Origin: Oceanospirillaceae bacterium
GTDB taxonomy: Bacteria > Pseudomonadota > Gammaproteobacteria > Pseudomonadales > Balneatricaceae
DNA length: 64,000 nt
Reading direction: 5' to 3'
NCBI GenBank assembly: GCA_013215445.1
Contig: JABSRA010000008.1
Span: 1-64,000 of the forward strand
The position numbers and the translations under genes were made by a program. Shown here in pieces: positions 1-64,000 of the stretch. Below the pieces are notes generated by a model. The model did no database searches. It saw nothing but the letters and a program-made list of their open reading frames with translations, and was not told the origin of the DNA. Numbering within the stretch: position 1 is the stretch's first letter; each line of letters opens with the position of its first letter.

Positions 1-76
1 GGTGCGCCCGGCACGATTCGAACGTGCGACCGCCTGGTTCGTAGCCAGGTACTCTATCCAGCTGAGCTACGGGCGC
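1..76 (-). tRNA. tRNA-Arg (anticodon ACG), last base outside the window
   Basis: On the minus strand the sequence folds as a full cloverleaf: acceptor GCGCCCG pairing with CGGGCGC, D arm with AGCTCAGCTGGAT, anticodon loop CTACGAA with anticodon ACG, and T arm with GTTCGAATC. The 3' CCA is genome-encoded, but its final A lies beyond position 1. An ACG anticodon is normally edited to ICG by TadA and reads CGU, CGC and CGA codons. It is the last visible gene of a four-gene array. Confidence 0.95.
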
Positions 77-116
77 TCAACTTAAACCTTGTCTTACTTT
101 TCTCTAAATTTTGGGA

Positions 117-193
117 TGGTGCGCCCGGCACGATTCGAACGTGCGACCGCCTGGTTCGTAGCCAGGTACTCTATCCAGCTGAGCTACGGGCGC
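117..193 (-). tRNA. tRNA-Arg (anticodon ACG)
   Basis: Complete 77-nt copy with encoded CCA (TGG at 117-119 on the plus strand). Same cloverleaf and anticodon ACG as its neighbours. It is separated from the next copies by 40-bp AT-rich spacers, so the array is probably transcribed as one precursor from the tRNA-Ser side. Confidence 0.97.
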
Positions 194-233
194 TCAAGTT
201 AAACCTTGTCTTACTTTTCTATAAATTTAGCGA

Positions 234-310
234 TGGTGCGCCCGGCACGATTCGAACGTGCGACCGCCTGGTTCGTAGCCAGGTACTCTATCCAGCTGAG
301 CTACGGGCGC
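234..310 (-). tRNA. tRNA-Arg (anticodon ACG)
   Basis: Complete 77-nt copy with encoded CCA and anticodon ACG, apparently identical in its body to the copies at 117 and 351. The spacer between this copy and the next at 351 equals the spacer between the first and second copies. Confidence 0.97.
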
Positions 311-350
311 TCAACTTAAACCTTGTCTTACTTTTCTCTAAATTTTGGGA

Positions 351-427
351 TGGTGCGCCCGGCACGATTCGAACGTGCGACCGCCTGGTTCGTAGCCAGG
401 TACTCTATCCAGCTGAGCTACGGGCGC
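351..427 (-). tRNA. tRNA-Arg (anticodon ACG)
   Basis: Complete 77-nt copy with encoded CCA, anticodon ACG. It is the first tRNA-Arg downstream of tRNA-Ser on the minus strand, only 17 bp away, which suggests a common precursor transcript. Confidence 0.97.
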
Positions 428-444
428 TTTACATATCTTGCAAA

Positions 445-534
445 TGGCGGTGAGGGAGGGATTCGAACCCTCGATAGAGTCTCCCCTATACACCCTTAGC
501 AGGGGCGCGCCTTCAGCCACTCGGCCACCTCACC
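445..534 (-). tRNA. tRNA-Ser (anticodon GCT)
   Basis: A 90-nt class II tRNA with a long variable arm. Acceptor GGTGAGG pairs with CCTCACC, discriminator G is followed by encoded CCA, the anticodon loop reads CTGCTAA (anticodon GCT, reading AGU/AGC), and the T loop GTTCGAATC is present. It sits between csrA and the tRNA-Arg array, as in the Pseudomonas-type csrA region. Confidence 0.96.
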
Positions 535-726
535 TCAAGAGGCGCACACTATACAAGACTGATTTTAAAATAGAAACCCTTAATTAAAAAAACTTCTAAA
601 TATCTTAAATTTACTTATATTTTCAGTCAACAAAGTTGACTGAAACCTAGCAAAATCAACAGGTACAAGTGTATGTTTAACGATCAATTATACTTACAAA
701 ATCACGAAATAAAAAATTTTTTTCAT

Positions 727-761
727 ATAAAAAGGCCTATAGATACAAGTCTATAAGCCTT
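727..761 (-). terminator. rho-independent terminator after csrA
   Basis: On the minus strand a 12-bp stem (arms at 750-761 and 732-743, one G-U wobble, six-base loop) is followed directly by a T run (complement of 728-731) and further AT-rich sequence. It lies about 65 bp downstream of the csrA stop. The wobble pairs only on the minus strand, so it terminates csrA transcription and separates csrA from the tRNA operon. Confidence 0.8.
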
Positions 762-824
762 AATAACAGGGTCAGCAAGCACCTTCTGCTGAACTTAACT
801 GCCCTGATTAATTATCTAAAAGAG

Positions 825-1004
825 CTATTCCTGCTCTTCTTTTTCACGCTGAATACGCTGATAGATTTCCTCTCGATGCACGGCAATTTCTTTGGGAGCA
901 TCGACCCCAATTCTAACTTGATTACCTTTTATGCCCAATACAGTGACTGTCACTTTATCACCGATCATCAGCGTTTCACCAACACGTCGCGTAAGTATTA
1001 ACAT
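825..1004 (-). CDS. csrA: carbon storage regulator CsrA
   Basis: A 59-residue protein starting [16 protein letters not shown], the signature beginning of CsrA/RsmA. It contains the conserved [14 protein letters not shown] segment whose VHREE part, with the N-terminal beta strand, forms the RNA-binding surface. CsrA dimers bind GGA motifs in mRNA leaders and repress or activate translation of carbon-storage, motility and biofilm genes. A GGAGATC ribosome-binding site lies 6-7 bases before the ATG. Length is typical. It stands downstream of lysC and is closed by its own terminator. Confidence 0.97.
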
Positions 1005-1125
1005 TGTTAAGATCTCCTAATCTCTTGTAGCCATTTACAGTTAAAAGACTGAACCAATCCATTGGTTTAGCTGCTTTCATGTATGCAAAGGCTTACACTA
1101 ATTATAAAGTAATTATTCTACTGCG

Positions 1126-2361
1126 TCATTCACTGATTGAGTCTTTTCTGCCTAACTCAAAAGCGGAGTGCAGAGAGCGAACCGCTAGTTCCAAATATTT
1201 TTCTGCCATCACCACTGAAATTTTAATCTCTGAGGTAGATATCATTTGAATATTTATATTCTCAGCCGCTAACGCATCAAACATTTTAGTGGCCACGCCC
1301 GCGTGTGAGCGCATACCAACACCGACAATAGAAACTTTGGCAATTTTATTATCACCTTTAACTTCACGCGCATTCAGCGCTTTAGCCGTATTATTTAGTA
1401 TTAACAGGGCTTGATCAAAGTCATTTCGATGCACTGTGAAGGTGAAATCGGTGGTTTGATCTTCGGCAACATTTTGTAGAATCATATCCACTTCAATATT
1501 TGCTTCACTGATAGGGCCTAATATTTTAGACGCTACTCCCGGTATATCAGGAACTCCCATCACTGTTAATTTAGCTTCATCACGATTAAAAGCTATGCCT
1601 GATATTTCTGGCTTTTCCACGTTGTCATCATCCTCTATCGTTATCAAAGTACCTGGGCCATCTACAAAACTAGACAACACCCGCAATGGCACTTTATATT
1701 TCCCCGCAAACTCTACCGCTCGTATCTGTAGAATTTTAGAACCTAAGCTAGCCATCTCTAACATTTCTTCAAAGGTAATTTCATCTAACCGGCGAGCACC
1801 CTCAACCACTCTAGGATCTGTCGTATAGACACCATCCACGTCAGTATAGATTTGGCACTCATCAGCCTTCAGTGCAGCCGCTAGGGCCACTCCTGTGGTA
1901 TCAGAACCACCACGACCCAAGGTAGTGATATTACCCGCTAGATCAGCGCCTTGAAAACCTGCCACTACCACCACAGCACCCGCGTCGAGATCACTGCGAA
2001 TCTTCTGCACGTCGATGTCTTCAATGCGAGCCTTCATGTGGGTGCTATCGGTTAAAATTTTAACTTGACTGCCAGTGTACGACCTTACTTTCAAGCCCAC
2101 TTGTTCCAATGCCATCGACATCAGGGCGATGGTGACTTGTTCACCCGTTGACAACAGTACATCCATTTCTCTGGGAGACGGAATACTCTGCACCTCTTTA
2201 GCCAGCGTTATCAGTCTATTGGTCTCTCCGCTCATAGCGGACACAGTGACGACTATGTCATGCCCTTGCTGCTTAAATTTTTTAACTTTCTCAGCAACTG
2301 CCTTGATCCGCTCAACTGAACCTACCGATGTGCCGCCGTATTTCTGTACATATAGCGCCAT
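1126..2361 (-). CDS. lysC: aspartokinase
   Basis: Phosphorylates L-aspartate to 4-aspartyl phosphate, the first step toward lysine, threonine and methionine. The 411-residue protein opens with ALYVQKYGGTSVGS, the ATP/aspartate kinase signature, and has GRGGSDTTGVAL in the kinase domain. Residues from about 265 to the end form two ACT domains, the usual site of lysine/threonine feedback. The start chosen is the ATG at 2361, which gives the family's standard N-terminus. A longer reading from 2379 adds six residues and is less likely. Position between alaS and csrA matches the Pseudomonas-type order. Confidence 0.95.
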   Translation of the reverse strand: MALYVQKYGGTSVGSVERIKAVAEKVKKFKQQGHDIVVTVSAMSGETNRLITLAKEVQSIPSPREMDVLLSTGEQVTIALMSMALEQVGLKVRSYTGSQVKILTDSTHMKARIEDIDVQKIRSDLDAGAVVVVAGFQGADLAGNITTLGRGGSDTTGVALAAALKADECQIYTDVDGVYTTDPRVVEGARRLDEITFEEMLEMASLGSKILQIRAVEFAGKYKVPLRVLSSFVDGPGTLITIEDDDNVEKPEISGIAFNRDEAKLTVMGVPDIPGVASKILGPISEANIEVDMILQNVAEDQTTDFTFTVHRNDFDQALLILNNTAKALNAREVKGDNKIAKVSIVGVGMRSHAGVATKMFDALAAENINIQMISTSEIKISVVMAEKYLELAVRSLHSAFELGRKDSISE

Positions 2362-2437
2362 TGCTGTCTCTTTCTCCATTTGTCTGGATCATATTAAAGG
2401 CCCCCGCTTTCGAGCAGGCACCTATACTTCATTGTTA

Positions 2438-5050
2438 TTAGAACTTGCTGGTAAGCTCCGCTAAAAGCGCCTCAAGCGCCTCGGGAAGCGCCTGAACATC
2501 AGTACCGCCCCCCTGTGCCATATCGGGACGACCACCGCCTTTACCCGACACCTGCGCCGAGAGATTCTTAATGATGTCACCGGCTTTAATTTCTTTAGTC
2601 AACGCCTTCGCCACTCCAGCCACTAAGCTGACGCGCCCATTATTAACACTTGCCAATACCACCACCGCATTACCCAGCTTATCTTTAAGCTGCTCTACGG
2701 TCTCGCGCAACGCTTTAGGATCGACATCTTCTAGCGTGGCGACTAATAACTTTACACCGTTTACATCGATGGCATTATTGATTAACTGAGCACCTTTCGC
2801 CGCAGAAATTTGACTCTGCATTTGCTCTACCTGCTTCTCTAAAGCACGGTTTTTATCATTCAGACCTTTTACTTTTTCAAGCAACATGTCCTTAGGCCCT
2901 TTCACAAGCGCGCCAATTTTGGCTAGCTGCAGTTCCATTTCAGCAATATAGCTCAACGCGCCATTGCCTGTTACCGCTTCAATACGGCGTACTCCCGAGG
3001 CAATACCGCTCTCTGATTTTATTTTCAGCAGCGCAATATCACCGGTGCGATTGACATGTGTTCCGCCACAAAGTTCTATAGAAAACGAATCTGTACCCAT
3101 AGTGACCACACGCACACTTTCAGAATACTTTTCGCCAAACAGCGCCTGTGCACCCAGCGCTTTAGCGCTTTCAATATCCATCTCACGAGTAATTACTTGC
3201 GTATTAGCCATGATCTGTTGATTGACCATTGCCTCTACTGCTTGTATTTGATCTGCAGTGACTCCCTCAAAATGAGAGAAGTCAAAGCGCAATTTATCGG
3301 GATCAACCAGTGAGCCTTTTTGCTGCACATGATCACCAACCACAATACGCAGCGCTTCATGCAACAAATGTGTGGCGCTATGATTTAAAGCAGAGGCCTT
3401 GCGCAATGCCGCATCTACCTGCGTTGTAATTAGCTGACCTACTTTAATTTCACCGCTTAGCAACTGACCACGATGTAAATGCAACTCAGATTTTTTAGTA
3501 CAATCTTCAACGATAAAGCTGCTATTACCATCACTTAGCACCCCTTGATCACCCACTTGGCCACCGGACTCACCGTACAGGGAAGTACTGTCGAGAATAA
3601 TAGTGCCGCGCTCACCCGCCTTAAGTGAATCAACTGACTCACCATCCGCTAGGATAGCGATCACGGTACCTTGACCGACTAAATTGTCATATCCACTAAA
3701 TTCGGTAGCACCTTCTAAGTTGAGGTTATCTGTCGCTACTGCGTTGAACTTACCTGCGGCGCGCGCACGCTCTCGCTGCGCTTGCATTTCACGCTCAAAA
3801 CCTTCTGCATCAACGGTTAAACCTAAATCTCTGACTGCATCAGCGGTTAAATCTAGCGGAAAACCATAAGTATCATAAAGGGTAAATGCGGCTTCACCAG
3901 GGAATACTTGCTCATTTTCGGCTAATTTTTCGATAAAGGTATTTAAGTGGCGAAGGCCCAAATCTAGTGTTTTAACAAACTGCTGCTCTTCCTTGAGAAT
4001 AACTTTCTCAATTTGCCCCTGGAGCTTAATCAGCTCTGGGTAAGCCTCGCCCATTTCAGCGCTAAGGGCCGCCACTAACTTATTGAAGAATAAATCTTCG
4101 GCACCTAGTTTTTTACCGTGACAAACCGCACGACGCAAAATTCTACGCAGCACATAACCACGCCCTTCATTGGAGGGCAATACGCCGTCGGCAATCAAGA
4201 ATGAGCAAGAGCGAATATGATCGGCAACTACGCGAAGAGACTTCTCTTCAAGATCTGTGGTACCAATAATTTTAGCGGCGGCCTTGAGCAGATTCTGAAA
4301 AATATCTATTTCATAGTTACTGTGTACGCCCTGCATAATCGCGGCAACACGTTCCAGCCCCATGCCCGTATCGATTGAGGGGTTGGGCAGTTTAGTCTGT
4401 TCTCCGCTGGCATCGCGGTTGAACTCCATAAACACTAAGTTCCAAATTTCTATGTAGCGGTCGCCGTCTTCATTTTCGCTGCCCGGAGGTCCGCCCCAAA
4501 CGTCTTCACCGTGGTCAAAGAAAATCTCGGTACTGGTACCGCAGGGACCGGTATCTCCCATTGACCAGAAGTTGTCGTCTCCTAAACGAGAAAAACGACT
4601 CATATCAATACCGATATCATCGCGCCACAGCGCCTCTGCATCTTTATCCGTATGATGCACAGTCACCCATAACTTATCTTCTGGTAAGCCCAGTTCTTTG
4701 GTCAGAAACTGCCAGGCAAAACGAATGGCATCTTTTTTGAAATAGTCACCAAAGCTAAAGTTACCGAGCATTTCAAAAAATGTATGGTGCCTCGCGGTAT
4801 ATCCTACATTTTCCAAGTCGTTGTGCTTACCACCGGCCCGCACACAGCGCTGCGCCGTCGTTGCTCTTTTATAGGGGCGTTGATCATCCCCGGTGAAAAC
4901 ATCCTTAAATTGCACCATTCCCGCATTGGTAAACAGCAAGGTAGGATCATTGGCAGGCACCAGTGAGCTAGAGGGAACTATCTCATGTCCTTGATCCTGA
5001 TAAAATTTCAAAAAAGCTTGGCGAATTTCAGCACTAGTCATGTATTTCAT
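2438..5050 (-). CDS. alaS: alanyl-tRNA synthetase
   Basis: Charges tRNA-Ala and clears mischarged Ser/Gly. About 870 residues, close to the E. coli enzyme. The class II catalytic core includes [31 protein letters not shown] and [17 protein letters not shown]. The editing domain carries the zinc ligands HSATHLLH and, further on, CGGTHV. The C-terminal part has a coiled coil and the glycine-rich C-Ala domain. The start at 5050 (MKYMTSAE) is preferred over an upstream ATG at 5092, which adds an unusual hydrophobic tail; an ATG at 5041 is also possible. It is followed by lysC on the same strand. Confidence 0.96.
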
Positions 5051-5288
5051 AACAACGATATATTTACCTATTATCTTAAATAACAAATACATACAGAATT
5101 TTTAAGTGTTTTTGTGCTGATTTGAAGCCACAAAAAGAGATTCTATATGCAAAAAAATAGCGGATCATTATATATCGTGGTTATTAATTGTTCGAACTAT
5201 TTATTAAAAAAATAGCATCCAAGTTAAATATTTTTTATTGGTTTTATACACAATGGATTTTTTGCTACTGGAACGGAGGAAGAGGCAA

Positions 5289-5777
5289 TCAATAATAATC
5301 TGCTGCTGGTGCTGCGATGGCGTGATAGATTTTCTCGAAGCTAAAACCGCGAGCGGCCATTGAGCGCAGGCATTTCTCATGAGCTTTTATTAGCTGTGGA
5401 TCGTATAAACGGCGGTACTTGCGATTAAAGCAATCGATGGCAAGCTCAAAGCAATCGATATCAGCCTCTGCTAACACCTGTTTGCCCAGCTCTGAATCTA
5501 TGCCTTTTTGCTTTAATTCTTGGGTGATACGATGCACACCATAAGAATGTTCAGCCCTGACCTGCACGAACATGTGCGCGTAGCGGCTGTCACTTTGATA
5601 ACCATCGGCTTCACACTTAGTGATGACTTGGGCATGGATTTAAAAATCAGGACAGCGTTTTTCTAGCTTGCGAATCAGTTCAGATTATGAATATTCACGA
5701 TTGGCAAGCAGTGGAATGACTGCTTGCATCACTTCATTTTTATCGCTGTACTGAATAGTATGCCCACTATTGAACAT
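5289..5777 (-). pseudogene. recX: recX, broken by two in-frame TAA codons
   Basis: Read in one frame from the ATG at 5777 this would be a 162-residue RecX-type regulator of RecA filament growth. The C-terminal 94 residues after the second stop are well preserved (VRAEHSYGVHRITQELKQKG; FNRKYRRL; KCLRSMAARGFS). Codon 31 (5685-5687) and codon 46 (5640-5642) are TAA, with no frameshift between them. Both fit single C-to-T changes from CAA (Gln). An internal ATG at 5573 could yield a truncated C-terminal product, but function is doubtful. Its position directly after recA confirms identity. Confidence 0.85.
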
Positions 5778-5778
5778 C

Positions 5779-5810
5779 TAGCCCGAATATTGCATGCAAT
5801 ATCCGAGCTA
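5779..5810. repeat. 32-bp palindrome of a dispersed inverted-repeat family
   Basis: Two 16-bp arms meet at TGCATGCA; the left arm reads TAGCCCGAATATTGCA and the right arm matches its complement at 14 of 16 positions. It fills the gap between the recA stop (5826) and the recX start (5777). The same 16-mer family forms the terminal inverted repeats of the element at 33843-34010, so this looks like a mobile or REP-like palindrome rather than a recA-specific terminator. It lacks a T run on either side. Confidence 0.7.
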
Positions 5811-5825
5811 GCTTTCGACAGCTAA

Positions 5826-6881
5826 TTATTTTGCTGCTGGTGCCTTTTTCGGCTTTTCCTCTTTCTTATCCTCTTTCTTATCCTCTTTAACCTCAGGGGT
5901 TAATAGCTTCTTGCGCAATGCTGTCTCAATTGCATCGGCATCTTCTGGATGCTCGGATAGATATTTAGCGGCGTTGGCTTTTCCCTGTCCGATTTTGCTG
6001 CCATTGTAGGCGTACCAAGCACCGGCTTTTTCAACTAGCTCATGTTTAACACCCAAATCAATGAGTTCACCCATGCGGTAGATTCCCTTACCGAATAAGA
6101 TTTGGAATTCTGCCTGTTTAAAGGGTGCCGCCACCTTGTTCTTCACCACTTTAACCCGAGTTTCGTTACCGACCACCTCATCGCCCTGCTTAATCGCACC
6201 AATACGGCGGATATCTAAGCGAACAGAGGCGTAAAACTTCAGTGCATTACCACCGGTAGTAGTCTCAGGAGAACCAAACATCACGCCGATCTTCATCCGA
6301 ATCTGGTTGATGAAGATCAATAAGCAGTTAGCATTTTTAACCGAACCGGTCATCTTACGCAGTGCCTGAGACATCAAACGCGCTTGCAAGCCCATGTGAG
6401 ACGCGCCCATTTCCCCTTCAATTTCTGCTTTAGGAGTCAGTGCGGCCACTGAGTCAATTACGATGACATCAACAGAATTTGAGCGAATTAGCATATCGGT
6501 AATTTCTAGTGCCTGCTCACCGGTATCCGGTTGCGACATCAATAAATCATCGACATTAACCCCTAATTTTTCTGCATAACCTGGATCTAGCGCGTGCTCC
6601 GCATCAATAAAAGCACAGGTTTTACCCATTTTTTGCGCCTCGGCTATCACCTGTAAGGTCAAGGTTGTTTTGCCTGAAGATTCTGGGCCGTAGATTTCAA
6701 CAATCCGCCCAAAGGGTAGTCCACCTATGCCAAGTGCGACATCTAAACCCAGTGAACCCGTCGACACAGTTGGTATCATTTCGCGCGGCTGATCACCCAT
6801 GCGCATCACTGAACCTTTACCAAACTGACGGTCAATTTGTGAGAGCGCCGCATCTAATGCTTTTTTTCTGTTATCGTCCAT
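5826..6881 (-). CDS. recA: recombinase RecA
   Basis: A 351-residue ATP-dependent strand-exchange protein and SOS coprotease. Visible motifs are Walker [10 protein letters not shown], the [18 protein letters not shown] Walker B region, loop L1 near [15 protein letters not shown], loop L2 with [15 protein letters not shown], and a lysine/glutamate-rich acidic tail. The start is the ATG at 6881 ([13 protein letters not shown]), with AGGTGA five bases upstream. Reading further upstream gives a non-RecA extension and runs into the LexA box. It is monocistronic with the recX remnant behind it. Confidence 0.97.
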
Positions 6882-6922
6882 TTTGTCACCTGAAGTTGTC
6901 GCTAAGCTGTAACAGCAAAACA

Positions 6923-6938
6923 CTGTATGAATACACAG
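6923..6938 (-). promoter_or_regulatory. LexA (SOS) box of recA
   Basis: CTGTATGAATACACAG matches the gammaproteobacterial CTG-N10-CAG LexA operator with both half sites intact. It lies just downstream of the predicted -10 element and 42 bp before the recA ATG, where LexA would block transcription initiation. Confidence 0.9.
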
Positions 6939-6951
6939 CATTATGCTCAGT

Positions 6952-6980
6952 ATTTTATTAAAAGCAAGTATATTTATCAA
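6952..6980 (-). promoter_or_regulatory. recA sigma-70 promoter
   Basis: On the minus strand TTGATA (6975-6980) and TAAAAT (6952-6957) are separated by exactly 17 bp. Both are close to consensus, and the LexA box follows within 14 bp of the -10 element. Confidence 0.7.
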
Positions 6981-7130
6981 GTATTCAGTGGCAGCGACTA
7001 CCCCAACTTATCAACAATCGTCAATAGGCTATAGAAATAGTGGTTGAGAGCATATAACCGCTCCAGCAACATAGATGCACTCCACTCATTGATAAGCGCA
7101 TAATATTCTTCAATCTACACTCATTCACCC

Positions 7131-8099
7131 TTACAGATGGGCATTTCCAGAGGTTGATCTAGGTTCATCGCACAAAGCATCCTCTACTGGCACTGGTTGC
7201 TGCTTAAGCAGCAGTCGCGATATGATAAATACGATAATCAACGCAAACAGCACTCGTATCCAAAGGATCGCCAGCACATCTGCCCCAAGGAGCAAGATTA
7301 ACAAAGTATCTTCTATCAGACTGTGCGCCAGACTCAGAAAACAGATGCTTAATAACACATCTTTTTTACTGACTCGGCCGCTTTTTACTTCACTAATCAA
7401 CAGCCCGGCACCAAAGCTCAAGCCTAAGGTAATGCCGACAATCGTAATGTTACTGGCATCTTTACTAATATTTAGTAACTTTAAAAAGGGCGACAGGGCG
7501 ATGTGCATCAGCTTTTCTACCCCAATTTTCCTGAGGACCGCTAACAATATCATCAACGCACTGATAATAAAGAAAATCGTCACTAATAATTGTAGCTGAT
7601 CTAGCGCCCACTGTTCTAAACTCACCTGTTGAGGTGCTGATGACCAGAGTAAAGTAGCAGGTTGCTGCTGATAATCTAAGCTGCGATAAAGCTGGTTAAT
7701 CAAACCCGCCAATAGCAGTCCACCCCCTAATTTTAGGGCAATTGTTATCCGCCAACTCACTCCCACCATTTTGGCCACCGCTCCCTCAATTAGAATTGAG
7801 TGGGAGACCAATATTAGGATGCCCGCCACCGATACTTGTGCAACCGATAACTGCATATCACCACTCACGTCGACAAAGACGATCATCGCCGTGTAAATAT
7901 TAGTGAGTATGGCCGTGGCCCAGACTAGCCCCATTTGTTCCGGCAAGCCGATTAAATGCATAATCGGCCCAAGCATTTTAGCCAAATAAGCGGTGCCACC
8001 CAACATATCTAGTATCTTCACCACGATAATCGCCGGCACCATGACTTTTAACAAACTGAGATAGACTTGCAGTATTTCTCTGAACATTTTTTTGAACAT
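7131..8099 (-). CDS. Gate (nucleoside-recognition) domain membrane protein
   Basis: About 322 residues with many hydrophobic segments and two related halves, each resembling the Gate/nucleoside-recognition fold (for example PAIIVVKILDMLGGTAYLAKML early, and GITLGLSFGAGLLISEVKSGR late). Members of this broad family are inner-membrane proteins whose substrates are mostly unknown; some relatives carry nucleosides. The start at 8099 has GGTAG upstream; an ATG at 8117 adds six residues without a clear ribosome-binding site. It is divergent from an Lrp-type regulator 118 bp away, which suggests that regulator controls it and hints at an amino-acid-linked substrate (inference). Confidence 0.75.
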   Translation of the reverse strand: MFKKMFREILQVYLSLLKVMVPAIIVVKILDMLGGTAYLAKMLGPIMHLIGLPEQMGLVWATAILTNIYTAMIVFVDVSGDMQLSVAQVSVAGILILVSHSILIEGAVAKMVGVSWRITIALKLGGGLLLAGLINQLYRSLDYQQQPATLLWSSAPQQVSLEQWALDQLQLLVTIFFIISALMILLAVLRKIGVEKLMHIALSPFLKLLNISKDASNITIVGITLGLSFGAGLLISEVKSGRVSKKDVLLSICFLSLAHSLIEDTLLILLLGADVLAILWIRVLFALIIVFIISRLLLKQQPVPVEDALCDEPRSTSGNAHL

Positions 8100-8216
8100 T
8101 TCTCTACCCAACAACATTATTTTGTGACGGTATTATAAAGTTTTCACTGAGAAATAATTCCAATTTTTCTTCATTTATATTAATATTAATTTCTTTTTTA
8201 TCGTGTTTTATTAATT

Positions 8217-8681
8217 ATGTTTCTTGATCGGTTAGATAAAACTATTTTGCGGCAGCTGCAAAGCGATGCTTCCATTAGTAATGTAACGCTGGCTGAGAAG
8301 GTCGGTCTATCGCCACCCGCCTGTTTAAAACGGGTCAAACGTCTTGAGACTCAAGGGGTGATACACAAGCGAGTAGCATTAATCGATCAAAGTAAATTTG
8401 GTCCCTGTCTGCACATGATTGTCGAAGTGATGATGCAGCAAGATAATCTAGCTTTAAACCGACTATTTGTTAAAGCCGTACAGGCCTGTGATCAGATCCA
8501 TGAATGCTACAAAGTCACCGGAGAAGTTGATTTTGTGCTAGTGGTGGTGGTGCCCGACATGCCTAGTTACGAAATATTTTGTGAAAAAATATTATACGCA
8601 CATTCTAATATGCGCCACTTCCGCACGCTGATTTCGATGAATAGAGTAAAATATGATACTCAAGTGTATATCCCGGTTTGA
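8217..8681 (+). CDS. Lrp/AsnC-family transcriptional regulator
   Basis: 154 residues. The N-terminal winged helix-turn-helix (residues about 4-60: LDKTILRQLQSDASISNVTLAEKVGLSPPACLKRV) is typical of Lrp/AsnC, and the C-terminal RAM/AsnC_trans_reg domain (about 65-150) normally binds amino acids and forms octamers. Some family members act locally on a divergent transporter gene. Here the divergent neighbour is a Gate-domain membrane protein, the likely target. The ligand cannot be predicted. Confidence 0.9.
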   Translation: MFLDRLDKTILRQLQSDASISNVTLAEKVGLSPPACLKRVKRLETQGVIHKRVALIDQSKFGPCLHMIVEVMMQQDNLALNRLFVKAVQACDQIHECYKVTGEVDFVLVVVVPDMPSYEIFCEKILYAHSNMRHFRTLISMNRVKYDTQVYIPV

Positions 8682-9075
8682 CCATGAGCACTTAACTAGC
8701 AGATTACGCACCACCAAGGTGTGCACACTGGCTGTTTAAATTTACCAACTATGCTTCTCCATCGACACACACCACAGTACGGCGCTCCAAATAAAATTTT
8801 TTTTAGAACTAATCTGCAACATCGCCGTCTAGGGTATGGCTGAAATTGGCGGGGTAACAATCAGTTAAATTAGAGGCGAAGAGCAACATTATGTGTTCAA
8901 TACTGGTTGCTATCACCAGCTGCATAATGATTATTCATCAAGCGGTAACGATAGCCAAATAAGCGGGGGTAGCGGGCATATCGCGCTTAAAACCAACCCT
9001 AAATAGATAGCAACTCAACACTCCTACAAACCAGCATCCACAATCACAAGATGTAAGACACAGGCAATACTCACC
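8682..9075. other. intergenic, nothing recognised
   Basis: About 390 bp between the Lrp gene and a small membrane-protein gene. No convincing coding, RNA or repeat signal was seen on either strand. Confidence 0.5.
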
Positions 9076-9414
9076 ATGAATAAACTTCAACAATTTAATA
9101 CCGCTTTGGATAATGGTTTTCCCAAGGGGGTATTTGATCATCTTAGAAACTTTCTAATGGCCTCTTTCCTCTTAGCGGTAGGCACAGATCAATTTAGGGA
9201 TCATACCCGTTTGTTATTCGATGTTGTGCCGATTAAGTACACCGGATTAGCGGTCATGGTCTTTGCAATCATGCTAATCTTACTCAATCTCTATGATGGC
9301 ATCAGAAAAATTTCAAAATCAAAATATCATTTAGCGCTTTCGCTTGGCCTTATCGTTATCTATATTTTCCTGTCATTACGCATAGTGGTGATGGCATGGA
9401 CTTTTAGAATATAA
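9076..9414 (+). CDS. small inner-membrane protein, unknown
   Basis: 112 residues with about three hydrophobic segments: near residues 25-38, at 54-72 (YTGLAVMVFAIMLILLNLY) and at 84-108 (LALSLGLIVIYIFLSLRIVVMAW). The rest is short and polar, with a basic KISKSK loop. It has no recognised domain. The ribosome-binding site is weak. Its isolation between two large intergenic stretches gives no functional clue. Confidence 0.55.
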   Translation: MNKLQQFNTALDNGFPKGVFDHLRNFLMASFLLAVGTDQFRDHTRLLFDVVPIKYTGLAVMVFAIMLILLNLYDGIRKISKSKYHLALSLGLIVIYIFLSLRIVVMAWTFRI

Positions 9415-9838
9415 ACAACCAAAGGTGTCATTTTAAGCGGTTGGTTAGACTGGCTAAATCACGGCTCTGTATCATCAGCTACCTTCAACATCTCAGCCGT
9501 AAAGCCAAATCAAGGGAGTATTACTGGTGCAGACGCAAGCACTGGGCCCTCTCTTTTTGAGCATTAAACCGGCTTTAATCGCCGTGTTTTGCCGTGTCGT
9601 TATCCTGCCCTTTACGTTAATGATACCGAGCTGACCCTCTTTAATCACAACTGACCTTTATTGCATACTACTTGGCCTTCCATGCAAAGTTGTCTTGTCA
9701 CTGACTCTGTAATATCCCCCTATTAGAAAATAATACTAAGCGCTGTTTATTGAGAAACTTGGAGACTGATTCGTAGCTCAGTTTCAGTCACGCCGAGCAT
9801 TATTTGCCAGTTATTACTGCCACTAAACAGGGATCATT
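9415..9838. other. intergenic, nothing recognised
   Basis: About 420 bp between two small unknown genes. No coding, RNA or clear repeat structure was recognised. Confidence 0.5.
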
Positions 9839-10276
9839 ATGTGTTCTTTTGGAATGAATGAAATTTTAAAAACTTATTTAAAACTCATTGTGAAACCGCA
9901 AATCGCGGCCACTGCATATTATCAGCAATCGTCTTTGCACCAAGAGGGTATGCGCGATCATTGGCTGGCAAAAAAGCACGTTTCTTGTTACATCTTTTCT
10001 TTAGTATATATATCAATCGCCCAGCTAAAATTATCCAAACCCAATCGGCATTTTCATGATGCCTATGACTATTTATTTAACTCAGGTAGTAGAGATCTGC
10101 TTAGAAGAGGGGATTTTTTATGGAACAACCCAGATTCACAGGGCGCTGCTGATCAAATGTTCAATTTGGCGATGTCAAATGTAGATCTCATTACCTCTCA
10201 GCTAGAATCCGGGCAGACCCCAGATTACAGCGTGATTCGAAATGTGATTGAAAAAACCCGATACTCGAATGCATAA
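9839..10276 (+). CDS. hypothetical soluble protein
   Basis: 145 residues, no signal peptide, no recognised family. It looks alpha-helical and has a run of histidine/aromatic residues (NRHFHDAYDYLFN) and an acidic C-terminal half. An AGGGATCATT sequence before the ATG is an acceptable ribosome-binding site, which supports a real gene. There is no operon partner on either side. Confidence 0.5.
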   Translation: MCSFGMNEILKTYLKLIVKPQIAATAYYQQSSLHQEGMRDHWLAKKHVSCYIFSLVYISIAQLKLSKPNRHFHDAYDYLFNSGSRDLLRRGDFLWNNPDSQGAADQMFNLAMSNVDLITSQLESGQTPDYSVIRNVIEKTRYSNA

Positions 10277-10746
10277 CGATAATTGCGGCGAACTTAAGTG
10301 TTGATATTTGTCTTGGTTAACCTGCCCACAGCTGGGGAATCGCTAAACAAGTTACACAGGTGGTTGGCGTACAGGATTGTTGCCAGCCAATACGGGGCAA
10401 GCTCTGCTTAAAACATTGAGTCAATCACTCCAGCTGCCATGCAAGGGACTTGATGACTGCGTAGGTTAACTTTTAGTACAGCAACAATTTATCAATAATA
10501 TCGGTTAGTGGCAGTGAAAAAGCTAACAGAGCGCTAGCGTCTCTACGAGAACCGCCGAGATAGACAGCTAGGCGCCAAGAAATTTATCATCAACATTGGC
10601 GACTAGCGCTGACGCTGAGTTTCATCAGCGCAGCGTGTTGCTGAGTTATCTACCGCTAAAATACCAGCTATCGAGAGTTCCCAGAGGCAGTTAAGCCGCC
10701 ATAACAATAAGCCATGGTCATCGATTTAATCGTAGCCTATTATTAA
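10277..10746. other. intergenic with a short dispersed-repeat remnant
   Basis: About 470 bp downstream of pntB on the minus strand. The stretch 10365-10381 is identical over 17 bases (TGGCGTACAGGATTGTT) to the complement of 27311-27327 inside the repeat element at 27049-27360. This suggests a decayed copy of that family. Nothing else was recognised. Confidence 0.45.
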
Positions 10747-12150
10747 TTAGAATGCCGCACATATTTTCTCGACACTGTCTTTCGCATCACCAAATAACAT
10801 TTGGGTATTTTCTTTAAAAAACAGTGGATTTTGCACCCCGGCATATCCCGGATTCATCGAGCGTTTTAATACGACTACTTGTTTAGCTTTCCACACTTCA
10901 AGCACTGGCATGCCGGCGATAGGGCTAGTAGGATCTTCAGCGGCAGCTGGGTTTACGGTATCATTGGCGCCTATCACTAGCACCACATCAATATCCGCCA
11001 GCTGGTCATTAATATCATCCATGCCAAACACAATATCGTAGGGCACTTTAGCCTCTGCTAACAAGACATTCATGTGCCCAGGTAAACGCCCCGCAACTGG
11101 ATGAATCGCAAAACGCACGTCTATGCCCTTGGCTTTAAGCGCCTGAGTCATCTTGTAAACCGGATATTGTGCCTGTGCGACAGCCATACCAAATCCGGGG
11201 GTAATCACCACAGATTTTGCATTGAGTAATATCCCTGCAACCGCATCTGCATTGACTTCAACATGCTCACCGTAATCAATATCCCTATCAACCACTACGT
11301 TAGTACCGAAGCCTCCGGCAATCACACTGACAAATGAGCGATTCATCGCTTTGCACATGATATAGGAGAGTATCGCACCCGATGATCCAACCAGCGCCCC
11401 GGTGACAATTAACAAATCGTTATTAAGCATGAATCCCGCAGCGGCGGCTGCCCAACCAGAATATGAATTGAGCATCGATACTACGACAGGCATGTCAGCA
11501 CCACCAATGGATGCCACTAAGTGCAGACCAAAAACAAGCGCTATCAATGTCATTAGGTACAAGGCATTATCGGCGCCGCCATTGCCGACGAAATTAACCA
11601 TCAAGACCAGCACTACAATGACGGCAATTAGGTTAAGTTTATGCCGATGAGGCAACATTAATGCCGATGACTTTATCAGCCCGCGAAGTTTACCAAAGGC
11701 GACAATCGAGCCGGTAAAGGTAACCGCTCCAATGAAAACACCGATGAACACTTCAATGAGGTGAATATTTGCTGCGATTTGCCGCTCGTCACTCAAGACT
11801 ATCGACAACCCATGATCGACTTCAAAATAACTATTATAACCGACCAAAACAGCCGCTAAACCCACGCAGCTATGCAATATTGCGACTAGCTCTGGCATGC
11901 CTGTCATTTCCACTTTATTTGCCAGGCGCAGACCTATAACTGTACCTATACCCATCGCCACAAAAATAACTAACACGTTGGAGACACGCGGGTCTGCTAT
12001 TGTCGCAAGCAGCGCGATAGCCATGCCTAGCATGCCATAGCTATTGCCCCTTTCAGCTGTTTCTTGTTTGCCTAAACCCGACAGACTAAAGATAAATAGT
12101 AATGCCGCTACAATATAAGCTGCACTGATTAAACCAGTATAATTTTCCAT
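10747..12150 (-). CDS. pntB: NAD(P) transhydrogenase subunit beta
   Basis: 467 residues. The N-terminal part is the multi-span membrane domain (dII) and the C-terminal part (from about 290) is the NADP(H)-binding domain dIII, with [14 protein letters not shown] and [10 protein letters not shown] visible, both typical. Together with PntA it couples proton re-entry to hydride transfer from NADH to NADP+, supplying NADPH. It starts 10 bp after the pntA stop, so the two genes form one operon. Confidence 0.95.
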
Positions 12151-12160
12151 TGTCTGTTCC

Positions 12161-13696
12161 CTATCTTCTAAACATTTTTAACATGCGCTTAGTGACCATA
12201 AAGCCACCGACAATATTGATTGTGCCGATCAATATTGCTATTGCCGCCAATATTTGGATTACAGTATTGTCATTGCCCATTTGCAGTATGGCCCCCACCA
12301 CGATAATGCCTGAAATTGCATTAGTGACGCTCATTAAAGGTGTATGCAGTGAGTGGCTGACGTTCCACACCACGTGATAACCAATCACACATGAGAGGAT
12401 AAACACCGTAAAATGAGAGAGAAAATCTGCGGGAGCGACACTGGCTACCCAGCCAAACAACACCACAGCGAGACCAATCAGTAGATATTTTCTGCTTTCA
12501 CTGGCAGGTTCAGCCGCCACATCAGCGGTCGTATTCATTGCAATTTTCGGCGCTATTGGTGCGGCACTGACCTGGATTGGCGGTGGCGGAAAAGTAATTT
12601 CATCCCCCTTGACTACCGTCATATTTCTAATCACTTGGTCGTCGAAATTCAGCTGTATCTCGCCATTTTTTTCGGGGCTAATTAGCTTGGTCAAGTTAAC
12701 TAAATTATTGGCATATAATTGAGATGCTTGGTTGGGTAATCGAGAGACCAGATCGGTATAGCCAATAATTTTCACGCCGTGGCAGCTGACCACTTCACCC
12801 GCCACCGTTAAAGCACAGTTCCCGCCACCCGCTGCCGCCAAATCGACAATAATGGATCCCGGTTTCATTGACTCCACCATCGCTTCGGTGATCAATTTAG
12901 GGGCTGGTTTACCGGGGATCATGGCCGTGGTAATAATGATATCAACGTCTTTTGCCTGTGCTGCAAACAGTGCCATTTCAGCATCTATAAAGGCTTTACT
13001 CATCTCTTTTGCATAACCATCGCCAGAGCCGGTATTTTCAGGCTCAGTGTAATCAAGCTCTAAGAACTCTGCGCCCAAACTTTCAATTTGCTCCCTGACT
13101 TCTGGGCGTGTATCAAAAGCACGCACTATTGCACCCAAGCTACTCGCAGTACCTATCGCGGAGAGGCCCGCAACTCCAGCGCCAATAATCATCACTTTTG
13201 CAGGCGGCATGTTACCCGCCGCGGTTACTTGTCCAGTCAAGAACCTGCCGAATAGATGAGTGGCTTCTATCATCGCGCGGTAACCGGCAATATTAGCCAT
13301 AGAACTGAGAGCATCCATGGATTGCGAGCGGGTCATCCTGGGGACCATTTCCATGGCAAAGGTGGTGATAGATTTATCACTTAGCGCCTTGAGTAATTCT
13401 GGACGTTGTCCCGGGTCAATAAAACTGACTAGATAAGCGCCCTCAGACATTCTCGCCACTTCCTCAAGGGTTGGCGGGTTTACTTTAAAAATAAAATTAG
13501 ACTGCCAACAGTCTGCTGCTGCGACTATTTTAGCTTGCGCATGGCTAAACTCTACATCGCTAAAACTGGCCTTAGTGCCCGCATCTTTTTGCACTTGCAC
13601 CGCAAAGCCCAGCTTTATTAATGCCCTGACAGATGTGGGAGAAGCAGCCACCCGGTTTTCACCCGAGAGTGACTCTTTTGGGATTCCAATAATCAT
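12161..13696 (-). CDS. pntA: NAD(P) transhydrogenase subunit alpha
   Basis: 511 residues, matching the E. coli-type single-chain alpha subunit. Residues 1-380 form the NAD(H)-binding dI domain (start [27 protein letters not shown] dinucleotide fold, [14 protein letters not shown]). After a proline/alanine linker the last ~100 residues contain four hydrophobic helices of dII. A five-copy 13-bp tandem repeat (13822-13886) lies about 125 bp upstream and may affect the promoter. Confidence 0.95.
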
Positions 13697-13821
13697 AAAT
13701 AACCTTCAATATTGTCGTTTTTATTGTGGATACCGACTACTTTAGGCACTTGCCAAAGACTGCTACTCTCATCAATTGTAACAGAACTGGTAAAACAGAT
13801 TTTCAGCGCAGAGGGTCTGCA

Positions 13822-13886
13822 TCAATAGTCGATATCAATAGTCGGTATCAGTGATCGGTGTCACTGATCGGTGTCAATGATCGACA
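13822..13886. repeat. five tandem 13-bp repeats upstream of pntA
   Basis: Five head-to-tail units of 13 bp with the form TCAnTnrTCGrTr: 13822-13834, 13835-13847, 13848-13860, 13861-13873 and 13874-13886. They lie in the 200-bp gap between the SMP-30-type gene and the start of pntA. They could be iterated binding sites or replication-slippage products. Confidence 0.8.
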
Positions 13887-13898
13887 GAGGCGTAAATA

Positions 13899-14783
13899 TC
13901 AGCTTAAGCTACGACACTGTTGCTCGGCCAAACCTTTAATGCCCACTTTTATTCTGAACAGGTCCCCAGCCATTGGCTGCTGCTTTCTCTGCTCTACATC
14001 CAAACCGAACCAGGCCGAACAGACAAATAAATCAGTGAGCTCAGCACCGCCAAAAGTGCAGCGCGTAGGATTGGACACCGGTAACAGAATGGTTTGATCC
14101 AAGATCCCCTCTGGGCTATAGCGACAGACTTTTCCACCGCCCCACAGCGCCACCCATAGATAACCTTGTGCATCTACTGTCAATCCATCGGGCATGCCAT
14201 CTTTCTCACTAAAGGTGATAAAGGTGCGACGCGCAGAAAGACCAGCGGTGATTGGGTGCTGGGTAAAGACTTCAATTTTATGCTCAAACATATTACTGAT
14301 ATAGAGTGAACTGCCATCTGGGCTCCAGGTTATGCCATTGGCCACACTAAAATGATCAGCCATAACATCTATGGACAGCGGCCAGGTCATGCAAAAAAGT
14401 TCACCGTCGGCAGCTTCCAGCTTTTCTTCATTTAGGGTTCCCATCCACAGGCGACCCTGTCGATCGACCACCGCATCGTTTAATCTAATAGCGGGTTTAT
14501 CGGCCACAGGATCACCGAGAAAACGATACTCAGAAAATTCACCATTCCAGTGATACACCCCCTTTTTTGTCGCACTCAACCAACTGCCACTGGCGCCCAA
14601 GGCTATTGCGGTGAGTGTCATGGGGGTGTTGTAGTGATGGTAATCGCCGCTCTCTGGGGCAAACTTGTGCACCGAAAACCCCTCTGCATCAACCCAGTAG
14701 AGGGCCTGTTGTGTAATATTCCAAATAGGGCTCTCACCAATCTGATCTTGGCTGGTATAGATATGTTCAACTAATGGCTGCAT
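13899..14783 (-). CDS. SMP-30/gluconolactonase/LRE-family lactonase
   Basis: 294 residues in the six-bladed propeller family that hydrolyses sugar lactones with a divalent metal. Expected metal-site motifs are present: GESPIW near residue 17 (Glu ligand), VANGITWSPDG near 150 (Asn ligand) and MPDGLTVD near 200 (Asp ligand). There is no signal peptide, so it is probably cytoplasmic. It lies downstream of the sugar/polyol operon on the same strand but beyond the repeat element at 14816-15148, so co-transcription is uncertain. A role in oxidising an aldose through its lactone is plausible but not shown. Confidence 0.85.
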   Translation of the reverse strand: MQPLVEHIYTSQDQIGESPIWNITQQALYWVDAEGFSVHKFAPESGDYHHYNTPMTLTAIALGASGSWLSATKKGVYHWNGEFSEYRFLGDPVADKPAIRLNDAVVDRQGRLWMGTLNEEKLEAADGELFCMTWPLSIDVMADHFSVANGITWSPDGSSLYISNMFEHKIEVFTQHPITAGLSARRTFITFSEKDGMPDGLTVDAQGYLWVALWGGGKVCRYSPEGILDQTILLPVSNPTRCTFGGAELTDLFVCSAWFGLDVEQRKQQPMAGDLFRIKVGIKGLAEQQCRSLS

Positions 14784-14815
14784 TTCAATACTCTTGAATT
14801 AATTATATTCACTTC

Positions 14816-15148
14816 GCTAAGGAAGCAGCGAACTATCCTTTACGCCCCGTAGGGCATTTACGTTTCAAAAGAAAGCTAAGCGGCCAACAGAGATGAAATC
14901 TTGTTTCATCTGCATTAGAGATGAAATCTTGTTTCATCTGCATTAGAGATGAAATCTTGTTTCATCTGCATTAGAGATGAAAATTTGTTTCATCTGCATC
15001 TACTTTGTCAGATCGCTTGTAAAGGATTCACCAGTCACGTCCTTTCTTCCACGGATCAGCGTGCCTCTCTCTATGGGTATTAACCGCTTAGACTTTCGTT
15101 ACTAAAAGGCACAGGGAACATTTGGGGACTTATTCGCTACTTCCCTAA
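14816..15148 (+). mobile_element. MITE-like repeat, copy 1
   Basis: A non-coding element whose ends are imperfect inverted repeats: left CTAAGGAAGCAGCGAAC, right complement of GTAGCGAATAAGTCC plus a TTAGGGAAG end. Most of it matches the complement of 27049-27360, including ACGCCCCGTAGGG, AAGAAAGCTAAGCGG, the GATGAAA/TTTCATC hairpin and the CAGGGAACATTTGG end. Compared with copy 2 it lacks about 100 bp near its left end and has four hairpin units instead of one. It ends five bases from the kinase stop codon. Confidence 0.7.
14889..15000. repeat. four tandem 28-bp hairpin units
   Basis: Exact 28-bp period with units starting at 14889, 14917, 14945 and 14973. Each holds an 8-bp perfect inverted repeat, AGATGAAA and TTTCATCT, around a five-base loop, followed by GCATTAG-type linker. 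The first three units are identical and the fourth differs in the loop. The repeats are internal to MITE-like copy 1. Confidence 0.9.
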
Positions 15149-15152
15149 CCTG

Positions 15153-16673
15153 TCAATCTTCTAGCACCGCATGTAATCGCCAGGCCTCACTCATTAAGCA
15201 GACCAAGCGCTGGTAATGTTGATAGCGCTTTTGATAACCTGGAAGCAACGCTGGATTGGGCGTATATATTTTGTCAATTGAGCACATTGCAGTGATTGCA
15301 CTACTCATCTCCGGGAATAAATTAACCCCGACCGCGGCGCAAAGTGCTGCGCCTTTAGCGCCAATTTCACGACCTGTGGAAATTTTGATAGGCACATTTA
15401 ACACATCGGCGAACATCTGCGACCAAACTTCACTATTGGCACCGCCCCCCGCCAGTGCTGCACTGTTAAATGGTGCTCCGGCGCCGATGAGTTTATTGAC
15501 GTGGCTGAGATGGGCAAAGACCACCCCTTCATACACCGCGTGTAATAGATGCGCTTGAGTGTGCCAAGCCGCGACCCCATGGAATCCAGCGCGGGCATTT
15601 TGATGATCGTTGCAGCCGTGCAGAAACGGCAGATAAAATGGCAGATCAGCAGAGAGCTCAATGCCCGCCACTTTTTCGTTGCACAAGTCAAATACCGAAC
15701 AGCCCAGCTCTGTTGCTCGCTCTTGTTCGCGCTGACAAAATTCTCGGACAAACCACTCCAAATTAGTCGCTGAGGTGGCACTTGATTCCAGCAGCAAGTA
15801 GCGCTGTTGATCAAAGATACAATTCATGAACACCTGTGGGTTATTCACAGGTTGATCCACTATCAGCTGATTGATACTCCAAGTACCTGCAATCAATGAC
15901 CCCTCGCCGGTGCTATTAACGGCCGAACCCAATGCGCCCGCCACAACATCGAACATTCCGGCAATCACTGGGGTACCTGGCTTGAGGCCAGTGATGGTTG
16001 CGGCTACCTCAGTCACTTGACCAATAATATCGGTACTGTAAAACAGCTTCGGCAGGTAGCTGAGTGCCTCTGACAAACCATAGAGTTCTAATAAACGAGG
16101 CTCTATTTCACGACTGGATATATGCATCAAGCCGGCGCCGCTGATATCGCTATAATCGCAACAGAGCTGCCCAGTCAGACAATAATTAATATAATCTTTA
16201 CAGAAAAATGCCGTACCAATTTGATCGTAAGTAGCGCGGTCGTTGCGCTTTAACCAAGCCAGCAGCATCGCTGTTTGAGCGGGCCAGATCCCCTGCAGGT
16301 TATAATCATAAATTTGTTCGCCGAGTCCCTGCCTCTGCCACTCATCAACCAAGTCTGTGGCCCTGCTATCCAGAGATTGAATGGCCTTTAATGGTTGACG
16401 CTGTTTATCCAGTAAATACACCCCATTGCCATGACCACTGCAACCTAATGCCGCAATCTGCTCCGGGTTGATAGCGCTGCTTTTAAGAACCGCTCGTATC
16501 GCTTTGCACGACTGTGACCAGAGTTCTTGCATATCACGTTCGCTATGCCCAGGTTGAGGATACAAAGTACTGACAGGTTCTGAACAGACAGCAATTTCCC
16601 TGCCGGACAGATCAAACAATGCCGCTTTGGTCATGGTATTGCCGTTGTCCAACCCTAATAAATACTGCTGCAT
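15153..16673 (-). CDS. FGGY-family carbohydrate kinase, LyxK-like
   Basis: 506 residues. The N-terminal FGGY domain starts YLLGLDNGNTMTKAALFDLSG, and the region YPQPGHSERDMQELW closely resembles E. coli LyxK (L-xylulose/3-keto-L-gulonate kinase). The C-terminal domain has the ATP-site segment ALAGGGANSEVWSQMFADVL and GAKGAALCAAVG. It would phosphorylate an imported ketose or polyol with ATP. The ATG at 16673 is preceded by GGAGGTGGG; extension to 16796 adds a non-conserved leader. It is the last gene of the minus-strand operon, about 250 bp after the aldolase gene. The substrate is unassigned. Confidence 0.88.
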   Translation of the reverse strand: MQQYLLGLDNGNTMTKAALFDLSGREIAVCSEPVSTLYPQPGHSERDMQELWSQSCKAIRAVLKSSAINPEQIAALGCSGHGNGVYLLDKQRQPLKAIQSLDSRATDLVDEWQRQGLGEQIYDYNLQGIWPAQTAMLLAWLKRNDRATYDQIGTAFFCKDYINYCLTGQLCCDYSDISGAGLMHISSREIEPRLLELYGLSEALSYLPKLFYSTDIIGQVTEVAATITGLKPGTPVIAGMFDVVAGALGSAVNSTGEGSLIAGTWSINQLIVDQPVNNPQVFMNCIFDQQRYLLLESSATSATNLEWFVREFCQREQERATELGCSVFDLCNEKVAGIELSADLPFYLPFLHGCNDHQNARAGFHGVAAWHTQAHLLHAVYEGVVFAHLSHVNKLIGAGAPFNSAALAGGGANSEVWSQMFADVLNVPIKISTGREIGAKGAALCAAVGVNLFPEMSSAITAMCSIDKIYTPNPALLPGYQKRYQHYQRLVCLMSEAWRLHAVLED

Positions 16674-16923
16674 TTTCCCACCTCCTATCTCTCCAACCTC
16701 GGGATCTTTCGGACTAAACACTAAGCTACTGCGAAAAATAAGAGTTTGGTCATTCTTCCAGTTCTCTCTCGCGACACAGCCCGCTATTGGCCGCAAAAGA
16801 ATAGAACACCTATCTCATATACACTTTTTCTCACCGCGATCAGTCAAGCCCGACAGGCTCTTAGACGTAACGGCTATTATCGGATCAAAGATAAAATAAT
16901 AGCGCTGCTGTTAATCTTGACTG

Positions 16924-17766
16924 TTAGCCTCTATCATAAATGGCCAGTGCAGTGTCTACGCTCGCACCATCATGGATCATGGCTTTAAACGCTTTGACCA
17001 CTAATTTTGGGTTGTCGTGTTGATAAATATTACGACCGTAGACCATGCCCATCGCGCCCTGTTGTAAAATAGCATGCGCCTTAGAAAATACATTATGCAA
17101 GTCTTCTTTACCACCACCACGCACTAATACCGGACAGCGTGCAGCTTCTACCACTTTGTGGAAGTCTTCAGTATTCGCGGTAGGATCCGCTTTAATGATG
17201 TCCGCGCCCATCTCTCTGGCCATGCGCACTAGCGTCACTATTTTTTGTAAATCCCCATCCACCATATAGCCGCCTCTGCCACTATTGGGTTGCATCACTA
17301 ATGGCTCAATCATCAATGGCATGCCATATTTTTCACAATCATTGCGCACCTTGCTGATGTTCACGACACACTGGCGAAATAAGTCGGGCTCGTTGGGTAA
17401 CATAAACAAGTTGACCACCACACAGGCGGCATCCATCTGTAGTGCAGCTAAGATAGGATCATTTTCATTTTGCATCAGCGCCCACATCACCCGATGCGCT
17501 TCAGCGTTATAGGGGTTACCTAAATCGATACGCATCACCAGTGCCGGCTTGGTTTTTCCGGGGATGTTCTGCAGTAAATCGCTCTGTCCATAATTCATTT
17601 GGATCGCATCGGGATCGGCATCGACCAGTTGATTGACCACCCCGGCCATATCTTCCAAACCATTTAGAAATGATGGTTCATTACAGACACCGTGATCTAT
17701 GGCTACATCTAGGCATTTACCGCGATGAAACAATCTATTCATCCGCACTTTTTTAGTTTCAAACAT
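16924..17766 (-). CDS. class I (Schiff-base) aldolase of the LsrF/FbaB/DhnA family
   Basis: 280 residues with the TIM-barrel signatures of this family: an early GKCLDVAIDHGV segment, GADIIKADPTA holding the expected Schiff-base lysine, CPVLVRGGGK, and a C-terminal MVYGRNIYQHDNP phosphate-binding segment much like LsrF (GRNIFQ.D.P). It should cleave a ketose phosphate or similar keto-phosphate to a triose phosphate plus a second fragment. The start has GGAGAG upstream and overlaps the end of the GlpD-like gene by 8 bp, indicating translational coupling. Its preferred substrate is unknown. Confidence 0.85.
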   Translation of the reverse strand: MFETKKVRMNRLFHRGKCLDVAIDHGVCNEPSFLNGLEDMAGVVNQLVDADPDAIQMNYGQSDLLQNIPGKTKPALVMRIDLGNPYNAEAHRVMWALMQNENDPILAALQMDAACVVVNLFMLPNEPDLFRQCVVNISKVRNDCEKYGMPLMIEPLVMQPNSGRGGYMVDGDLQKIVTLVRMAREMGADIIKADPTANTEDFHKVVEAARCPVLVRGGGKEDLHNVFSKAHAILQQGAMGMVYGRNIYQHDNPKLVVKAFKAMIHDGASVDTALAIYDRG

Positions 17767-19498
17767 TTTTTATCTCTCCATACGAGGGTCTGTTACTCAA
17801 AGTCATTTGCTCAAGACCATGATTTTTTTCTAAGAAGGTTAAGGCGCCGGCTAGCTCTGCGTCGGTTTTCAGCTGATCCCAGCCTTTTAATTTACTCAAA
17901 ATCTGATTTATCTCTTCAATCATTGCCAAGTTCAGCTCGCCACTGATCGCCAGGGACGTGCGCCTCAACAAAATATCTAGCAGTGTTTCAACTCGCTCCT
18001 CAGTAATCAGGAATTGTATTTCACCCAGAGAATACTGGCTATGATGCTCCAGTGGCCGGTCAGTATCGTCGCAATATTCTTGCAGCAGCCGCGCTCTTGT
18101 CCCATAGCGCTGAAACAAGGTCTCAGCTCTGTTCAAGCTCAGCTTAGATTGCTCGGAAAACTCTGCCAGCCAGCTATCTTTTTGGCTTTGATCGTTGGGA
18201 TAATATTTGCCACCACCGATGCTCAAATTTTGGCTACTGGAGATTTTTTCACGATCCAGCTCAACCAATAGTTTGTCACTGACTTGTTCAGCAAAGGCGC
18301 GAAAGGTCGTCCACTTGCCGCCGATCATCGAATACACTGGATAGGGGCGATGCTGATCTGGTGGTTGAATATGAATGCTGTGATTGCGTGATATCTGACC
18401 GTTGGTAGCCGTTTTACTCGAGGGCAGTGGTCGTACGCCGCTGAAACTAAACACCACGTCTTGCGGTTGAATTTCAATATCCGGAAAAACCCCGGCCAGC
18501 GACTCGAGTATGTAACGATGTTCTTGCTCAGTGCAGGTCACGCCTTTGGGGCTCTCAACCTTTATATCAGTGGAGCCAACCAGTACATTGCCAAAATAGG
18601 GGAATAAAATGCAGACTCGGCCCTCTTTATTCTCGTAATAAATCATGTGATCGTCTAAGGCGGCGAGCAATGCGCCATTATTGATAATCAGATGAGAGCC
18701 TTTAGTGCCCCCTATTACCTGTGACTGGTGTTGCATCTTCTGATTGGTCAAATCAATCCAGGGACCCGCCGCATTAACCACTACTTGCCCAGCAATACTA
18801 AAACATTGACCGGTACGACTATCTTTGAGTTGTAACGCCGCTCCTTCACTGCTCTCTAACGTCATATAATTCAACGCCAAGGCACTGTTAGATTGCTCTT
18901 GGACATCGAGTATCATCTCTAATCCCAGGCGTTCAGGATGGCTAATCCAAGCGTCATAATAGGTAGCACTACAGACTAAATCAGCGTTTATTCCCAGCCA
19001 GCTCGCTGCGGTTTTCTTCGCACTATTAAAACGATGTTTGGGCATTACCCTTTCACTTGAGGTCAAAACATCATAAAACCACAGGCCCATTTTGATCACC
19101 AATGCACCGCGATTACAGGGTTTATCTGACCATCCAAAAAAGCGCATCGCACTGCCCCAGACCCCATCAAACCAAGAGTAGATAGGAATAGTAGTCGCCA
19201 GAGGTGAGACGTAGTGAGGGGCGTTTTTTAACAGTCGATTACGCTCTCGCAGCGATTCTCGAACCAGCTCATACTCGGCGTTTTCAAGATAGCGCAAACC
19301 ACCGTGGATCATCCGCGAGAGCGCGGAGCTGGCCCCGGCACAAAAATCTTCCCGCTCGACCAGCAATACATCGATTCCCTGCAAAGCGAGTTCCCGGTAA
19401 AGACCAATACCATTGATACCACCACCAATCACCACCACCGAAAAGGCTGATTTTTTCTCTAATCGATCTAGTAATGTTTGCCGATTTTGCATTTTCAT
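17759..19498 (-). CDS. GlpD-like FAD-dependent polyol-phosphate dehydrogenase
   Basis: About 579 residues. The FAD dinucleotide fold is at residues 20-50 (VVVIGGGINGIG), followed by the GlpD signature GASSALSRMIHGGLRYLE. The C-terminal 150 residues form the helical GlpD cap domain. GlpD oxidises sn-glycerol 3-phosphate to DHAP at the membrane with quinone as acceptor; EryB of erythritol loci is a close functional relative acting on a tetritol phosphate. Next to an FGGY kinase and an aldolase, it most likely oxidises the phosphorylated polyol to a ketose phosphate (inference). The start at 19498 is chosen; an upstream start at 19546 is possible. Confidence 0.85.
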   Translation of the reverse strand: MKMQNRQTLLDRLEKKSAFSVVVIGGGINGIGLYRELALQGIDVLLVEREDFCAGASSALSRMIHGGLRYLENAEYELVRESLRERNRLLKNAPHYVSPLATTIPIYSWFDGVWGSAMRFFGWSDKPCNRGALVIKMGLWFYDVLTSSERVMPKHRFNSAKKTAASWLGINADLVCSATYYDAWISHPERLGLEMILDVQEQSNSALALNYMTLESSEGAALQLKDSRTGQCFSIAGQVVVNAAGPWIDLTNQKMQHQSQVIGGTKGSHLIINNGALLAALDDHMIYYENKEGRVCILFPYFGNVLVGSTDIKVESPKGVTCTEQEHRYILESLAGVFPDIEIQPQDVVFSFSGVRPLPSSKTATNGQISRNHSIHIQPPDQHRPYPVYSMIGGKWTTFRAFAEQVSDKLLVELDREKISSSQNLSIGGGKYYPNDQSQKDSWLAEFSEQSKLSLNRAETLFQRYGTRARLLQEYCDDTDRPLEHHSQYSLGEIQFLITEERVETLLDILLRRTSLAISGELNLAMIEEINQILSKLKGWDQLKTDAELAGALTFLEKNHGLEQMTLSNRPSYGEIKNV

Positions 19499-19767
19499 AA
19501 CACTTAGCAACTCTAATTTTGGACAAAGTAGTTTCACAGAGGCCAATTAACCTAGATTCGACGATTGAGCGCGAAAAAGAAGTGCAAGATATTGGTGTGC
19601 ATAGGAAATTAGAAAATTTTGTGGTCACCTTATTGGTGATGAAAATATTTTCTGCTTTTCTAGGTGCATCAAGAGCTTGTGCTTACTTTCGTGATTCAAC
19701 TGCCGAATTTAGGTTTAAGACCTCCTAACAACGTTATTTTGATGAAGGGGTTTGAGCTTGAAGGTGG

Positions 19768-20748
19768 TTAATTTGCCTGTTGCAAATACTCGTCCACGGC
19801 AGCTGTTATCTGCAGGGCATCAGCAATGCTCAGTTGCACTTCACCGGCAGCCGCATTTTCCTCTGATTGCTGCAAATTTCGCGCTCCGCAAAGGGCGAAC
19901 ATCAGTGGCGATTGAGCGACAGTCCAGGCAATCACCAGTTGCGCAATAGTGATTTTGTAAGCCTGCGCAAGCGGTGCAATTTTATCTAATAACGACTTGA
20001 TTTTTATTCGGTTTTCCAGGCTAAAGCGCGGATCATTGAGTCGTTGATCATCGCCGCTAAATAGACGGTCAGGCCCTATTTTCCCGGACAAAATCCCCTG
20101 GGCTAGTGAAGAGTAACTCAGCACACTAGTGCCATAGTCGCCACAGATAGGCAGTAACGCCTCTTCGATTTCACGATCCAGCATATTGAATTTTTCTTGG
20201 ATCACATCGACAGGACCACAAGCTAAGTATTCTTTTAGCTGCTCGGGCGATACATTACTGATCCCAATAGCCCGTATTTTTCCCTCTTTTTTTAATCCCA
20301 AAAGAGTATCCATAACTTGGGCAATCGGCGTGGTCGGATCCTGCCAGTGGGTGATATACAGATCGATATAATCTGTGCCCAGGCGCTGCATACTCGCCTC
20401 TAATTCTGTGCGAATAGATTGCGCACCTAGGTATCTGTAGACAGGTTTACCCTCTTCATCAAAGAAATACTCTCCCTGATTATTGTCCCAGACCAGGCCG
20501 CATTTGGTTGCCAGCACTACCTCATCGCGTCTACCTTTAATCGCCTCACCAACCAGTTCTTCCGCCTTGCCTAAACCATAGGCAGGTGCGGTGTCAATTA
20601 AGTTGACGCCGCTGTCCAAGGCGCCTTGAATGGCTGCGATAGACGCCTTGTCATCAGTGCCTCCCCACATCCAACCGCCCATCGCCCAAGTACCCAGGCC
20701 AATGACCGATGTATCTATACCGCTACTACCGAGTTTTCTATATTGCAT
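19768..20748 (-). CDS. aldo-keto reductase
   Basis: 326 residues with the AKR barrel signatures: YRKLGSSGIDTSVIGLGTW at the N-terminus, LIDTAPAYGLGKAEELVG (catalytic Asp and Tyr), ATKCG (Lys) and YITHWQDP (His), plus GISNVSPEQL. It catalyses NAD(P)H-linked interconversion of an aldehyde or ketone and an alcohol. It is the gene after the SorC regulator and before the GlpD-like gene in the same operon. It may handle the aldehyde released by the aldolase or interconvert sugar and polyol before phosphorylation (inference). Confidence 0.88.
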   Translation of the reverse strand: MQYRKLGSSGIDTSVIGLGTWAMGGWMWGGTDDKASIAAIQGALDSGVNLIDTAPAYGLGKAEELVGEAIKGRRDEVVLATKCGLVWDNNQGEYFFDEEGKPVYRYLGAQSIRTELEASMQRLGTDYIDLYITHWQDPTTPIAQVMDTLLGLKKEGKIRAIGISNVSPEQLKEYLACGPVDVIQEKFNMLDREIEEALLPICGDYGTSVLSYSSLAQGILSGKIGPDRLFSGDDQRLNDPRFSLENRIKIKSLLDKIAPLAQAYKITIAQLVIAWTVAQSPLMFALCGARNLQQSEENAAAGEVQLSIADALQITAAVDEYLQQAN

Positions 20749-20784
20749 GATGACTATTCTCCAATTTTTCTCAATCCGTTATAA

Positions 20785-21750
20785 TTACAGTGCTTCAATC
20801 ACGCCGTTTGCGGTTGTTTCATCCACAACCAGAGCATTGATATGATTGCCGCGCAGCACCGCACAAATAGGCGCTACTTTATTTTCACCCGATGCCACCC
20901 CAATGGTCAGGGGAATTTTGGCCAAATCTTCGGGACTGATAGCCACTAGCCTAGAATTTAATTCGTAATTGCAAACATCGCCGTTTTCATCGAGCAAATG
21001 AGCGAGTAACTCACCCACCGCGCCACTTTGGGCAATCTCGCTCTTGTCGCCTTTAGCCATAGGATGCAAATCGTAATAGCTGGAATCTCCAACCAGAATC
21101 GAGCCGACACCCACCACTGCAATGGTGGCTTTGCGGGCGCGCTGCATAATCTCTTCCACTGAGCGAATCGCCAGCAACATATTTTTCTGTTCGACACTTT
21201 CAGCAAATAGCGGCGCGTGAATTTGATAGGCTCTACCGCCTAATTTTTCGGCCATTTGCGTCGCTACATGATTAACATCGGTATAGTGTTTTCCCTGTAC
21301 GCAACCCGTCGCTGGCACCACTTCAATATCATATTTTCGACTGGGATTTAACGCCTCCACTACCGCACTGAGGCCTTTACCGCCGGTGATACAAATGATG
21401 TCCCCATCTTTGAGATTCTCTAGCAGTACGATAGCTGCCGCTTCGCCGACGGTTTGCAACACAACCTCAGGGTTATCTGAAACAGTGGGGGCAACCATGG
21501 CCATCTGTACACCACTAAGTTTTTTTAGTTTATCTTCCACGTCCAATAGCGGCTGAAAAACAGACTTGATATTTATTTCCACCATGCCCTTTTCACGGCC
21601 CTGCTTGATTAGTCTATTAACCCGAGCCGTAGACAAGTTCATCAAGGTCGCGATTTCAGATTGCTTCAGCCCCTCTATATAGTGCATAACCAACACATGG
21701 TGGATTTGCCGTTCAGTCTCATATGATTGCAGATTGTTTGAGAAAGCCAT
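20785..21750 (-). CDS. SorC-family sugar-responsive regulator
   Basis: About 321 residues. The N-terminal helix-turn-helix (residues 15-60, GLKQSEIATLMNLSTARVNRLIKQGREKGMV, interrupted here only for description) is followed by a sugar-phosphate-binding domain with GGKGLSAVVEAL and, at the end, GVASGENKVAPICAVLRGNH, which resembles LsrR. Relatives include LsrR and EryD, which respond to a phosphorylated pathway intermediate. It lies inside the operon between transporter and enzyme genes, so it is probably autoregulated. The ATG at 21750 is chosen over a GTG at 21759. Confidence 0.88.
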   Translation of the reverse strand: MAFSNNLQSYETERQIHHVLVMHYIEGLKQSEIATLMNLSTARVNRLIKQGREKGMVEINIKSVFQPLLDVEDKLKKLSGVQMAMVAPTVSDNPEVVLQTVGEAAAIVLLENLKDGDIICITGGKGLSAVVEALNPSRKYDIEVVPATGCVQGKHYTDVNHVATQMAEKLGGRAYQIHAPLFAESVEQKNMLLAIRSVEEIMQRARKATIAVVGVGSILVGDSSYYDLHPMAKGDKSEIAQSGAVGELLAHLLDENGDVCNYELNSRLVAISPEDLAKIPLTIGVASGENKVAPICAVLRGNHINALVVDETTANGVIEAL

Positions 21751-21866
21751 TTTATTCACTCATCCCTTTTCTATTTTCCTTTAGGTGGTTATCTAATCTG
21801 TATAACATCGACCAGCGCCCCGATGGAGCAGGCGCCAGCCCGGGTATTGAAGCATATCTTTAACGA

Positions 21867-22901
21867 TTAAGATGCATGATCTTTTCTGCTGATCCAATGG
21901 TTTGATGCCGCTGCACCGAGCAGTACGGCACCGAGCACCAGCGTTTGGTAATAAGCGGGCACTAGGGTTAACATGCCCAGTGTTATCGTCATAATTATCA
22001 AGGCACCAACAAAGGATCGCAACACTCTGCCCTCTCCCCCGCTGAATGCGGTCCCGCCAATCAAAACGACTAGGATAGCGGTGAGTTCCATACCATCTCC
22101 TGAAAGCGGATCACCCAGCGACATGAAACTGGACCGTGCAATACCCGCCAGCGCTGCACAAGCCCCGACAATAGCGTAGAGAACAAAGACCACCTTTGAG
22201 GTGTTAATGCCGGACAACTTGGCCGCGGTAGGATTGCCTCCAGTTGCCGCTGCATACTTACCCAATAACGAGCGGTTTTGCAGTACTACCAGGGTAATAG
22301 TCACTATTACAGCCACCCAAAATGCCATGGGTAGCCCTAGCAAGACACCCTCTCGGCCATAGGCGTTAAACCAGCTGGGCATTTTCAAATCGCCCATTGA
22401 CTTAATCGCTGACACTCCATCCATTACCAGCAACAGGGCTATGCCTTTAAACAGACTCAAGGTAATCAAGGTGGCGATCACCGGGGTGATTTTAAATCTG
22501 ACCACCAGCAAGCCATTAAAGGTTCCCAGTAGTACCCCACAGAGTGTGGTGATCGCAAACGCGGCCAAAAACGGCACACCATTAATGGCTAACATGGCGT
22601 ATATCACTGCACTTAAGCCCATGGTACTACCGACTGAAAGGTCGATATAACCGGAGACCATCAACAAGGTAAAAGCACCCGCGAGCACCAGTATTGGCGC
22701 CGACACCCTGAGGATATTAATGATATTTCTTTCGTATAGAAAATTACCGCGCTCAAATAATTCATAGCGATCGAGGTTGGTCAAACTCAAAAATACGACG
22801 ATAGCGATGAGCACAAAGTAAATATAGTAGTTGCGCAGGAACTGTGAGACTTGACCACCAAGGGTGGTCGAAGCAACCTCAAACCTAGTTAATTTAGACA
22901 T
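21867..22901 (-). CDS. ribose-type ABC transporter permease
   Basis: 344 residues, a hydrophobic multi-span protein of the RbsC/LsrC/XylH permease family (BPD_transp_2). Visible signatures include LRVSAPILVLAGAFTLLMVSG and GYIDLSVGSTMGLSAV, followed by GGNPTAAKLSGINTSKV, the cytoplasmic loop that contacts the ATPase. It pairs with the second permease 14 bp upstream to form a heterodimeric channel. Its substrate is the same unknown sugar or polyol. Confidence 0.9.
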   Translation of the reverse strand: MSKLTRFEVASTTLGGQVSQFLRNYYIYFVLIAIVVFLSLTNLDRYELFERGNFLYERNIINILRVSAPILVLAGAFTLLMVSGYIDLSVGSTMGLSAVIYAMLAINGVPFLAAFAITTLCGVLLGTFNGLLVVRFKITPVIATLITLSLFKGIALLLVMDGVSAIKSMGDLKMPSWFNAYGREGVLLGLPMAFWVAVIVTITLVVLQNRSLLGKYAAATGGNPTAAKLSGINTSKVVFVLYAIVGACAALAGIARSSFMSLGDPLSGDGMELTAILVVLIGGTAFSGGEGRVLRSFVGALIIMTITLGMLTLVPAYYQTLVLGAVLLGAAASNHWISRKDHAS

Positions 22902-22915
22902 CTATTTCACCGTTT

Positions 22916-23941
22916 TCATTTGTTTCTACGGGCAAGTGCCCACGTTTGTGCCACGATAGCGAGGAATACTGCCAGCGCTTTGAGGATATATTGCCAATCG
23001 GGTGACAAGGTCAGCCCAGTTGCTGCTGAGGTGACGACCGCCAGAATAATTGCACCAAAAAACATTCCTATCACCGAGCCGAAGCCCCCGGCGATGGCAA
23101 TACCACCCAAGAGTGCAATCACCAGCGCGTCAAACTCCATCAACAGGCCGCGATTTGAATATCCAGATTGATATTCTGATGAGAGAAGGATACCCACAAC
23201 ACCTGCAATGGCGGCACTAAAGAGGTACAAATAAGTTATATGTTTAGCATTATCAATCCCCGAAAGCCTAGCGGCTACGGGATTAGCACCCACCCAATAG
23301 GTGATGCGTCCGAACACCATCTTCCTCTCGATAAAGATAGCTGCCAGCAGCAGTAGCCCCATGAATACAACCGGCAACTGCATCGACGTGCCGAACACTT
23401 TAAGGCTGCCCAATACGCCAAACTCATCCGGTAAATTGGTATTTCGCTGCGAGCCCTGGGTTATGACCTGGGCAATGCCACGAGCGACCATCATGGTTCC
23501 AAGCGTGACTATAATAGAGGGAATGCGAAACTTGACCACAAACAGTGCATTTAATCCCCCAATCGCGATTGCCCCGGCAAGTGCACCCAGCAAGGCGACC
23601 CAGTAGGGTAATCCCAGTCCCGATGACAGGGCATTCGAACTACCTATCGACTGGGCAAACCACACGGAGAGAACACCCGATAATGCGACAATACCGCCCA
23701 CCGACAAGTCAAAATTACCCGAGACTAAGAGAAAGGTAACCCCGACTCCCAAAGATATAACCGCCCAGTTATTCGTCACTAAGTTGAGCATGTTCTGCAA
23801 CTGAAAGAAATTTGGCACAAACACAGAAGCTATCAGAAATAACCCAATCGCCACTGAGGCAACCAATAATGTAATATACATTTGATCGCTCAGGCGCCTA
23901 TTTTCAGACAGGGCTGTATTGGTTTTTATTGGCACATTCAT
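22916..23941 (-). CDS. ribose-type ABC transporter permease
   Basis: 341 residues, same family as its neighbour but clearly divergent in sequence. Signatures are WAVISLGVGVTFLLVSGNFD followed by LSVGGIVALSG, and VGANPVAARLSGIDNAKH as the ATPase-contacting loop. The start overlaps the stop of the ATPase gene by 4 bp (ATGA), indicating translational coupling. Two different permeases, as in lsr and some ery loci, contrast with the single RbsC of ribose transporters. Confidence 0.9.
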   Translation of the reverse strand: MNVPIKTNTALSENRRLSDQMYITLLVASVAIGLFLIASVFVPNFFQLQNMLNLVTNNWAVISLGVGVTFLLVSGNFDLSVGGIVALSGVLSVWFAQSIGSSNALSSGLGLPYWVALLGALAGAIAIGGLNALFVVKFRIPSIIVTLGTMMVARGIAQVITQGSQRNTNLPDEFGVLGSLKVFGTSMQLPVVFMGLLLLAAIFIERKMVFGRITYWVGANPVAARLSGIDNAKHITYLYLFSAAIAGVVGILLSSEYQSGYSNRGLLMEFDALVIALLGGIAIAGGFGSVIGMFFGAIILAVVTSAATGLTLSPDWQYILKALAVFLAIVAQTWALARRNK

Positions 23942-25449
23942 GCTGTAACTCCTCGATTTCCGCCAGTCACTATATTCAGAATATCGTTGATATCTACGTC
24001 CGGACCATTGATGATTTCAGACTCAAGCGAACCTGTATAAAGTAAAAAGATGCGATCGCAAATACCCAGAACTTCTTCCAGCTCTGATGAAAAGACCGCC
24101 ACTGAATTACCCTCGTCTGCTAAATTTCGAATGATATCGTAAATCTCAGTTTTGGCACCGACATCAACACCCCGGGTCGGCTCATCCAGCAATAACAAAC
24201 TCGCCTTAGAGAACAAACATTTTGCCAGCACTACTTTTTGTTGATTACCGCCAGAAAGCTTCTCGGTGTGTTTTTCAATAGAACTGGTCGCAATGCGCAA
24301 TTGATCTATATAATGGGTTGCAGCGCTGAGCTCAGCGTCCGCTCGAAAGATGCCATTGTTAGACATTCGCCGCAGATTCATCACCGGAATATTCTCGCGG
24401 ATAGTTAAATTGGTGAATAACCCTTGAGTACGACGCTCTTCTGGGACCAGTGCGATACCCGCCGCGATCGCCTCTTTGGGTGACCCTCCCACTTTCTCGC
24501 CTTTGAAAACAATCGAGCCAGCCACTTCATCTGCGCCAAATAATGCCCGGGCAATCTCAGTTTTCCCCGCACCTACCAGACCATAAAAACCGACAATTTC
24601 ACCTTTTTTAATCTCAAACGAAACATTCTTTAACATGTTATTCGACAGCCCTTTCGCTGACAGAATAACCTCTTCACTCAGATTATTTCTCGGTGTATAA
24701 CTTTCAAAGACACAGCGACCAATCATCATATCAATTAACTCAGGACGGCCTGACACCTCACTGAGCGGCTTTGTCACTATGTGTTTTCCATCTCGCAGTA
24801 CGGTAACGGTGTCGCCAAGGGCGATAATTTCGTCAAGCTTGTGCGAAATATAAATGACCGTCACCCCCTGTGATCTCAATTTTCTGATGACGGTGAAGAG
24901 ACGCTCGACTTCTCGCTCTGAAAGCGATGCCGTCGGCTCATCCATAATAATCACACTGGCGCCTGAAGAGGCTGCCCGAGCGATCTCTATTATTTGTTTT
25001 TGTGCGACACTTAAAGAGGAAACTCGCGCCGCTGGATTTATAGAAGGCTCAATGCTGGCCAGCGTTTGAATGACACGTTCTTCAAGGTCCGATTTAATTA
25101 AAAAGCCAAAGCGGCTCTGCTCCATGCCCAGTGTCAAGTTTTCTAAAACACTGAGTTCATCAACCACGTGGAGCTCTTGAAACAAGGTGGCAACACCATT
25201 CTCTCGAGCATTCTGGGTAGAAGTTGGCGCGTAGGGCGCCCCATTAATTTTCATGTTTCCCTGACTGGGTAGTAGTGCACCCGTTATCATTTTGATCAGG
25301 GTTGATTTGCCGGCACCGTTTTCACCGATTAAGCAGTGAACGGTACTGCTCTCGACTGAGAAGCTAACATCATTCACAGCCCTAACACCGGGATAGTCTT
25401 TGATGATTCCCTCTATCGAGAGAACGGGTGGTTGCTGCTGAGTTGTCAA
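23938..25449 (-). CDS. ribose-type ABC transporter ATP-binding protein (two NBDs)
   Basis: About 503 residues with two fused nucleotide-binding domains, as in RbsA/MglA. The first has Walker A GENGAGKST, signature LSVAQKQ and Walker B VIIMDEP. The second has a degenerate Walker A (GLVGAGKTE), signature LSGGNQQK and LLLLDEPTRGVDVG. A TTG start at 25449 is preferred because GGAGGAG stands nine bases upstream; a GTG at 25470 would place that motif inside the gene. It energises import by the two permeases. Confidence 0.9.
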   Translation of the reverse strand: MTTQQQPPVLSIEGIIKDYPGVRAVNDVSFSVESSTVHCLIGENGAGKSTLIKMITGALLPSQGNMKINGAPYAPTSTQNARENGVATLFQELHVVDELSVLENLTLGMEQSRFGFLIKSDLEERVIQTLASIEPSINPAARVSSLSVAQKQIIEIARAASSGASVIIMDEPTASLSEREVERLFTVIRKLRSQGVTVIYISHKLDEIIALGDTVTVLRDGKHIVTKPLSEVSGRPELIDMMIGRCVFESYTPRNNLSEEVILSAKGLSNNMLKNVSFEIKKGEIVGFYGLVGAGKTEIARALFGADEVAGSIVFKGEKVGGSPKEAIAAGIALVPEERRTQGLFTNLTIRENIPVMNLRRMSNNGIFRADAELSAATHYIDQLRIATSSIEKHTEKLSGGNQQKVVLAKCLFSKASLLLLDEPTRGVDVGAKTEIYDIIRNLADEGNSVAVFSSELEEVLGICDRIFLLYTGSLESEIINGPDVDINDILNIVTGGNRGVTA

Positions 25450-25630
25450 ATTGATTTCTCCTCCAATCACTTTGTATCAAAGCCGTAAACTCTCTTCACG
25501 ACATGACTGAATTATTATATTTTTTATACTATGGGGGAAAGAATGAAAATTCTCACAAACATTGGTTACTAGGGATATTGGCGACCGCCTTAGAATCTCA
25601 GATTAGAAGACGGCCACCGAGGGTTGTTAA

Positions 25631-26659
25631 TTAATTACCAAACTGAGCTTGCAACCAAGTTTGCGCGTCTGTAACAGGCATAGTCCAAAACGAAATGGTA
25701 TACGCCTTAGAGAAAAACTCTTCAGCAGTAGGGCTGGTTTTAGCGACCTTGCCGTTAATAACATTCATCACCAAATCGATACGGCCACGGGCAGTTTCAA
25801 CCGGAGGAAGACCCATTGACACTTTGAGACTTGATTCAGGATTATAAATCAGCACATTTTCTACCGTGTCAAAATCAACACTGGCAACGATTTCAGTCAA
25901 TGGTTTACCATTTTTGAACTTGCCGCGACCCAGCTGATTTAGTCCAGCCATGGTACCAACCGTAAGGTTAGATGCCTCTGAGTATATGATGTTCACGCCA
26001 GGTTGTTGGGTCAGCAAATCGACAATAATTTGCTTGGCAGCTTCCTGACCACCGCTTGAATCCAAAGCGCCTAAGTTTTTTGCATTTGGAGCCACTGAAA
26101 ACACACCTTTTGCAAATGGGTTGGTACGTCCAGAGTTAACTTCAGTGTGATTTGGCCAGCCAAGCTGAACCATAATGATTGGCGTATCAGGATGTTCATC
26201 CTTCCAAGCCTTCGCCATTTGGGCACCCATTTCAAAGGAAATAGCCGCTTCATCACTTCGCGCTGTAGGGATACCCGTATCGGTAATTGGACTAAAGAAA
26301 GAAGTCATTGCAATATTTTCAGCCAGGGCTTCTTTAACGCCAGGTGTAGCAGCTTCCCCATCCCAAATGTGCAGTGATGCTCCATCAAAGGCACCTGCAG
26401 CTACTTGGTCAACATTTTGGGTCATTACTGCCGAATCGGCTTTACCATCAAAAACAATGACTTCAGCGCCGTACTTTTCTTTCGCGTAACGCTTTGCTTC
26501 CACCGCTTGTGACTGGTGAAAAACATTTGATAAATCAGAGACGAAGAACGCGATGCGCTCGCCGTCTGCCTGTGCCATCGACGCCAAACTTGTCGCCAAT
26601 ATCAATGACGTGGCTAAAATACCTTTTTTAAATGATCTATTTAATTTTATCGGCTTCAT
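25631..26659 (-). CDS. periplasmic sugar-binding protein of the ABC transporter
   Basis: 342 residues with a Sec signal peptide (basic start, ATSLILATSLASMAQA, cleavage near residue 31). The mature part is a Peripla_BP_4 two-lobe protein (IAFFVSDLSNVFHQSQAVEAK at the start of lobe 1). The ATG at 26659 follows GGAGATAAT. It is the first gene of the minus-strand operon, so the operon promoter should lie in 26660-27048. Ligand identity cannot be read from sequence; the high Gln/Asn/Asp content near the cleft is consistent with a polyol or sugar. Confidence 0.9.
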   Translation of the reverse strand: MKPIKLNRSFKKGILATSLILATSLASMAQADGERIAFFVSDLSNVFHQSQAVEAKRYAKEKYGAEVIVFDGKADSAVMTQNVDQVAAGAFDGASLHIWDGEAATPGVKEALAENIAMTSFFSPITDTGIPTARSDEAAISFEMGAQMAKAWKDEHPDTPIIMVQLGWPNHTEVNSGRTNPFAKGVFSVAPNAKNLGALDSSGGQEAAKQIIVDLLTQQPGVNIIYSEASNLTVGTMAGLNQLGRGKFKNGKPLTEIVASVDFDTVENVLIYNPESSLKVSMGLPPVETARGRIDLVMNVINGKVAKTSPTAEEFFSKAYTISFWTMPVTDAQTWLQAQFGN

Positions 26660-27048
26660 TATTATCTCCAATTTTTGTTGTATTTATTTTGTCTGGGCAG
26701 ATTCATGACTACCATTAAAGCTAACCGATATTTATTTCAAATATCGATTTTAATTTCAGCTAATTCACAATAGTGCAATTCATCAAACCCTGTCAACAGA
26801 GTTTTTGACTTTTTCTCTCTTCGGTATAACCCGAACAGCGCTGAGATTGAATGCAGCTATTAGTTGCAATTTCAGTCTCTTGAAATATATTTCAGTGATT
26901 GCAATATATTTACTTTTTGTAATATAATCGTTTTACATAGACAGGTCAATGACCAAAACGATACATTTTGTATTCTTTTAACTAGTCATGATCAATTTTG
27001 TGTAACAAAACTCAATCAACTCGTACTAGGCGCTGCAGATGCAATCAG
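26660..27048. other. upstream region of the binding-protein gene
   Basis: An AT-rich 390-bp stretch that must hold the promoter of the minus-strand operon. It contains the palindrome at 26881-26894 and ends at the left terminus of MITE-like copy 2. No gene was recognised. Confidence 0.5.
26881..26894. promoter_or_regulatory. perfect 14-bp palindrome, candidate operator
   Basis: TGAAATATATTTCA is a perfect palindrome about 220 bp upstream of the binding-protein ATG, flanked by two TTGCAAT-type sequences (26864-26870 and 26899-26905). The surrounding region is very AT-rich. It is a plausible binding site for the SorC-family regulator, but AT-rich palindromes arise by chance easily. Confidence 0.35.
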
Positions 27049-27360
27049 CTAAGGAAGTAGCGAATAAGTCCCAAATGTTCCCTGTGGATAACTAAGCGGT
27101 TAAATCCGCGGAAGAATGCGAAGTGAATGGCTAGTCCTTTGCAAGTGTTCTGACAAAGGAAATGCAGATGAAACAAGATTTCATCTCTGTTGACCGCTTA
27201 GCTTTCTTTTAAAACGTAAGTACCCTACGGGGCGTACAGGATAATCCGTGCTCTTTGTTAATGGCTTTCGCCGGGCAACCAGCCCGCCTGTAGCCATTGC
27301 CTCAATCACAAACAATCCTGTACGCCAGGGGCGCTTGGGACTTGTTCGTTGCTTCCCTAA
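27049..27360 (-). mobile_element. MITE-like repeat, copy 2
   Basis: A non-coding element of about 312 bp with imperfect terminal inverted repeats of about 35 bp: left GCTAAGGAAGTAGCGAATAA, right TTGTTCGTTGCTTCCCTAA. It matches copy 1 (14816-15148) in the opposite orientation. It has a single GATGAAA/TTTCATC hairpin unit and an extra GC-rich hairpin segment (27260-27300) absent from copy 1. No transposase gene is inside, so any movement would need an enzyme in trans. Confidence 0.7.
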
Positions 27361-27519
27361 TTTCATCTGTGTAATTAAAGTCTAAACAACTAATCCATAG
27401 TGGATGTGCTGGGCTGACCAGTAAGCCCTTACTACTGACGTCAGTAGTAAGCAGGTAAATAGCATGCTGTATCCAACCACTGGCTAAAAACACCTCAACT
27501 ATAAATACCGGAGAATATT

Positions 27520-27822
27520 ATGAGCTGTGTCACTAAAAACAAATTTAAACAACCGATGGATGTCGCAGAAGTAGCCGAGCAATGGCGTAAAAGAGGCTTT
27601 AGCTGTGATATTTATATCGATGCCCCCGGTCAAAAATGGCCAAACTTTATTCATTCGAGCAATGAATTAGTCATGGTTCTTGAAGGACAGCTAAAAATGC
27701 TGGTCGCCGATGAAGCGTTCATCGCCAACCCAGGCGATGAGGTATTCATTCCCAGTAACACTTACCACTCTCTTCACAACATTGATCAGGGCACCACAAA
27801 ATGGTTCTACGGTTATGACTGA
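27520..27822 (+). CDS. small cupin-domain protein
   Basis: 100 residues forming a single cupin barrel: ELVMVLEGQLKMLVADE covers motif 1 without its usual histidine pair, and NPGDEVFIPSNTYHSLHN covers motif 2 with a histidine. Small cupins next to sugar genes are often isomerases, epimerases or ligand sensors. The incomplete motif 1 argues against a standard metal centre. It has a CGGAG ribosome-binding site and begins the plus-strand cassette, divergent from the ABC-transporter operon across MITE-like copy 2. Confidence 0.75.
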   Translation: MSCVTKNKFKQPMDVAEVAEQWRKRGFSCDIYIDAPGQKWPNFIHSSNELVMVLEGQLKMLVADEAFIANPGDEVFIPSNTYHSLHNIDQGTTKWFYGYD

Positions 27823-27952
27823 GCTATCGCCAGCAATGGGGTTTTGCCTCGCCTGTGCATTGGCGAGCATAAAACCTATCCAATAATAGCGAGTGCCCAT
27901 CCAAAAACAGCATGAGCATTAATAGAATCCAGCAAAATAGAGAGCGACTATA

Positions 27953-28651
27953 ATGATCAATGAACACCAATTGCGCCAAGATATGTGCGAAATTGCCCGT
28001 ATGATGTATGACAAAGGCCTTATCTGTGGGCCCGCGGGCAATATTTCTGCAAAATTAGCCCAGGGCAGATTTCTTATTACCCCCTCGTTATTCTTCAAGC
28101 AGCGCTTAACCCCTGACCAGTTAATTATTGTCGATGATCAGGGCAATAAAATTGGCACACCGACCCCGGCGAATATAGATTTACAGCCTACTTCTGAAAC
28201 ATCCATGCATCTTCAGACTTATAAAAATCGTCCAGATGTCGGCGGAATTGTCCATGCCCATCCCACTTATTGCGTCGCCTTAAGTGTCGCGGGTAAACCC
28301 ATTCGCACCCAAGTTTTAACCGAGGCGATGCTTTTTTTGGGAGAGATAGGTGTCGCAGACTATAAGACCCCCACCACCGATCAACTAGGGGAAGAAGTAG
28401 GGCGGCTAATGCGCAGTCACGATTGTGTATTACTACCCTATCATGGCGTTACCGTTGCCGGAAAAGACATCTGGGAAGCCTGTGCCAAACTCGAAGTTTT
28501 AGAACAGACCGCCGAAATATGTACCCTTGCAGCGCAACTGGGCGGCGAGCAACCGCTTGCCCAATCGCATGTCAAAGACATGCTTAAGTTACGCCAGAGA
28601 TGGGGATTAGCTAAACCTAGTGATCACAATTTGCTAGGCACTAAGAGTTAG
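27953..28651 (+). CDS. class II aldolase/adducin-family enzyme (FucA/AraD-like)
   Basis: 232 residues. Zinc-site features are in place: GGIVHAHPTYCVALS supplies two His, LLPYHGVTVAG the third, and a Glu in TSETSMHLQ occupies the catalytic position. GPAGNISAK matches the N-terminal phosphate-loop region. The usual TPTG/TPSG phosphate-binding motif reads TPSLFF here, losing the glycine, so the enzyme may not use a standard phosphorylated ketose. Family activities include fuculose- or rhamnulose-phosphate aldolase, ribulose-phosphate epimerase and decarboxylation. Context with alcohol and aldehyde dehydrogenases favours release of a small aldehyde. Confidence 0.85.
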   Translation: MINEHQLRQDMCEIARMMYDKGLICGPAGNISAKLAQGRFLITPSLFFKQRLTPDQLIIVDDQGNKIGTPTPANIDLQPTSETSMHLQTYKNRPDVGGIVHAHPTYCVALSVAGKPIRTQVLTEAMLFLGEIGVADYKTPTTDQLGEEVGRLMRSHDCVLLPYHGVTVAGKDIWEACAKLEVLEQTAEICTLAAQLGGEQPLAQSHVKDMLKLRQRWGLAKPSDHNLLGTKS

Positions 28652-29063
28652 AAGTACAAAGCGTTGGAGATACCACGCTTAGTGTCGATAAAAAACCTCT
28701 CTACTCTAGCTCAGTGCACTGTATATCATCGGCTTATTAGCCGTCATGCGAGCATTACCGGCAACCAGGGTGCTCGAGTTAGGCCAATTTTTGCCTGTGC
28801 TACCGATTTAATTAACGGGGTTCACCAGCACCACATCTCACCGAAGATTTGGCTAATAACCTTTATTTTTTCTATTCGCAGGGCAGTGTATTAAAGATCT
28901 CGACCGCTATTTGTTCAACAGAGAAACAAGCAGATTAGTCCTTAGTAGTTTTTACCTTCGGCGATTAAATAAACTCACAGAGGTTAATATTATTTGTGTA
29001 ATTGTATTTTTTTGTATATAACAATAGATATCGTATCGTTTTATGTAATTTAGGAGGAGATTT
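28652..29063. other. intergenic, nothing recognised
   Basis: About 410 bp between the class II aldolase and the alcohol dehydrogenase genes. The last 100 bp are AT-rich and may hold a promoter. No gene or repeat was recognised. Confidence 0.45.
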
Positions 29064-30221
29064 ATGTCATCGATTATAATTTTACCGAGGATAATGCAAA
29101 TCGGAGCTGGCGCGAGTGACGCCATCGTCGCAGTCCTTGCCAGTTTAAATTGCCAGCGCCCATTGATCATCACCGACAAAATGATGGTGCAGCTAGGCTA
29201 CGCAGCAAAGATTCAAAATACTTTGTCAGCTGCAGACATCAGCGCCGATGTGTTCGACGATACCGTTCCCGAGCCCACGGTTGCGTCCATTCAAGCCGGT
29301 GTCGAAAAAGTCCGCAGTGGCAGCTATGACAGCATCATTGCCCTCGGTGGCGGCAGTCCAATCGACAGCGCCAAAGCGATCGGTATTTTAGGTAAATTCG
29401 GCGGCGAAATGCGCGATTATAAAGTTCCGCGTATCTGCAATGAAATGGGACTACCTATTATCGCCATCCCCACCACCGCTGGCACAGGCTCTGAGGTGAC
29501 ACGCTTTACCATTATTACCGATGAAAAAACAGATGAAAAGATGCTCTGTGCAGGGGTTGGCTTTATGCCAATCGCCGCGTTAGTCGACTACTCTCTGACG
29601 CTATCCCTACCACCGAGAACCACCGCAGATACCGGTATTGATGCCCTCACCCACGCGATGGAAGCTTATGTCAGCAAGAAAGCCAATGCTTACAGCGACT
29701 CGCAGGCGCTGGCGGCAATGCGCTTGATAGCACCCAATTTACGCGGAGCCTACCACGATGGCAGCAATAAAACGGCGCGCGAGGCAATGATGCTGGGCTC
29801 GACCTTAGCCGGTATTGCGTTTTCTAACGCATCTGTCGCCCTAGTGCACGGCATGAGCCGGCCTATTGGCGCGGCTTTTCACGTACCCCACGGATTGTCC
29901 AACGCGATGCTGCTGCCATCTGTCACTGAGTTCTCCATTCCACACGCCCAACAGCGCTATGCGGATTGCGCTCGGGCAATGGGTGTAGCCAGTGAATTAG
30001 ATGACAATGAGACTGCCAATAAAAACTTACTGGCTGAGTTGCGCGCTTTGAACGATGAGCTGCAGGTACCTACTCTCGCTCAATTTGGCGCCGATAAACA
30101 ACAATTTATGGCGCTATTACCCACCATGGCGAAACAGGCACTCGCCTCGGGTTCTCCCGCAAACAATCCAATCGAACCCAGTGATTCACAGATCATGGCT
30201 ATTTACCGCTCGCTTTGGTAA
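29064..30221 (+). CDS. iron-containing alcohol dehydrogenase
   Basis: 385 residues of the group III (Fe-ADH) family. The NAD-binding region has LGGGSPIDSAKAIG, and the metal site has GIDALTHAMEAYV (Asp and His) followed by VALVHGMSRPIGAAF and HVPHGLSNAMLLP (two His). PTTAGTGSEVTRF is also typical. A strong AGGAGGAGA ribosome-binding site precedes the ATG. It interconverts an alcohol and an aldehyde with NAD(H). Beside a class II aldolase and an acylating aldehyde dehydrogenase it probably handles the C2-C4 aldehyde released by cleavage. Confidence 0.92.
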   Translation: MSSIIILPRIMQIGAGASDAIVAVLASLNCQRPLIITDKMMVQLGYAAKIQNTLSAADISADVFDDTVPEPTVASIQAGVEKVRSGSYDSIIALGGGSPIDSAKAIGILGKFGGEMRDYKVPRICNEMGLPIIAIPTTAGTGSEVTRFTIITDEKTDEKMLCAGVGFMPIAALVDYSLTLSLPPRTTADTGIDALTHAMEAYVSKKANAYSDSQALAAMRLIAPNLRGAYHDGSNKTAREAMMLGSTLAGIAFSNASVALVHGMSRPIGAAFHVPHGLSNAMLLPSVTEFSIPHAQQRYADCARAMGVASELDDNETANKNLLAELRALNDELQVPTLAQFGADKQQFMALLPTMAKQALASGSPANNPIEPSDSQIMAIYRSLW

Positions 30222-30287
30222 GTAGCTGAGTAATGCTCGCAATCATCGACAGCACCAACCAAATTTAAAAAACATCACGGAGTTAAC

Positions 30288-31778
30288 ATGCAAGTCATCG
30301 GTCATTTAATTAACGGCAAAATCTACAGCGATACCAGCCGCGTACAAGACGTTTTCAACCCTTCAACTGGCGAGCCGAGCAAACAGGTCGCACTGGCATC
30401 CGCTGCAACGGTTGAACTGGCGATAGACGCCGCACAACAGGCTTTCCCCGCATGGCGCAACACTCCGGTGGGAAAACGTGCGGCGGTGATGTTCAGATTC
30501 AAACAGCTCTTAGAGGAAAACGCAGACAAAATTTGTCGTTTGATCGGTGAAGAACACGGAAAAATCAGCCACGATGCGGCAGGTGAATTACAGCGCGGCA
30601 TAGAGTGTGTCGAGTACGCCTGTGGCGTCGCCGAGCATTTAAAGGGAGAGCACAGTAAAAACGTCGGCCCCAATATCGATGCCTGGAGCGAATTTCACCC
30701 ACTGGGCGTGGTCACCGGCATCACGCCTTTTAATTTCCCGGCGATGGTTCCACTGTGGATGTATCCTATGGCAATCGCCTGCGGCAATACTTTTGTCCTG
30801 AAGCCCTCAGAGCGCGACCCTAGCTCAACCTTATATATAGCACAGTTACTCGAAGAGGCGGGCCTTCCCGCTGGTGTGATGAATGTCGTCAACGGTGATA
30901 AAGTAGCGGTCGACGTACTGTTATCCGATGAGCGGGTTAAAGCGGTTAGCTTTGTCGGATCAACCCCTATCGCCGAATATATTTACAGCACCGCCACTGC
31001 CAACGGCAAGCGCTGTCAAGCCTTAGGGGGCGCGAAGAACCACGCCATCATCATGCCCGATGCGGACATGGACAACGCGGTCAATCAACTTCTGGGAGCG
31101 GCCTTCGGTTCATCTGGCGAACGCTGTATGGCACTATCGGTCGCCGTCGCGGTGGGAGATGCGGCCGCAGATAGTTTAGTCGAAAAAATGAGTGTGGCGA
31201 TGCAGAAGCTTAAAGTCGGCGCCTACAGTGATAGCAGTAATGATTTTGGACCTGTGATCACCCGTGCCCACCAGCAAAAAGTTGTCGCTTATATCGACAG
31301 TGCCGAACAAGATGGTGCCAAGGTTGTCGTCGATGGGAGATCTCCACAAGTGGCTGGCTTCAGCGATGGTTATTTTGTGGGTGCGACCTTGTTAGACTCT
31401 GTAACCACCAAGATGCAAAGCTATAGAGAAGAAATATTTGGCCCGGTACTGCAAGTGGTCAGAGTGGACACTATGGACCAGGCCATGCAGCTGATCAATG
31501 ATCACGAGTATGGCAACGGTACTTGTATCTTTACCCGAGATGGAGAGGCGGCCCGCTACTTCAGCGACAACATTCAAGTGGGAATGGTCGGGATCAACGT
31601 ACCACTGCCGGTTCCCGTGGCCTACCATAGTTTCGGCGGGTGGAAGCGTTCACTGTTTGGTGATTTGCATGCCTATGGGCCCGATGCCGTGCGTTTCTAC
31701 ACTAAGCGTAAAACCATCACCCAGCGCTGGCCATCAGCCGGTCTGCGAGAAGGAGTCAGTTTTTCATTCCCTAGTTAG
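30288..31778 (+). CDS. CoA-acylating (semi)aldehyde dehydrogenase, MmsA/IolA type
   Basis: 496 residues. FNFPAMVPLWMYPMAIACGN, ALGGAKNHAIIMPDAD, the catalytic cysteine in SGERCMAL and the C-terminal PVPVAYHSFGGWKRSLFGD are hallmarks of methylmalonate-semialdehyde dehydrogenases, which convert (methyl)malonate semialdehyde to propionyl-CoA or acetyl-CoA with NAD and CoA. It lies 66 bp after the Fe-ADH gene, in the same direction, with a CGGAG ribosome-binding site. In this cassette it could convert a three- or four-carbon semialdehyde to an acyl-CoA. The exact substrate is open. Confidence 0.9.
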   Translation: MQVIGHLINGKIYSDTSRVQDVFNPSTGEPSKQVALASAATVELAIDAAQQAFPAWRNTPVGKRAAVMFRFKQLLEENADKICRLIGEEHGKISHDAAGELQRGIECVEYACGVAEHLKGEHSKNVGPNIDAWSEFHPLGVVTGITPFNFPAMVPLWMYPMAIACGNTFVLKPSERDPSSTLYIAQLLEEAGLPAGVMNVVNGDKVAVDVLLSDERVKAVSFVGSTPIAEYIYSTATANGKRCQALGGAKNHAIIMPDADMDNAVNQLLGAAFGSSGERCMALSVAVAVGDAAADSLVEKMSVAMQKLKVGAYSDSSNDFGPVITRAHQQKVVAYIDSAEQDGAKVVVDGRSPQVAGFSDGYFVGATLLDSVTTKMQSYREEIFGPVLQVVRVDTMDQAMQLINDHEYGNGTCIFTRDGEAARYFSDNIQVGMVGINVPLPVPVAYHSFGGWKRSLFGDLHAYGPDAVRFYTKRKTITQRWPSAGLREGVSFSFPS

Positions 31779-31916
31779 TCGATTAATGCTAAGTTCGCTG
31801 TCGCGTACATGCTAATAAGGCCAATTATGCTCGCGGGTGCACAGTAGCACCCCATTCTCGTTGCTATCGATTTTCACTGGGCACAGACTTTAAGCGCCAA
31901 ACAAAGTCTGTGTAGC

Positions 31917-31995
31917 TATTTCCAGGTAGGCAACCCGCCCACCTGTAATCGATGCTCTGTACGCCAGAGGCATGTTGGATTTGTTAGCATCTTCT
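31917..31995. repeat. diverged partial copy of the MITE-like repeat
   Basis: The stretch from AGGTAGGCAACCCGCCC through CTGTACGCCAGAGGC to TTGGATTTGTTAGC parallels the right part of copy 2 (27270-27355: GGCAACCAGCCCGCC, CCTGTACGCCAGGGGC, TTGGGACTTGTTCG) in the same order. Identity is moderate, so this is a decayed fragment. It lies between mmsA and the IclR gene. Confidence 0.45.
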
Positions 31996-32031
31996 GCAGC
32001 ATTAAACTTAACCGACGACTAAGAGACTATA

Positions 32032-32823
32032 ATGAGCAAAGCCGCCAGGGAAAAAGGATCTTCGATCACCCGTGTATTGGAAATTATTGAGATAGTTTCT
32101 AAAGCTGATCGCCCTATGTCCCCCGCTGACTTAGCCTTTCATTTAGACATTCCAAAACCCAGCATTCACCGCCTGCTCAATCAATTGCAAGCTGAAGACT
32201 TCATTCAGCTCAACATGCGCGGTTTGGTCGTGCCTGGCAATCGCATGCAGAGTATCGCCTTAGGGGTACTTTACAACAACCGCTTTAAAGCGTTGCGCCA
32301 AGCTATTTTAGCCCAGCTAACCGAGCAAATTGGCGAGACCTGCGGTATTTCCATTCCCAATGGCGCCGATATGATTTATTACGACAGAGTACAAAACGCC
32401 AGCCCTATCCAAGTGCATTTACCCATTGGCAGTCACACCCCTATCAGCGCCACTGCCAGCGGAAAGCTCTATTTGAGTTCTCTGTCCAAAACACGCTGCC
32501 AAAAAATCATTGAAAAAATGCCACTACAGCGCTACGCGAGAAACACCATCACCCAAGTTGAGGCATTACACGCGGATATACAGCAGATAAAACGCTCGGG
32601 TATCGCCACTGACAATGAAGAGTTTATCGATGGGATGGTCGCTATCGCGGTCCCTATCCAAAATGCCCAGGGGAAATTATTTGCCTGTCTTTTCGCCCAT
32701 GCGCCGGTGATTCGGATGAGCTTAGCGCAATTACTGACGTTTGCTCCCCGCTTAGAAGAGGCGGCGCTTGAACTTGCAGAACTTCTCGATGACAACGCAT
32801 CCAACTCCGAACTGCTCAAGTAA
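32032..32823 (+). CDS. IclR-family transcriptional regulator
   Basis: 263 residues. The N-terminal winged helix (SSITRVLEIIEIVSKADRPM and PADLAFHLDIPKPSIHRLLN) is followed by the IclR effector domain (about 85-250) with GSHTPISATASGKLYLSSLS, the usual ligand-pocket segment. IclR proteins generally control adjacent catabolic operons and bind small carboxylates or aromatic or sugar-derived acids. It is the last gene of the plus-strand cassette and probably regulates the class II aldolase/Fe-ADH/MmsA genes. Confidence 0.92.
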   Translation: MSKAAREKGSSITRVLEIIEIVSKADRPMSPADLAFHLDIPKPSIHRLLNQLQAEDFIQLNMRGLVVPGNRMQSIALGVLYNNRFKALRQAILAQLTEQIGETCGISIPNGADMIYYDRVQNASPIQVHLPIGSHTPISATASGKLYLSSLSKTRCQKIIEKMPLQRYARNTITQVEALHADIQQIKRSGIATDNEEFIDGMVAIAVPIQNAQGKLFACLFAHAPVIRMSLAQLLTFAPRLEEAALELAELLDDNASNSELLK

Positions 32824-32973
32824 TTTTTTTCATCTGCAGATGGGATATTTTGCGACAGACACTGTTGCTCTTGCACTGCTGCCGATCAGGTAACAATTGA
32901 CGACAAGATCATCAGCGCCAACAGTCATCGTCGAGCCACAATCCTTGCAGCATCACTCTTACCCTTGGTTATG

Positions 32974-33657
32974 TTAAATAATAAAGGTTTCACCCATCGC
33001 ATTTCGTGACATGGGTTTATCAACGGGGGTGGCTAAGAGTGTATCTCTGAAATAGGGGAACAGTAATCTTTCAAACTCCCCCACTTGGTTGAATGCTGGA
33101 TCTAGCCATTTATCAATAATAGTTTGGTCGCTATGGGGTAAAAATAATGGCGTTGATTTAGAGTGAATGCCCTGCCAGGTAGAGTGAGGAGGTAAAGTTA
33201 TCACTGAGCAAGAGTACACGATCTCAGCTGTTGCTCGGTTCCTCCACTCTTTGAATAAACCACCTAGTGCAAATGCTGTGTGCTGGGGCTCTATGAAGTG
33301 GTATTTTCGATCCTTTTTAGCACCTTCACCTTCCACTATTCCCGTCGCAGGAACAATACAACGGCTCTTCCTGAACAATTGATATCCCGCTGAATTTCTA
33401 ACCTTCAACTTATCAGCTCGGGTATTGAAAGATGTGTATCGGCTTGGTTTTAAGTTCTCATCTAGCAGTAACCACCAGATCGCAGCAACCGGAATACGTT
33501 CGCCCTCTCTACTGATAATGATATCAATAGAGGTCGCTGGGCCCGATCCAAGATTGTCTCTAAATAGTGGTAACGGTTGATCACTATCTAGCTGGAGTTC
33601 TTGGAATAAGCTGGTAGCTTTAACCGATGATTTTCTAAATTCTATAAATCCGCACAT
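32974..33657 (-). CDS. SRAP-domain protein (YedK/HMCES family)
   Basis: 227 residues. The family's catalytic Cys2 is present (MCGF after Met removal), with the NTRADKL motif (Asn), VEGEG in place of the usual YEW-type Glu motif, and GIHSKSTPLFLP in place of the HxRMP motif (His). SRAP proteins form a thiazolidine cross-link with abasic sites in single-stranded DNA and protect replication. The variant Glu and His motifs still keep the catalytic residues. No LexA box was noticed directly upstream. It sits at the boundary between the catabolic cassette and accessory DNA. Confidence 0.88.
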   Translation of the reverse strand: MCGFIEFRKSSVKATSLFQELQLDSDQPLPLFRDNLGSGPATSIDIIISREGERIPVAAIWWLLLDENLKPSRYTSFNTRADKLKVRNSAGYQLFRKSRCIVPATGIVEGEGAKKDRKYHFIEPQHTAFALGGLFKEWRNRATAEIVYSCSVITLPPHSTWQGIHSKSTPLFLPHSDQTIIDKWLDPAFNQVGEFERLLFPYFRDTLLATPVDKPMSRNAMGETFII

Positions 33658-33842
33658 AGCTAGAACTTACCATGAATGGGTCTAGTCCTACCTATTAAAT
33701 TTTGTGCACACACAAAAACGCCCTGAAAAGGTGGTAGGGGCATACTAAATTTGGCCACCTAAAAAGAGTTAACTAGCGAGAGCAAATAACAAATTAGAAG
33801 TGACTTAGAAAGCGGCATAATAATATGGAATACGCAGGTACC

Positions 33843-34010
33843 TAGCCCGGATATTGCACCCAATAGCTCGTATTCTAGCTTGCTCCTTGTTTTTACAGAC
33901 TTTTATTTCTCAATCAACCGTACACACCAGAACGGCGTTCAATCGAAAAAAATCCTGGAAAAACAACTAGCGGCGCCATCATCACGGCATTGCATGCAAT
34001 ATCCGGGCTA
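33843..34010. mobile_element. 168-bp inverted-repeat element (MITE-like)
   Basis: Perfect 16-bp terminal inverted repeats TAGCCCGGATATTGCA (33843-33858) and its complement (33995-34010) enclose about 136 bp of non-coding DNA. The right end continues inward as a partial palindrome around TGCATGCA. The termini match the palindrome at 5779-5810 next to recX. No open reading frame is inside. It lies at the edge of the accessory region. Confidence 0.65.
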
Positions 34011-34035
34011 GTAAACTGGGCAAGCTAAAACGGTA

Positions 34036-34272
34036 TCAAACCCCCATAAGTTCGAAGCGGAAAACAAACTTCTTAGTAACGTCACGCGGTTTCCTCCCTT
34101 GATGCCTATCAGACATCTGCTTTCTGGTTATGCCGATATAGCGGATTCTATGGTGGCAGATATCTGATAACCCTAAACAGACCAGATAAATTTTTTCATC
34201 AGAACGATGCCGAGTCCGCAATGTAGAAGACTCTACGATTTTGGTGTGAAATGGATTATCACACGGCCTCAA
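34036..34272 (-). CDS. short GIY-YIG-like protein or fragment
   Basis: 78 residues from a TTG start that overlaps the end of the glycosyltransferase gene. The stretch KIYLVCLGL ... RIRYIGITRKQMSDRH resembles the N-terminal half of a GIY-YIG endonuclease module (two short strands, then YIGxT and a conserved Arg). Intact domains are about 90 residues with a downstream Glu that is not seen here. It is probably a truncated gene or a small protein read by coupling; expression is uncertain. Confidence 0.35.
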   Translation of the reverse strand: MRPCDNPFHTKIVESSTLRTRHRSDEKIYLVCLGLSDICHHRIRYIGITRKQMSDRHQGRKPRDVTKKFVFRFELMGV

Positions 34273-35431
34273 TCATTTCGGAGAGTTTTGCTGCTTGAGC
34301 TTCAAGCGTAAAAAGAGCCTCGACACGTTTACGTCCCGCCAATCCCATAGCGCGGAGCGCTGGTTCGGATTTTGTGGTGATCGTTCTTATCGCTGCGCCA
34401 AGTGCTAAGTGATCTCCGGGCTCCACCAGAATACCGGTCTCTTGCGTCACCATTTCTTTCACGCCCATGTATGTCGTCGATATTACCGGCAGTCCCATAG
34501 CCATAGCCTCTTTAACCACCAACGGACCTGTATCGCGGCTGCCATCTGGAGCGGTCTTGAACGGCAGAATGACAGCCGCATATGAGGGACCATTGCTACT
34601 GATCCACGCCCCGTCCTGACTGCCCAGAAAACGTACTTTGTGACCACGTTGCCGAATAAGCAAAACGGCCCTTTTCTCTAGATCGTTTCGCAAGGGGCCA
34701 TCACCGATGATATCCACATTTATAATTTCGCGCTGGGGGACATTTTCTAATGCCTGCATGATATCTTCGACACCCTTTTGCGGCACCAACCTACCGACGA
34801 ATAACAATCTACCGTTTGAAGATTGCCCTGCTGGGCGAGGAGTAAATCGTGCGGGGTTGGTGCCGCAGGCGATACTCACGACTTCGGCATTCGGCTGAAT
34901 GCGTTTCAGATCACCTGCGAGATCACAACAGACAGCGATGACCTTGTCTGCAGCGGCAAGCTTCGCTGGGAGATCCTCTGGCTCCGCATAAACATCGTGA
35001 CCATGGCAAGTAAAGGACATGGGAATTCCAGCTAGCCGTGCTGCGACGATAGCATGAGCAGCTCCGCCACCCGCAAAATGCGCGTGAACATGACCGCAAT
35101 TGTGCACAATTAACTCGCCCGCCAACTTCGCGGCATTCCATAACAATGATGCACGGCCCAATAACCTCTGGCTGTGGACAAAACTCAGAGCACGATGGCA
35201 ACCGCAACAACGCAGCAGCCCAATCTTATTGATACGGCGCGCCGGGATGTCGCCAACGCAAAGGAACTTCTTAGCGAGCTCAATATCTTCAGGTTGCGCC
35301 ATCCCTTTATGAGTCCGAAAAACGAAAGGAACAATGTGATGGCCACGCTTCTCCATGGCTCTGATCTCATTGCCGATGAACGTCTCAGAGAGTATTGGAA
35401 AGTCATTAATGACGTATGCGATGGTTTTCAT
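34259..35431 (-). CDS. glycosyltransferase family 4
   Basis: 390 residues, GT-B fold. The N-terminal half has SETFIGNEIRAMEKRGH and AHFAGGGAAHAIVAARLAG with FTCHGHDVY. The C-terminal nucleotide-sugar domain has LLFVGRLVPQKGVEDIMQAL and the retaining-enzyme motif region GPLVVKEAMAMGLPVIST. It would transfer a sugar in exopolysaccharide or glycolipid synthesis. It is divergent from a GT2 gene 99 bp away. No polymerase, flippase or sugar-nucleotide genes are nearby, so the pair looks like a small transferred module. Confidence 0.9.
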   Translation of the reverse strand: MKTIAYVINDFPILSETFIGNEIRAMEKRGHHIVPFVFRTHKGMAQPEDIELAKKFLCVGDIPARRINKIGLLRCCGCHRALSFVHSQRLLGRASLLWNAAKLAGELIVHNCGHVHAHFAGGGAAHAIVAARLAGIPMSFTCHGHDVYAEPEDLPAKLAAADKVIAVCCDLAGDLKRIQPNAEVVSIACGTNPARFTPRPAGQSSNGRLLFVGRLVPQKGVEDIMQALENVPQREIINVDIIGDGPLRNDLEKRAVLLIRQRGHKVRFLGSQDGAWISSNGPSYAAVILPFKTAPDGSRDTGPLVVKEAMAMGLPVISTTYMGVKEMVTQETGILVEPGDHLALGAAIRTITTKSEPALRAMGLAGRKRVEALFTLEAQAAKLSEMIEAV

Positions 35432-35480
35432 CGGTAAAGTCCTATCTTTTTGATTCGGTATGGTCCTTGCAAGACATAAG

Positions 35481-35508
35481 CCAGAAACCAGAAACCAGAA
35501 ACCAGAAT
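35481..35508. repeat. four tandem copies of a 7-bp repeat
   Basis: CCAGAAA occurs three times and CCAGAAT once, head to tail, in the 99-bp region between the two divergent glycosyltransferase genes, ending 22 bp before the GT2 start codon. Short repeats at this position can slip and change promoter spacing, though four units is a low copy number. Confidence 0.85.
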
Positions 35509-35530
35509 ATTCTCAGAGAGGATAACGTAG

Positions 35531-36460
35531 ATGAAACCACCCTGTTGCTCCGTTGTTGTACCTACTTACAACACCCTCAGTCATCTTCCAGCCGCGCTTG
35601 CCTCAGTAATGGCTCAGAATGTGGAGGACATCGAAGTTCTCGTCTGTGATGACGGATCAAACGATGGAACTGCTCAGTGGTTGGCCAAAGTTGCTGCCAA
35701 AATGCCAAATCTAAAAATCTTCGAAGGCGGTGGTTTGGGGCCCGCGCATGCACGTAACATATTAATCTCAGTGGCAAACTCAAACTTGATAGCGTTTTTA
35801 GATGCTGACGATTTCTGGTGGCCCAACAAACTGAAGAACGAGATCGAGTTCCACCGGCGTGAGCCCGGGATCGCGCTGACATTTACGGATTATCTGCACG
35901 TGGATCCAAATGGTAGATTGTATGGAACTGCATTTGATTACTGGAGACCTAAGTTCATCGACCGTAGCAGAAACGGATTTATTCGCCTCGAACACCCTCT
36001 AGAAAATTTACTTTCAATTAATGTAATTGGCACTTCATGCTGCGTCGCAAAACGAGAGTATTTGCAAAATGCGAATGGCTTCTCTACCCATTTGGCCTCG
36101 GCAGAAGACTGGGACTTGTGGTTGCGTCTAGCAGAGAGGAACGATGTTGCAGTAAGCGCAAGTGTCACGATGAGCTATTTAATGCGCACAGGCGGCGAAA
36201 CCTCAAACCGTAAAGCGCGTATCAATGCGATGCAGTCGATTATCCAAACATACGCCTTTGCAGATATCCCTCCTCACAAGCGCCGCATGGCTCAGTCTCG
36301 AGTATCGACAGCTATCGCCGAGTTTGAAAGCATTAAGGGCAATAATTTCAATGCATTTCTTGGGGCTTTTCATGCCCTGCGTCTCTATCCTACGTGTCGC
36401 AATGCGTGGTTTGCTTTGGTCTGTCTCCAGCAATCTATGTTGGCGTTTCAGAAACCTTGA
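35531..36460 (+). CDS. glycosyltransferase family 2
   Basis: 309 residues, GT-A fold. The start CSVVVPTYNTLSHLPAALAS is the family's nucleotide-binding strand and helix, with VLVCDDGSNDGT and the DxD-type LIAFLDADDFWWPNK. A later AEDWDLWLRLAE segment is the acceptor/catalytic-base region (ED). It would transfer a sugar from a nucleotide donor to a surface polysaccharide or glycolipid. The C-terminus has a short helical tail with no membrane span. Confidence 0.9.
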   Translation: MKPPCCSVVVPTYNTLSHLPAALASVMAQNVEDIEVLVCDDGSNDGTAQWLAKVAAKMPNLKIFEGGGLGPAHARNILISVANSNLIAFLDADDFWWPNKLKNEIEFHRREPGIALTFTDYLHVDPNGRLYGTAFDYWRPKFIDRSRNGFIRLEHPLENLLSINVIGTSCCVAKREYLQNANGFSTHLASAEDWDLWLRLAERNDVAVSASVTMSYLMRTGGETSNRKARINAMQSIIQTYAFADIPPHKRRMAQSRVSTAIAEFESIKGNNFNAFLGAFHALRLYPTCRNAWFALVCLQQSMLAFQKP

Positions 36461-36786
36461 AGAAGGTTGAGCGTTACGCCAAAAAGAGTGAACCGACAGC
36501 GCCTCGCCGCCACTATCCAGTTTCACGGCCTACCCAATTCCACGGTCTGCCCAGTCAGACGGGCAAGATGCACTGAGTGTAATCACACCATCCTTGAACC
36601 TATAGCAGAACCTATAGGACAGGCGCGTATTAGAACGATTTCACCTAAGGATCCTCCATTCAAAGTGCTATATCCTGTTGTCCGTTTAACACTCCCCTAG
36701 ATACATCTATTAATGCTAACCCTCGAAGCTACGACAAACACATTGACATAAACCATGGGTCGGGGTGTGCGTTATTTCAGCTAAAT
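36461..36786. other. intergenic, nothing recognised
   Basis: About 325 bp between the GT2 gene and the convergent multicopper oxidase gene. Short open frames here have no recognisable features. No repeat or RNA was recognised. Confidence 0.45.
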
Positions 36787-38769
36787 TCAATCTAAAAGAG
36801 GCTCCATTGCCACTATTTCTTTTTTATCAGTATTGATGCTGAACCGAACTTTTGTACCTGGCTCCATACCCTTGAGGAGCTGCAAAGATGCGACCTGAAC
36901 CCCCATCACCATCGCCGCCATAAAACCCTGGATCTCCTCATGATCCAACACTATGCGGCGCTTGCGTAGATCCACGGCGACCACAATACCTACGCCTTGG
37001 TAATTGTTAAAGGTTGCTGTGCTGATTTTAGGGGCATGCACAGCTTCGCTTCCCCTGCCAACAACCAGCATGCCGCGCATGCCCATAGGTGCATGAGTTT
37101 CAACATGACAGTGGAATTCTAGAGTAACGTCTTCATCCGGGGTGATAAATCGCGCCGTCTGCTCGCCGGGCCCAGTAAACTCTATAACGAACATGGGACT
37201 GAGTCCCGGTATCATCAGCGCGTGCCGAACTTGATCGGTATTCTCGAATACAACTTCAACTTCCACGCACCGGCCGACGTGCAGGCGGGCAGGTTGAAAG
37301 CCGAATACTTTACCTTCTAAACCTTGCTCAACCCCTCCCTTGAATACGATACGGCGAAAGCCGCGGGGTTTAGCACAAGACTTAGCGATAACTTGATGGC
37401 TATCCAACACACTTTCAGGAACAACAGGAGGAGAATTCTCACGTACTGGGTAGGATAATGTATGGTTACTTAGCTCTTCTTCATCCCAACCGTATTCATA
37501 ATCAGCAACAGTCGTATGAAAAATATTCGGATCAAAAATAGGTACGTTGCCACGATAGTATTCGGGGTCAAAGTAGCGCTTAAGACTGCCAGAAACGCGA
37601 GGCAACCCCTGCTCAGTATCCATAAAGCCTGCATATACTAGCGCGGTAATATCCCCGCCAGGATTAATGCCTTTGTTGGTAGTCGTTTTTTCAGTGTGGT
37701 CATGCATAATCCAGACGCCCGGTCCAGATGCGAAGTCATCATCACTGCCGGGAAGCAATTCCAGATCAATCCGCTGGGCCGCACCAATGGTGAAAACATC
37801 CCTGGTAAATCGTCTATTGAAAGGCACTTCATGTCCATCGACATGAGTCAATATAGGGTGGTGCCCGTGGACATGAAGCTGCAGGGATCGCTCCCCGGCA
37901 TTGAGGATGCGAAGCTTGATCCGTTCGCCGGATTTAACTTCTATTGGCGTATCACGCAAAGTAAATGGAAATGAGCGCCCATTTAGCATGAAAATATTTG
38001 CTTGCCGTTTGCTCGAGTCATAGTCCCGGTGCATACGCTTCTCAATCTCTCGAGGATCCGTGAACATCATTGGAATTCGATTCAGGCGATCATCGATATC
38101 GGTATAGACCAGTGAATATTCCCGGTCGTAGCGCTCCTTAGTCGCTTTAGCTAGATCCTGTATCCGTCCCGCCCCTAATACAAGGTGATTAAACAGATTC
38201 GCTGGGCGGTTCGGCTCAATAATCAGCATACCCGCCAAGCCCATGTTGACATGAACATCCGCCTGCACATGACAATGATAGAAGTGAGTACCCGGGTTTT
38301 TGGCAATAAACTCGTAGCTAAATGATTCACCAGGTTTGACTGCAGCCTGGGTAAATCCGGGCACACCATCCATATCATTGGGGTGGATAGTGCCGTGAAG
38401 ATGAATGGTATGGGGGAAGTAGTGGGTGTTTTTTAAAATTATCCGCACTCGGTCACCCTCCTCCACTCGAATAGTAGGACTAGGCGCTCTGGCGACCGGA
38501 TTCATACCCGCTCCCTCGGGGGCAAAGACCCAGAACTTAACGTACTCACCGGGGTAAACTTCCTCAGTGATCTCTATCACCTCCAGCCGGATTTCCACCT
38601 CATCTGGATCACCGTCTCCATCTAAATCCTTCCCGAGGACAATAGCTTGCGTTGAGGTACCTTGGATCTTAGGCTCACCCCAATCAGTAGCAGCTGTTGC
38701 TGCACAAGCCACGAAGGTCAGTATCAATAAGGTTGTAACTTTTTGAAACAGGCCAGACGTCCACTTCAT
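36787..38769 (-). CDS. multicopper oxidase fused to a C-terminal CusF-like domain
   Basis: 660 residues with a Sec signal peptide (cleavage near 27). Copper ligands: HTIHLHG (120-126), HFYHCHVQ (162-169), HVHGHHP (299-305), MHDHTE (355-360), and a C-terminal cupredoxin with His516, EFHCHVETHAPMGM (551-564), which looks like a type 1 site. Residues 590-657 (GIVVAVDLRKRRIVLDH, GFMAAMVMG, LKGMEPGTKVRF) match the CusF copper-chaperone fold, with Met pairs where CusF binds Cu(I). It probably oxidises Cu(I) or another metal or phenolic substrate in the periplasm, with the CusF module delivering or sensing copper (inference). Domain positions are estimates. Confidence 0.85.
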   Translation of the reverse strand: MKWTSGLFQKVTTLLILTFVACAATAATDWGEPKIQGTSTQAIVLGKDLDGDGDPDEVEIRLEVIEITEEVYPGEYVKFWVFAPEGAGMNPVARAPSPTIRVEEGDRVRIILKNTHYFPHTIHLHGTIHPNDMDGVPGFTQAAVKPGESFSYEFIAKNPGTHFYHCHVQADVHVNMGLAGMLIIEPNRPANLFNHLVLGAGRIQDLAKATKERYDREYSLVYTDIDDRLNRIPMMFTDPREIEKRMHRDYDSSKRQANIFMLNGRSFPFTLRDTPIEVKSGERIKLRILNAGERSLQLHVHGHHPILTHVDGHEVPFNRRFTRDVFTIGAAQRIDLELLPGSDDDFASGPGVWIMHDHTEKTTTNKGINPGGDITALVYAGFMDTEQGLPRVSGSLKRYFDPEYYRGNVPIFDPNIFHTTVADYEYGWDEEELSNHTLSYPVRENSPPVVPESVLDSHQVIAKSCAKPRGFRRIVFKGGVEQGLEGKVFGFQPARLHVGRCVEVEVVFENTDQVRHALMIPGLSPMFVIEFTGPGEQTARFITPDEDVTLEFHCHVETHAPMGMRGMLVVGRGSEAVHAPKISTATFNNYQGVGIVVAVDLRKRRIVLDHEEIQGFMAAMVMGVQVASLQLLKGMEPGTKVRFSINTDKKEIVAMEPLLD

Positions 38770-38840
38770 AATTTTTTAACATCCATACTGAGTAAACTAT
38801 AACCACCCATTGAGTCGCTTACCTAAAGATTCAGAGCTAG

Positions 38841-39185
38841 TTACTTTTTCATGTAATTCCAGTGAAGCAGATCGGCGGCTTTGGCATAGCCGAGTGACGT
38901 ATCAGCTTTTGCAAGGGAGCGAGCATGGTCGTATGCGCCTTGAGGTTTCTGATGGTTGTGCTTGGCACTGCTCAATTGCATCTTAGCGTCATCGAGTAGT
39001 GCATGTACCAGTGCCATTTTCTCCTTAGACATCTGACCTTTCATACCCTTCATATCGGCGACAACTTTGTCGATGGCTGATTGGGCCACAGCAAAATGTG
39101 CCGGGCACTCAAAGGCTTGTGCACTGGTTGATATCTGCAAAAGTAGAATGCTGGCACTCGCCAATAATAACGTTTTGATATTCAT
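38841..39185 (-). CDS. small periplasmic Met/His-containing helical protein
   Basis: 114 residues with a clear Sec signal peptide (MNIKTLLLASASILLLQIST, cleavage after AQA near residue 24). The mature protein begins FECPAHFAVAQSAI and has two long helices with repeated methionines (DMKGMKGQMSKEKM) and a KHNHQK histidine cluster. No named family was recognised. It lies 71 bp upstream of the multicopper oxidase on the same strand, so it is probably part of a copper-handling operon. Confidence 0.6.
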   Translation of the reverse strand: MNIKTLLLASASILLLQISTSAQAFECPAHFAVAQSAIDKVVADMKGMKGQMSKEKMALVHALLDDAKMQLSSAKHNHQKPQGAYDHARSLAKADTSLGYAKAADLLHWNYMKK

Positions 39186-39424
39186 GATAAACCCTCAAAT
39201 TAGAAGACAATAAACCTAAATTTATTTCTGTAACAAAACAAAAAAAGGCAGCATCCAATTAAGTGTAGTCGATAAATATCGGTATTGTTTGCTACCGCAT
39301 CATTTCTGTTAGAGCCGACATGCAGGTGAGCAGAGCTTGCTCGTCTAACAATACTTGGCTCTTGAACCTAGCTTCCCACTAATTTTGACTAATAAAATTG
39401 AACAGCTTTAGCTGGCCCAAAGGG

Positions 39425-39865
39425 TGAGTGCCAAGGATGGCAGCGAATAAAAGTGTCCTGTGCAGCCGTCTTGCAAGTTTGCTCTGCGAGCTATAGATTC
39501 ATTCAAACTCTTCATCAACCAGCTAGTATCGTCTAGCCGAAGACGCCATTTTCCAACTATTTCAGCAATCAGATCATGGTGCTCTTTAGAAGGCTTTTCG
39601 ACATTAACAAAACACTAGATTATATCTGGGCCAGTATAAATTGTCCGCCAACGCTCCATCACTTCTATATCAGTTAGGCTCTCTACTGTATTTTTGTTAC
39701 TTACGTTTATGGGGAAGCAAAACAAGCTGATAGTAATTAGACATAATGGATAAGCACAGATATCAATATAAGAAACAGCCTCAATTTCAGCCAATCGATC
39801 TAACATCGATGGGCGCCGGTGTGCAAAATTTTGTTGAGTGGATTGCTCAAAGCTACCGCGTCCTG
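39425..39865 (-). pseudogene. decayed REP-type (Y1/HUH) transposase
   Basis: Pieces in order match the intact transposase at 43160-44173: TQQNFAHRR near the start, MLDRLAEIEA, ERWRTIYTGPDII, then after an in-frame TAG (39612-39614) SKEHHDLIAEIVGKWR, SWLMKSLNESIARRAN and CTGHF. A frameshift pair lies in the HUH region; corrected, the NHYH motif would read NYYQ, so the catalytic histidines are lost. The 3' third is missing. A spontaneous return to function is not possible. Confidence 0.8.
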
Positions 39866-40054
39866 CTAGCGCCCCTTAAATTTCAAAAGTGATGCATAAA
39901 TGGCTCTTTGAACTTAATCGCAGGTACCTTGAAACAAGAAAATCACCTGTTCCATGGTAATAAATAATATCTTTATCTAAAAAATCACCCTATATTATTA
40001 TAAATAATTGTTTTATTTATCGATGCCAAATAACAAATCAAAAAACGGTAACCT

Positions 40055-40633
40055 ATGAAAATTATAAATATTATTGCTGCGACTATTACAACGAGCTTAT
40101 TATTGGGATGTGCCACAGGTAAGACTCCTGAGGATAAAAAGAAAAATGCTCAAAAGGAAACCGCGAAAGCCCTGCAACAAATTTATAAAGACCATCCATC
40201 ATCAAAATCAGTAATTAATCAAAGTTTAGCTTATTTAGTCTGCACAGGAAGTGATGGATATTTATTTGCAGCTTCATTAAGTGGCGGCGTTTGTACTCTT
40301 AAAGAAAAAGGTAAATCTGAATTTTATCGTTTCGCTTCTGTAGGTGTCGGTATGGGTATTGGTTTTAAACAAGTGGCTTTTGTTTATGCTTATAGTAGTG
40401 CGCAAGCATTAAAGCGCTTTAAAGAAGAAGGCTGGGATGCTGGTGCTAGGGCTGAAGTAAGCGCAATAGATGAAGATGAAGGTGGACAAGCAGTAGCTAA
40501 CACATCTTATGATGTTGACGGCGTAAGAATATACCAATCAGCATTGTGGGGCGCAGCAGCACAAGCAACAGTTCAAGGCTATAAATTTTGGCCTACAGAT
40601 TTTACCCATGATGTAATACAAAATAGTGAATAA
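40055..40633 (+). CDS. lipoprotein, possibly SYLF/YSC84-like
   Basis: 192 residues. A lipoprotein signal peptide ends at the lipobox LLLGC (Cys19). The mature protein has a lysine-rich helix (KTPEDKKKNAQKETAKA) and then a glycine-rich region (FASVGVGMGIGFKQVAFVYA, LKRFKEEGWDAGARAEV) with the look of a SYLF (YSC84) lipid-binding domain, though this is a tentative match. It ends WPTDFTHDVIQNSE. The last 78 coding bases are duplicated at 42952-43037. Confidence 0.65.
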   Translation: MKIINIIAATITTSLLLGCATGKTPEDKKKNAQKETAKALQQIYKDHPSSKSVINQSLAYLVCTGSDGYLFAASLSGGVCTLKEKGKSEFYRFASVGVGMGIGFKQVAFVYAYSSAQALKRFKEEGWDAGARAEVSAIDEDEGGQAVANTSYDVDGVRIYQSALWGAAAQATVQGYKFWPTDFTHDVIQNSE

Positions 40634-40641
40634 CAATTACT
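40556..40641 (+). repeat. direct repeat C (3' end of the lipoprotein gene)
   Basis: 86 bp covering the last 26 codons of the lipoprotein gene and 8 bp beyond. A second copy at 42952-43037 matches at 81 of 86 positions in the same orientation. The two copies flank the chemoreceptor gene. Confidence 0.9.
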
Positions 40642-40719
40642 ATTGAAAATAATTAATGCAGTGCCCTTTACCATCAATGATGAATTAGCCTGAATTAAGG
40701 CATTACTTGAACCTTATAC

Positions 40720-40795
40720 GGGACTGGCACTTTTTATCTCTACAATTTAGATATAAATCAGATAATTTCACTGCCATCATTCAACTTAATAGATC
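40720..40795 (+). repeat. dispersed repeat A
   Basis: About 76 bp (GGGACTGGC, TTTTTATCTCTA, CAGATAATTTC, TTCAACTTAATAGAT in order) resemble 50994-51069 downstream of the second FGGY kinase. At the latter place repeat A is followed directly by repeat B; here B is found 2.1 kb further on, after the chemoreceptor gene. Confidence 0.65.
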
Positions 40796-40963
40796 ACAGA
40801 TGTAGTGGTCAAAAATAATTTAAATTACTGTTCGATTACTCGGATCTTCTTCCTCTCAGCCATTGCAGGACATGCTTTTAATATCGAAGCAGTTCTGCAT
40901 TCTGCTTACTCACCACGAACGATAGTAAGTATTGCTCAATTTAGTTATATACATCAAAGTAAA

Positions 40964-42658
40964 CTACTTAAGCGTAAACTTCGCCAGAGATTCATTCATT
41001 TCCTGAACAAACTGTTCGAGCTTTTCACATTCCAGCTTATTATTCATCGCATCCTGATATTCGGTAGTTGCGGCCGCAGCAATACTGGCAGAGTTAAGCT
41101 GTATTTCATTAAGCACTATTGTTTGCTCGTCAGTTGCAGCCGCAATTTGGCTGGCATTGTTTTTGACTACTGTGATCGAGTTGGTGATTAGTCCTAAAGA
41201 TTCAGTACTGCGAGCCGTTTGTTCGACACATGTATTGGCGGTATCTAAGCCTTCCCCCATTGCCTGCACCGCATCTTTGACCCCTGCCTGGATCAGGGTA
41301 ATCATGTCCTGGATTTCTTCGGTGGAACTTTGAGTCCGACCGGCCAGAGTTCTGACTTCATCAGCTACAACGGCAAAACCACGGCCTTGCTCACCAGCAC
41401 GGGCCGCCTCAATAGCTGCATTCAGTGCCAGTAAATTGGTTTGATCTGAAATCCCTCGGATAACATCAACAACACTGCCAATACTCTCACTGCTCCCCTG
41501 TAATTTGATGATGATATCATTGGCACGGGAAATTTCACTGGATAAGCTTTTAATATAATCATTAGCTATCGATACTTGTTCGTTAGCATTTTTTACTTCT
41601 TTGTCTGCATCTTCGGCCTTAGCTTTGGTTAGCAATATGTTTTGCGCGACCTCGGTTAAAGAAGTGTGTATTTTGCTAATTGCTGTGGCCATTTGCTCTG
41701 TATTCAGGCTTTGATCTTGTGATCTAACAGTGGAGCGTTGTGAAGACTCCAATAGTAATGAGGTAGTATCAGAGATACTCGTGGATGATGTGTTAACTTT
41801 TGATAAGGCATTGCCCAGTGACTCGGTAAACTTATTCACACTGCGGGAGATTTGACCCGCTTCGTGTTGGCCCTCTTCTCTTAACCTGTGGGTTAGATCC
41901 CCCTCCGCCAAAATGGCCGATGAATTCACTATCGCCATTAATCTATGGCTGATCCTCTTCTTGTAGATGATGGATAAGAAAATAACCAAAATAATTGACG
42001 AAATAATGATAATGCCAACCACTTCCCAGCCCAGTGTTGCACTGGCAGCTAATTGACTATCAATATTAATTTTTACTTCTAGCACGCCCCGGACATCACC
42101 CAAGCGCCAATCATCTTTAGGAGTATCAGAGCGGGAATTGTGGCAATCAACACAACCTTGGGCCACTAATTTATCGGCGACAGCAATACGAACATAAGTA
42201 CCTTTAGAGGTTTCTTCCACTTGGGTGAATGGTTTCTCGGGATCAATGTTTAATTGTTTCCATGCCCGTTGTTGAAAGTCGTCTAACCGTCTGGATGCAC
42301 GATTGGGAAATGGGAAGGCACTATAGAGATCAAGGTTAATATTTCCACTGGAAAGTAATTCACTCATGTCGTAGATCATGGTTGCCGGTAGCGGAACAGC
42401 GTTTTCAACGCCTTTATGCACAATAGAGGGTTTCATGCCAGCCAGTAGGGCTTTTTTGATCACGTGTTTACTGTAATAACCACGTAACTGGGTAAATTGA
42501 TTAACGATATTGACACCAGTTTTAATCGCTTCTTGTTCGGTATTTCGATTCATTAAAGTAGGGACAAGAAAGTGCATAGCAACACTTAAAAGTATCAAAA
42601 AACCAATCAATGGGATAATTAAACGCCAGAAAAAGCTAGCCATATAGTCATTACCCAT
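40964..42658 (-). CDS. methyl-accepting chemotaxis protein with c-type haem motif
   Basis: 564 residues. TM1 is near residues 10-32 and TM2 near 210-232, with a periplasmic domain between them containing GCVDCHN (a CxxCH haem c attachment motif near residue 168) and [15 protein letters not shown], typical of DUF3365/Tll0287-like haem sensor domains. HAMP follows (about 233-285), then the signalling domain with the hairpin tip [20 protein letters not shown] and [19 protein letters not shown]. It probably senses redox state, oxygen or small ligands at haem. GGAG precedes the ATG. No other che genes are nearby. Confidence 0.9.
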
Positions 42659-42855
42659 ATTAATTTACTCCGATAGAATCCATCGATTTAAAGGAGAAAA
42701 TATTACGGTATAACTCGCAGCGAGACCATAGGAGTAGTTCGTATATCTATTCGCTTACCATTCAAGACACACGACAGGCCCCTTAATCACTAGGTTATAG
42801 CTATAAATCGGCCATTCTCACTACCAATCGACGCTATGGCAGACAAAAGATTAAG

Positions 42856-42943
42856 CATTCCAGAAACTCAGCTACCCAGCCACAAATCCCCTTGTATTGC
42901 CACCGCAGCGATTGACTAAATTGATAAGTGGAGCGACAGGCTG
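42856..42943 (+). repeat. dispersed repeat B
   Basis: About 88 bp (GCATTCCAGAAAC, CACAAATCCCCTTGTATTGC, ACTAAATTGATAAGT, GAGCGACAGG in order) match 51078-51166 at most positions and in the same orientation. At 51 kb the A and B segments are adjacent; here they are separated by the chemoreceptor gene. Confidence 0.8.
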
Positions 42944-42951
42944 ACTTTATG

Positions 42952-43037
42952 GCAGCACAAGCAACAGTTCGAGGCAATAAATTTTAGCCTACAGATCTTA
43001 CCCATGATGTAATGCAAAATAGTGAATAACAATTACT
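42952..43037 (+). repeat. direct repeat C', copy of the lipoprotein gene 3' end
   Basis: 86 bp with five mismatches to 40556-40641, including the TAA stop region. One change turns the Trp codon TGG (in KFWPTD) into TAG, so it is a decayed duplicate. It lies directly after repeat B and 122 bp before the intact transposase gene. Confidence 0.9.
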
Positions 43038-43159
43038 AGAAAAGATAGGAAAGAAAAGATAGGACAGTCATAGATTAATTTAATATGAACGTGATGAGTG
43101 TAGACTGTATATCACGAAATATTTATTTAATTCAGAGTTTACTCTGAGCAGGAGGCGCT

Positions 43160-44173
43160 ATGACTCGTGCCCGTTCGCAGCAAATCTGCTGTCAAGATAC
43201 CCCTTATTACCACTGTATCTCTAGAGTGGTTAGAAAAGCCTTCCTCTGCGGCTTTGATAAAACGACTCAACAAGACTTTGAACATCGTCGTCAATGGATG
43301 CTAGATAGGCTTGCTGAAATAGAAGCAGTTTTTTGCATCGATGTTTGTTCCTATGCAATCATGTCTAATCACTATCACCTTGTTTTATATATAAATAAAG
43401 CGAAAGTAGACTCGCTAACCAATTTAGAAGTGATAGAGCGTTGGCGGAAAATCTATACGGGCCCTGATATTATTCAGCGGCTCATCGCTGGTGAAAAACT
43501 CTCAAAAGAACATCATCAGTTAATAGTTGAGATAGTGGCAAAGTGGCGGGATCGTTTAGAGGATATCAGCTGGTTTATGCGCTCACTCAATGAGCCAATA
43601 TCTCGCAAAGCCAATTTTGAAGACAACTGTACTGGTCATTTCTGGGAGGGTCGTTTTAAAAGCCAAGCGTTACTAGACGAACAAGCACTGCTGACTTGTA
43701 TGGCCTATGTTGAGTTAAATCCCATACGCGCGAAGATGGCAGAGATGCCTGAAACTTCAGAGTTCACTTCGATAAAGCAACGAATTGATGAAGATCATAG
43801 GGTGAAAGAACGACTGCCAAAAAAGGGAATGCAAGGGTCTGGTAAGAATCTATTCTTGAAAGAGTTTGTTGCAGAAGGAAGTCCGCTAACTGATGAGATC
43901 CCATATCTTTATCGAGAGTATTCAGAGCTTGTCGATTGGAGTGGACGTGCGATAAGGGCCAACAAGCACGGTGCTATAGATAGCCGTCTACCGCCGATAC
44001 TGGTACGTTTAGGCATTGATGAAGAAGAATGGCACAAGGCAATGCAGCCTAAAGGGGCTCACCAATTTAGTCGTGCAATGGGCAAGTGTGATGCGATGCG
44101 AGCACACGCTAAAAGACTCGCAATAAAATGGATAAAGGGTATCGGAATAAGCATTAAATTATTTCCTACGTAA
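43160..44173 (+). CDS. REP-type transposase (Y1/HUH superfamily)
   Basis: 337 residues. CQDTPYYHCISRVVRKAFLCG is the family's N-terminal strand, the HUH motif is HYH (71-73, in SNHYHLVLY), and LTCMAYVELNPIRAKM carries the region of the catalytic tyrosine. These single-stranded-DNA transposases (RAYT/TnpA_REP) act on hairpin-containing repeats near them. It is longer than many relatives because of a C-terminal extension (from about 210). Its dead relative is at 39425-39865. Candidate target sequences are the repeats at 40.6-43.0 and 51.0 kb. Confidence 0.88.
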   Translation: MTRARSQQICCQDTPYYHCISRVVRKAFLCGFDKTTQQDFEHRRQWMLDRLAEIEAVFCIDVCSYAIMSNHYHLVLYINKAKVDSLTNLEVIERWRKIYTGPDIIQRLIAGEKLSKEHHQLIVEIVAKWRDRLEDISWFMRSLNEPISRKANFEDNCTGHFWEGRFKSQALLDEQALLTCMAYVELNPIRAKMAEMPETSEFTSIKQRIDEDHRVKERLPKKGMQGSGKNLFLKEFVAEGSPLTDEIPYLYREYSELVDWSGRAIRANKHGAIDSRLPPILVRLGIDEEEWHKAMQPKGAHQFSRAMGKCDAMRAHAKRLAIKWIKGIGISIKLFPT

Positions 44174-44356
44174 TACTATAAATAATAAATAGAAATAATA
44201 ACACTGCTAAGCGTAGGGTTTATCGCTTGTAATAAGCTGATTTGACAAAAAATATCTAAGATATGTAGATCAAGAGAGTTAAAGAGAAATAATCTCTAAA
44301 GTTTATTGATTGGAGTATTGTCTAGGTTTAAAAATTATAATATATGCCTGTCCTGT

Positions 44357-44395
44357 AGTAGTTAGTAGTTCGTAGTAGTTCTTTGTAGTAGTTCT
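44357..44395. repeat. GTAGTAGTT-rich simple repeat
   Basis: Imperfect iterations of TAGTAGTT and GTAGTAGTTCTTT over about 40 bp in the gap between the transposase and the ArdC-like remnant. This is low-complexity DNA with no coding role seen. Confidence 0.7.
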
Positions 44396-44437
44396 TTCAC
44401 CCCTCTCATCTTCGTTCTCGACTGAAAGCAGGTTTGC

Positions 44438-44605
44438 ATGAGCAATCCATATTTCATTGTGGGAACACAATATATGAAAAACAAAATTTACCAAACGGTC
44501 ACCAAGCAAATTATCAATCAATTGGAGCAAGTGAATCTAGGGGCAATTTATGTGGAGCCGCTCTTCAGTGGGTCTCATTATTCAAATCCGTTGGGTCAGT
44601 TTTAA
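44438..44605 (+). pseudogene. ArdC-like N-terminal remnant
   Basis: A 55-codon frame whose middle reads KIYQTVTKQIINQLEQV, close to the start of ArdC-type antirestriction/ssDNA-binding domains (YQxVTxxIIxxLE). Where ArdC proteins continue with a tryptophan/proline motif, this one reads GAIYVEPLFSGS and stops. A following segment in another frame (NGGLNLNA) may continue it. ArdC genes travel on plasmids and integrative elements, so this is a probable scar of one. The match is short. Confidence 0.4.
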
Positions 44606-44718
44606 ACGCCAATGGCGGGTTAAACTTAAATGCTCGTCGTATGAATAATAGTTAAAATTGAATACGCTCAATTAGCGCCGATTCTAGTTACAGCACATTG
44701 TTTTATGAAAATAATCGT

Positions 44719-44746
44719 TTGACATACCAGCTACTCTTGTTAAGAT
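44719..44746 (+). promoter_or_regulatory. sigma-70 promoter of the second catabolic operon
   Basis: Perfect -35 TTGACA (44719-44724) and -10 TAAGAT (44741-44746) with a 16-bp spacer, 30 bp before the first gene's ATG. The -10 region overlaps a near-palindrome TTGTTAAGATAACA (44737-44750), a possible site for the DeoR-family regulator encoded in the operon. Confidence 0.55.
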
Positions 44747-44776
44747 AACACAATAAGTTGTTATATTGAGAGTGAA

Positions 44777-46393
44777 ATGACAGACGAATATGATCTTATT
44801 ATCATTGGAGGAGGTATTAATGGCGCAGCCATTTGCCGTGATGCCTCGATGCGTGGTCTTAAGACACTTTTGCTAGAGATGAATGATTTCGCGGCCGGGG
44901 CTTCTGGCCACAATGGTCGGATGATTCATGGTGGGCTTAGATACTTGGAAAATGGCGATTTTCCGATGGTAATAGAAGCCTTGCAAGAACGAAACACCTT
45001 GCTTAAAATTGCTCCGCATCTGGTAAAACCCTCTACATTGTTAATTCCTATATTTGAAAGTTCACGCAATCCAGCTTGGAAAGTAAAGTTAGGCTTAATG
45101 GCGCTTGATATCCTTGCGCCAGCTGGATTTCCTCGTCATAAAAAATTAAACAAAAAAGCAGCAATGGCTCGTATCCCTACCTTTCGTAGCCAAGAGCTAG
45201 CGGGTGGTTTTTTAATGTACGATGCTTTCGCGGAATTTGCCGAGCGTCTAACCATTGAAAATGTTTTATCGGCGAAGGAATATGGTGCTGAGCTGCACAA
45301 CTATGCGTGTGTTACCAAAATTGTGCCAGAACCCGGTGTCGGGTTTCGTGTGACTTGGCAAGAAAAAAACGGCAAGAAAAGCGCAACTGCTCGTAGCGTT
45401 GTCAATGCGACCGGCGCGTGGACAGATAAAGTAATAAAAAATGCAATGGGTCAGCAATCATCACTTACCACTATAGCTCTCGGTTCATTTATTGTCGTTA
45501 AAGCCAATGAAAATACGCCAAACGAGGCGGTGTTTTTAGAATCTAGGCAAGATGGCCGGCCTATTATCGTGACGCCATGGCAAGATAATATACTAATTGG
45601 CACCACAGACCGAGTTGTGAGTGGCGATGTGGACGAAGCCGCAACCAGCGAGGTCGAAATTGCTTATCTTATGGATGCATTATCGAACACCTTTAAGGCT
45701 GGCACGTTTAAGCGTTCGGACATTATTTTCACTTATATGGGTGTGCGGCCGTTGCCCTTTGCGGTTGGGCCATCACGTAAAATCACCCGCAAACATGTGA
45801 TTCACCATCACGGGTTGTCCTATGCGGGCATGATATCTGTATATGGTGGGAAATTATCTACATTTCGCAGGTTGGCAGAAGATGCCGTGAATGCTGTTTT
45901 TAAGCTTCGAGGTAAACGAGCTCCTAAATCATTAACAGCCGAAACGCCTCTGCCCGGCGCGGGGCAAGTTGAGCAAATACAATTTAATGAAGGTTTTTGC
46001 CTCACGTCTGCCACTACCAGTAGATTGGCTAAAATCTATGGTTCTAAGTCTGCATTGATTATAGAGATGGCCCAAGATACGCCCGACCTCGCGACGGTTA
46101 TCGACACAGACTCTGGCGCGATTGCTGCAGAAATGGTCTATGCGGTGCGCCATGAATTCGCTAGGTCCTTAATCGATATTTTACTGCGTAGGTTGATGCT
46201 TGGGCACCGTGCCAACCGGGGCCGAGAGGTTCTACCGCACTTTCGCAACATCGCACTGCGCCATTTGGGTTGGTGCGACGACAAAATTGACACTGACCTT
46301 GTTGAGTTTAATAACTATCTTAATGCGACAACTGGCGCACGATTCTGGAATTCTAATGAGTCAAACCCACCAGAAAGGGAGGTGAAAAAATGA
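44777..46393 (+). CDS. GlpD-like FAD-dependent dehydrogenase (second locus)
   Basis: 538 residues. YDLIIIGGGINGAAICRDA is the FAD fold, GASGHNGRMIHGGLRYLENG the GlpD signature, and TYMGVRPLPF and SVYGGKLSTFRRLAEDA are typical later segments. GlpD enzymes oxidise a polyol phosphate such as glycerol 3-phosphate to a keto-phosphate and pass electrons to quinone. It is clearly diverged from the GlpD-like protein at 17759-19498. Its last 4 bp overlap the DeoR gene. The substrate is probably the product of the FGGY kinase at the operon end. Confidence 0.88.
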   Translation: MTDEYDLIIIGGGINGAAICRDASMRGLKTLLLEMNDFAAGASGHNGRMIHGGLRYLENGDFPMVIEALQERNTLLKIAPHLVKPSTLLIPIFESSRNPAWKVKLGLMALDILAPAGFPRHKKLNKKAAMARIPTFRSQELAGGFLMYDAFAEFAERLTIENVLSAKEYGAELHNYACVTKIVPEPGVGFRVTWQEKNGKKSATARSVVNATGAWTDKVIKNAMGQQSSLTTIALGSFIVVKANENTPNEAVFLESRQDGRPIIVTPWQDNILIGTTDRVVSGDVDEAATSEVEIAYLMDALSNTFKAGTFKRSDIIFTYMGVRPLPFAVGPSRKITRKHVIHHHGLSYAGMISVYGGKLSTFRRLAEDAVNAVFKLRGKRAPKSLTAETPLPGAGQVEQIQFNEGFCLTSATTSRLAKIYGSKSALIIEMAQDTPDLATVIDTDSGAIAAEMVYAVRHEFARSLIDILLRRLMLGHRANRGREVLPHFRNIALRHLGWCDDKIDTDLVEFNNYLNATTGARFWNSNESNPPEREVKK

Positions 46394-47169
46394 TCAAGCA
46401 ACCACTATCAAAGCAACAACGTTTGGAACAGATTAGCAATTTGGTATTAAGTAAAGGCGAGGCAGGGCTTGACGAATTGGTTGTTCTGTTGGGCGTTAGC
46501 CGAATGACAATCCACCGGGACCTAGAAGAATTGGAAGGCAGAGGCGTTTTGCGGAAAATTCGCAATGGTGCCACCGCACAGCCATCATCTGCTTTTGAAA
46601 GCAATGTCGAGTTTAGAATGACCCGTGCCATTGAGGCGAAGAGTCGTTTAGCGAAATATGCCGCGTCATTGGTAGAACCCGGCGACGTGATATTGTTGGA
46701 CGAGGCGACCACGTTGTTGCCTATGTTGGGGCATCTGTCGGCCATTGAAGATTTAACCATAATATCCAACTTCCTGCCGATTCAAGCGGCGGTTGCCAAG
46801 CTAACATCGATTAAGTTGATTGGTCTTTGTGGTGAATATCTTAGTCAATACAATACATTTAGTGGCCCTCTTTGCGAGCAATCCATACAGCAACTTAAGA
46901 TTAACCGATTTTTCACCTCCACCACCGCAATAGATGGCAGTGGGGCTTTTCATCCAAACTCTATTATAGCCAGTACCAAGAGGGCGATGATCCAGGCTTC
47001 TGTGCATCGCTATATGCTTGCAGATAGTTCAAAATTCTCCCGTACGGCTCTGCACAAATTCGCTGATCTAGATGAATTCGATCAAATTGTTACCGATTCC
47101 CCCCTGGCCGCTGAACATCTAGTAGGCATGGGACACCTCACCGATAGATTGGTAATTGTCCCTCAATAA
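46390..47169 (+). CDS. DeoR/GlpR-family repressor
   Basis: 259 residues. The N-terminal DeoR helix-turn-helix (KQQRLEQISNLVLSKGEAGL, then VSRMTIHRDLEELEGRGVLRK) precedes a DeoR-C sugar-phosphate sensor domain (about 75-235) with the usual ILLDEATTLLPML, IISNFLPIQAAV and DSSKFSRTALHKFADL. Such repressors are released by a phosphorylated pathway intermediate. It starts with an ATGA overlap with the GlpD-like gene and probably controls this operon. Confidence 0.93.
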   Translation: MIKQPLSKQQRLEQISNLVLSKGEAGLDELVVLLGVSRMTIHRDLEELEGRGVLRKIRNGATAQPSSAFESNVEFRMTRAIEAKSRLAKYAASLVEPGDVILLDEATTLLPMLGHLSAIEDLTIISNFLPIQAAVAKLTSIKLIGLCGEYLSQYNTFSGPLCEQSIQQLKINRFFTSTTAIDGSGAFHPNSIIASTKRAMIQASVHRYMLADSSKFSRTALHKFADLDEFDQIVTDSPLAAEHLVGMGHLTDRLVIVPQ

Positions 47170-47198
47170 CAACACTCTTAATTTAGGAGAAAACTTAT

Positions 47199-48611
47199 AT
47201 GTTTGACCTCTCAAAAATTTCAGAAGTATTGCCTGCCGACCGGATACTCACCGGCGATGCAGATATTGCTGAGCATAGCTATGACGCTTGGCCAGTCGCG
47301 ATAAAATGGCGGCAACAAGGCAAACAGCCCTGTAAACCAGAAGCTGTGGTGAAAGTAAAATCAACTGAAGAAGTTTCGGCGCTGTTAGCAGCTTGCAACG
47401 CACAGGGTATCGCAGTAACGCCTTGGGGGCTTGGCTCATCCGTTGTTGGCTCGCCGTTAACAGAAAATGGTGGCGTGGTCATTGACATGTCTGAAATGAC
47501 TGCTCAGATTAAACTGGACGAAGTTAACCTGCTGGTGACCATAGAAGCTGGCAAACGCGGTGACCTATTAGAAGCAGAGCTGAACAAACGTGGCTATACG
47601 CTCAATCACTCTCCACAATCGCTTGACCGATCGACAGTGGGTGGATGGATTGCGACACGGGCGACAGGACAGTTTTCTTCTCTATATGGTGGCATAGAAG
47701 ATCACGTTATCGCGATTAAAATTGTTTTGCCCGACGGGCAAATTGTGCAAACAAAACAAACCCCGCGTGCGGCAATCGGCCTCGATACAAAAGAGATTTT
47801 CATAGGCAGCGAAGGCACCTTGGGAATAGTCACAGAAATTACCACAAAAATTTTCCCGTTAAAAACCTACCGCCTTTTTGAAACCCTCGAATTTGATAAT
47901 GTTACATCGGGTTTGAGTGTTTTGCGCACAATCACCCAGGCCAGCATAAAGCCTTTTCTGGTGCGTTTTTATGATGTCGACGAATCTCGCCACGCGATGA
48001 AAGACAGCAAAATCAATAAATGCGTGATGTTTTTGGGATTTGAAGGCGTTCCAGCAATGGCCGATGCTGAATATCAGACGGTTATTGACATCTGTATTGA
48101 GTATGGCGGACGAACCATAGGCCCAGATGGGGCTGAGGCTTGGATGGATCGGCGCTATGATTTTTCGGCCATCGAAAAAATCTTGGCCGAACCTGGTGGC
48201 GTTGCGGAAACGATAGAAATTTCGGATTTTTGGAGTGGTATCGAGGGAACATACACGGCGTTAAAAGAGGCGCTGAAACCATTCGCAGATGAGGTTTTAT
48301 GCCATTTCTCGCATGTTTATGCTCAGGGAACATCGCTCTATGTGATTTTGATTGGTCAAGCAGAAGATGCTGCCGCGGCCGAGAAGCGCATTCTTCAGAT
48401 CTGGGATACGGCGATGACAATTTGTCTTGAGCGAGGGATAGCAACGTCTCATCACCATGGCGTTGGGTTAGCTCGCAAGAAATTTGTTAGTGCTGATCAA
48501 GACAGCGCAATGATCGTAAACCGAGCAATTAAATTAGCGCTTGATCCTCACAATATAATGAATCCAGGAAAACTTGGTTTCACCGACAACACAATAAAAA
48601 GCGAGAAATAA
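47199..48611 (+). CDS. FAD-binding oxidoreductase of the AGPS/GlcD family
   Basis: 470 residues. The PCMH-type FAD domain (about 40-225) has VTPWGLGSSVVGSPL and IGSEGTLGIVTEITT; the C-terminal FAD-oxidase domain ends HDPHNIMNPGK-like (LDPHNIMNPGK). The motif ATSHHHGVGLARKK resembles the histidine motif of alkyl-DHAP synthases, which exchange an acyl for an alkyl chain on DHAP. Other relatives oxidise 2-hydroxy acids or related substrates. With GlpD and aldolase neighbours, a substrate carrying a glycerone-phosphate moiety is plausible, but a hydroxy-acid oxidase cannot be excluded. Confidence 0.85.
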   Translation: MFDLSKISEVLPADRILTGDADIAEHSYDAWPVAIKWRQQGKQPCKPEAVVKVKSTEEVSALLAACNAQGIAVTPWGLGSSVVGSPLTENGGVVIDMSEMTAQIKLDEVNLLVTIEAGKRGDLLEAELNKRGYTLNHSPQSLDRSTVGGWIATRATGQFSSLYGGIEDHVIAIKIVLPDGQIVQTKQTPRAAIGLDTKEIFIGSEGTLGIVTEITTKIFPLKTYRLFETLEFDNVTSGLSVLRTITQASIKPFLVRFYDVDESRHAMKDSKINKCVMFLGFEGVPAMADAEYQTVIDICIEYGGRTIGPDGAEAWMDRRYDFSAIEKILAEPGGVAETIEISDFWSGIEGTYTALKEALKPFADEVLCHFSHVYAQGTSLYVILIGQAEDAAAAEKRILQIWDTAMTICLERGIATSHHHGVGLARKKFVSADQDSAMIVNRAIKLALDPHNIMNPGKLGFTDNTIKSEK

Positions 48612-48612
48612 A

Positions 48613-49422
48613 ATGGATTCACGTACAGGAAAAAAAATCCGCTTGGCGCGGTTTCTAAACCAACAAAGCGGCAATGGTTTGCTGGTGGCATATTCACACG
48701 GTGTCATCATGGGTCCTTTGCCCGGCATGATGTCATTAGCTGAAATGCAAAAAGCTTGTGAAGAAATGTCAGCAGTAGATGGCCTGATGGTGGCTCCTGG
48801 CATGTTGTCCAAGCTGGAGCAATATTTCATCGGACGGGATAAACCGGCGCTAATGTTGCATATGGACTATCAAAGTTATGTCAGAGACGTGTTGCCCTAT
48901 GACCTCGGTGGAACGATCGAGCTTGCGACAGTTGAACAAGCCCTGGCCGCTGGCGCAGATGGCATCATGACCTACATGTATATTGGGCACCCAGACCCTG
49001 AGGTTGAAAAACTAGAAATTCAACGCAATGCACGGTTGGCACGTGAATGCGAACGTCTGGGTTTGGTTTTCATGGTTGAAGCGCTTAGTGCGCAGCTCCG
49101 CCACCACCCTGAGCATCGAACAGACATTAAAATTCAGTCATTAGGATGTCGTATTGCCGCGGAGTTGGGGGCAGATATTGTCAAGGCGTTCTACCCCGGA
49201 TCGCTAGAAAACGTCTCGGAAATGGCTAGAACTTGCCCAGTCCCGTTGTTTTTGGCAGGTGGTGCAAAAGCAGCCAATCCAGAAGAGGCCTTCAGCCATG
49301 CAGATGATGCCATAAAAGCAGGAGCTCGTGGTCTGGTATTTGGCCGCAATATTTTTGAAGCGGATGATGTACGCGCTACGGTACAGCGGTACCGTAAAAT
49401 TGTACACGGCGATGCCGCTTAA
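48613..49422 (+). CDS. class I (Schiff-base) aldolase of the LsrF/FbaB/DhnA family (second locus)
   Basis: 269 residues. VAYSHGVIMGPLPGMMSLAE is the N-terminal barrel strand, AAELGADIVKAFYPGS carries the presumed Schiff-base lysine, CPVPLFLAGGAKA follows, and GARGLVFGRNIFEADD is the C-terminal phosphate-binding segment. It begins 1 bp after the stop of the flavoprotein gene. It shares the family but little detailed sequence with the aldolase at 16924-17766. The expected reaction is cleavage of a keto-phosphate to a triose phosphate plus an aldehyde. Confidence 0.87.
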   Translation: MDSRTGKKIRLARFLNQQSGNGLLVAYSHGVIMGPLPGMMSLAEMQKACEEMSAVDGLMVAPGMLSKLEQYFIGRDKPALMLHMDYQSYVRDVLPYDLGGTIELATVEQALAAGADGIMTYMYIGHPDPEVEKLEIQRNARLARECERLGLVFMVEALSAQLRHHPEHRTDIKIQSLGCRIAAELGADIVKAFYPGSLENVSEMARTCPVPLFLAGGAKAANPEEAFSHADDAIKAGARGLVFGRNIFEADDVRATVQRYRKIVHGDAA

Positions 49423-49452
49423 ATTTCTGACAACTATTAGAGACCCATTAAA

Positions 49453-50970
49453 ATGAAATATGTGATTGGCATAGATTTAGGATCTGGCAGTATTCGAGCT
49501 GCCGCTTTTGACTTAACGGGTAATGTCGCCTCGATCGCGTCGCGGCCGTCGCGCAGCGTCGCACCAGATTCAAATCATCCCGATCACATTGTTTGGCCTC
49601 ATGAAACAGTGTGGGAGTCAACTTGCGCTGTTTTGCGCGAGGTGGCACAAACACTTCCTGGCGACGCTGAAATACTGGGTGTCGCGACAGCTTGCCTAGG
49701 TATGGATGGCTTGCCGATTAACCAAGCTGGCGAGGCACTGTATGATTTTATAGCGTGGACGGATCAGCGTTGTACACCTTATTACGCAGCGTGGTGTGAA
49801 AAATTTGGCGAAGATAAACAATTTTTAACCACTGGCACGCCCGCGCGCGGTTTCAGTACGTTGTTTCGCTTGCAATGGATGGCAGACAACCACCCAGAAA
49901 TTATAGATCGCACTCATAAATGGCTGCTTATGGGTGATTTTGTGAATTTTCGGCTCTGTGGAGAATTGGCAATCGATTATTCGATGGCTGCATGCACGCT
50001 GCTCTTTGATCCCAGAATCAACGATTGGCATCCTGAAATCGCGGCAGCCAGTGGTGTAGATACCTCACTTATGTGTGACCCACACCCGTCGGGAACTGTT
50101 TTGGGAACGATCACACGCTTAGCGGCGCAAGAGACTGGATTGCCAGAGGGTACACCGGTTATTCTGGGAGGACATGATTATTTATGTGGCGTTTTGCCGC
50201 TCGCTACTCAGTCAAAAAGCTCAATAGTCAATGTTGGCGGCACATGGGATATTATACAAACTGCCGTTGCTGATTTTAACCCGCCAAAATCTGCCGTTGG
50301 TACCGGTTGGACTGTCGAACCACATGTAGTTCCAGGCACTTATTCCGCTTTTGGCGCTGCAATTGGTGGAGCCGTTACCAATTGGTTTCGGGATGAATTT
50401 GCCCGTGAACTGAGCGACGATGCCTATTTTAAGCTATCCAAAAATGCCGCTGGGCAGCAGGTTAACTCACTCTTGTTTTTGCCTCATCTCGCTGGTGCTA
50501 CAGGACCCATTATTGATACATCTGCTGCGGGCGCTTTTTTGGGGCTGCGGGCAGGTCACACACGCCAAGACTTATTAAGCGCCATATTTGAAGGGTTAAA
50601 CTTTCAAACCAAAGAAATACTCGATTCAGCCGCAAATTTTGGTGTCACCGCGGATCGACTTATCTTTGTGGGTGGCAGCTCAAAGAACAAATCGTTAGTA
50701 CAAAGCAAAGCCGACACCATGGGGTTGCCAGTTGATGTGCCTGAAATGGCGGAAACCACTCTTTTGGGTGCGGCCATTCTGGCAGCGTTCGGGGCAGGTC
50801 ACTTCGGCTCTATGGACGAGGCAATCCATGCGATGAAACCCGCTATGACTTGTACAGAACCCGATCTGACACGAACAATACTCCTAGCAGAGCGATTTGA
50901 ATTTTTTAAAGAAGGATTTGCCACGCTCAATAAGATTAACAGAGTGTTGACTTTAACCGGGGGAACCTAG
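49453..50970 (+). CDS. FGGY-family carbohydrate kinase (second locus)
   Basis: 505 residues. YVIGIDLGSGSIRAAAFDLTGN starts the N-terminal domain and ATACLGMDGLPIN is the substrate-site region. The C-terminal domain has NVGGTWDIIQTA, LIFVGGSSKNKSLVQSKADTMG and TTLLGAAILAAFGAG. It differs from the LyxK-like kinase at 15153-16673 and somewhat recalls LsrK in its N-terminus (GTGSIRAVIFDL there). It phosphorylates an unknown sugar or polyol. No transporter is encoded in this operon, so import must rely on another system or diffusion. Confidence 0.9.
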   Translation: MKYVIGIDLGSGSIRAAAFDLTGNVASIASRPSRSVAPDSNHPDHIVWPHETVWESTCAVLREVAQTLPGDAEILGVATACLGMDGLPINQAGEALYDFIAWTDQRCTPYYAAWCEKFGEDKQFLTTGTPARGFSTLFRLQWMADNHPEIIDRTHKWLLMGDFVNFRLCGELAIDYSMAACTLLFDPRINDWHPEIAAASGVDTSLMCDPHPSGTVLGTITRLAAQETGLPEGTPVILGGHDYLCGVLPLATQSKSSIVNVGGTWDIIQTAVADFNPPKSAVGTGWTVEPHVVPGTYSAFGAAIGGAVTNWFRDEFARELSDDAYFKLSKNAAGQQVNSLLFLPHLAGATGPIIDTSAAGAFLGLRAGHTRQDLLSAIFEGLNFQTKEILDSAANFGVTADRLIFVGGSSKNKSLVQSKADTMGLPVDVPEMAETTLLGAAILAAFGAGHFGSMDEAIHAMKPAMTCTEPDLTRTILLAERFEFFKEGFATLNKINRVLTLTGGT

Positions 50971-50993
50971 GACGGTTTTCTCAGAAATGAAAT

Positions 50994-51166
50994 GGGACAG
51001 GCGATTTTTATCTCTATTATTAAGCTATAAATAAGATAATTTCTCTACCTTTATTCAATTTAATAGATAAAACGTCGCATTCCACAAACCTAGCTACGGA
51101 GCCACCAAATCCCCTTGTATTGCCGCCGGAGCGATTTACTAAATTGATGAGTAGAGCGACAGGATG
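50994..51166 (+). repeat. joined dispersed repeats A and B
   Basis: 50994-51069 resembles 40720-40795 (A), and 51078-51166 resembles 42856-42943 (B), in the same orientation and with only 8 bp between them. This looks like the unbroken form of the repeat that is split around the chemoreceptor gene. It follows directly after the second FGGY kinase and marks the right edge of the accessory block. Confidence 0.75.
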
Positions 51167-51191
51167 TCGCGGAGAGCGAAGCTAGGCCATG

Positions 51192-51214
51192 GACGGCCTA
51201 TCTGAGCGGCCGTC
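51192..51214 (+). terminator. GC-rich hairpin followed by AATTTT
   Basis: Perfect 7-bp stem GACGGCC/GGCCGTC with a 9-base loop, then AATTTT, within the repeat-rich stretch 51170-51480. It could terminate the operon ending at 50970, but it is 220 bp away. It may instead be part of the repeat, which also has the GGCCATGGACGGCC partial palindrome. The remainder to 51533 holds AT-rich DNA with no gene recognised. Confidence 0.4.
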
Positions 51215-51533
51215 AATTTTGTAAATCGCGGAGGGGTCTTATGGCAATAGCAGGGCGAAATTTTTATGTTCAGGACGAAAGGTATTAGGCGGTGCCAGGG
51301 ATGGCAAAAAGCCTCTTTGGTTCGGTTTCTTTTTTTCGCAAAAAGAAATGAACTCGACGCAGTCGAAACTGCACTACAATCTTTTGAATTTAAACTACAA
51401 AAAAGAAATCAGTAAAAGTTTTTATATAGGTTGAATTGAAGAAGTAAGGAAATATTAATTTTTAAAGAATGAACATACAGAGTATTAAAACTGAGAGTAA
51501 ACAAAGAAAATAAAATATAACAGAGGAGATTGG

Positions 51534-51644
51534 AAGCAGCTCCGCCAGCCACATCCCGGCACACGAAGAGGTCGCTGTGGCTGCTCCCTTCCAGGCCTGA
51601 CCAGATTAACGACTTATCATTGCGGGAGGACCGACAGAGCTACC
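51534..51644 (-). ncRNA. ffs: 4.5S RNA of the signal recognition particle
   Basis: The minus strand contains the conserved SRP RNA apical domain: TGGTCAGGCCTGGAAGGGAG followed by CAGCCACAGCGA, with the tetraloop GGAA region, and the 3' GTGTGCCGGGATGTGGCTGG segment. The 5' GTAGCTCTGTCGG pairs with the 3' CTGGCGGAGCTGC, closing the long hairpin. It binds Ffh to target membrane proteins. The exact ends are approximate; a longer 5' leader from the promoter at 51685 is possible. Confidence 0.92.
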
Positions 51645-51684
51645 ATAGCTCGGCGAGACCGCCTGTTCTCAATTGAGAGCGCGA

Positions 51685-51712
51685 AGTATACCAAGGTGAA
51701 TCTAGATTGCAA
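51685..51712 (-). promoter_or_regulatory. promoter of the 4.5S RNA gene
   Basis: On the minus strand TTGCAA (51707-51712) and TATACT (51685-51690) are separated by 16 bp. A GC-rich stretch (TCGCGC) follows the -10, as in stringently controlled stable-RNA promoters. It lies about 40 bp upstream of the RNA. Confidence 0.65.
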
Positions 51713-51766
51713 AAAGTTTTAGGAATTAAATACCAGTTTTCTTAGATCGAATAAAAGATAGGCAAT

Positions 51767-52705
51767 TCAGTCCGATAATCGCCTCGTCGAGAGTAGCTTT
51801 TGCTTGATCCAAAGGTGCAGTGGATCTTGATGAAAGCGCGAGTGCCAATACAGATAAAAATTAACTTTTGGCATTTTAATCTCTTTGGGTAAAGGCTTTA
51901 ACACTACCTTGCGCCCCTTGGTTAAAGGCATGATTAAAGCTCGCGGCAACATAAATAAAATATCGCTTTTCTCCACATAATCGATCACAGACCTAAAGTC
52001 CGAAATTTTCAATGCTACATGACGTTTCATGCCAATGGAGGAGAGATAGTTATCTAGATAAGTCGGCCCCTTGCCGGTGATGGTCACAAAGCCGTGTACC
52101 GCCGCTAGATATTTTTTAAAATCCAAGGTCTGCGCTGCCAGTGGGTTGTTTTCTCCCATCAGCACGATTAAGTCTGACTCACCAAGCAGACTGCGGTGAA
52201 TATCTCCCAGATGTTTGCTGGGCCCTATCCCAGTCACCACATAATCGACATCTCCTTTTGCCAACATATCAAAATAATCGGCGGGCATATAAGACACATC
52301 AATATTTAAATTAGGCGCCTGGCTGAGAAACTTTGCCATTAACTCCGGCATATCGATCCAACTATCTAAATCGATTCCGGCGAATTTAATCGTCGCTTCG
52401 ACACGTAGCGGATCAAACTCCGGCTCTTGTATCAACCTTGTCACTGATTTCAAAGCCATATCCAGCTCTGCGGCAAGCTTATCTGCTCTTTTAGAAAGAC
52501 TATAACCTTGAGCGGACTTGACTAACAGCGGATCATGAAACAGCACGCGCAGCCTTTGTAGCGCTCTGCTGACCGCTGACTGGCTCATGTTTAATCTCTC
52601 TGCGGCACGGGTTACATGACGCTCTTCCAACAGTACTTGTAACACTGTCAACAAGTTTAAATCTACCGATCTTAAATTCACTTCACGCATGGGAACTATC
52701 ATCAT
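51767..52705 (-). CDS. LysR-family transcriptional regulator
   Basis: 312 residues. The helix-turn-helix (residues about 15-75: LLTVLQVLLEERHVTRAAER, MSQSAVSRALQRLR) is typical, with a two-lobe effector domain (about 95-305). The start is uncertain: ATG codons at 52705, 52702 and 52690 are all possible. A GGAGG motif stands 13 bases before the first, and a nine-codon reading frame starts between them. It is divergent from the cytochrome b561/yceI pair 215 bp away, its likely target. Confidence 0.9.
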   Translation of the reverse strand: MMIVPMREVNLRSVDLNLLTVLQVLLEERHVTRAAERLNMSQSAVSRALQRLRVLFHDPLLVKSAQGYSLSKRADKLAAELDMALKSVTRLIQEPEFDPLRVEATIKFAGIDLDSWIDMPELMAKFLSQAPNLNIDVSYMPADYFDMLAKGDVDYVVTGIGPSKHLGDIHRSLLGESDLIVLMGENNPLAAQTLDFKKYLAAVHGFVTITGKGPTYLDNYLSSIGMKRHVALKISDFRSVIDYVEKSDILFMLPRALIMPLTKGRKVVLKPLPKEIKMPKVNFYLYWHSRFHQDPLHLWIKQKLLSTRRLSD

Positions 52706-52920
52706 TATGCATTAGACGCCTCCATGATATATCGATAAAGTACGCTTTCCCAGCTAATATTTATGCAAGGCGTTAACTTTACATAACTTAACACGACTTA
52801 AATAAATATGCAGTGAAGCTTAGGAACTTATAGTCTACTGTAAAATCCTAACTTACGACGGTCTGGGAACAGCCTCCTGGGAAAAAGCATTAGCTGTTTA
52901 ATTGATCAACTTGGTTATTT

Positions 52921-53487
52921 ATGAATTTAATAAAGCACTACAAAAATACTGACACTCAATGGGGTTGGGTCATCATCGCCCTACACTGGCTATTAGTTCT
53001 GCCTATCATCGGCCTCTTTGCGCTTGGTCTGTATATGATGGATTTAAGTTACTACGACCCTATGTACAATTTTGCACCGCAAATACACGAGGCGATTGGC
53101 ATTCTTATTTTGGCCCTGATGTTATTTCGTCTCTGCTGGCGGTTATTCGATAGCACCCCAAAACCACCTGCCACCAACAGTAAAATAATTAATTTGGCCA
53201 GCCATCTGGCGCATAATTTTCTCTATCTGCTGTTGTTCGCCATTCTTATTTCAGGATTGCTGATTAGCTTTGCAGGGGGGCAGGGCCTACAGATATTTGA
53301 CTGGTTTATTATTCCCGGACCCGCTGAATTTTTTGAGAACCAGGCAACCTTTGCTGGAGACATTCACGAACTAGCTGCCTTTGGATTAATCGCTCTGGTG
53401 ATACTTCACGCAGTAGCAGCTTTAAAACACCACTATATTGATAAAGACACTACCCTAACAAATATGTTGGGAATCAAGGAGAAATAA
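52921..53487 (+). CDS. cytochrome b561
   Basis: 188 residues with four hydrophobic helices. The haem-ligand histidines are in IIALHWLLVLP (TM1), QIHEAIGILILALML (TM2), DIHELAAFGLIALVILH and LHAVAALKHHYID (TM4). The DUF/Cyt_b561 (CybB) family passes electrons between quinones and periplasmic partners. Its stop overlaps the start of yceI by one base (TAATG), a common pairing in gammaproteobacteria. It is divergent from the LysR regulator. Confidence 0.92.
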   Translation: MNLIKHYKNTDTQWGWVIIALHWLLVLPIIGLFALGLYMMDLSYYDPMYNFAPQIHEAIGILILALMLFRLCWRLFDSTPKPPATNSKIINLASHLAHNFLYLLLFAILISGLLISFAGGQGLQIFDWFIIPGPAEFFENQATFAGDIHELAAFGLIALVILHAVAALKHHYIDKDTTLTNMLGIKEK

Positions 53488-54068
53488 TGAGAAGTTTACT
53501 TAAATGCACACTACTTGCAGCTGCCATTGCCACCAGCACGATAGCAACCGCCGCTACCTATGTAATCGACGACGTCACAGCTGGCGCCCACTCGCAAATT
53601 GACGTCAAGGTAAAGCACATCGGCATCAGCTGGGTAAAGGGCCGCTTTAATAGCTTCGCCGGTACCTTTGAATACGATAAAGATCTGCCGAATGACTCTA
53701 GTGTTGAAGTCACTATTGACACTAACAGCTTTGATTCAAACCACGCTAAGCGCAACAAACATATCATGAGCCCCGATTTTTTAGACGTGGCTAAATATCC
53801 AACTGCGACCTTTAAAAGTAGCAACATTAAAGATTTGGGTGACAATAAAGTACAAGTCACTGGTGAGTTAATCTTGCACGGCGTCACTAAAACTATCTCT
53901 TTTGATGCGCTACTACTCGGTGAAGGTGATTCCCCATGGGGTGATTATCGCGCGGGCTTTGAAGCTTCGGTTGACCTGAATTTTGCAGATTTCAAAATCG
54001 ATACCGTTAAATATGGCGTTTCAGATTTTACCATCAATATGTTTTTTGAAGGTAAGACAGCTAAGTAA
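53487..54068 (+). CDS. YceI-family periplasmic lipid-binding protein
   Basis: 193 residues with a Sec signal peptide (LLAAAIATSTIATAA, cleavage near 23). The mature protein starts TYVIDDVTAGAHSQIDVKV and has VKGRFNSFAGTFEYD and GVTKTISFDA, the typical lipocalin-like beta barrel of YceI, which binds isoprenoid chains. It is translationally coupled to cytochrome b561. Together they probably work in periplasmic quinone handling (inference). Confidence 0.93.
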   Translation: MRSLLKCTLLAAAIATSTIATAATYVIDDVTAGAHSQIDVKVKHIGISWVKGRFNSFAGTFEYDKDLPNDSSVEVTIDTNSFDSNHAKRNKHIMSPDFLDVAKYPTATFKSSNIKDLGDNKVQVTGELILHGVTKTISFDALLLGEGDSPWGDYRAGFEASVDLNFADFKIDTVKYGVSDFTINMFFEGKTAK

Positions 54069-54076
54069 TAACCCCA

Positions 54077-54107
54077 CCTCTCGCAATTCACTGCGAGAGG
54101 TTATTCT
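54077..54107 (+). terminator. terminator after yceI
   Basis: A perfect 9-bp stem CCTCTCGCA/TGCGAGAGG with a six-base loop followed by TTATTCT, eight bases after the yceI stop. It should end the cytochrome b561-yceI transcript. Confidence 0.75.
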
Positions 54108-54194
54108 AGCGCTAGATTTTATCCCTCGACACCTTGTTTAACGCTGCTATACGCCTATAATTGCGCCACACTTCCCTTTACAGATTTGGCCATT

Positions 54195-54554
54195 ATGCTA
54201 TACGTACTTCCAGATTCCGCAGGCGACATGCTGATACTTCAAGCCACCGGGACTCTCTCTCAAAAAGATTACACAGAAGTTTTTTTAACCCAGATACAAA
54301 AGCAGCTCAAGCCCGGCTTGAGTTTACGAGTTTTGTTATATCTCGATCAAGATTTTAAACAGTTCGACGAAGATTCTAATTGGAATGCCCAGCAGCTCTT
54401 TGCGCTTGCCAATGCAGACATCAGCAGAATGGCCATTGTTAGCGCAGGCTGCGGCGATGAGCTGTGCCAAAGCTTTGCCAGCCCGTCTGTACAGCACTTT
54501 GCCATTGCTGAGTTTCTAAAAGCTCTACACTGGTGTGACGAAGCTATGCACTAG
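54195..54554 (+). CDS. SpoIIAA/STAS-like protein
   Basis: 119 residues from the ATG at 54195 (a TTG nine bases upstream is possible). The pattern ATGTLSQKDYTEVFLTQIQK, LSLRVLLYLDQDFKQF and ISRMAIVSAGCGDEL matches the SpoIIAA-like (DUF3478-type) fold related to STAS domains. Its function is unknown; relatives may bind lipids or act as partner switches. It is convergent with, and overlaps by 11 bp, the end of a SulP transporter, which itself ends with a STAS domain. Confidence 0.7.
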   Translation: MLYVLPDSAGDMLILQATGTLSQKDYTEVFLTQIQKQLKPGLSLRVLLYLDQDFKQFDEDSNWNAQQLFALANADISRMAIVSAGCGDELCQSFASPSVQHFAIAEFLKALHWCDEAMH

Positions 54555-56304
54555 TTTTGTGACTATCTTGTATGATCAAAGGTTGCTCAAATTTATCGCA
54601 TTCAATAAATACATGCTGAGTACAAAGCTCACAGACACTTTGATTTAATCGGGGAAAGATACTTTCTATTGCCTCTTTTTTATTTTCAAAAAATTGCGAC
54701 TCAGACAGTTCACTGGTTAATCCGAGTTTAATCGCACGCTGTTTAACCACAGGTTTCATCCCATAAAAATACAGACCGCCGCCTTTAGCTTTTAATTTTT
54801 TAGCTAAGTTGATCAACAGATCTGTGCCACTTAAGTCAATAAAGTTAATGCCACTGCAAATTATCAAAATACTATTGACTTCTGGTTGCAACAGAATGCT
54901 TTCCACTCTATTTTGAATGTGATTAACCGAGCCAAAGTAAATAGACATATCAACGCGTAATACTCTCAGTTGCGGGCAGTGCATGCCCGTGTGGGTACTC
55001 GCTTCCACAAAGCGGTGTTGACCGACATTCAAGGCCATCTCGGTTATTTCAGGGCTTGAAGTTTTGGCTAAAAACAAAATTAGCGACATCATCACACCCA
55101 GGTAAATGGCAAATTCAAGCTCTAAGAACAAGGTGGAGAAAAAAGTAATCAGCAATACTGATGACTCTGCCTTACTGGTGGTCAATATTTTTTTAATATG
55201 GACCATATCGACCAGATTATAAGCGACTAACAAAATCACTCCCGCCATTGCCGCCACCGGTAGATAAGCGGTCAACGGTGCTATTAGCAATACAATTAAT
55301 ACCAGAATGATGGCGGCAAAAATAGCCGACAGCCCTGATTTAGCACCGGCTTCATAGTTAACCCCAGAGCGGGTGAATGATCCTGAGCCCGCATAGCAGG
55401 AGAAGAAACTACCGACAATATTAGACAGCCCCTGACCGATAAATTCCTGATTGGGATAAATGCGCTGCTGCGATTTGATAGCGATTGCACGACTGATAGA
55501 GACCGCTTCAATCAAACCTAATAGAGCGATCGCAAAAGCTTCTGGGGCCAGTAATTGCAACGTTGATAATGACAAATCCGGCATCGATAAAGGTGGCAGC
55601 CCAGCGGGAATCCCACCGACAAATTCAATCCCTGTGCCCTGACCTAAAGAGACTGCAATTAAACTACCGATAATCATTGCCGCTAATAAGTTGGGTACTT
55701 TAGGCACCAAACGTTTTACTAACACGGCCACCGCTAAGGTTGTAAAGCCCACACTAAAAACCGCAACATTAAGCATTTCTATGTTGGTGAAGAAGCTAAT
55801 CCAAGTATCGATGAAAGACAATCCTTTGCCAGTGGCTATGCCACTAATATGTTTAACTTGGCTAGTTGCTATTAAAATAGCGGCTCCCGCGGTAAAACCA
55901 ATCACCACAGTATGCGAGACAAAATCAACTAGTTTTCCCAATCTCGCCAAGCCAAAGGCAAGCTGATAGATACCCGCCATTAAGGTCAGGGTTAATGCCA
56001 TCGAGATAAAGGCTTCACTGCCGGGCTCGGCGTAGCCGCTGAGTGAGGAAAACACCACGATAGAGATGGCAGTGGTAGGGCCTGAAATTAAATGTTTAGA
56101 AGAGCCAAATAGCGCGGCTATAACCGGGGTGACCATGGCCGTATACAGGCCATACTGAGGAGGCAAACCCGCTATCGTGGCAAAGGCCACTCCCTGTGGC
56201 AGCACAATAACAGCACCGGTGAGCCCGGCCAAAAAATCAGCTTTTATATCCGCAAATGTTAAATACTTAAACCAAATTAAAAATGGAAAAAAACGATTAT
56301 TCAT
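54544..56304 (-). CDS. SulP-family anion transporter with C-terminal STAS domain
   Basis: 586 residues. About 12-14 membrane segments (residues 20-430), with the signatures VLPQGVAFATIAGLPPQYGLYTA (interrupted for description) and SGPTTAISIVVFSSL, followed by GSFTRSGVNYEAGAKS. The cytoplasmic STAS domain (about 440-550) has INFIDLSGTDLLINLAKK. Bacterial SulP proteins carry sulfate, bicarbonate or dicarboxylates. The sequence does not decide among them. No carbonic anhydrase or sulfate-assimilation gene is adjacent. Confidence 0.9.
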   Translation of the reverse strand: MNNRFFPFLIWFKYLTFADIKADFLAGLTGAVIVLPQGVAFATIAGLPPQYGLYTAMVTPVIAALFGSSKHLISGPTTAISIVVFSSLSGYAEPGSEAFISMALTLTLMAGIYQLAFGLARLGKLVDFVSHTVVIGFTAGAAILIATSQVKHISGIATGKGLSFIDTWISFFTNIEMLNVAVFSVGFTTLAVAVLVKRLVPKVPNLLAAMIIGSLIAVSLGQGTGIEFVGGIPAGLPPLSMPDLSLSTLQLLAPEAFAIALLGLIEAVSISRAIAIKSQQRIYPNQEFIGQGLSNIVGSFFSCYAGSGSFTRSGVNYEAGAKSGLSAIFAAIILVLIVLLIAPLTAYLPVAAMAGVILLVAYNLVDMVHIKKILTTSKAESSVLLITFFSTLFLELEFAIYLGVMMSLILFLAKTSSPEITEMALNVGQHRFVEASTHTGMHCPQLRVLRVDMSIYFGSVNHIQNRVESILLQPEVNSILIICSGINFIDLSGTDLLINLAKKLKAKGGGLYFYGMKPVVKQRAIKLGLTSELSESQFFENKKEAIESIFPRLNQSVCELCTQHVFIECDKFEQPLIIQDSHKTSA

Positions 56305-56389
56305 TTATTTACCCGTGATAGGCCGCCTCAACAAGCCACAATCAGACAACGCAAAACACAATGAGCGGGAGTATTCTTAAAAATATAGA

Positions 56390-56863
56390 CTATGGTTTCA
56401 TACCCAATTTAAATTGGCCATCCTGATTAAATTGAATAACTTCATTTCTGCGCTTACCCAGTAAAATAGGCCCATTATCCAAGAATAAAAAATTCTTCCA
56501 ATGTGAACAAAAAACTTCCCATGTGGTTTCGATGATATTGTCTGCATGGTAGCAAAAGTAGACGACTGTATTGCCCTCCCAGTCTATAAACTCTTCAATC
56601 TCTCTGGGTAAATCGCCATCATCCGACTCCCAGCAAACTTGCCATTTCCCGGTTACTTTCCAACTGGTGGATTTTGCAGGCCAATCGGTGCGGAGAAACA
56701 AGTCCGGATGGTTGGCATCTTTACTGACCAGTTGATGCCAAAGTTGATTGGATCTACTTTCAACCAAAGGCTTAATTAAGGATAAACTCTGTGGCTCAAT
56801 AGGCAGTTCCCGGTGATTAAAAAACCAGGCGTACCGATAGTCATTTAAGCTGATATATTGCAT
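56390..56863 (-). CDS. DUF2947 family protein
   Basis: 157 residues, no signal peptide. The features MQYISLNDYRYAWFFNHRELP, IDWEGNTVVYFCYHADNIIE, TTWEVFCSHWKNFLFLDNGP and ILLGKRRNEVIQF match the gammaproteobacterial DUF2947 family, rich in tryptophan. The function of the family is not known. It stands alone between the SulP gene and a divergent small gene. Confidence 0.8.
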   Translation of the reverse strand: MQYISLNDYRYAWFFNHRELPIEPQSLSLIKPLVESRSNQLWHQLVSKDANHPDLFLRTDWPAKSTSWKVTGKWQVCWESDDGDLPREIEEFIDWEGNTVVYFCYHADNIIETTWEVFCSHWKNFLFLDNGPILLGKRRNEVIQFNQDGQFKLGMKP

Positions 56864-56984
56864 TTTGATGCTGCCAAAATTAAATAATTATAGCCTGTTG
56901 GCGCTGTATTTTCTATTGATATACTGCCATTTACGACCTTTATCATGGATGTTCCTTTGCTAAAAATTAAGGCATAATAGAGAC

Positions 56985-57302
56985 ATGATAAAAAGACCCT
57001 CAAAATCTGACATTCGAACTCTCCTGGACAATCAAATTCATGATTATTTAAATCGTGGCGGAAAAATTCAAGAGTATAGCCAAGGCGATAGCTCTCTCGT
57101 CGACGGAAGGTACGACCGCAATCAATTTATTCACGGCATGCCAAAACAAAATCGCACCCCGGTTAGCGACACCTTAAAAATTATTGATCAACGCAAAACC
57201 AGTCACCCTGCCCCTCTTCACAAACGTAATCCTAGCCGCGTTAAAAAAATGATTTATGATGATTTTGGCGAACCGCTTCGCGAAGTATGGACCGATAAAT
57301 AA
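56985..57302 (+). CDS. small conserved-looking protein with GGKIQ motif
   Basis: 105 residues. The N-terminal half has DNQIHDYLNRGGKIQEYSQG, a motif shared with several small regulators in Pseudomonas such as SutA (FLxRGGKVQE), while the rest is basic and probably disordered (KIIDQRKTSHPAPLHKRNPS). No metal or DNA-binding motif is clear. It is divergent from the DUF2947 gene. A nucleic-acid or RNA-polymerase association is only a guess from the motif and charge. Confidence 0.55.
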   Translation: MIKRPSKSDIRTLLDNQIHDYLNRGGKIQEYSQGDSSLVDGRYDRNQFIHGMPKQNRTPVSDTLKIIDQRKTSHPAPLHKRNPSRVKKMIYDDFGEPLREVWTDK

Positions 57303-57617
57303 TGGTTGCGACCTAGTCTATGCTGTAGGTCAAGCTAAAATTGATACAGCTCAATACTATCTTTATCACATTTTGCTATCTTGAGATGAGCTTAGCTTCT
57401 AAAACAAACCAATAATAATTTTTATAAAACTTACTATCTACACTCCCTTTTTTAGAAAAATAAAGCTATAGTGAATTTATCAACGTTGCTTGATAATATT
57501 TTTTAATCACCTAAACAGAGGACATCTCACCTTACAGCCGTTTAACTTTTTGGCTCACTGGAAAATACTTTTATCGTTAAAAGTATTCAGAACATACAGA
57601 ACAGTAAGGAAACGCAA
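57303..57617. other. intergenic, AT-rich upstream region of hpf
   Basis: About 315 bp of AT-rich DNA that should contain the hpf promoter. No gene, repeat or specific operator was recognised. Confidence 0.45.
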
Positions 57618-57977
57618 ATGATTATAAACATTACCCATCGCAGTGAAAAAGTATCACCTGCAGTTAAAGAAAAAATTGAAAACTGGCTAAATCACAGCCA
57701 GCAACGCTATGACATTATTACTAGCGCACAAGTGACCATTGACACTTCAGAGCGCGGTGACGATATAGAGGCAACACTTCATACTAGCGGCAAAGAGATA
57801 TATGCAAAGACCCATGCTGCCAACTTATTTGCAGCCATCGATTCTCTCACCGATAAAATCGACCGCCAACTCGCTAAAGCCAAGGATAAAATGAACTCCA
57901 AGAAAGGAGGCCCCAGGCATCTAGAGGTAGCGGCAGAAGAGATACCCGTTGAAGAGCCGAGCACTCTCGAGGCTTAA
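57618..57977 (+). CDS. hpf: ribosome hibernation promoting factor
   Basis: 119 residues, the short HPF/YfiA type. MIINITHRSEKVSPAVKEKIE and VTIDTSERGDDIEATLHTSGKE with AIDSLTDKIDRQLAKAKDK give the beta-alpha-beta-beta-beta-alpha fold that binds the 30S decoding site and promotes 100S dimers in stationary phase. The tail after residue 100 is acidic. It usually stands near rpoN, but that gene is not here. A GTAAGGA site precedes the ATG. Confidence 0.93.
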   Translation: MIINITHRSEKVSPAVKEKIENWLNHSQQRYDIITSAQVTIDTSERGDDIEATLHTSGKEIYAKTHAANLFAAIDSLTDKIDRQLAKAKDKMNSKKGGPRHLEVAAEEIPVEEPSTLEA

Positions 57978-57988
57978 TCTATCAAATA

Positions 57989-58012
57989 CTCCCGAAGCAA
58001 AGGTTTCGGGAG
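57989..58012 (+). terminator. hairpin after hpf
   Basis: A perfect 8-bp GC-rich stem CTCCCGAA/TTCGGGAG with an eight-base loop, 11 bases after the hpf stop. It is followed by ATCAAAAAA rather than a T run, so it is either a rho-assisted terminator or an mRNA 3' stabiliser. Confidence 0.5.
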
Positions 58013-58204
58013 ATCAAAAAACATTACGACTACTTCTAAACCCTAATTTTAAACCCTAAAAAATTACTTTTCTGCACAAAAAAACCTTTTTTCGCTAAAA
58101 AGCAGTCAAAATAACGACGAAAAAATGCTACATTACTCAACATCATTTTATCGAATAATCATTGACAAACGAAAGTGATATACCTACTCTCTCTTATCTC
58201 AAAC

Positions 58205-58223
58205 GATAATGATTGTTATTTAG
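58205..58223. promoter_or_regulatory. putative Fur box before flavodoxin
   Basis: GATAATGATTGTTATTTAG matches 13 of 19 positions of the GATAATGATAATCATTATC consensus, with the first nine identical. It lies 28-46 bp upstream of the flavodoxin start. Flavodoxin replaces ferredoxin under iron limitation, so Fur repression would make sense. Confidence 0.55.
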
Positions 58224-58250
58224 AAACTATTTACATAATTGGAATTACCA

Positions 58251-58754
58251 GTGAGCATAGCACTTTTTTACGGTACAACGACCGGTAACACAGGAGATGT
58301 AGCCGAAAAAGTTCAGCTGCATCTTGAGAATATAGAACTTTTTGACGTGGCTGACTCCCCTCTTAATATTATTGAAAATTATCAGCAGATAATTTTTGCC
58401 ATACCAACCTGGGACTATGGCGAAGTACAAGAAGACTGGCAAGAAGTGTGGGATGAGGTTGATACGCTGGACTTCACCGGTAAGACCGTGGCTTTTATTG
58501 GTCTGGGAGATCAGTACGGTTATGCCGAGTGGTTTCTTGATGCTATGGGCATGCTACACGACAAAGTCGTCGCTAAAGGAGCCAGCATTGTGGGTCACTG
58601 GCCTACCGACAGCTATGAATTTGACGAGTCTAAAGCACTCACTGCCGATAAAAAGTTTTTCATCGGCTTAGCTATTGATGATGATTGCCAAAACGAACTT
58701 AGCGATGAAAGAATTGAACAGTGGTGTGAACAGGTTAGCTTAGAGTTTGGCTAA
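58251..58754 (+). CDS. flavodoxin
   Basis: 167 residues from a GTG start. The FMN phosphate loop reads YGTTTGNTGD (residues about 7-16), the two flavin-flanking aromatic loops are PTWDYGEVQEDW (Trp) and GLGDQYGYAEWF (Tyr), and WPTDSYEFDESKAL is the long-chain insertion. It is a low-potential electron carrier that can replace ferredoxin. A TTG twelve bases upstream would add four residues. A probable Fur box precedes it, supporting iron-dependent expression. Confidence 0.92.
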   Translation: MSIALFYGTTTGNTGDVAEKVQLHLENIELFDVADSPLNIIENYQQIIFAIPTWDYGEVQEDWQEVWDEVDTLDFTGKTVAFIGLGDQYGYAEWFLDAMGMLHDKVVAKGASIVGHWPTDSYEFDESKALTADKKFFIGLAIDDDCQNELSDERIEQWCEQVSLEFG

Positions 58755-58778
58755 TTAATACTTATCTAATCCGTCACT

Positions 58779-58800
58779 TAGCGCTCATTTTCGAGCGCTA
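58779..58800 (+). terminator. hairpin after flavodoxin gene
   Basis: A perfect 8-bp stem TAGCGCTC/GAGCGCTA with a six-base loop 25 bases after the flavodoxin stop. The following CCTCTCT is pyrimidine-rich but not a T run, so termination is likely but not certain. Confidence 0.5.
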
Positions 58801-59006
58801 CCTCTCTACCCGCTCGATTCGAGCCACACATTGCCAATCTCAATAACTTATTGCAGGCCATCTGCTATTCAAATATAATCTATTAGCTTAAAGATCATTG
58901 CAGTTTATATTATTGAATCTATTTTGTTTTCTTATTAAAAGCCCTTCCAAAAAAGCAAGAAACAACATACTCTCTGGTGCTGTAATAAATTTTCATAGGA
59001 GAGGAC

Positions 59007-60503
59007 ATGTTTAGACTGGTTGGTATTTTTTTAGTAGTTGCTATCGCCGCTGCTTCTTATTTTTTAGTCTTTGAAGACTCCGTATTACCGAGCGCAGATT
59101 TAGCTCCCCTAACTCAGCAGCAAAACACTGCGCCAATAGCCGCTACTGAACCCACAAAGGTTGAAGAAGTTGTACCGGCTCCTCTGGTATTGCCAAAACT
59201 TACTAGCTCAGAGAAAAAACAGGCGCAGGCCCATGTTAAAAGCATAACCTCTAGCGCCTCACAGCCCATTGAAATCACCAGTGCCGATCACTTCGTCACC
59301 GCCGATCAATTACTCCAGCTACCTGAACTTGCCCCACTGATAGCCAAGCTAGAAAGCCCGACCCAAAACCCTGCATTAATAGTCTCTGCCCCTAACACCG
59401 CGACAGCCAATTTAAACGACGTGCAAAAAAACGCCGAAAATGCCACAGTCGCCCAGAGTTTTGCGGTTAAAATCCCCAGTTTTAAGAAAGTCGACAAACT
59501 AGCGATTAAGACTGAGCAGCAACCAACAACTGAGCAAAACAAGACCGTCATAGAAGTTATAGCCGTGCAGAGCAGCGCCAATCAAATCAGCAACGATCAG
59601 AGTGTGATCACTGCAGATCCAGTCAGTAATGCGCAAACCAAGCCTAAAATCATTGAAGTCATCGTTAAGAGCCAGACCCCCCCCAAACAGACTAGCACTG
59701 TAGAAAAACCTGCTACTATTGAGCAAACGGTGACTGTAGCGAAGCAAAATCCCGCCAGCCAAATAAATTCTGCACCCAGCATTACCATCGTAGATAATCT
59801 AGCCAACCAAGATCAGCTGATCTCGCCAAGCACCTCTGAAGAGATTCCCACGTCACTGTTTAATACCCTGAAGAAAAACTTAGAAGAACTTTCTGATATT
59901 AAAGTCAGCGAACTGGCAGCGCTGGTATCAGATAATATTATCAGTGTGCAAGACCCTAAGCCGACAGCGCAAATGACACTTAAGGCTGAGTCTGCAACTA
60001 AGCCTATTCAAACCCAAGCGCCAGCAAGCACTGCCACCACCCCTATTGTGGCACCCAAACCCACCATCACTGCACAACAAACCAAAGATCTTTCTAAAGA
60101 TAACCGCATCACTTTACGCGAGTTATTGAGTGAAACTGAATCCGATCAAAAGCGCATTTTTTATCTGCATGCCGTTAACGTGTCAGATGAGCAAGGTATT
60201 TGGGGAATTATCCAACAGGGACTGATGGGGACTTTTTCCAAAGGTATCACACTGGCACAAGCTAACGGTGAAGTCAGAGCGCTGATACCTCAAGATGCGG
60301 ATGAAATGCTAAGCAGCAAAAAGAGCTCTTTCCTGGGAAGATTATTAAACTACAAAGTGCTGACCACTTACGTCTACAATTATGAGCAGGGCTATATCGG
60401 CAAAAACCCCGACATCATAAAACCCGGCCAACAACTCATCATTGTTACTTTTACAGAAGATGAATTAATGAGTGTTTACCAGCATTTCAAAGCGCTACAT
60501 TAA
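59007..60503 (+). CDS. membrane-anchored protein with long disordered region and LysM-like C-terminus
   Basis: 498 residues. One N-terminal helix (LVGIFLVVAIAAASYFLVF) anchors it. Residues about 30-370 are low-complexity, rich in Thr, Gln, Pro, Ala and Val (for example QTPPKQTSTVEKPATIEQTV), and probably span the periplasm. The C-terminal 125 residues are folded, with DEQGIWGIIQQGLMGTF and a final NPDIIKPGQQLIIVTF strand-helix resembling the end of a LysM peptidoglycan-binding repeat. It may link inner membrane and cell wall. No family name was recognised. Confidence 0.6.
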   Translation: MFRLVGIFLVVAIAAASYFLVFEDSVLPSADLAPLTQQQNTAPIAATEPTKVEEVVPAPLVLPKLTSSEKKQAQAHVKSITSSASQPIEITSADHFVTADQLLQLPELAPLIAKLESPTQNPALIVSAPNTATANLNDVQKNAENATVAQSFAVKIPSFKKVDKLAIKTEQQPTTEQNKTVIEVIAVQSSANQISNDQSVITADPVSNAQTKPKIIEVIVKSQTPPKQTSTVEKPATIEQTVTVAKQNPASQINSAPSITIVDNLANQDQLISPSTSEEIPTSLFNTLKKNLEELSDIKVSELAALVSDNIISVQDPKPTAQMTLKAESATKPIQTQAPASTATTPIVAPKPTITAQQTKDLSKDNRITLRELLSETESDQKRIFYLHAVNVSDEQGIWGIIQQGLMGTFSKGITLAQANGEVRALIPQDADEMLSSKKSSFLGRLLNYKVLTTYVYNYEQGYIGKNPDIIKPGQQLIIVTFTEDELMSVYQHFKALH

Positions 60504-60517
60504 CCACTAGATCGCGG

Positions 60518-61066
60518 TTAATAACTGCCAAAATAGACACTGTGCTCGCCACTTTGCAGATAGAGTTTTTGCGCTGCTGCATCATCTATCGCTAATGCCA
60601 CTAACTGGTAGTACAAATTGCGGCTAATTTTCCCCTCCATGTTGTCTCGCACTTGCAGGTAGTGACTGGGTTCTCCTGTGATTTCATTGACAGATACGCG
60701 TAATTTATCGGCTTGATCAAGTATCACCACATCTTCGGTGATACTAACGAAACGCAACTGCGTGTCCTGCCCCTCAGGCACTTGCTCTAGATGAATAAAA
60801 TAAAAGGGCACGTCTGCTACTTTAATCCGCCATTTCTCATGCGGAGTCTTTAAAAAATACTGATCGCCTTCGCGACATAAAATTCGCGCGAACATCCGTG
60901 GTATCGCCGTGCGCTTAAAAACATCCCCACAGTGACGCCAGACGCCCTGTGTGTCGATACTGATATCTATGTCCCCCGACAATGCAGGGTGCCACAGATG
61001 CAGTGGTGGCGGCGAGCCTTGCTCAACACTGTTAATTATCTTTTCAAAATCAAAGGTAGTTGGCAT
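60518..61066 (-). CDS. DUF1285 family protein
   Basis: 182 residues, soluble. PPPLHLWHPALSGDIDISID, GVWRHCGDVFKRTAIPRMFA and WRIKVADVPFYFIHLEQV follow the DUF1285 pattern found in many gammaproteobacteria, an all-beta fold of unknown function. It is convergent with the LysM-like gene, only 14 bp away. It has no operon partner. Confidence 0.85.
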   Translation of the reverse strand: MPTTFDFEKIINSVEQGSPPPLHLWHPALSGDIDISIDTQGVWRHCGDVFKRTAIPRMFARILCREGDQYFLKTPHEKWRIKVADVPFYFIHLEQVPEGQDTQLRFVSITEDVVILDQADKLRVSVNEITGEPSHYLQVRDNMEGKISRNLYYQLVALAIDDAAAQKLYLQSGEHSVYFGSY

Positions 61067-61255
61067 AAGGTATAACTTCTATAGTTAATAAGTGGCCAGA
61101 TATTAACCACAGCATGGCAAAATCTGAAGAGAATGACCCTCTATTAGGTTTTCTCATCTTAACGTTAATTTATATCATATACAGATCTATTAACATGAAT
61201 AATATTCACTGCTATACTAATTTCATCATTAACTTAATCATAGTGGATATTAAAC

Positions 61256-62206
61256 ATGCGTGCCAATCTAGCGACTCGACTCAGTGACCCAAACCGTGGG
61301 GTATATTTTGTGGGAACAACCCCACCAAGAGCCGAAGTTGCCGAAATGGATATGCACATCATCGCAGATAAGTTATTACAACGACTCACCTCCATTGATT
61401 ACGATGGTTTGGTGGTCTATGACATTCAAGATGAGAGTAGTCGTACAGCGACACCTAGGCCCTTTCCATTTAAAGCGACCTATGACAGCCGCGTCTATTC
61501 AAGCGTGCTCAGTAAAAAATCTAGCCATCCAACCATTACTTATAAAAGTGTCTCGGCGAGATCAAAGCAAGAGTTTAACCAATGGTTAGAGCAGGCTTGG
61601 ACTGAATACGGCATACGCAATTTGGTATTGGTCGGCAGCCCCTCTTCGACCGGCAACATTCAGTTACCGCTCAAAGATGCCTATAAGGCACTTGAAGCTC
61701 ATGAACGCAGTTTTAATTTAGGTGGCGTTGCCATAGCCGAGCGTCACGTTAAAAAGGGTGATGAGCATCTGCGCATGCAGCAAAAAAGCATTGATGGCTG
61801 CAATTTTTTTATCACTCAAGCCGTCTATGATGCCGATGCGACTATCGACCTACTGCAGCAGTATGCTGCACTGTGTAAAGAGCAGGGGGTTAAAGCCAAT
61901 CGGGTGATCTTAACATTCACCCCCTGTGGCAGCCAGAAAACCTTAGATTTCATGCAGTGGCTGGGAATAGCCACGCCGAGCGCTATAAAAACTCGGATAC
62001 TCAACGCGCCAGATTCACTGGTTGAATCTATTGCTATTTGCGAGGAGAACTTACAAAAAATCTTAAACTACTGCCTGAGTTTAGACATCCCACTGGGATT
62101 AAACATCGAGAGCTTAACCAACCGTAAAGAGGAGATTGACGCGTCGATTAAGCTGTTTAAATTGCTCAAGGCAACTTTAGATTTAAATTTGGCTAAGCGC
62201 GCTTAA
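61256..62206 (+). CDS. methylenetetrahydrofolate reductase-like protein
   Basis: 316 residues. The barrel features VYFVGTTPPRAEVAEMDMH, LVVYDIQDESSR, NLVLVGSPSS and GCNFFITQAVYDAD match the MetF (MTHFR) superfamily, the last being a strong family signature. The position of the catalytic Glu in MetF (FEFFPP) appears to read FVGTTPP here, so ordinary CH2-THF reduction is doubtful. It may act on another folate or C1 substrate. It lies alone between DUF1285 and the yciH side. Confidence 0.8.
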   Translation: MRANLATRLSDPNRGVYFVGTTPPRAEVAEMDMHIIADKLLQRLTSIDYDGLVVYDIQDESSRTATPRPFPFKATYDSRVYSSVLSKKSSHPTITYKSVSARSKQEFNQWLEQAWTEYGIRNLVLVGSPSSTGNIQLPLKDAYKALEAHERSFNLGGVAIAERHVKKGDEHLRMQQKSIDGCNFFITQAVYDADATIDLLQQYAALCKEQGVKANRVILTFTPCGSQKTLDFMQWLGIATPSAIKTRILNAPDSLVESIAICEENLQKILNYCLSLDIPLGLNIESLTNRKEEIDASIKLFKLLKATLDLNLAKRA

Positions 62207-62245
62207 TCCTTTGCTTCAAATCAGTAACTGAGGATTCATTCAGCC

Positions 62246-62353
62246 TCAGTTGCTGGCCATCAGCAATAATAATACCGCCGCTAGGCTGACAAAAATCATG
62301 ATCAAACGCATTCTCTGACAGCTTTTACAGACCTTTCTTTTTTTTACTTTCAT
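62246..62353 (-). CDS. 35-residue small membrane protein with CxxC motif
   Basis: The frame starts with ATG at 62353, directly after the yciH stop codon (TAG then ATG). The product is MKVKKRKVCKSCQRMRLIMI followed by FVSLAAVLLLLMASN: a basic N-terminus with a CKSC pair, then one hydrophobic helix. The layout (basic cytosolic head, single span) and the tight junction with yciH support translation by coupling. It is too short for confident family assignment. Confidence 0.55.
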   Translation of the reverse strand: MKVKKRKVCKSCQRMRLIMIFVSLAAVLLLLMASN

Positions 62354-62728
62354 CTAGCCACCTGCCAGTTTCACCTTGTATTGACGTTTTTCCAGAAAGA
62401 CTTTGAGCACTTGGCGTTGATCACCCTGAATTTCAATCACGCCCGCTTTTACTGCGCCGCCGGTACCACAGTGTTGCTTCATTGCTTTCGCCAGCAGCTT
62501 TAATTCTTTATCGCCAAGGGAGACACCCTTGATTAACGTGACACCTTTACCCTTTCGGCCCTTAGTCTCACGATGAATACGCACAATGCCATCTAACGTG
62601 GACAATCGCTGCTGCTCTGATATCTGCTGGCAGCAGCACTCTTTGATAGGCGCTGCACAGCCGGGGCACATATTGCCGCTATCAGTTGAATAAACCAATC
62701 CACCGAGCTGCTCTTTTAATGATTTCAA
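62354..62728 (-). CDS. yciH: SUI1-family translation factor YciH
   Basis: 124 residues. The C-terminal SUI1/eIF1-like domain (about 45-124) has DGIVRIHRETKGRKGKGVTLIKG and QHCGTGGAVKAGVIEIQGDQ. An N-terminal cysteine cluster (CPGCAAPIKECCCQ) suggests zinc binding. E. coli YciH affects initiation fidelity and stress. It lies 12 bp after the dgt stop on the same strand. Confidence 0.92.
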   Translation of the reverse strand: MKSLKEQLGGLVYSTDSGNMCPGCAAPIKECCCQQISEQQRLSTLDGIVRIHRETKGRKGKGVTLIKGVSLGDKELKLLAKAMKQHCGTGGAVKAGVIEIQGDQRQVLKVFLEKRQYKVKLAGG

Positions 62729-62740
62729 TGCTTTGTTCTC

Positions 62741-64000
62741 TTAATGTACTGTGGTTATACCGCCAATCTGACGAGAGAGGTAGGCGGCATAGTTATCTGT
62801 CATGCCGGAGATGAAATCTAAAACTCGCATGTAACTATGGTATAACTCCCAATCCGGCTTGGGGGCGTGGATGCCCATTAGACTTAGGATTTTCTCACTG
62901 CGATAACTCAACTGTCCACTCTCTTGCTGATTTTTTTGATATTGTTCGAAAACCGCATGACAAAAAGAATCCAGCAACACCCCTAAACTACTATAGGCAC
63001 CCACCTCTAACTCGGTTTTGCGGGTATCGGGAAAAACCTCGTCACGAGCCAGATGTTTGGCCGCAGCCAAACCTTGGGCGACACATTTATCACCATCAAC
63101 TAATAACTCTCCCCGGTATTTCCCCTGCATAATGGCCGGGTAATTATGCATAAAAGCATTGATAACCGATTCAACCATATTTTCCATGGCCTTACCGCGC
63201 AGTGCCGATATTTTGCGCCGAGAGGATGCCTGGGAGTGAAAGACACTGTCGTCAAATTCCAAATCACCACAGAGTTGTTGCAAGATGGGTTTAATGCGGG
63301 CAAAGGATAATATATTTAACTCCATCGCATCTTCTAAATCTAGAATAGCGTAACAAATGTCGTCAGCGGCCTCCATTAAATAGGCCAGCGGATGACGACA
63401 CCAATGATTATCACCGAGCGAAATGAGCCCTAACTCCCCGGCTAACTTCTTCATGAAATCTAGCTCGGTCAAGTAACAACTAAATTTTCCCTTGTCACTC
63501 GCTTGCATCGATAACCAAGGGTATTTAATCAACGTGCCTAAGGTCGGGTAAGTTAAGCGCAAGCCTCCATCATACAAATGATTCTCGATGGTAGTCACCA
63601 CCCTAAACCCCTGTGCATTACCTTCAAAGGTCTGTATATCACACTGTTGCTCTGGGCTGAGAGAGGCAATCAGTTGCTCGCCCTTTGCCTGCTTGAACCA
63701 ATCGCGGATGGCATATTCGCCAGCATGGCCGAAGGGGGGATTGCCAATATCATGGGCGAGGCAAGCCGACTGTACTATCATACCCAAATCATGAGGACTC
63801 ACCCAGGAAGGTAATTTATCCTGAATGAGTTCCCCCACTCTAATCCCAAGGCTGCGTCCAATACTACCCACTTCAATGGAATGGGTTAAACGGGTGTGGA
63901 TATGATCATTTAAGGCCAGCGGATGGACTTGTGTTTTTCGTCCTAGCCGCCGAAATGCGCTAGAGAATATAATACGATCATGATCTTTGTGGAAATGACT
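62741..64000 (-). CDS. dgt: deoxyguanosinetriphosphate triphosphohydrolase-like protein (partial)
   Basis: The frame stays open to the right edge, so the start is outside the window; 419 residues are visible. Motifs: SSAFRRLGRKTQVHPL at the visible start, RLTHSIEVGSIGRSLG (HD-motif His), CLAHDIGNPPFGHAGE (the HD pair) and MEAADDICYAILDLEDA (Asp). HD-superfamily dGTPases hydrolyse dNTP to nucleoside plus triphosphate and affect dNTP pools and phage defence. The length fits the 430-450 residue type. It is followed by yciH and the 35-residue gene. Confidence 0.92.
   Translation of the reverse strand, partial: SHFHKDHDRIIFSSAFRRLGRKTQVHPLALNDHIHTRLTHSIEVGSIGRSLGIRVGELIQDKLPSWVSPHDLGMIVQSACLAHDIGNPPFGHAGEYAIRDWFKQAKGEQLIASLSPEQQCDIQTFEGNAQGFRVVTTIENHLYDGGLRLTYPTLGTLIKYPWLSMQASDKGKFSCYLTELDFMKKLAGELGLISLGDNHWCRHPLAYLMEAADDICYAILDLEDAMELNILSFARIKPILQQLCGDLEFDDSVFHSQASSRRKISALRGKAMENMVESVINAFMHNYPAIMQGKYRGELLVDGDKCVAQGLAAAKHLARDEVFPDTRKTELEVGAYSSLGVLLDSFCHAVFEQYQKNQQESGQLSYRSEKILSLMGIHAPKPDWELYHSYMRVLDFISGMTDNYAAYLSRQIGGITTVH

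Follow-up and report, generated by a model that had tools for sequence, protein, structure and literature searches.

A multicopper oxidase with a type-C core joined on one chain to a third cupredoxin and a CusF domain

On the reverse strand of the window, a 64,000-nucleotide stretch at the start of contig JABSRA010000008.1 from an Oceanospirillaceae bacterium, two genes lie 71 nt apart in the same orientation (Table 1). The first encodes a small protein, here called P114, and the second a multicopper oxidase in which Pfam recognizes oxidase domains, a cupredoxin (residues 490–570) and, at residues 590–651, the CusF_Ec family (PF11604). The initial annotation had described this pair, a 660-residue oxidase carrying CusF after residue 590 and a 114-residue protein directly upstream, and its coordinates prove exact; it missed the link between CusF and the third cupredoxin (D3), and the type-C core formed by the first two (D1 and D2). 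The start of the oxidase, judged hydrophobic by eye, would route the enzyme to the periplasm: within the first 40 residues, positions 6–24 give the top 19-residue hydropathy mean (1.67), the best value elsewhere being 1.39, in the CusF part. In the AF2 model, built as a monomer, D1–D2 are predicted mostly at pLDDT 84–96, interrupted by a poor loop at 360–371, and D3 at about 55–74, with a second poor linker at 574–587. The alignment behind the model has 23 rows, just 3 of which cover D3 and CusF, and this is perhaps why the pLDDT of D3 is modest.

Table 1. Coordinates of the two genes and of the parts of the oxidase in the window
Feature	Position	Strand	Basis or content
P114, 114 aa, three-helix, apparently secreted, first gene of pair	38841..39185	(-)	ORF; AF2
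Multicopper oxidase ORF, 660 aa, D1-D2-D3-CusF	36787..38769	(-)	Pfam Cu-oxidase_3, Cu-oxidase_2, Cupredoxin_1, CusF_Ec; AF2
Signal-peptide-like N-terminus of oxidase, residues 1-27	38689..38769	(-)	by eye; hydropathy; model helix 5-23
D1 cupredoxin, residues 57-190	38200..38601	(-)	type-1 site and half of trinuclear site
D2 cupredoxin, residues 255-413	37531..38007	(-)	second half of trinuclear site (H299, H301, H356, H358)
Linker between D2 and D3, residues 431-469	37363..37479	(-)	pLDDT <50 in model
D3 cupredoxin, residues 467-573	37051..37371	(-)	second type-1 set H516, C554, H559, M564
CusF domain, residues 588-660	36790..37008	(-)	Pfam; ligands H610, M620, M622; five model strands

Conservation of the copper ligands was followed in 83 homologues. 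A contig scan gave at least 597 matching stretches, with 209 relatives among the matches listed; the best 80 of these 209 were kept, and 3 homologues from a genome search complete the set. Alignment with the laccase 2zwn assigns H120, C166 and H173 to the type-1 site of D1 and H123, H125, H165 and H167 to its share of the trinuclear site, and all seven residues are identical in 83 of 83. The D2 ligands are present in 82, the remaining sequence running into the end of its contig. Position 178, which we take to be the axial place of the D1 type-1 site, is Leu in 81 homologues and Met in 2. The trinuclear ligands, in the order HxH, HCH, HxH, HxH, thus span D1 and D2, and the type-1 site sits in the N-terminal cupredoxin. 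By sequence, the best solved relatives are the two-domain laccases 2zwn and 3g5w, both of which we presume to be type C oxidases, and a fold search with the oxidase model, whose matches came from the core region, returns the same two at Z 30.5 over 280 and 282 aligned residues; copper nitrite reductases are also near in fold. A type-1 site in the N-terminal cupredoxin, with trinuclear ligands drawn from both domains, is the layout given for type C in one account (PMC13151041), and the oxidase core is of this two-domain kind. The protein as a whole goes beyond the two cupredoxins of type C, with D3 adding a third domain and its own type-1 set; since D3 is a third cupredoxin, the oxidase is built on a type-C core and is no plain member of the type.

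Solved and named enzymes place the protein further. 2zwn, a metagenome laccase, and 3g5w, a blue copper oxidase of Nitrosomonas europaea, share the core fold and ligand layout, but their chains of 339 and 318 residues lack both the third cupredoxin and CusF. Closer in plan is the Nitrosopumilus maritimus oxidase 9cck, which combines a two-domain-like core with a C-terminal cupredoxin according to its PDB title, and whose chain C matches the window core at Z 26.8 over 261 residues; its chains of 309 and 409 residues leave no space for CusF, unlike the window protein, and no publication on it was recognised in the literature searched. With the cuprous oxidases CopA/PcoA and CueO the window protein shares the multicopper oxidase type and, possibly, Cu(I) oxidation. 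Identity with plain CopA/PcoA was rejected, the TIGR01480 model giving 87.3 bits against a cut-off of 478.95, as was identity with CueO (51.6 against 525 bits); no oxidase family of NCBIfam is matched over its cut-off. CutO, finally, is grouped with laccase-like, typically three-domain oxidases, whereas the window core has two domains.

D3 is an intact type-1 cupredoxin by its ligands. Among the 73 homologues that possess a D3 (drawn from the best-80 set and the 3 others), H516, C554 and H559 occur in all and M564 in 69, Leu replacing it in 4. Position 555 is His in five, exactly the clade members L024–L028, and Asp in 51, Glu in 16 and Gly in 1 of the others. The window D3 scores 36.5 bits with Cupredoxin_1 (cut-off 27); this match falls below cut-off or is missing in the other proteins described below, whether fused or split, and Cu-oxidase_2 passes in the three split ones. 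D3 is homologous to a cupredoxin encoded by a neighbouring gene in the wider relatives. In such separate D3 cupredoxins (L003:2872-3753, L004:605-1363, L020:406-1023) the C-terminus looks hydrophobic by eye, and an N-terminal stretch is rich in His and Met, L003 and L020 showing repeats of the kind MDHSQM there.

The identity of the last domain rests on family and structure alike. CusF_Ec is recognized at E 2.5e-10 (40.5 bits, cut-off 27), and at the same place in the fused homologues L024, L025 and L121 (E 4.6e-13, 7.2e-12 and 4.2e-13), which rules out chance similarity. By sequence, the tail matches solved chains weakly: seven chains at E 0.23 to 0.88, comprising SilF, CusF, SilB and one copper substrate-binding protein. 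Five strands are predicted (589–600, 605–610, 620–626, 640–646 and 651–657), with ten-residue pLDDT blocks of 82–91 except for 65 at residues 611–620, the metal-site loop. The model thus sets CusF as a separate five-stranded unit after a disordered linker, outside the third cupredoxin; Pfam agrees, and together they exclude the possibility, raised in the initial annotation, that the tail is part of D3.

CusF binds its metal through a His, two Met and a Trp. In the window domain, H610, M620 and M622 align with the His and two Met of E. coli CusF and are identical in nine of nine rows. The Trp is missing: E. coli aside, none of the eight CusF domains compared (seven from the clade and one copy on a cyclase, described below) has a Trp at that place. 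An ungapped back-count from the MxM motif puts Met617 there, and MAFFT puts an Ala, with the loop one residue shorter. Applied to 32 other CusF domains, the same crude back-count gives Trp in 21, Met in 7 and a position out of register in 4, so Met at the Trp place is not particular to the oxidase fusion. The window domain has in common with E. coli CusF/SilF the domain family and the His and two Met ligands, yet only 14 of 77 aligned residues are identical to E. coli CusF, and its loop is the shorter by one residue and without Trp. Lacking the capping Trp, it belongs to the PF11604 family without being an E. coli-type CusF. According to one review, the CusF Trp stabilises Cu(I) and blocks redox reactions (PMC3817396); another source reports higher Cu(I) affinity upon Trp-to-Met substitution and calls the exact function of the Trp unclear (PMC7558416).

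The same architecture recurs, intact and divided. Three further single-ORF fusions were found, in a SAR324 MAG, a Burkholderiales MAG and a genome listed as 100% complete (G867, 669 aa). The best 80 of the 209 relatives contain two of these single-ORF fusions (L024 and L025, 64% and 59% identical to the window protein), three loci in which a core gene stands beside a D3-CusF gene (L026, L027 and L028, all MAGs), one locus that ends with its contig (L033), and 74 others, of which 65 have a separate D3 gene nearby and 9 have no visible D3. All three other fusions and all three split D3-CusF proteins score over the Pfam cut-off for CusF, which has no match in the locus DNA of the 74 wider relatives. 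Counted by hand, the D3-CusF gene of the split loci starts 22–23 nt past the core stop, with a signal-peptide-like start of its own, and the stop/start falls at the window's linker 431–469. In these three homologues CusF sits on the D3 gene and the core on a gene of its own. Since CusF stays with D3 in the split loci and is missing from the 74 wider relatives, its constant partner is D3, not the core. A quick tree of 47 of 85 rows, including every second two-domain row and carrying a long-branch warning for L065, separates the eight clade rows from 39 two-domain rows at SH-aLRT 100; the three split rows group next to the window's own row at 93, with values of 87 and 88 within them, and the fused rows need three changes. 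The clade found thus has eight members, seven of them with CusF, the eighth being short and cut by its contig. As the relatives are the best 80 among the matches listed, more members may exist.

CusF is joined to other proteins elsewhere, and the initial annotation's statement that it is normally a separate chaperone is half right. A search of 274 genomes of the class finds CusF_Ec in 63, and none of 30 CusF loci from that search has an oxidase core in the CusF ORF. A separate oxidase gene lies near CusF in two of the 30 (L144 and L158), directly adjacent in L158; a gammaproteobacterial survey describes clusters of CusF by co-occurrence with CueO, PcoC and others (PMC3548706). Nine longer CusF ORFs, of 315–631 aa, were chosen from the 30 loci for Pfam, and seven of them are CusB-CusF; the remaining two are a DUF411 fusion and a protein whose front part lacks a Pfam family. 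In CusB-CusF (SilB-type), CusF is C-terminal in a larger protein, as in the window oxidase, but its partner there is an efflux adaptor, whereas here it is an oxidase. Fusion of CusF as such is common, and fusion to an oxidase looks rare; no publication describing one was recognised in the literature searched, subscription journals being mostly outside its scope. The DUF411-CusF gene (L131:1498-2442, minus strand) comes from genome G249, which shares its class with the window genome.

P114 accompanies the oxidase throughout the clade members found. A homologue stands directly upstream in L024–L028 and L033 (40–67% identical) and also in G867, which places it before the oxidase in all eight clade members found, the window included. 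The other loci of the 103 examined, the window aside, have none (next best E 1.6). Among 398 genomes sampled from the phylum, P114 is found in the window genome and G867, a third, weak match (E 6.5e-4, with a stop) being doubtful; within the family of G867 it occurs in one of 250 genomes, G867 itself, and plasmid records gave no match. The initial annotation had called the protein rich in Met and His: with six of each in the 90 residues after residue 24, or 6.7% each (11 neighbouring proteins: 2.8% Met and 2.4% His), the enrichment exists but is modest. The AF2 model (pLDDT 84) predicts helices at 27–46, 54–79 and 84–113 behind a signal-like start. No Pfam or NCBIfam family matches over cut-off, and a fold search of the PDB returned nothing at E <=0.001, its best matches being small helix bundles (2kub, 3rgu) and FAT domains. 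P114 thus represents an unnamed small protein family that accompanies the cassette, presumably as a small helper made together with the oxidase. Its position recalls the CutF-CutO-CutG operon described for R. capsulatus, where a small exported protein is likewise encoded just upstream of an oxidase (PMC8456105). The hallmark of CutF given there is a CXXXC-type Cys motif with a C-terminal PP (PMC8456105). P114 has a single Cys that is invariant among its homologues, no CXXXC or variant of it and no C-terminal proline motif, and identity with CutF was rejected.

The scatter of the cassette, over MAGs whose titles range from SAR324 through Burkholderiales to 'Deltaproteobacteria' among the best 80 of the 209 relatives, suggests horizontal spread; no mobile element or empty site for it was found. 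Across 144 genomes, the window's own included, the whole oxidase matches in that genome only. G104 and G109, of the same order, hold two-domain relatives, and G104 and L041, the latter titled Gammaproteobacteria, have identical cores. When D3-CusF served as query against 369 genomes of the class, 11 matched at E 1e-10; the window's own match alone passes residue 126 of 195 into CusF. Among the oxidase matches in 3674 plasmid records, none covers at least 80%. Within the genus (seven genomes), the glycosyltransferase gene adjoining the oxidase is confined to the window genome, and G006 carries an 87% copy of the window's chemotaxis gene, with no match for any other of 43 window genes in the 40 kb around it. 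Beside the cassette, at window positions 40055-40633 (plus strand), lies a gene for a lipoprotein like the SYLF-domain protein BPSL1445, at 47 bits below the cut-off of 200. Promoter-like sites are fewer than in shuffled sequence, terminator-like sites number 5 against 2.6 (SD 1.7), and inverted repeats gave nothing useful.

In the window genome, the single CusF_Ec match is the window oxidase. E. coli CusF is a separate protein; here the domain is joined to a cupredoxin, with no CusCBA adjoining. Among 12 neighbouring genes, Pfam finds no pump gene, no copper theme and no cusA, cusB or cusC beside CusF. The initial annotation was thus right that no pump stands next to the pair, but the contig also encodes a copper P1B ATPase (G000:C170:64432-66237), a little beyond the end of the window and at a distance of about 25.7 kb. 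It is one of four copper P1B ATPases over cut-off in the genome, which could supply Cu(I). No CusA/CzcA pump (TIGR00914) passes its cut-off in the genome (best 318.8 against 701.45 bits), an absence that, at 93% completeness, is no proof. A true CopA is encoded elsewhere (TIGR01480, 853 bits), as is a third oxidase that scores 177 bits with the CueO model against its cut-off of 525.

What emerges is a four-domain copper enzyme that is real, conserved and apparently rare, and that combines known parts in a new way. The initial annotation had proposed a copper donor or sensor placed next to the oxidase; the fusion is real, and the appendage is better described as a D3-CusF module serving the oxidase. 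We give about an even chance to a periplasmic cuprous oxidase with Cu(I) capture tethered to it through D3-CusF. CusF would capture Cu(I), D3 would take the electron (or the copper) from CusF and hand it to the D1 type-1 site, and the trinuclear site would reduce O2. The net effect would be Cu(I) oxidation and detoxification in a cell where no usual Cus pump was found, and P114 would assist. The intact D1–D2 ligands, the D3 type-1 set, and the His and two Met of CusF argue for this reading, and absence of the Trp shield would suit a CusF whose Cu(I) is meant for oxidation. Outside the clade, the co-occurrence of CusF with CueO and the oxidase gene near CusF in two of 30 loci also speak for it. 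The fixed pairing of CusF with D3, to which the core may be attached or not, likewise favours a relay over direct loading of the core. A precedent may be E. coli PcoA oxidising PcoC-held Cu(I), as a title cited in a review has it (PMC3817396). Several points run the other way. CusF is described as serving mainly extrusion, not cuproprotein biogenesis (PMC7558416); a third cuprous oxidase looks redundant in a genome that already has CopA and another oxidase; a Met-rich insert like that of CutO is not evident by eye in the window oxidase; and within the predicted CusF domain, confidence is lowest at the metal-site loop.

The main rival of the relay is a metallochaperone acting in cis, in which CusF loads copper into the oxidase or D3 during maturation with help from P114. 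CutF is thought to load R. capsulatus CutO in trans and is needed for CutO activity (PMC8456105), CusF can take Cu(I) from CopA (PMC8456105, PMC7558416), and P114 is placed like CutF, small, upstream and with a signal-like start. We nevertheless consider such loading somewhat unlikely: the 74 wider relatives among the best 80 of 209 have the core with no CusF in their locus DNA, so loading may not need CusF, and P114 lacks the Cys and proline features of CutF. Alternatively, the enzyme could act on another substrate (phenolics, Mn, Fe or nitrogen oxides), with CusF merely a copper buffer or safety store. The closeness of the core to laccase-type two-domain enzymes, its fold near copper nitrite reductases, and the presence of methanotrophs and Nitrosomonas among the wider relatives would fit such a role. 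The joint retention of P114 (eight members) and CusF (seven) across lineages is more than a passive buffer seems to need, and makes a different substrate unlikely.

A regulatory role is also conceivable, with D3-CusF as a copper sensor through which Cu(I) switches the activity or binding partners of the oxidase. A CusF-bearing cyclase in L028 indicates that the module can couple to a signalling enzyme, but this fusion occurs in one MAG and no other extra CusF ORF was seen in loci L024–L103; we regard a sensor in the window oxidase as highly improbable. That the whole arrangement is an artefact, through chimeric assembly or chance similarity, has a negligible chance: the window and most relatives do come from draft or metagenome assemblies, but the single-ORF form occurs four times, in separate genomes of which one is listed as 100% complete, with the same domain order and the same upstream gene, which refutes it. 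The same layout with P114 in distant bacteria looks like a built-in copper-handling machine, not an accident.

A broader reading can tentatively be advanced, one that is possible although its chance is clearly below even. The D3-CusF module would be a transferable Cu(I) reader that, lacking the Trp shield, makes Cu(I) the electron donor of the oxidase in a protein of six coppers; with P114 it would form a pump-free detoxification cassette scattered horizontally, and in one lineage a copy of its CusF, placed on a membrane-anchored cyclase, would act as a copper sensor. The handover of Cu(I) between a carrier and a periplasmic oxidase involves transient contacts and is therefore difficult to investigate. 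With carrier, relay and oxidase on one chain, and natural split forms as controls, metal transfer could be distinguished from electron transfer by direct measurement.

The cyclase itself (L028:7140-8618, plus strand) is a class III adenylate/guanylate cyclase (PF00211, E 3.6e-12) with a C-terminal CusF_Ec (E 3.7e-14) and one strongly hydrophobic segment. It is encoded just downstream of the D3-CusF gene, with whose CusF its own shares 54 of 78 residues, and is possibly a membrane-anchored copper-sensing cyclase. A further copper-linked match lies on the Variovorax plasmid NZ_LR594664.1 (L120), where the oxidase query matches the second half of a DUF4396-annotated gene (1852-3819) surrounded by genes for a P-type ATPase, cueR, a heavy-metal two-component system and a copper-binding protein.
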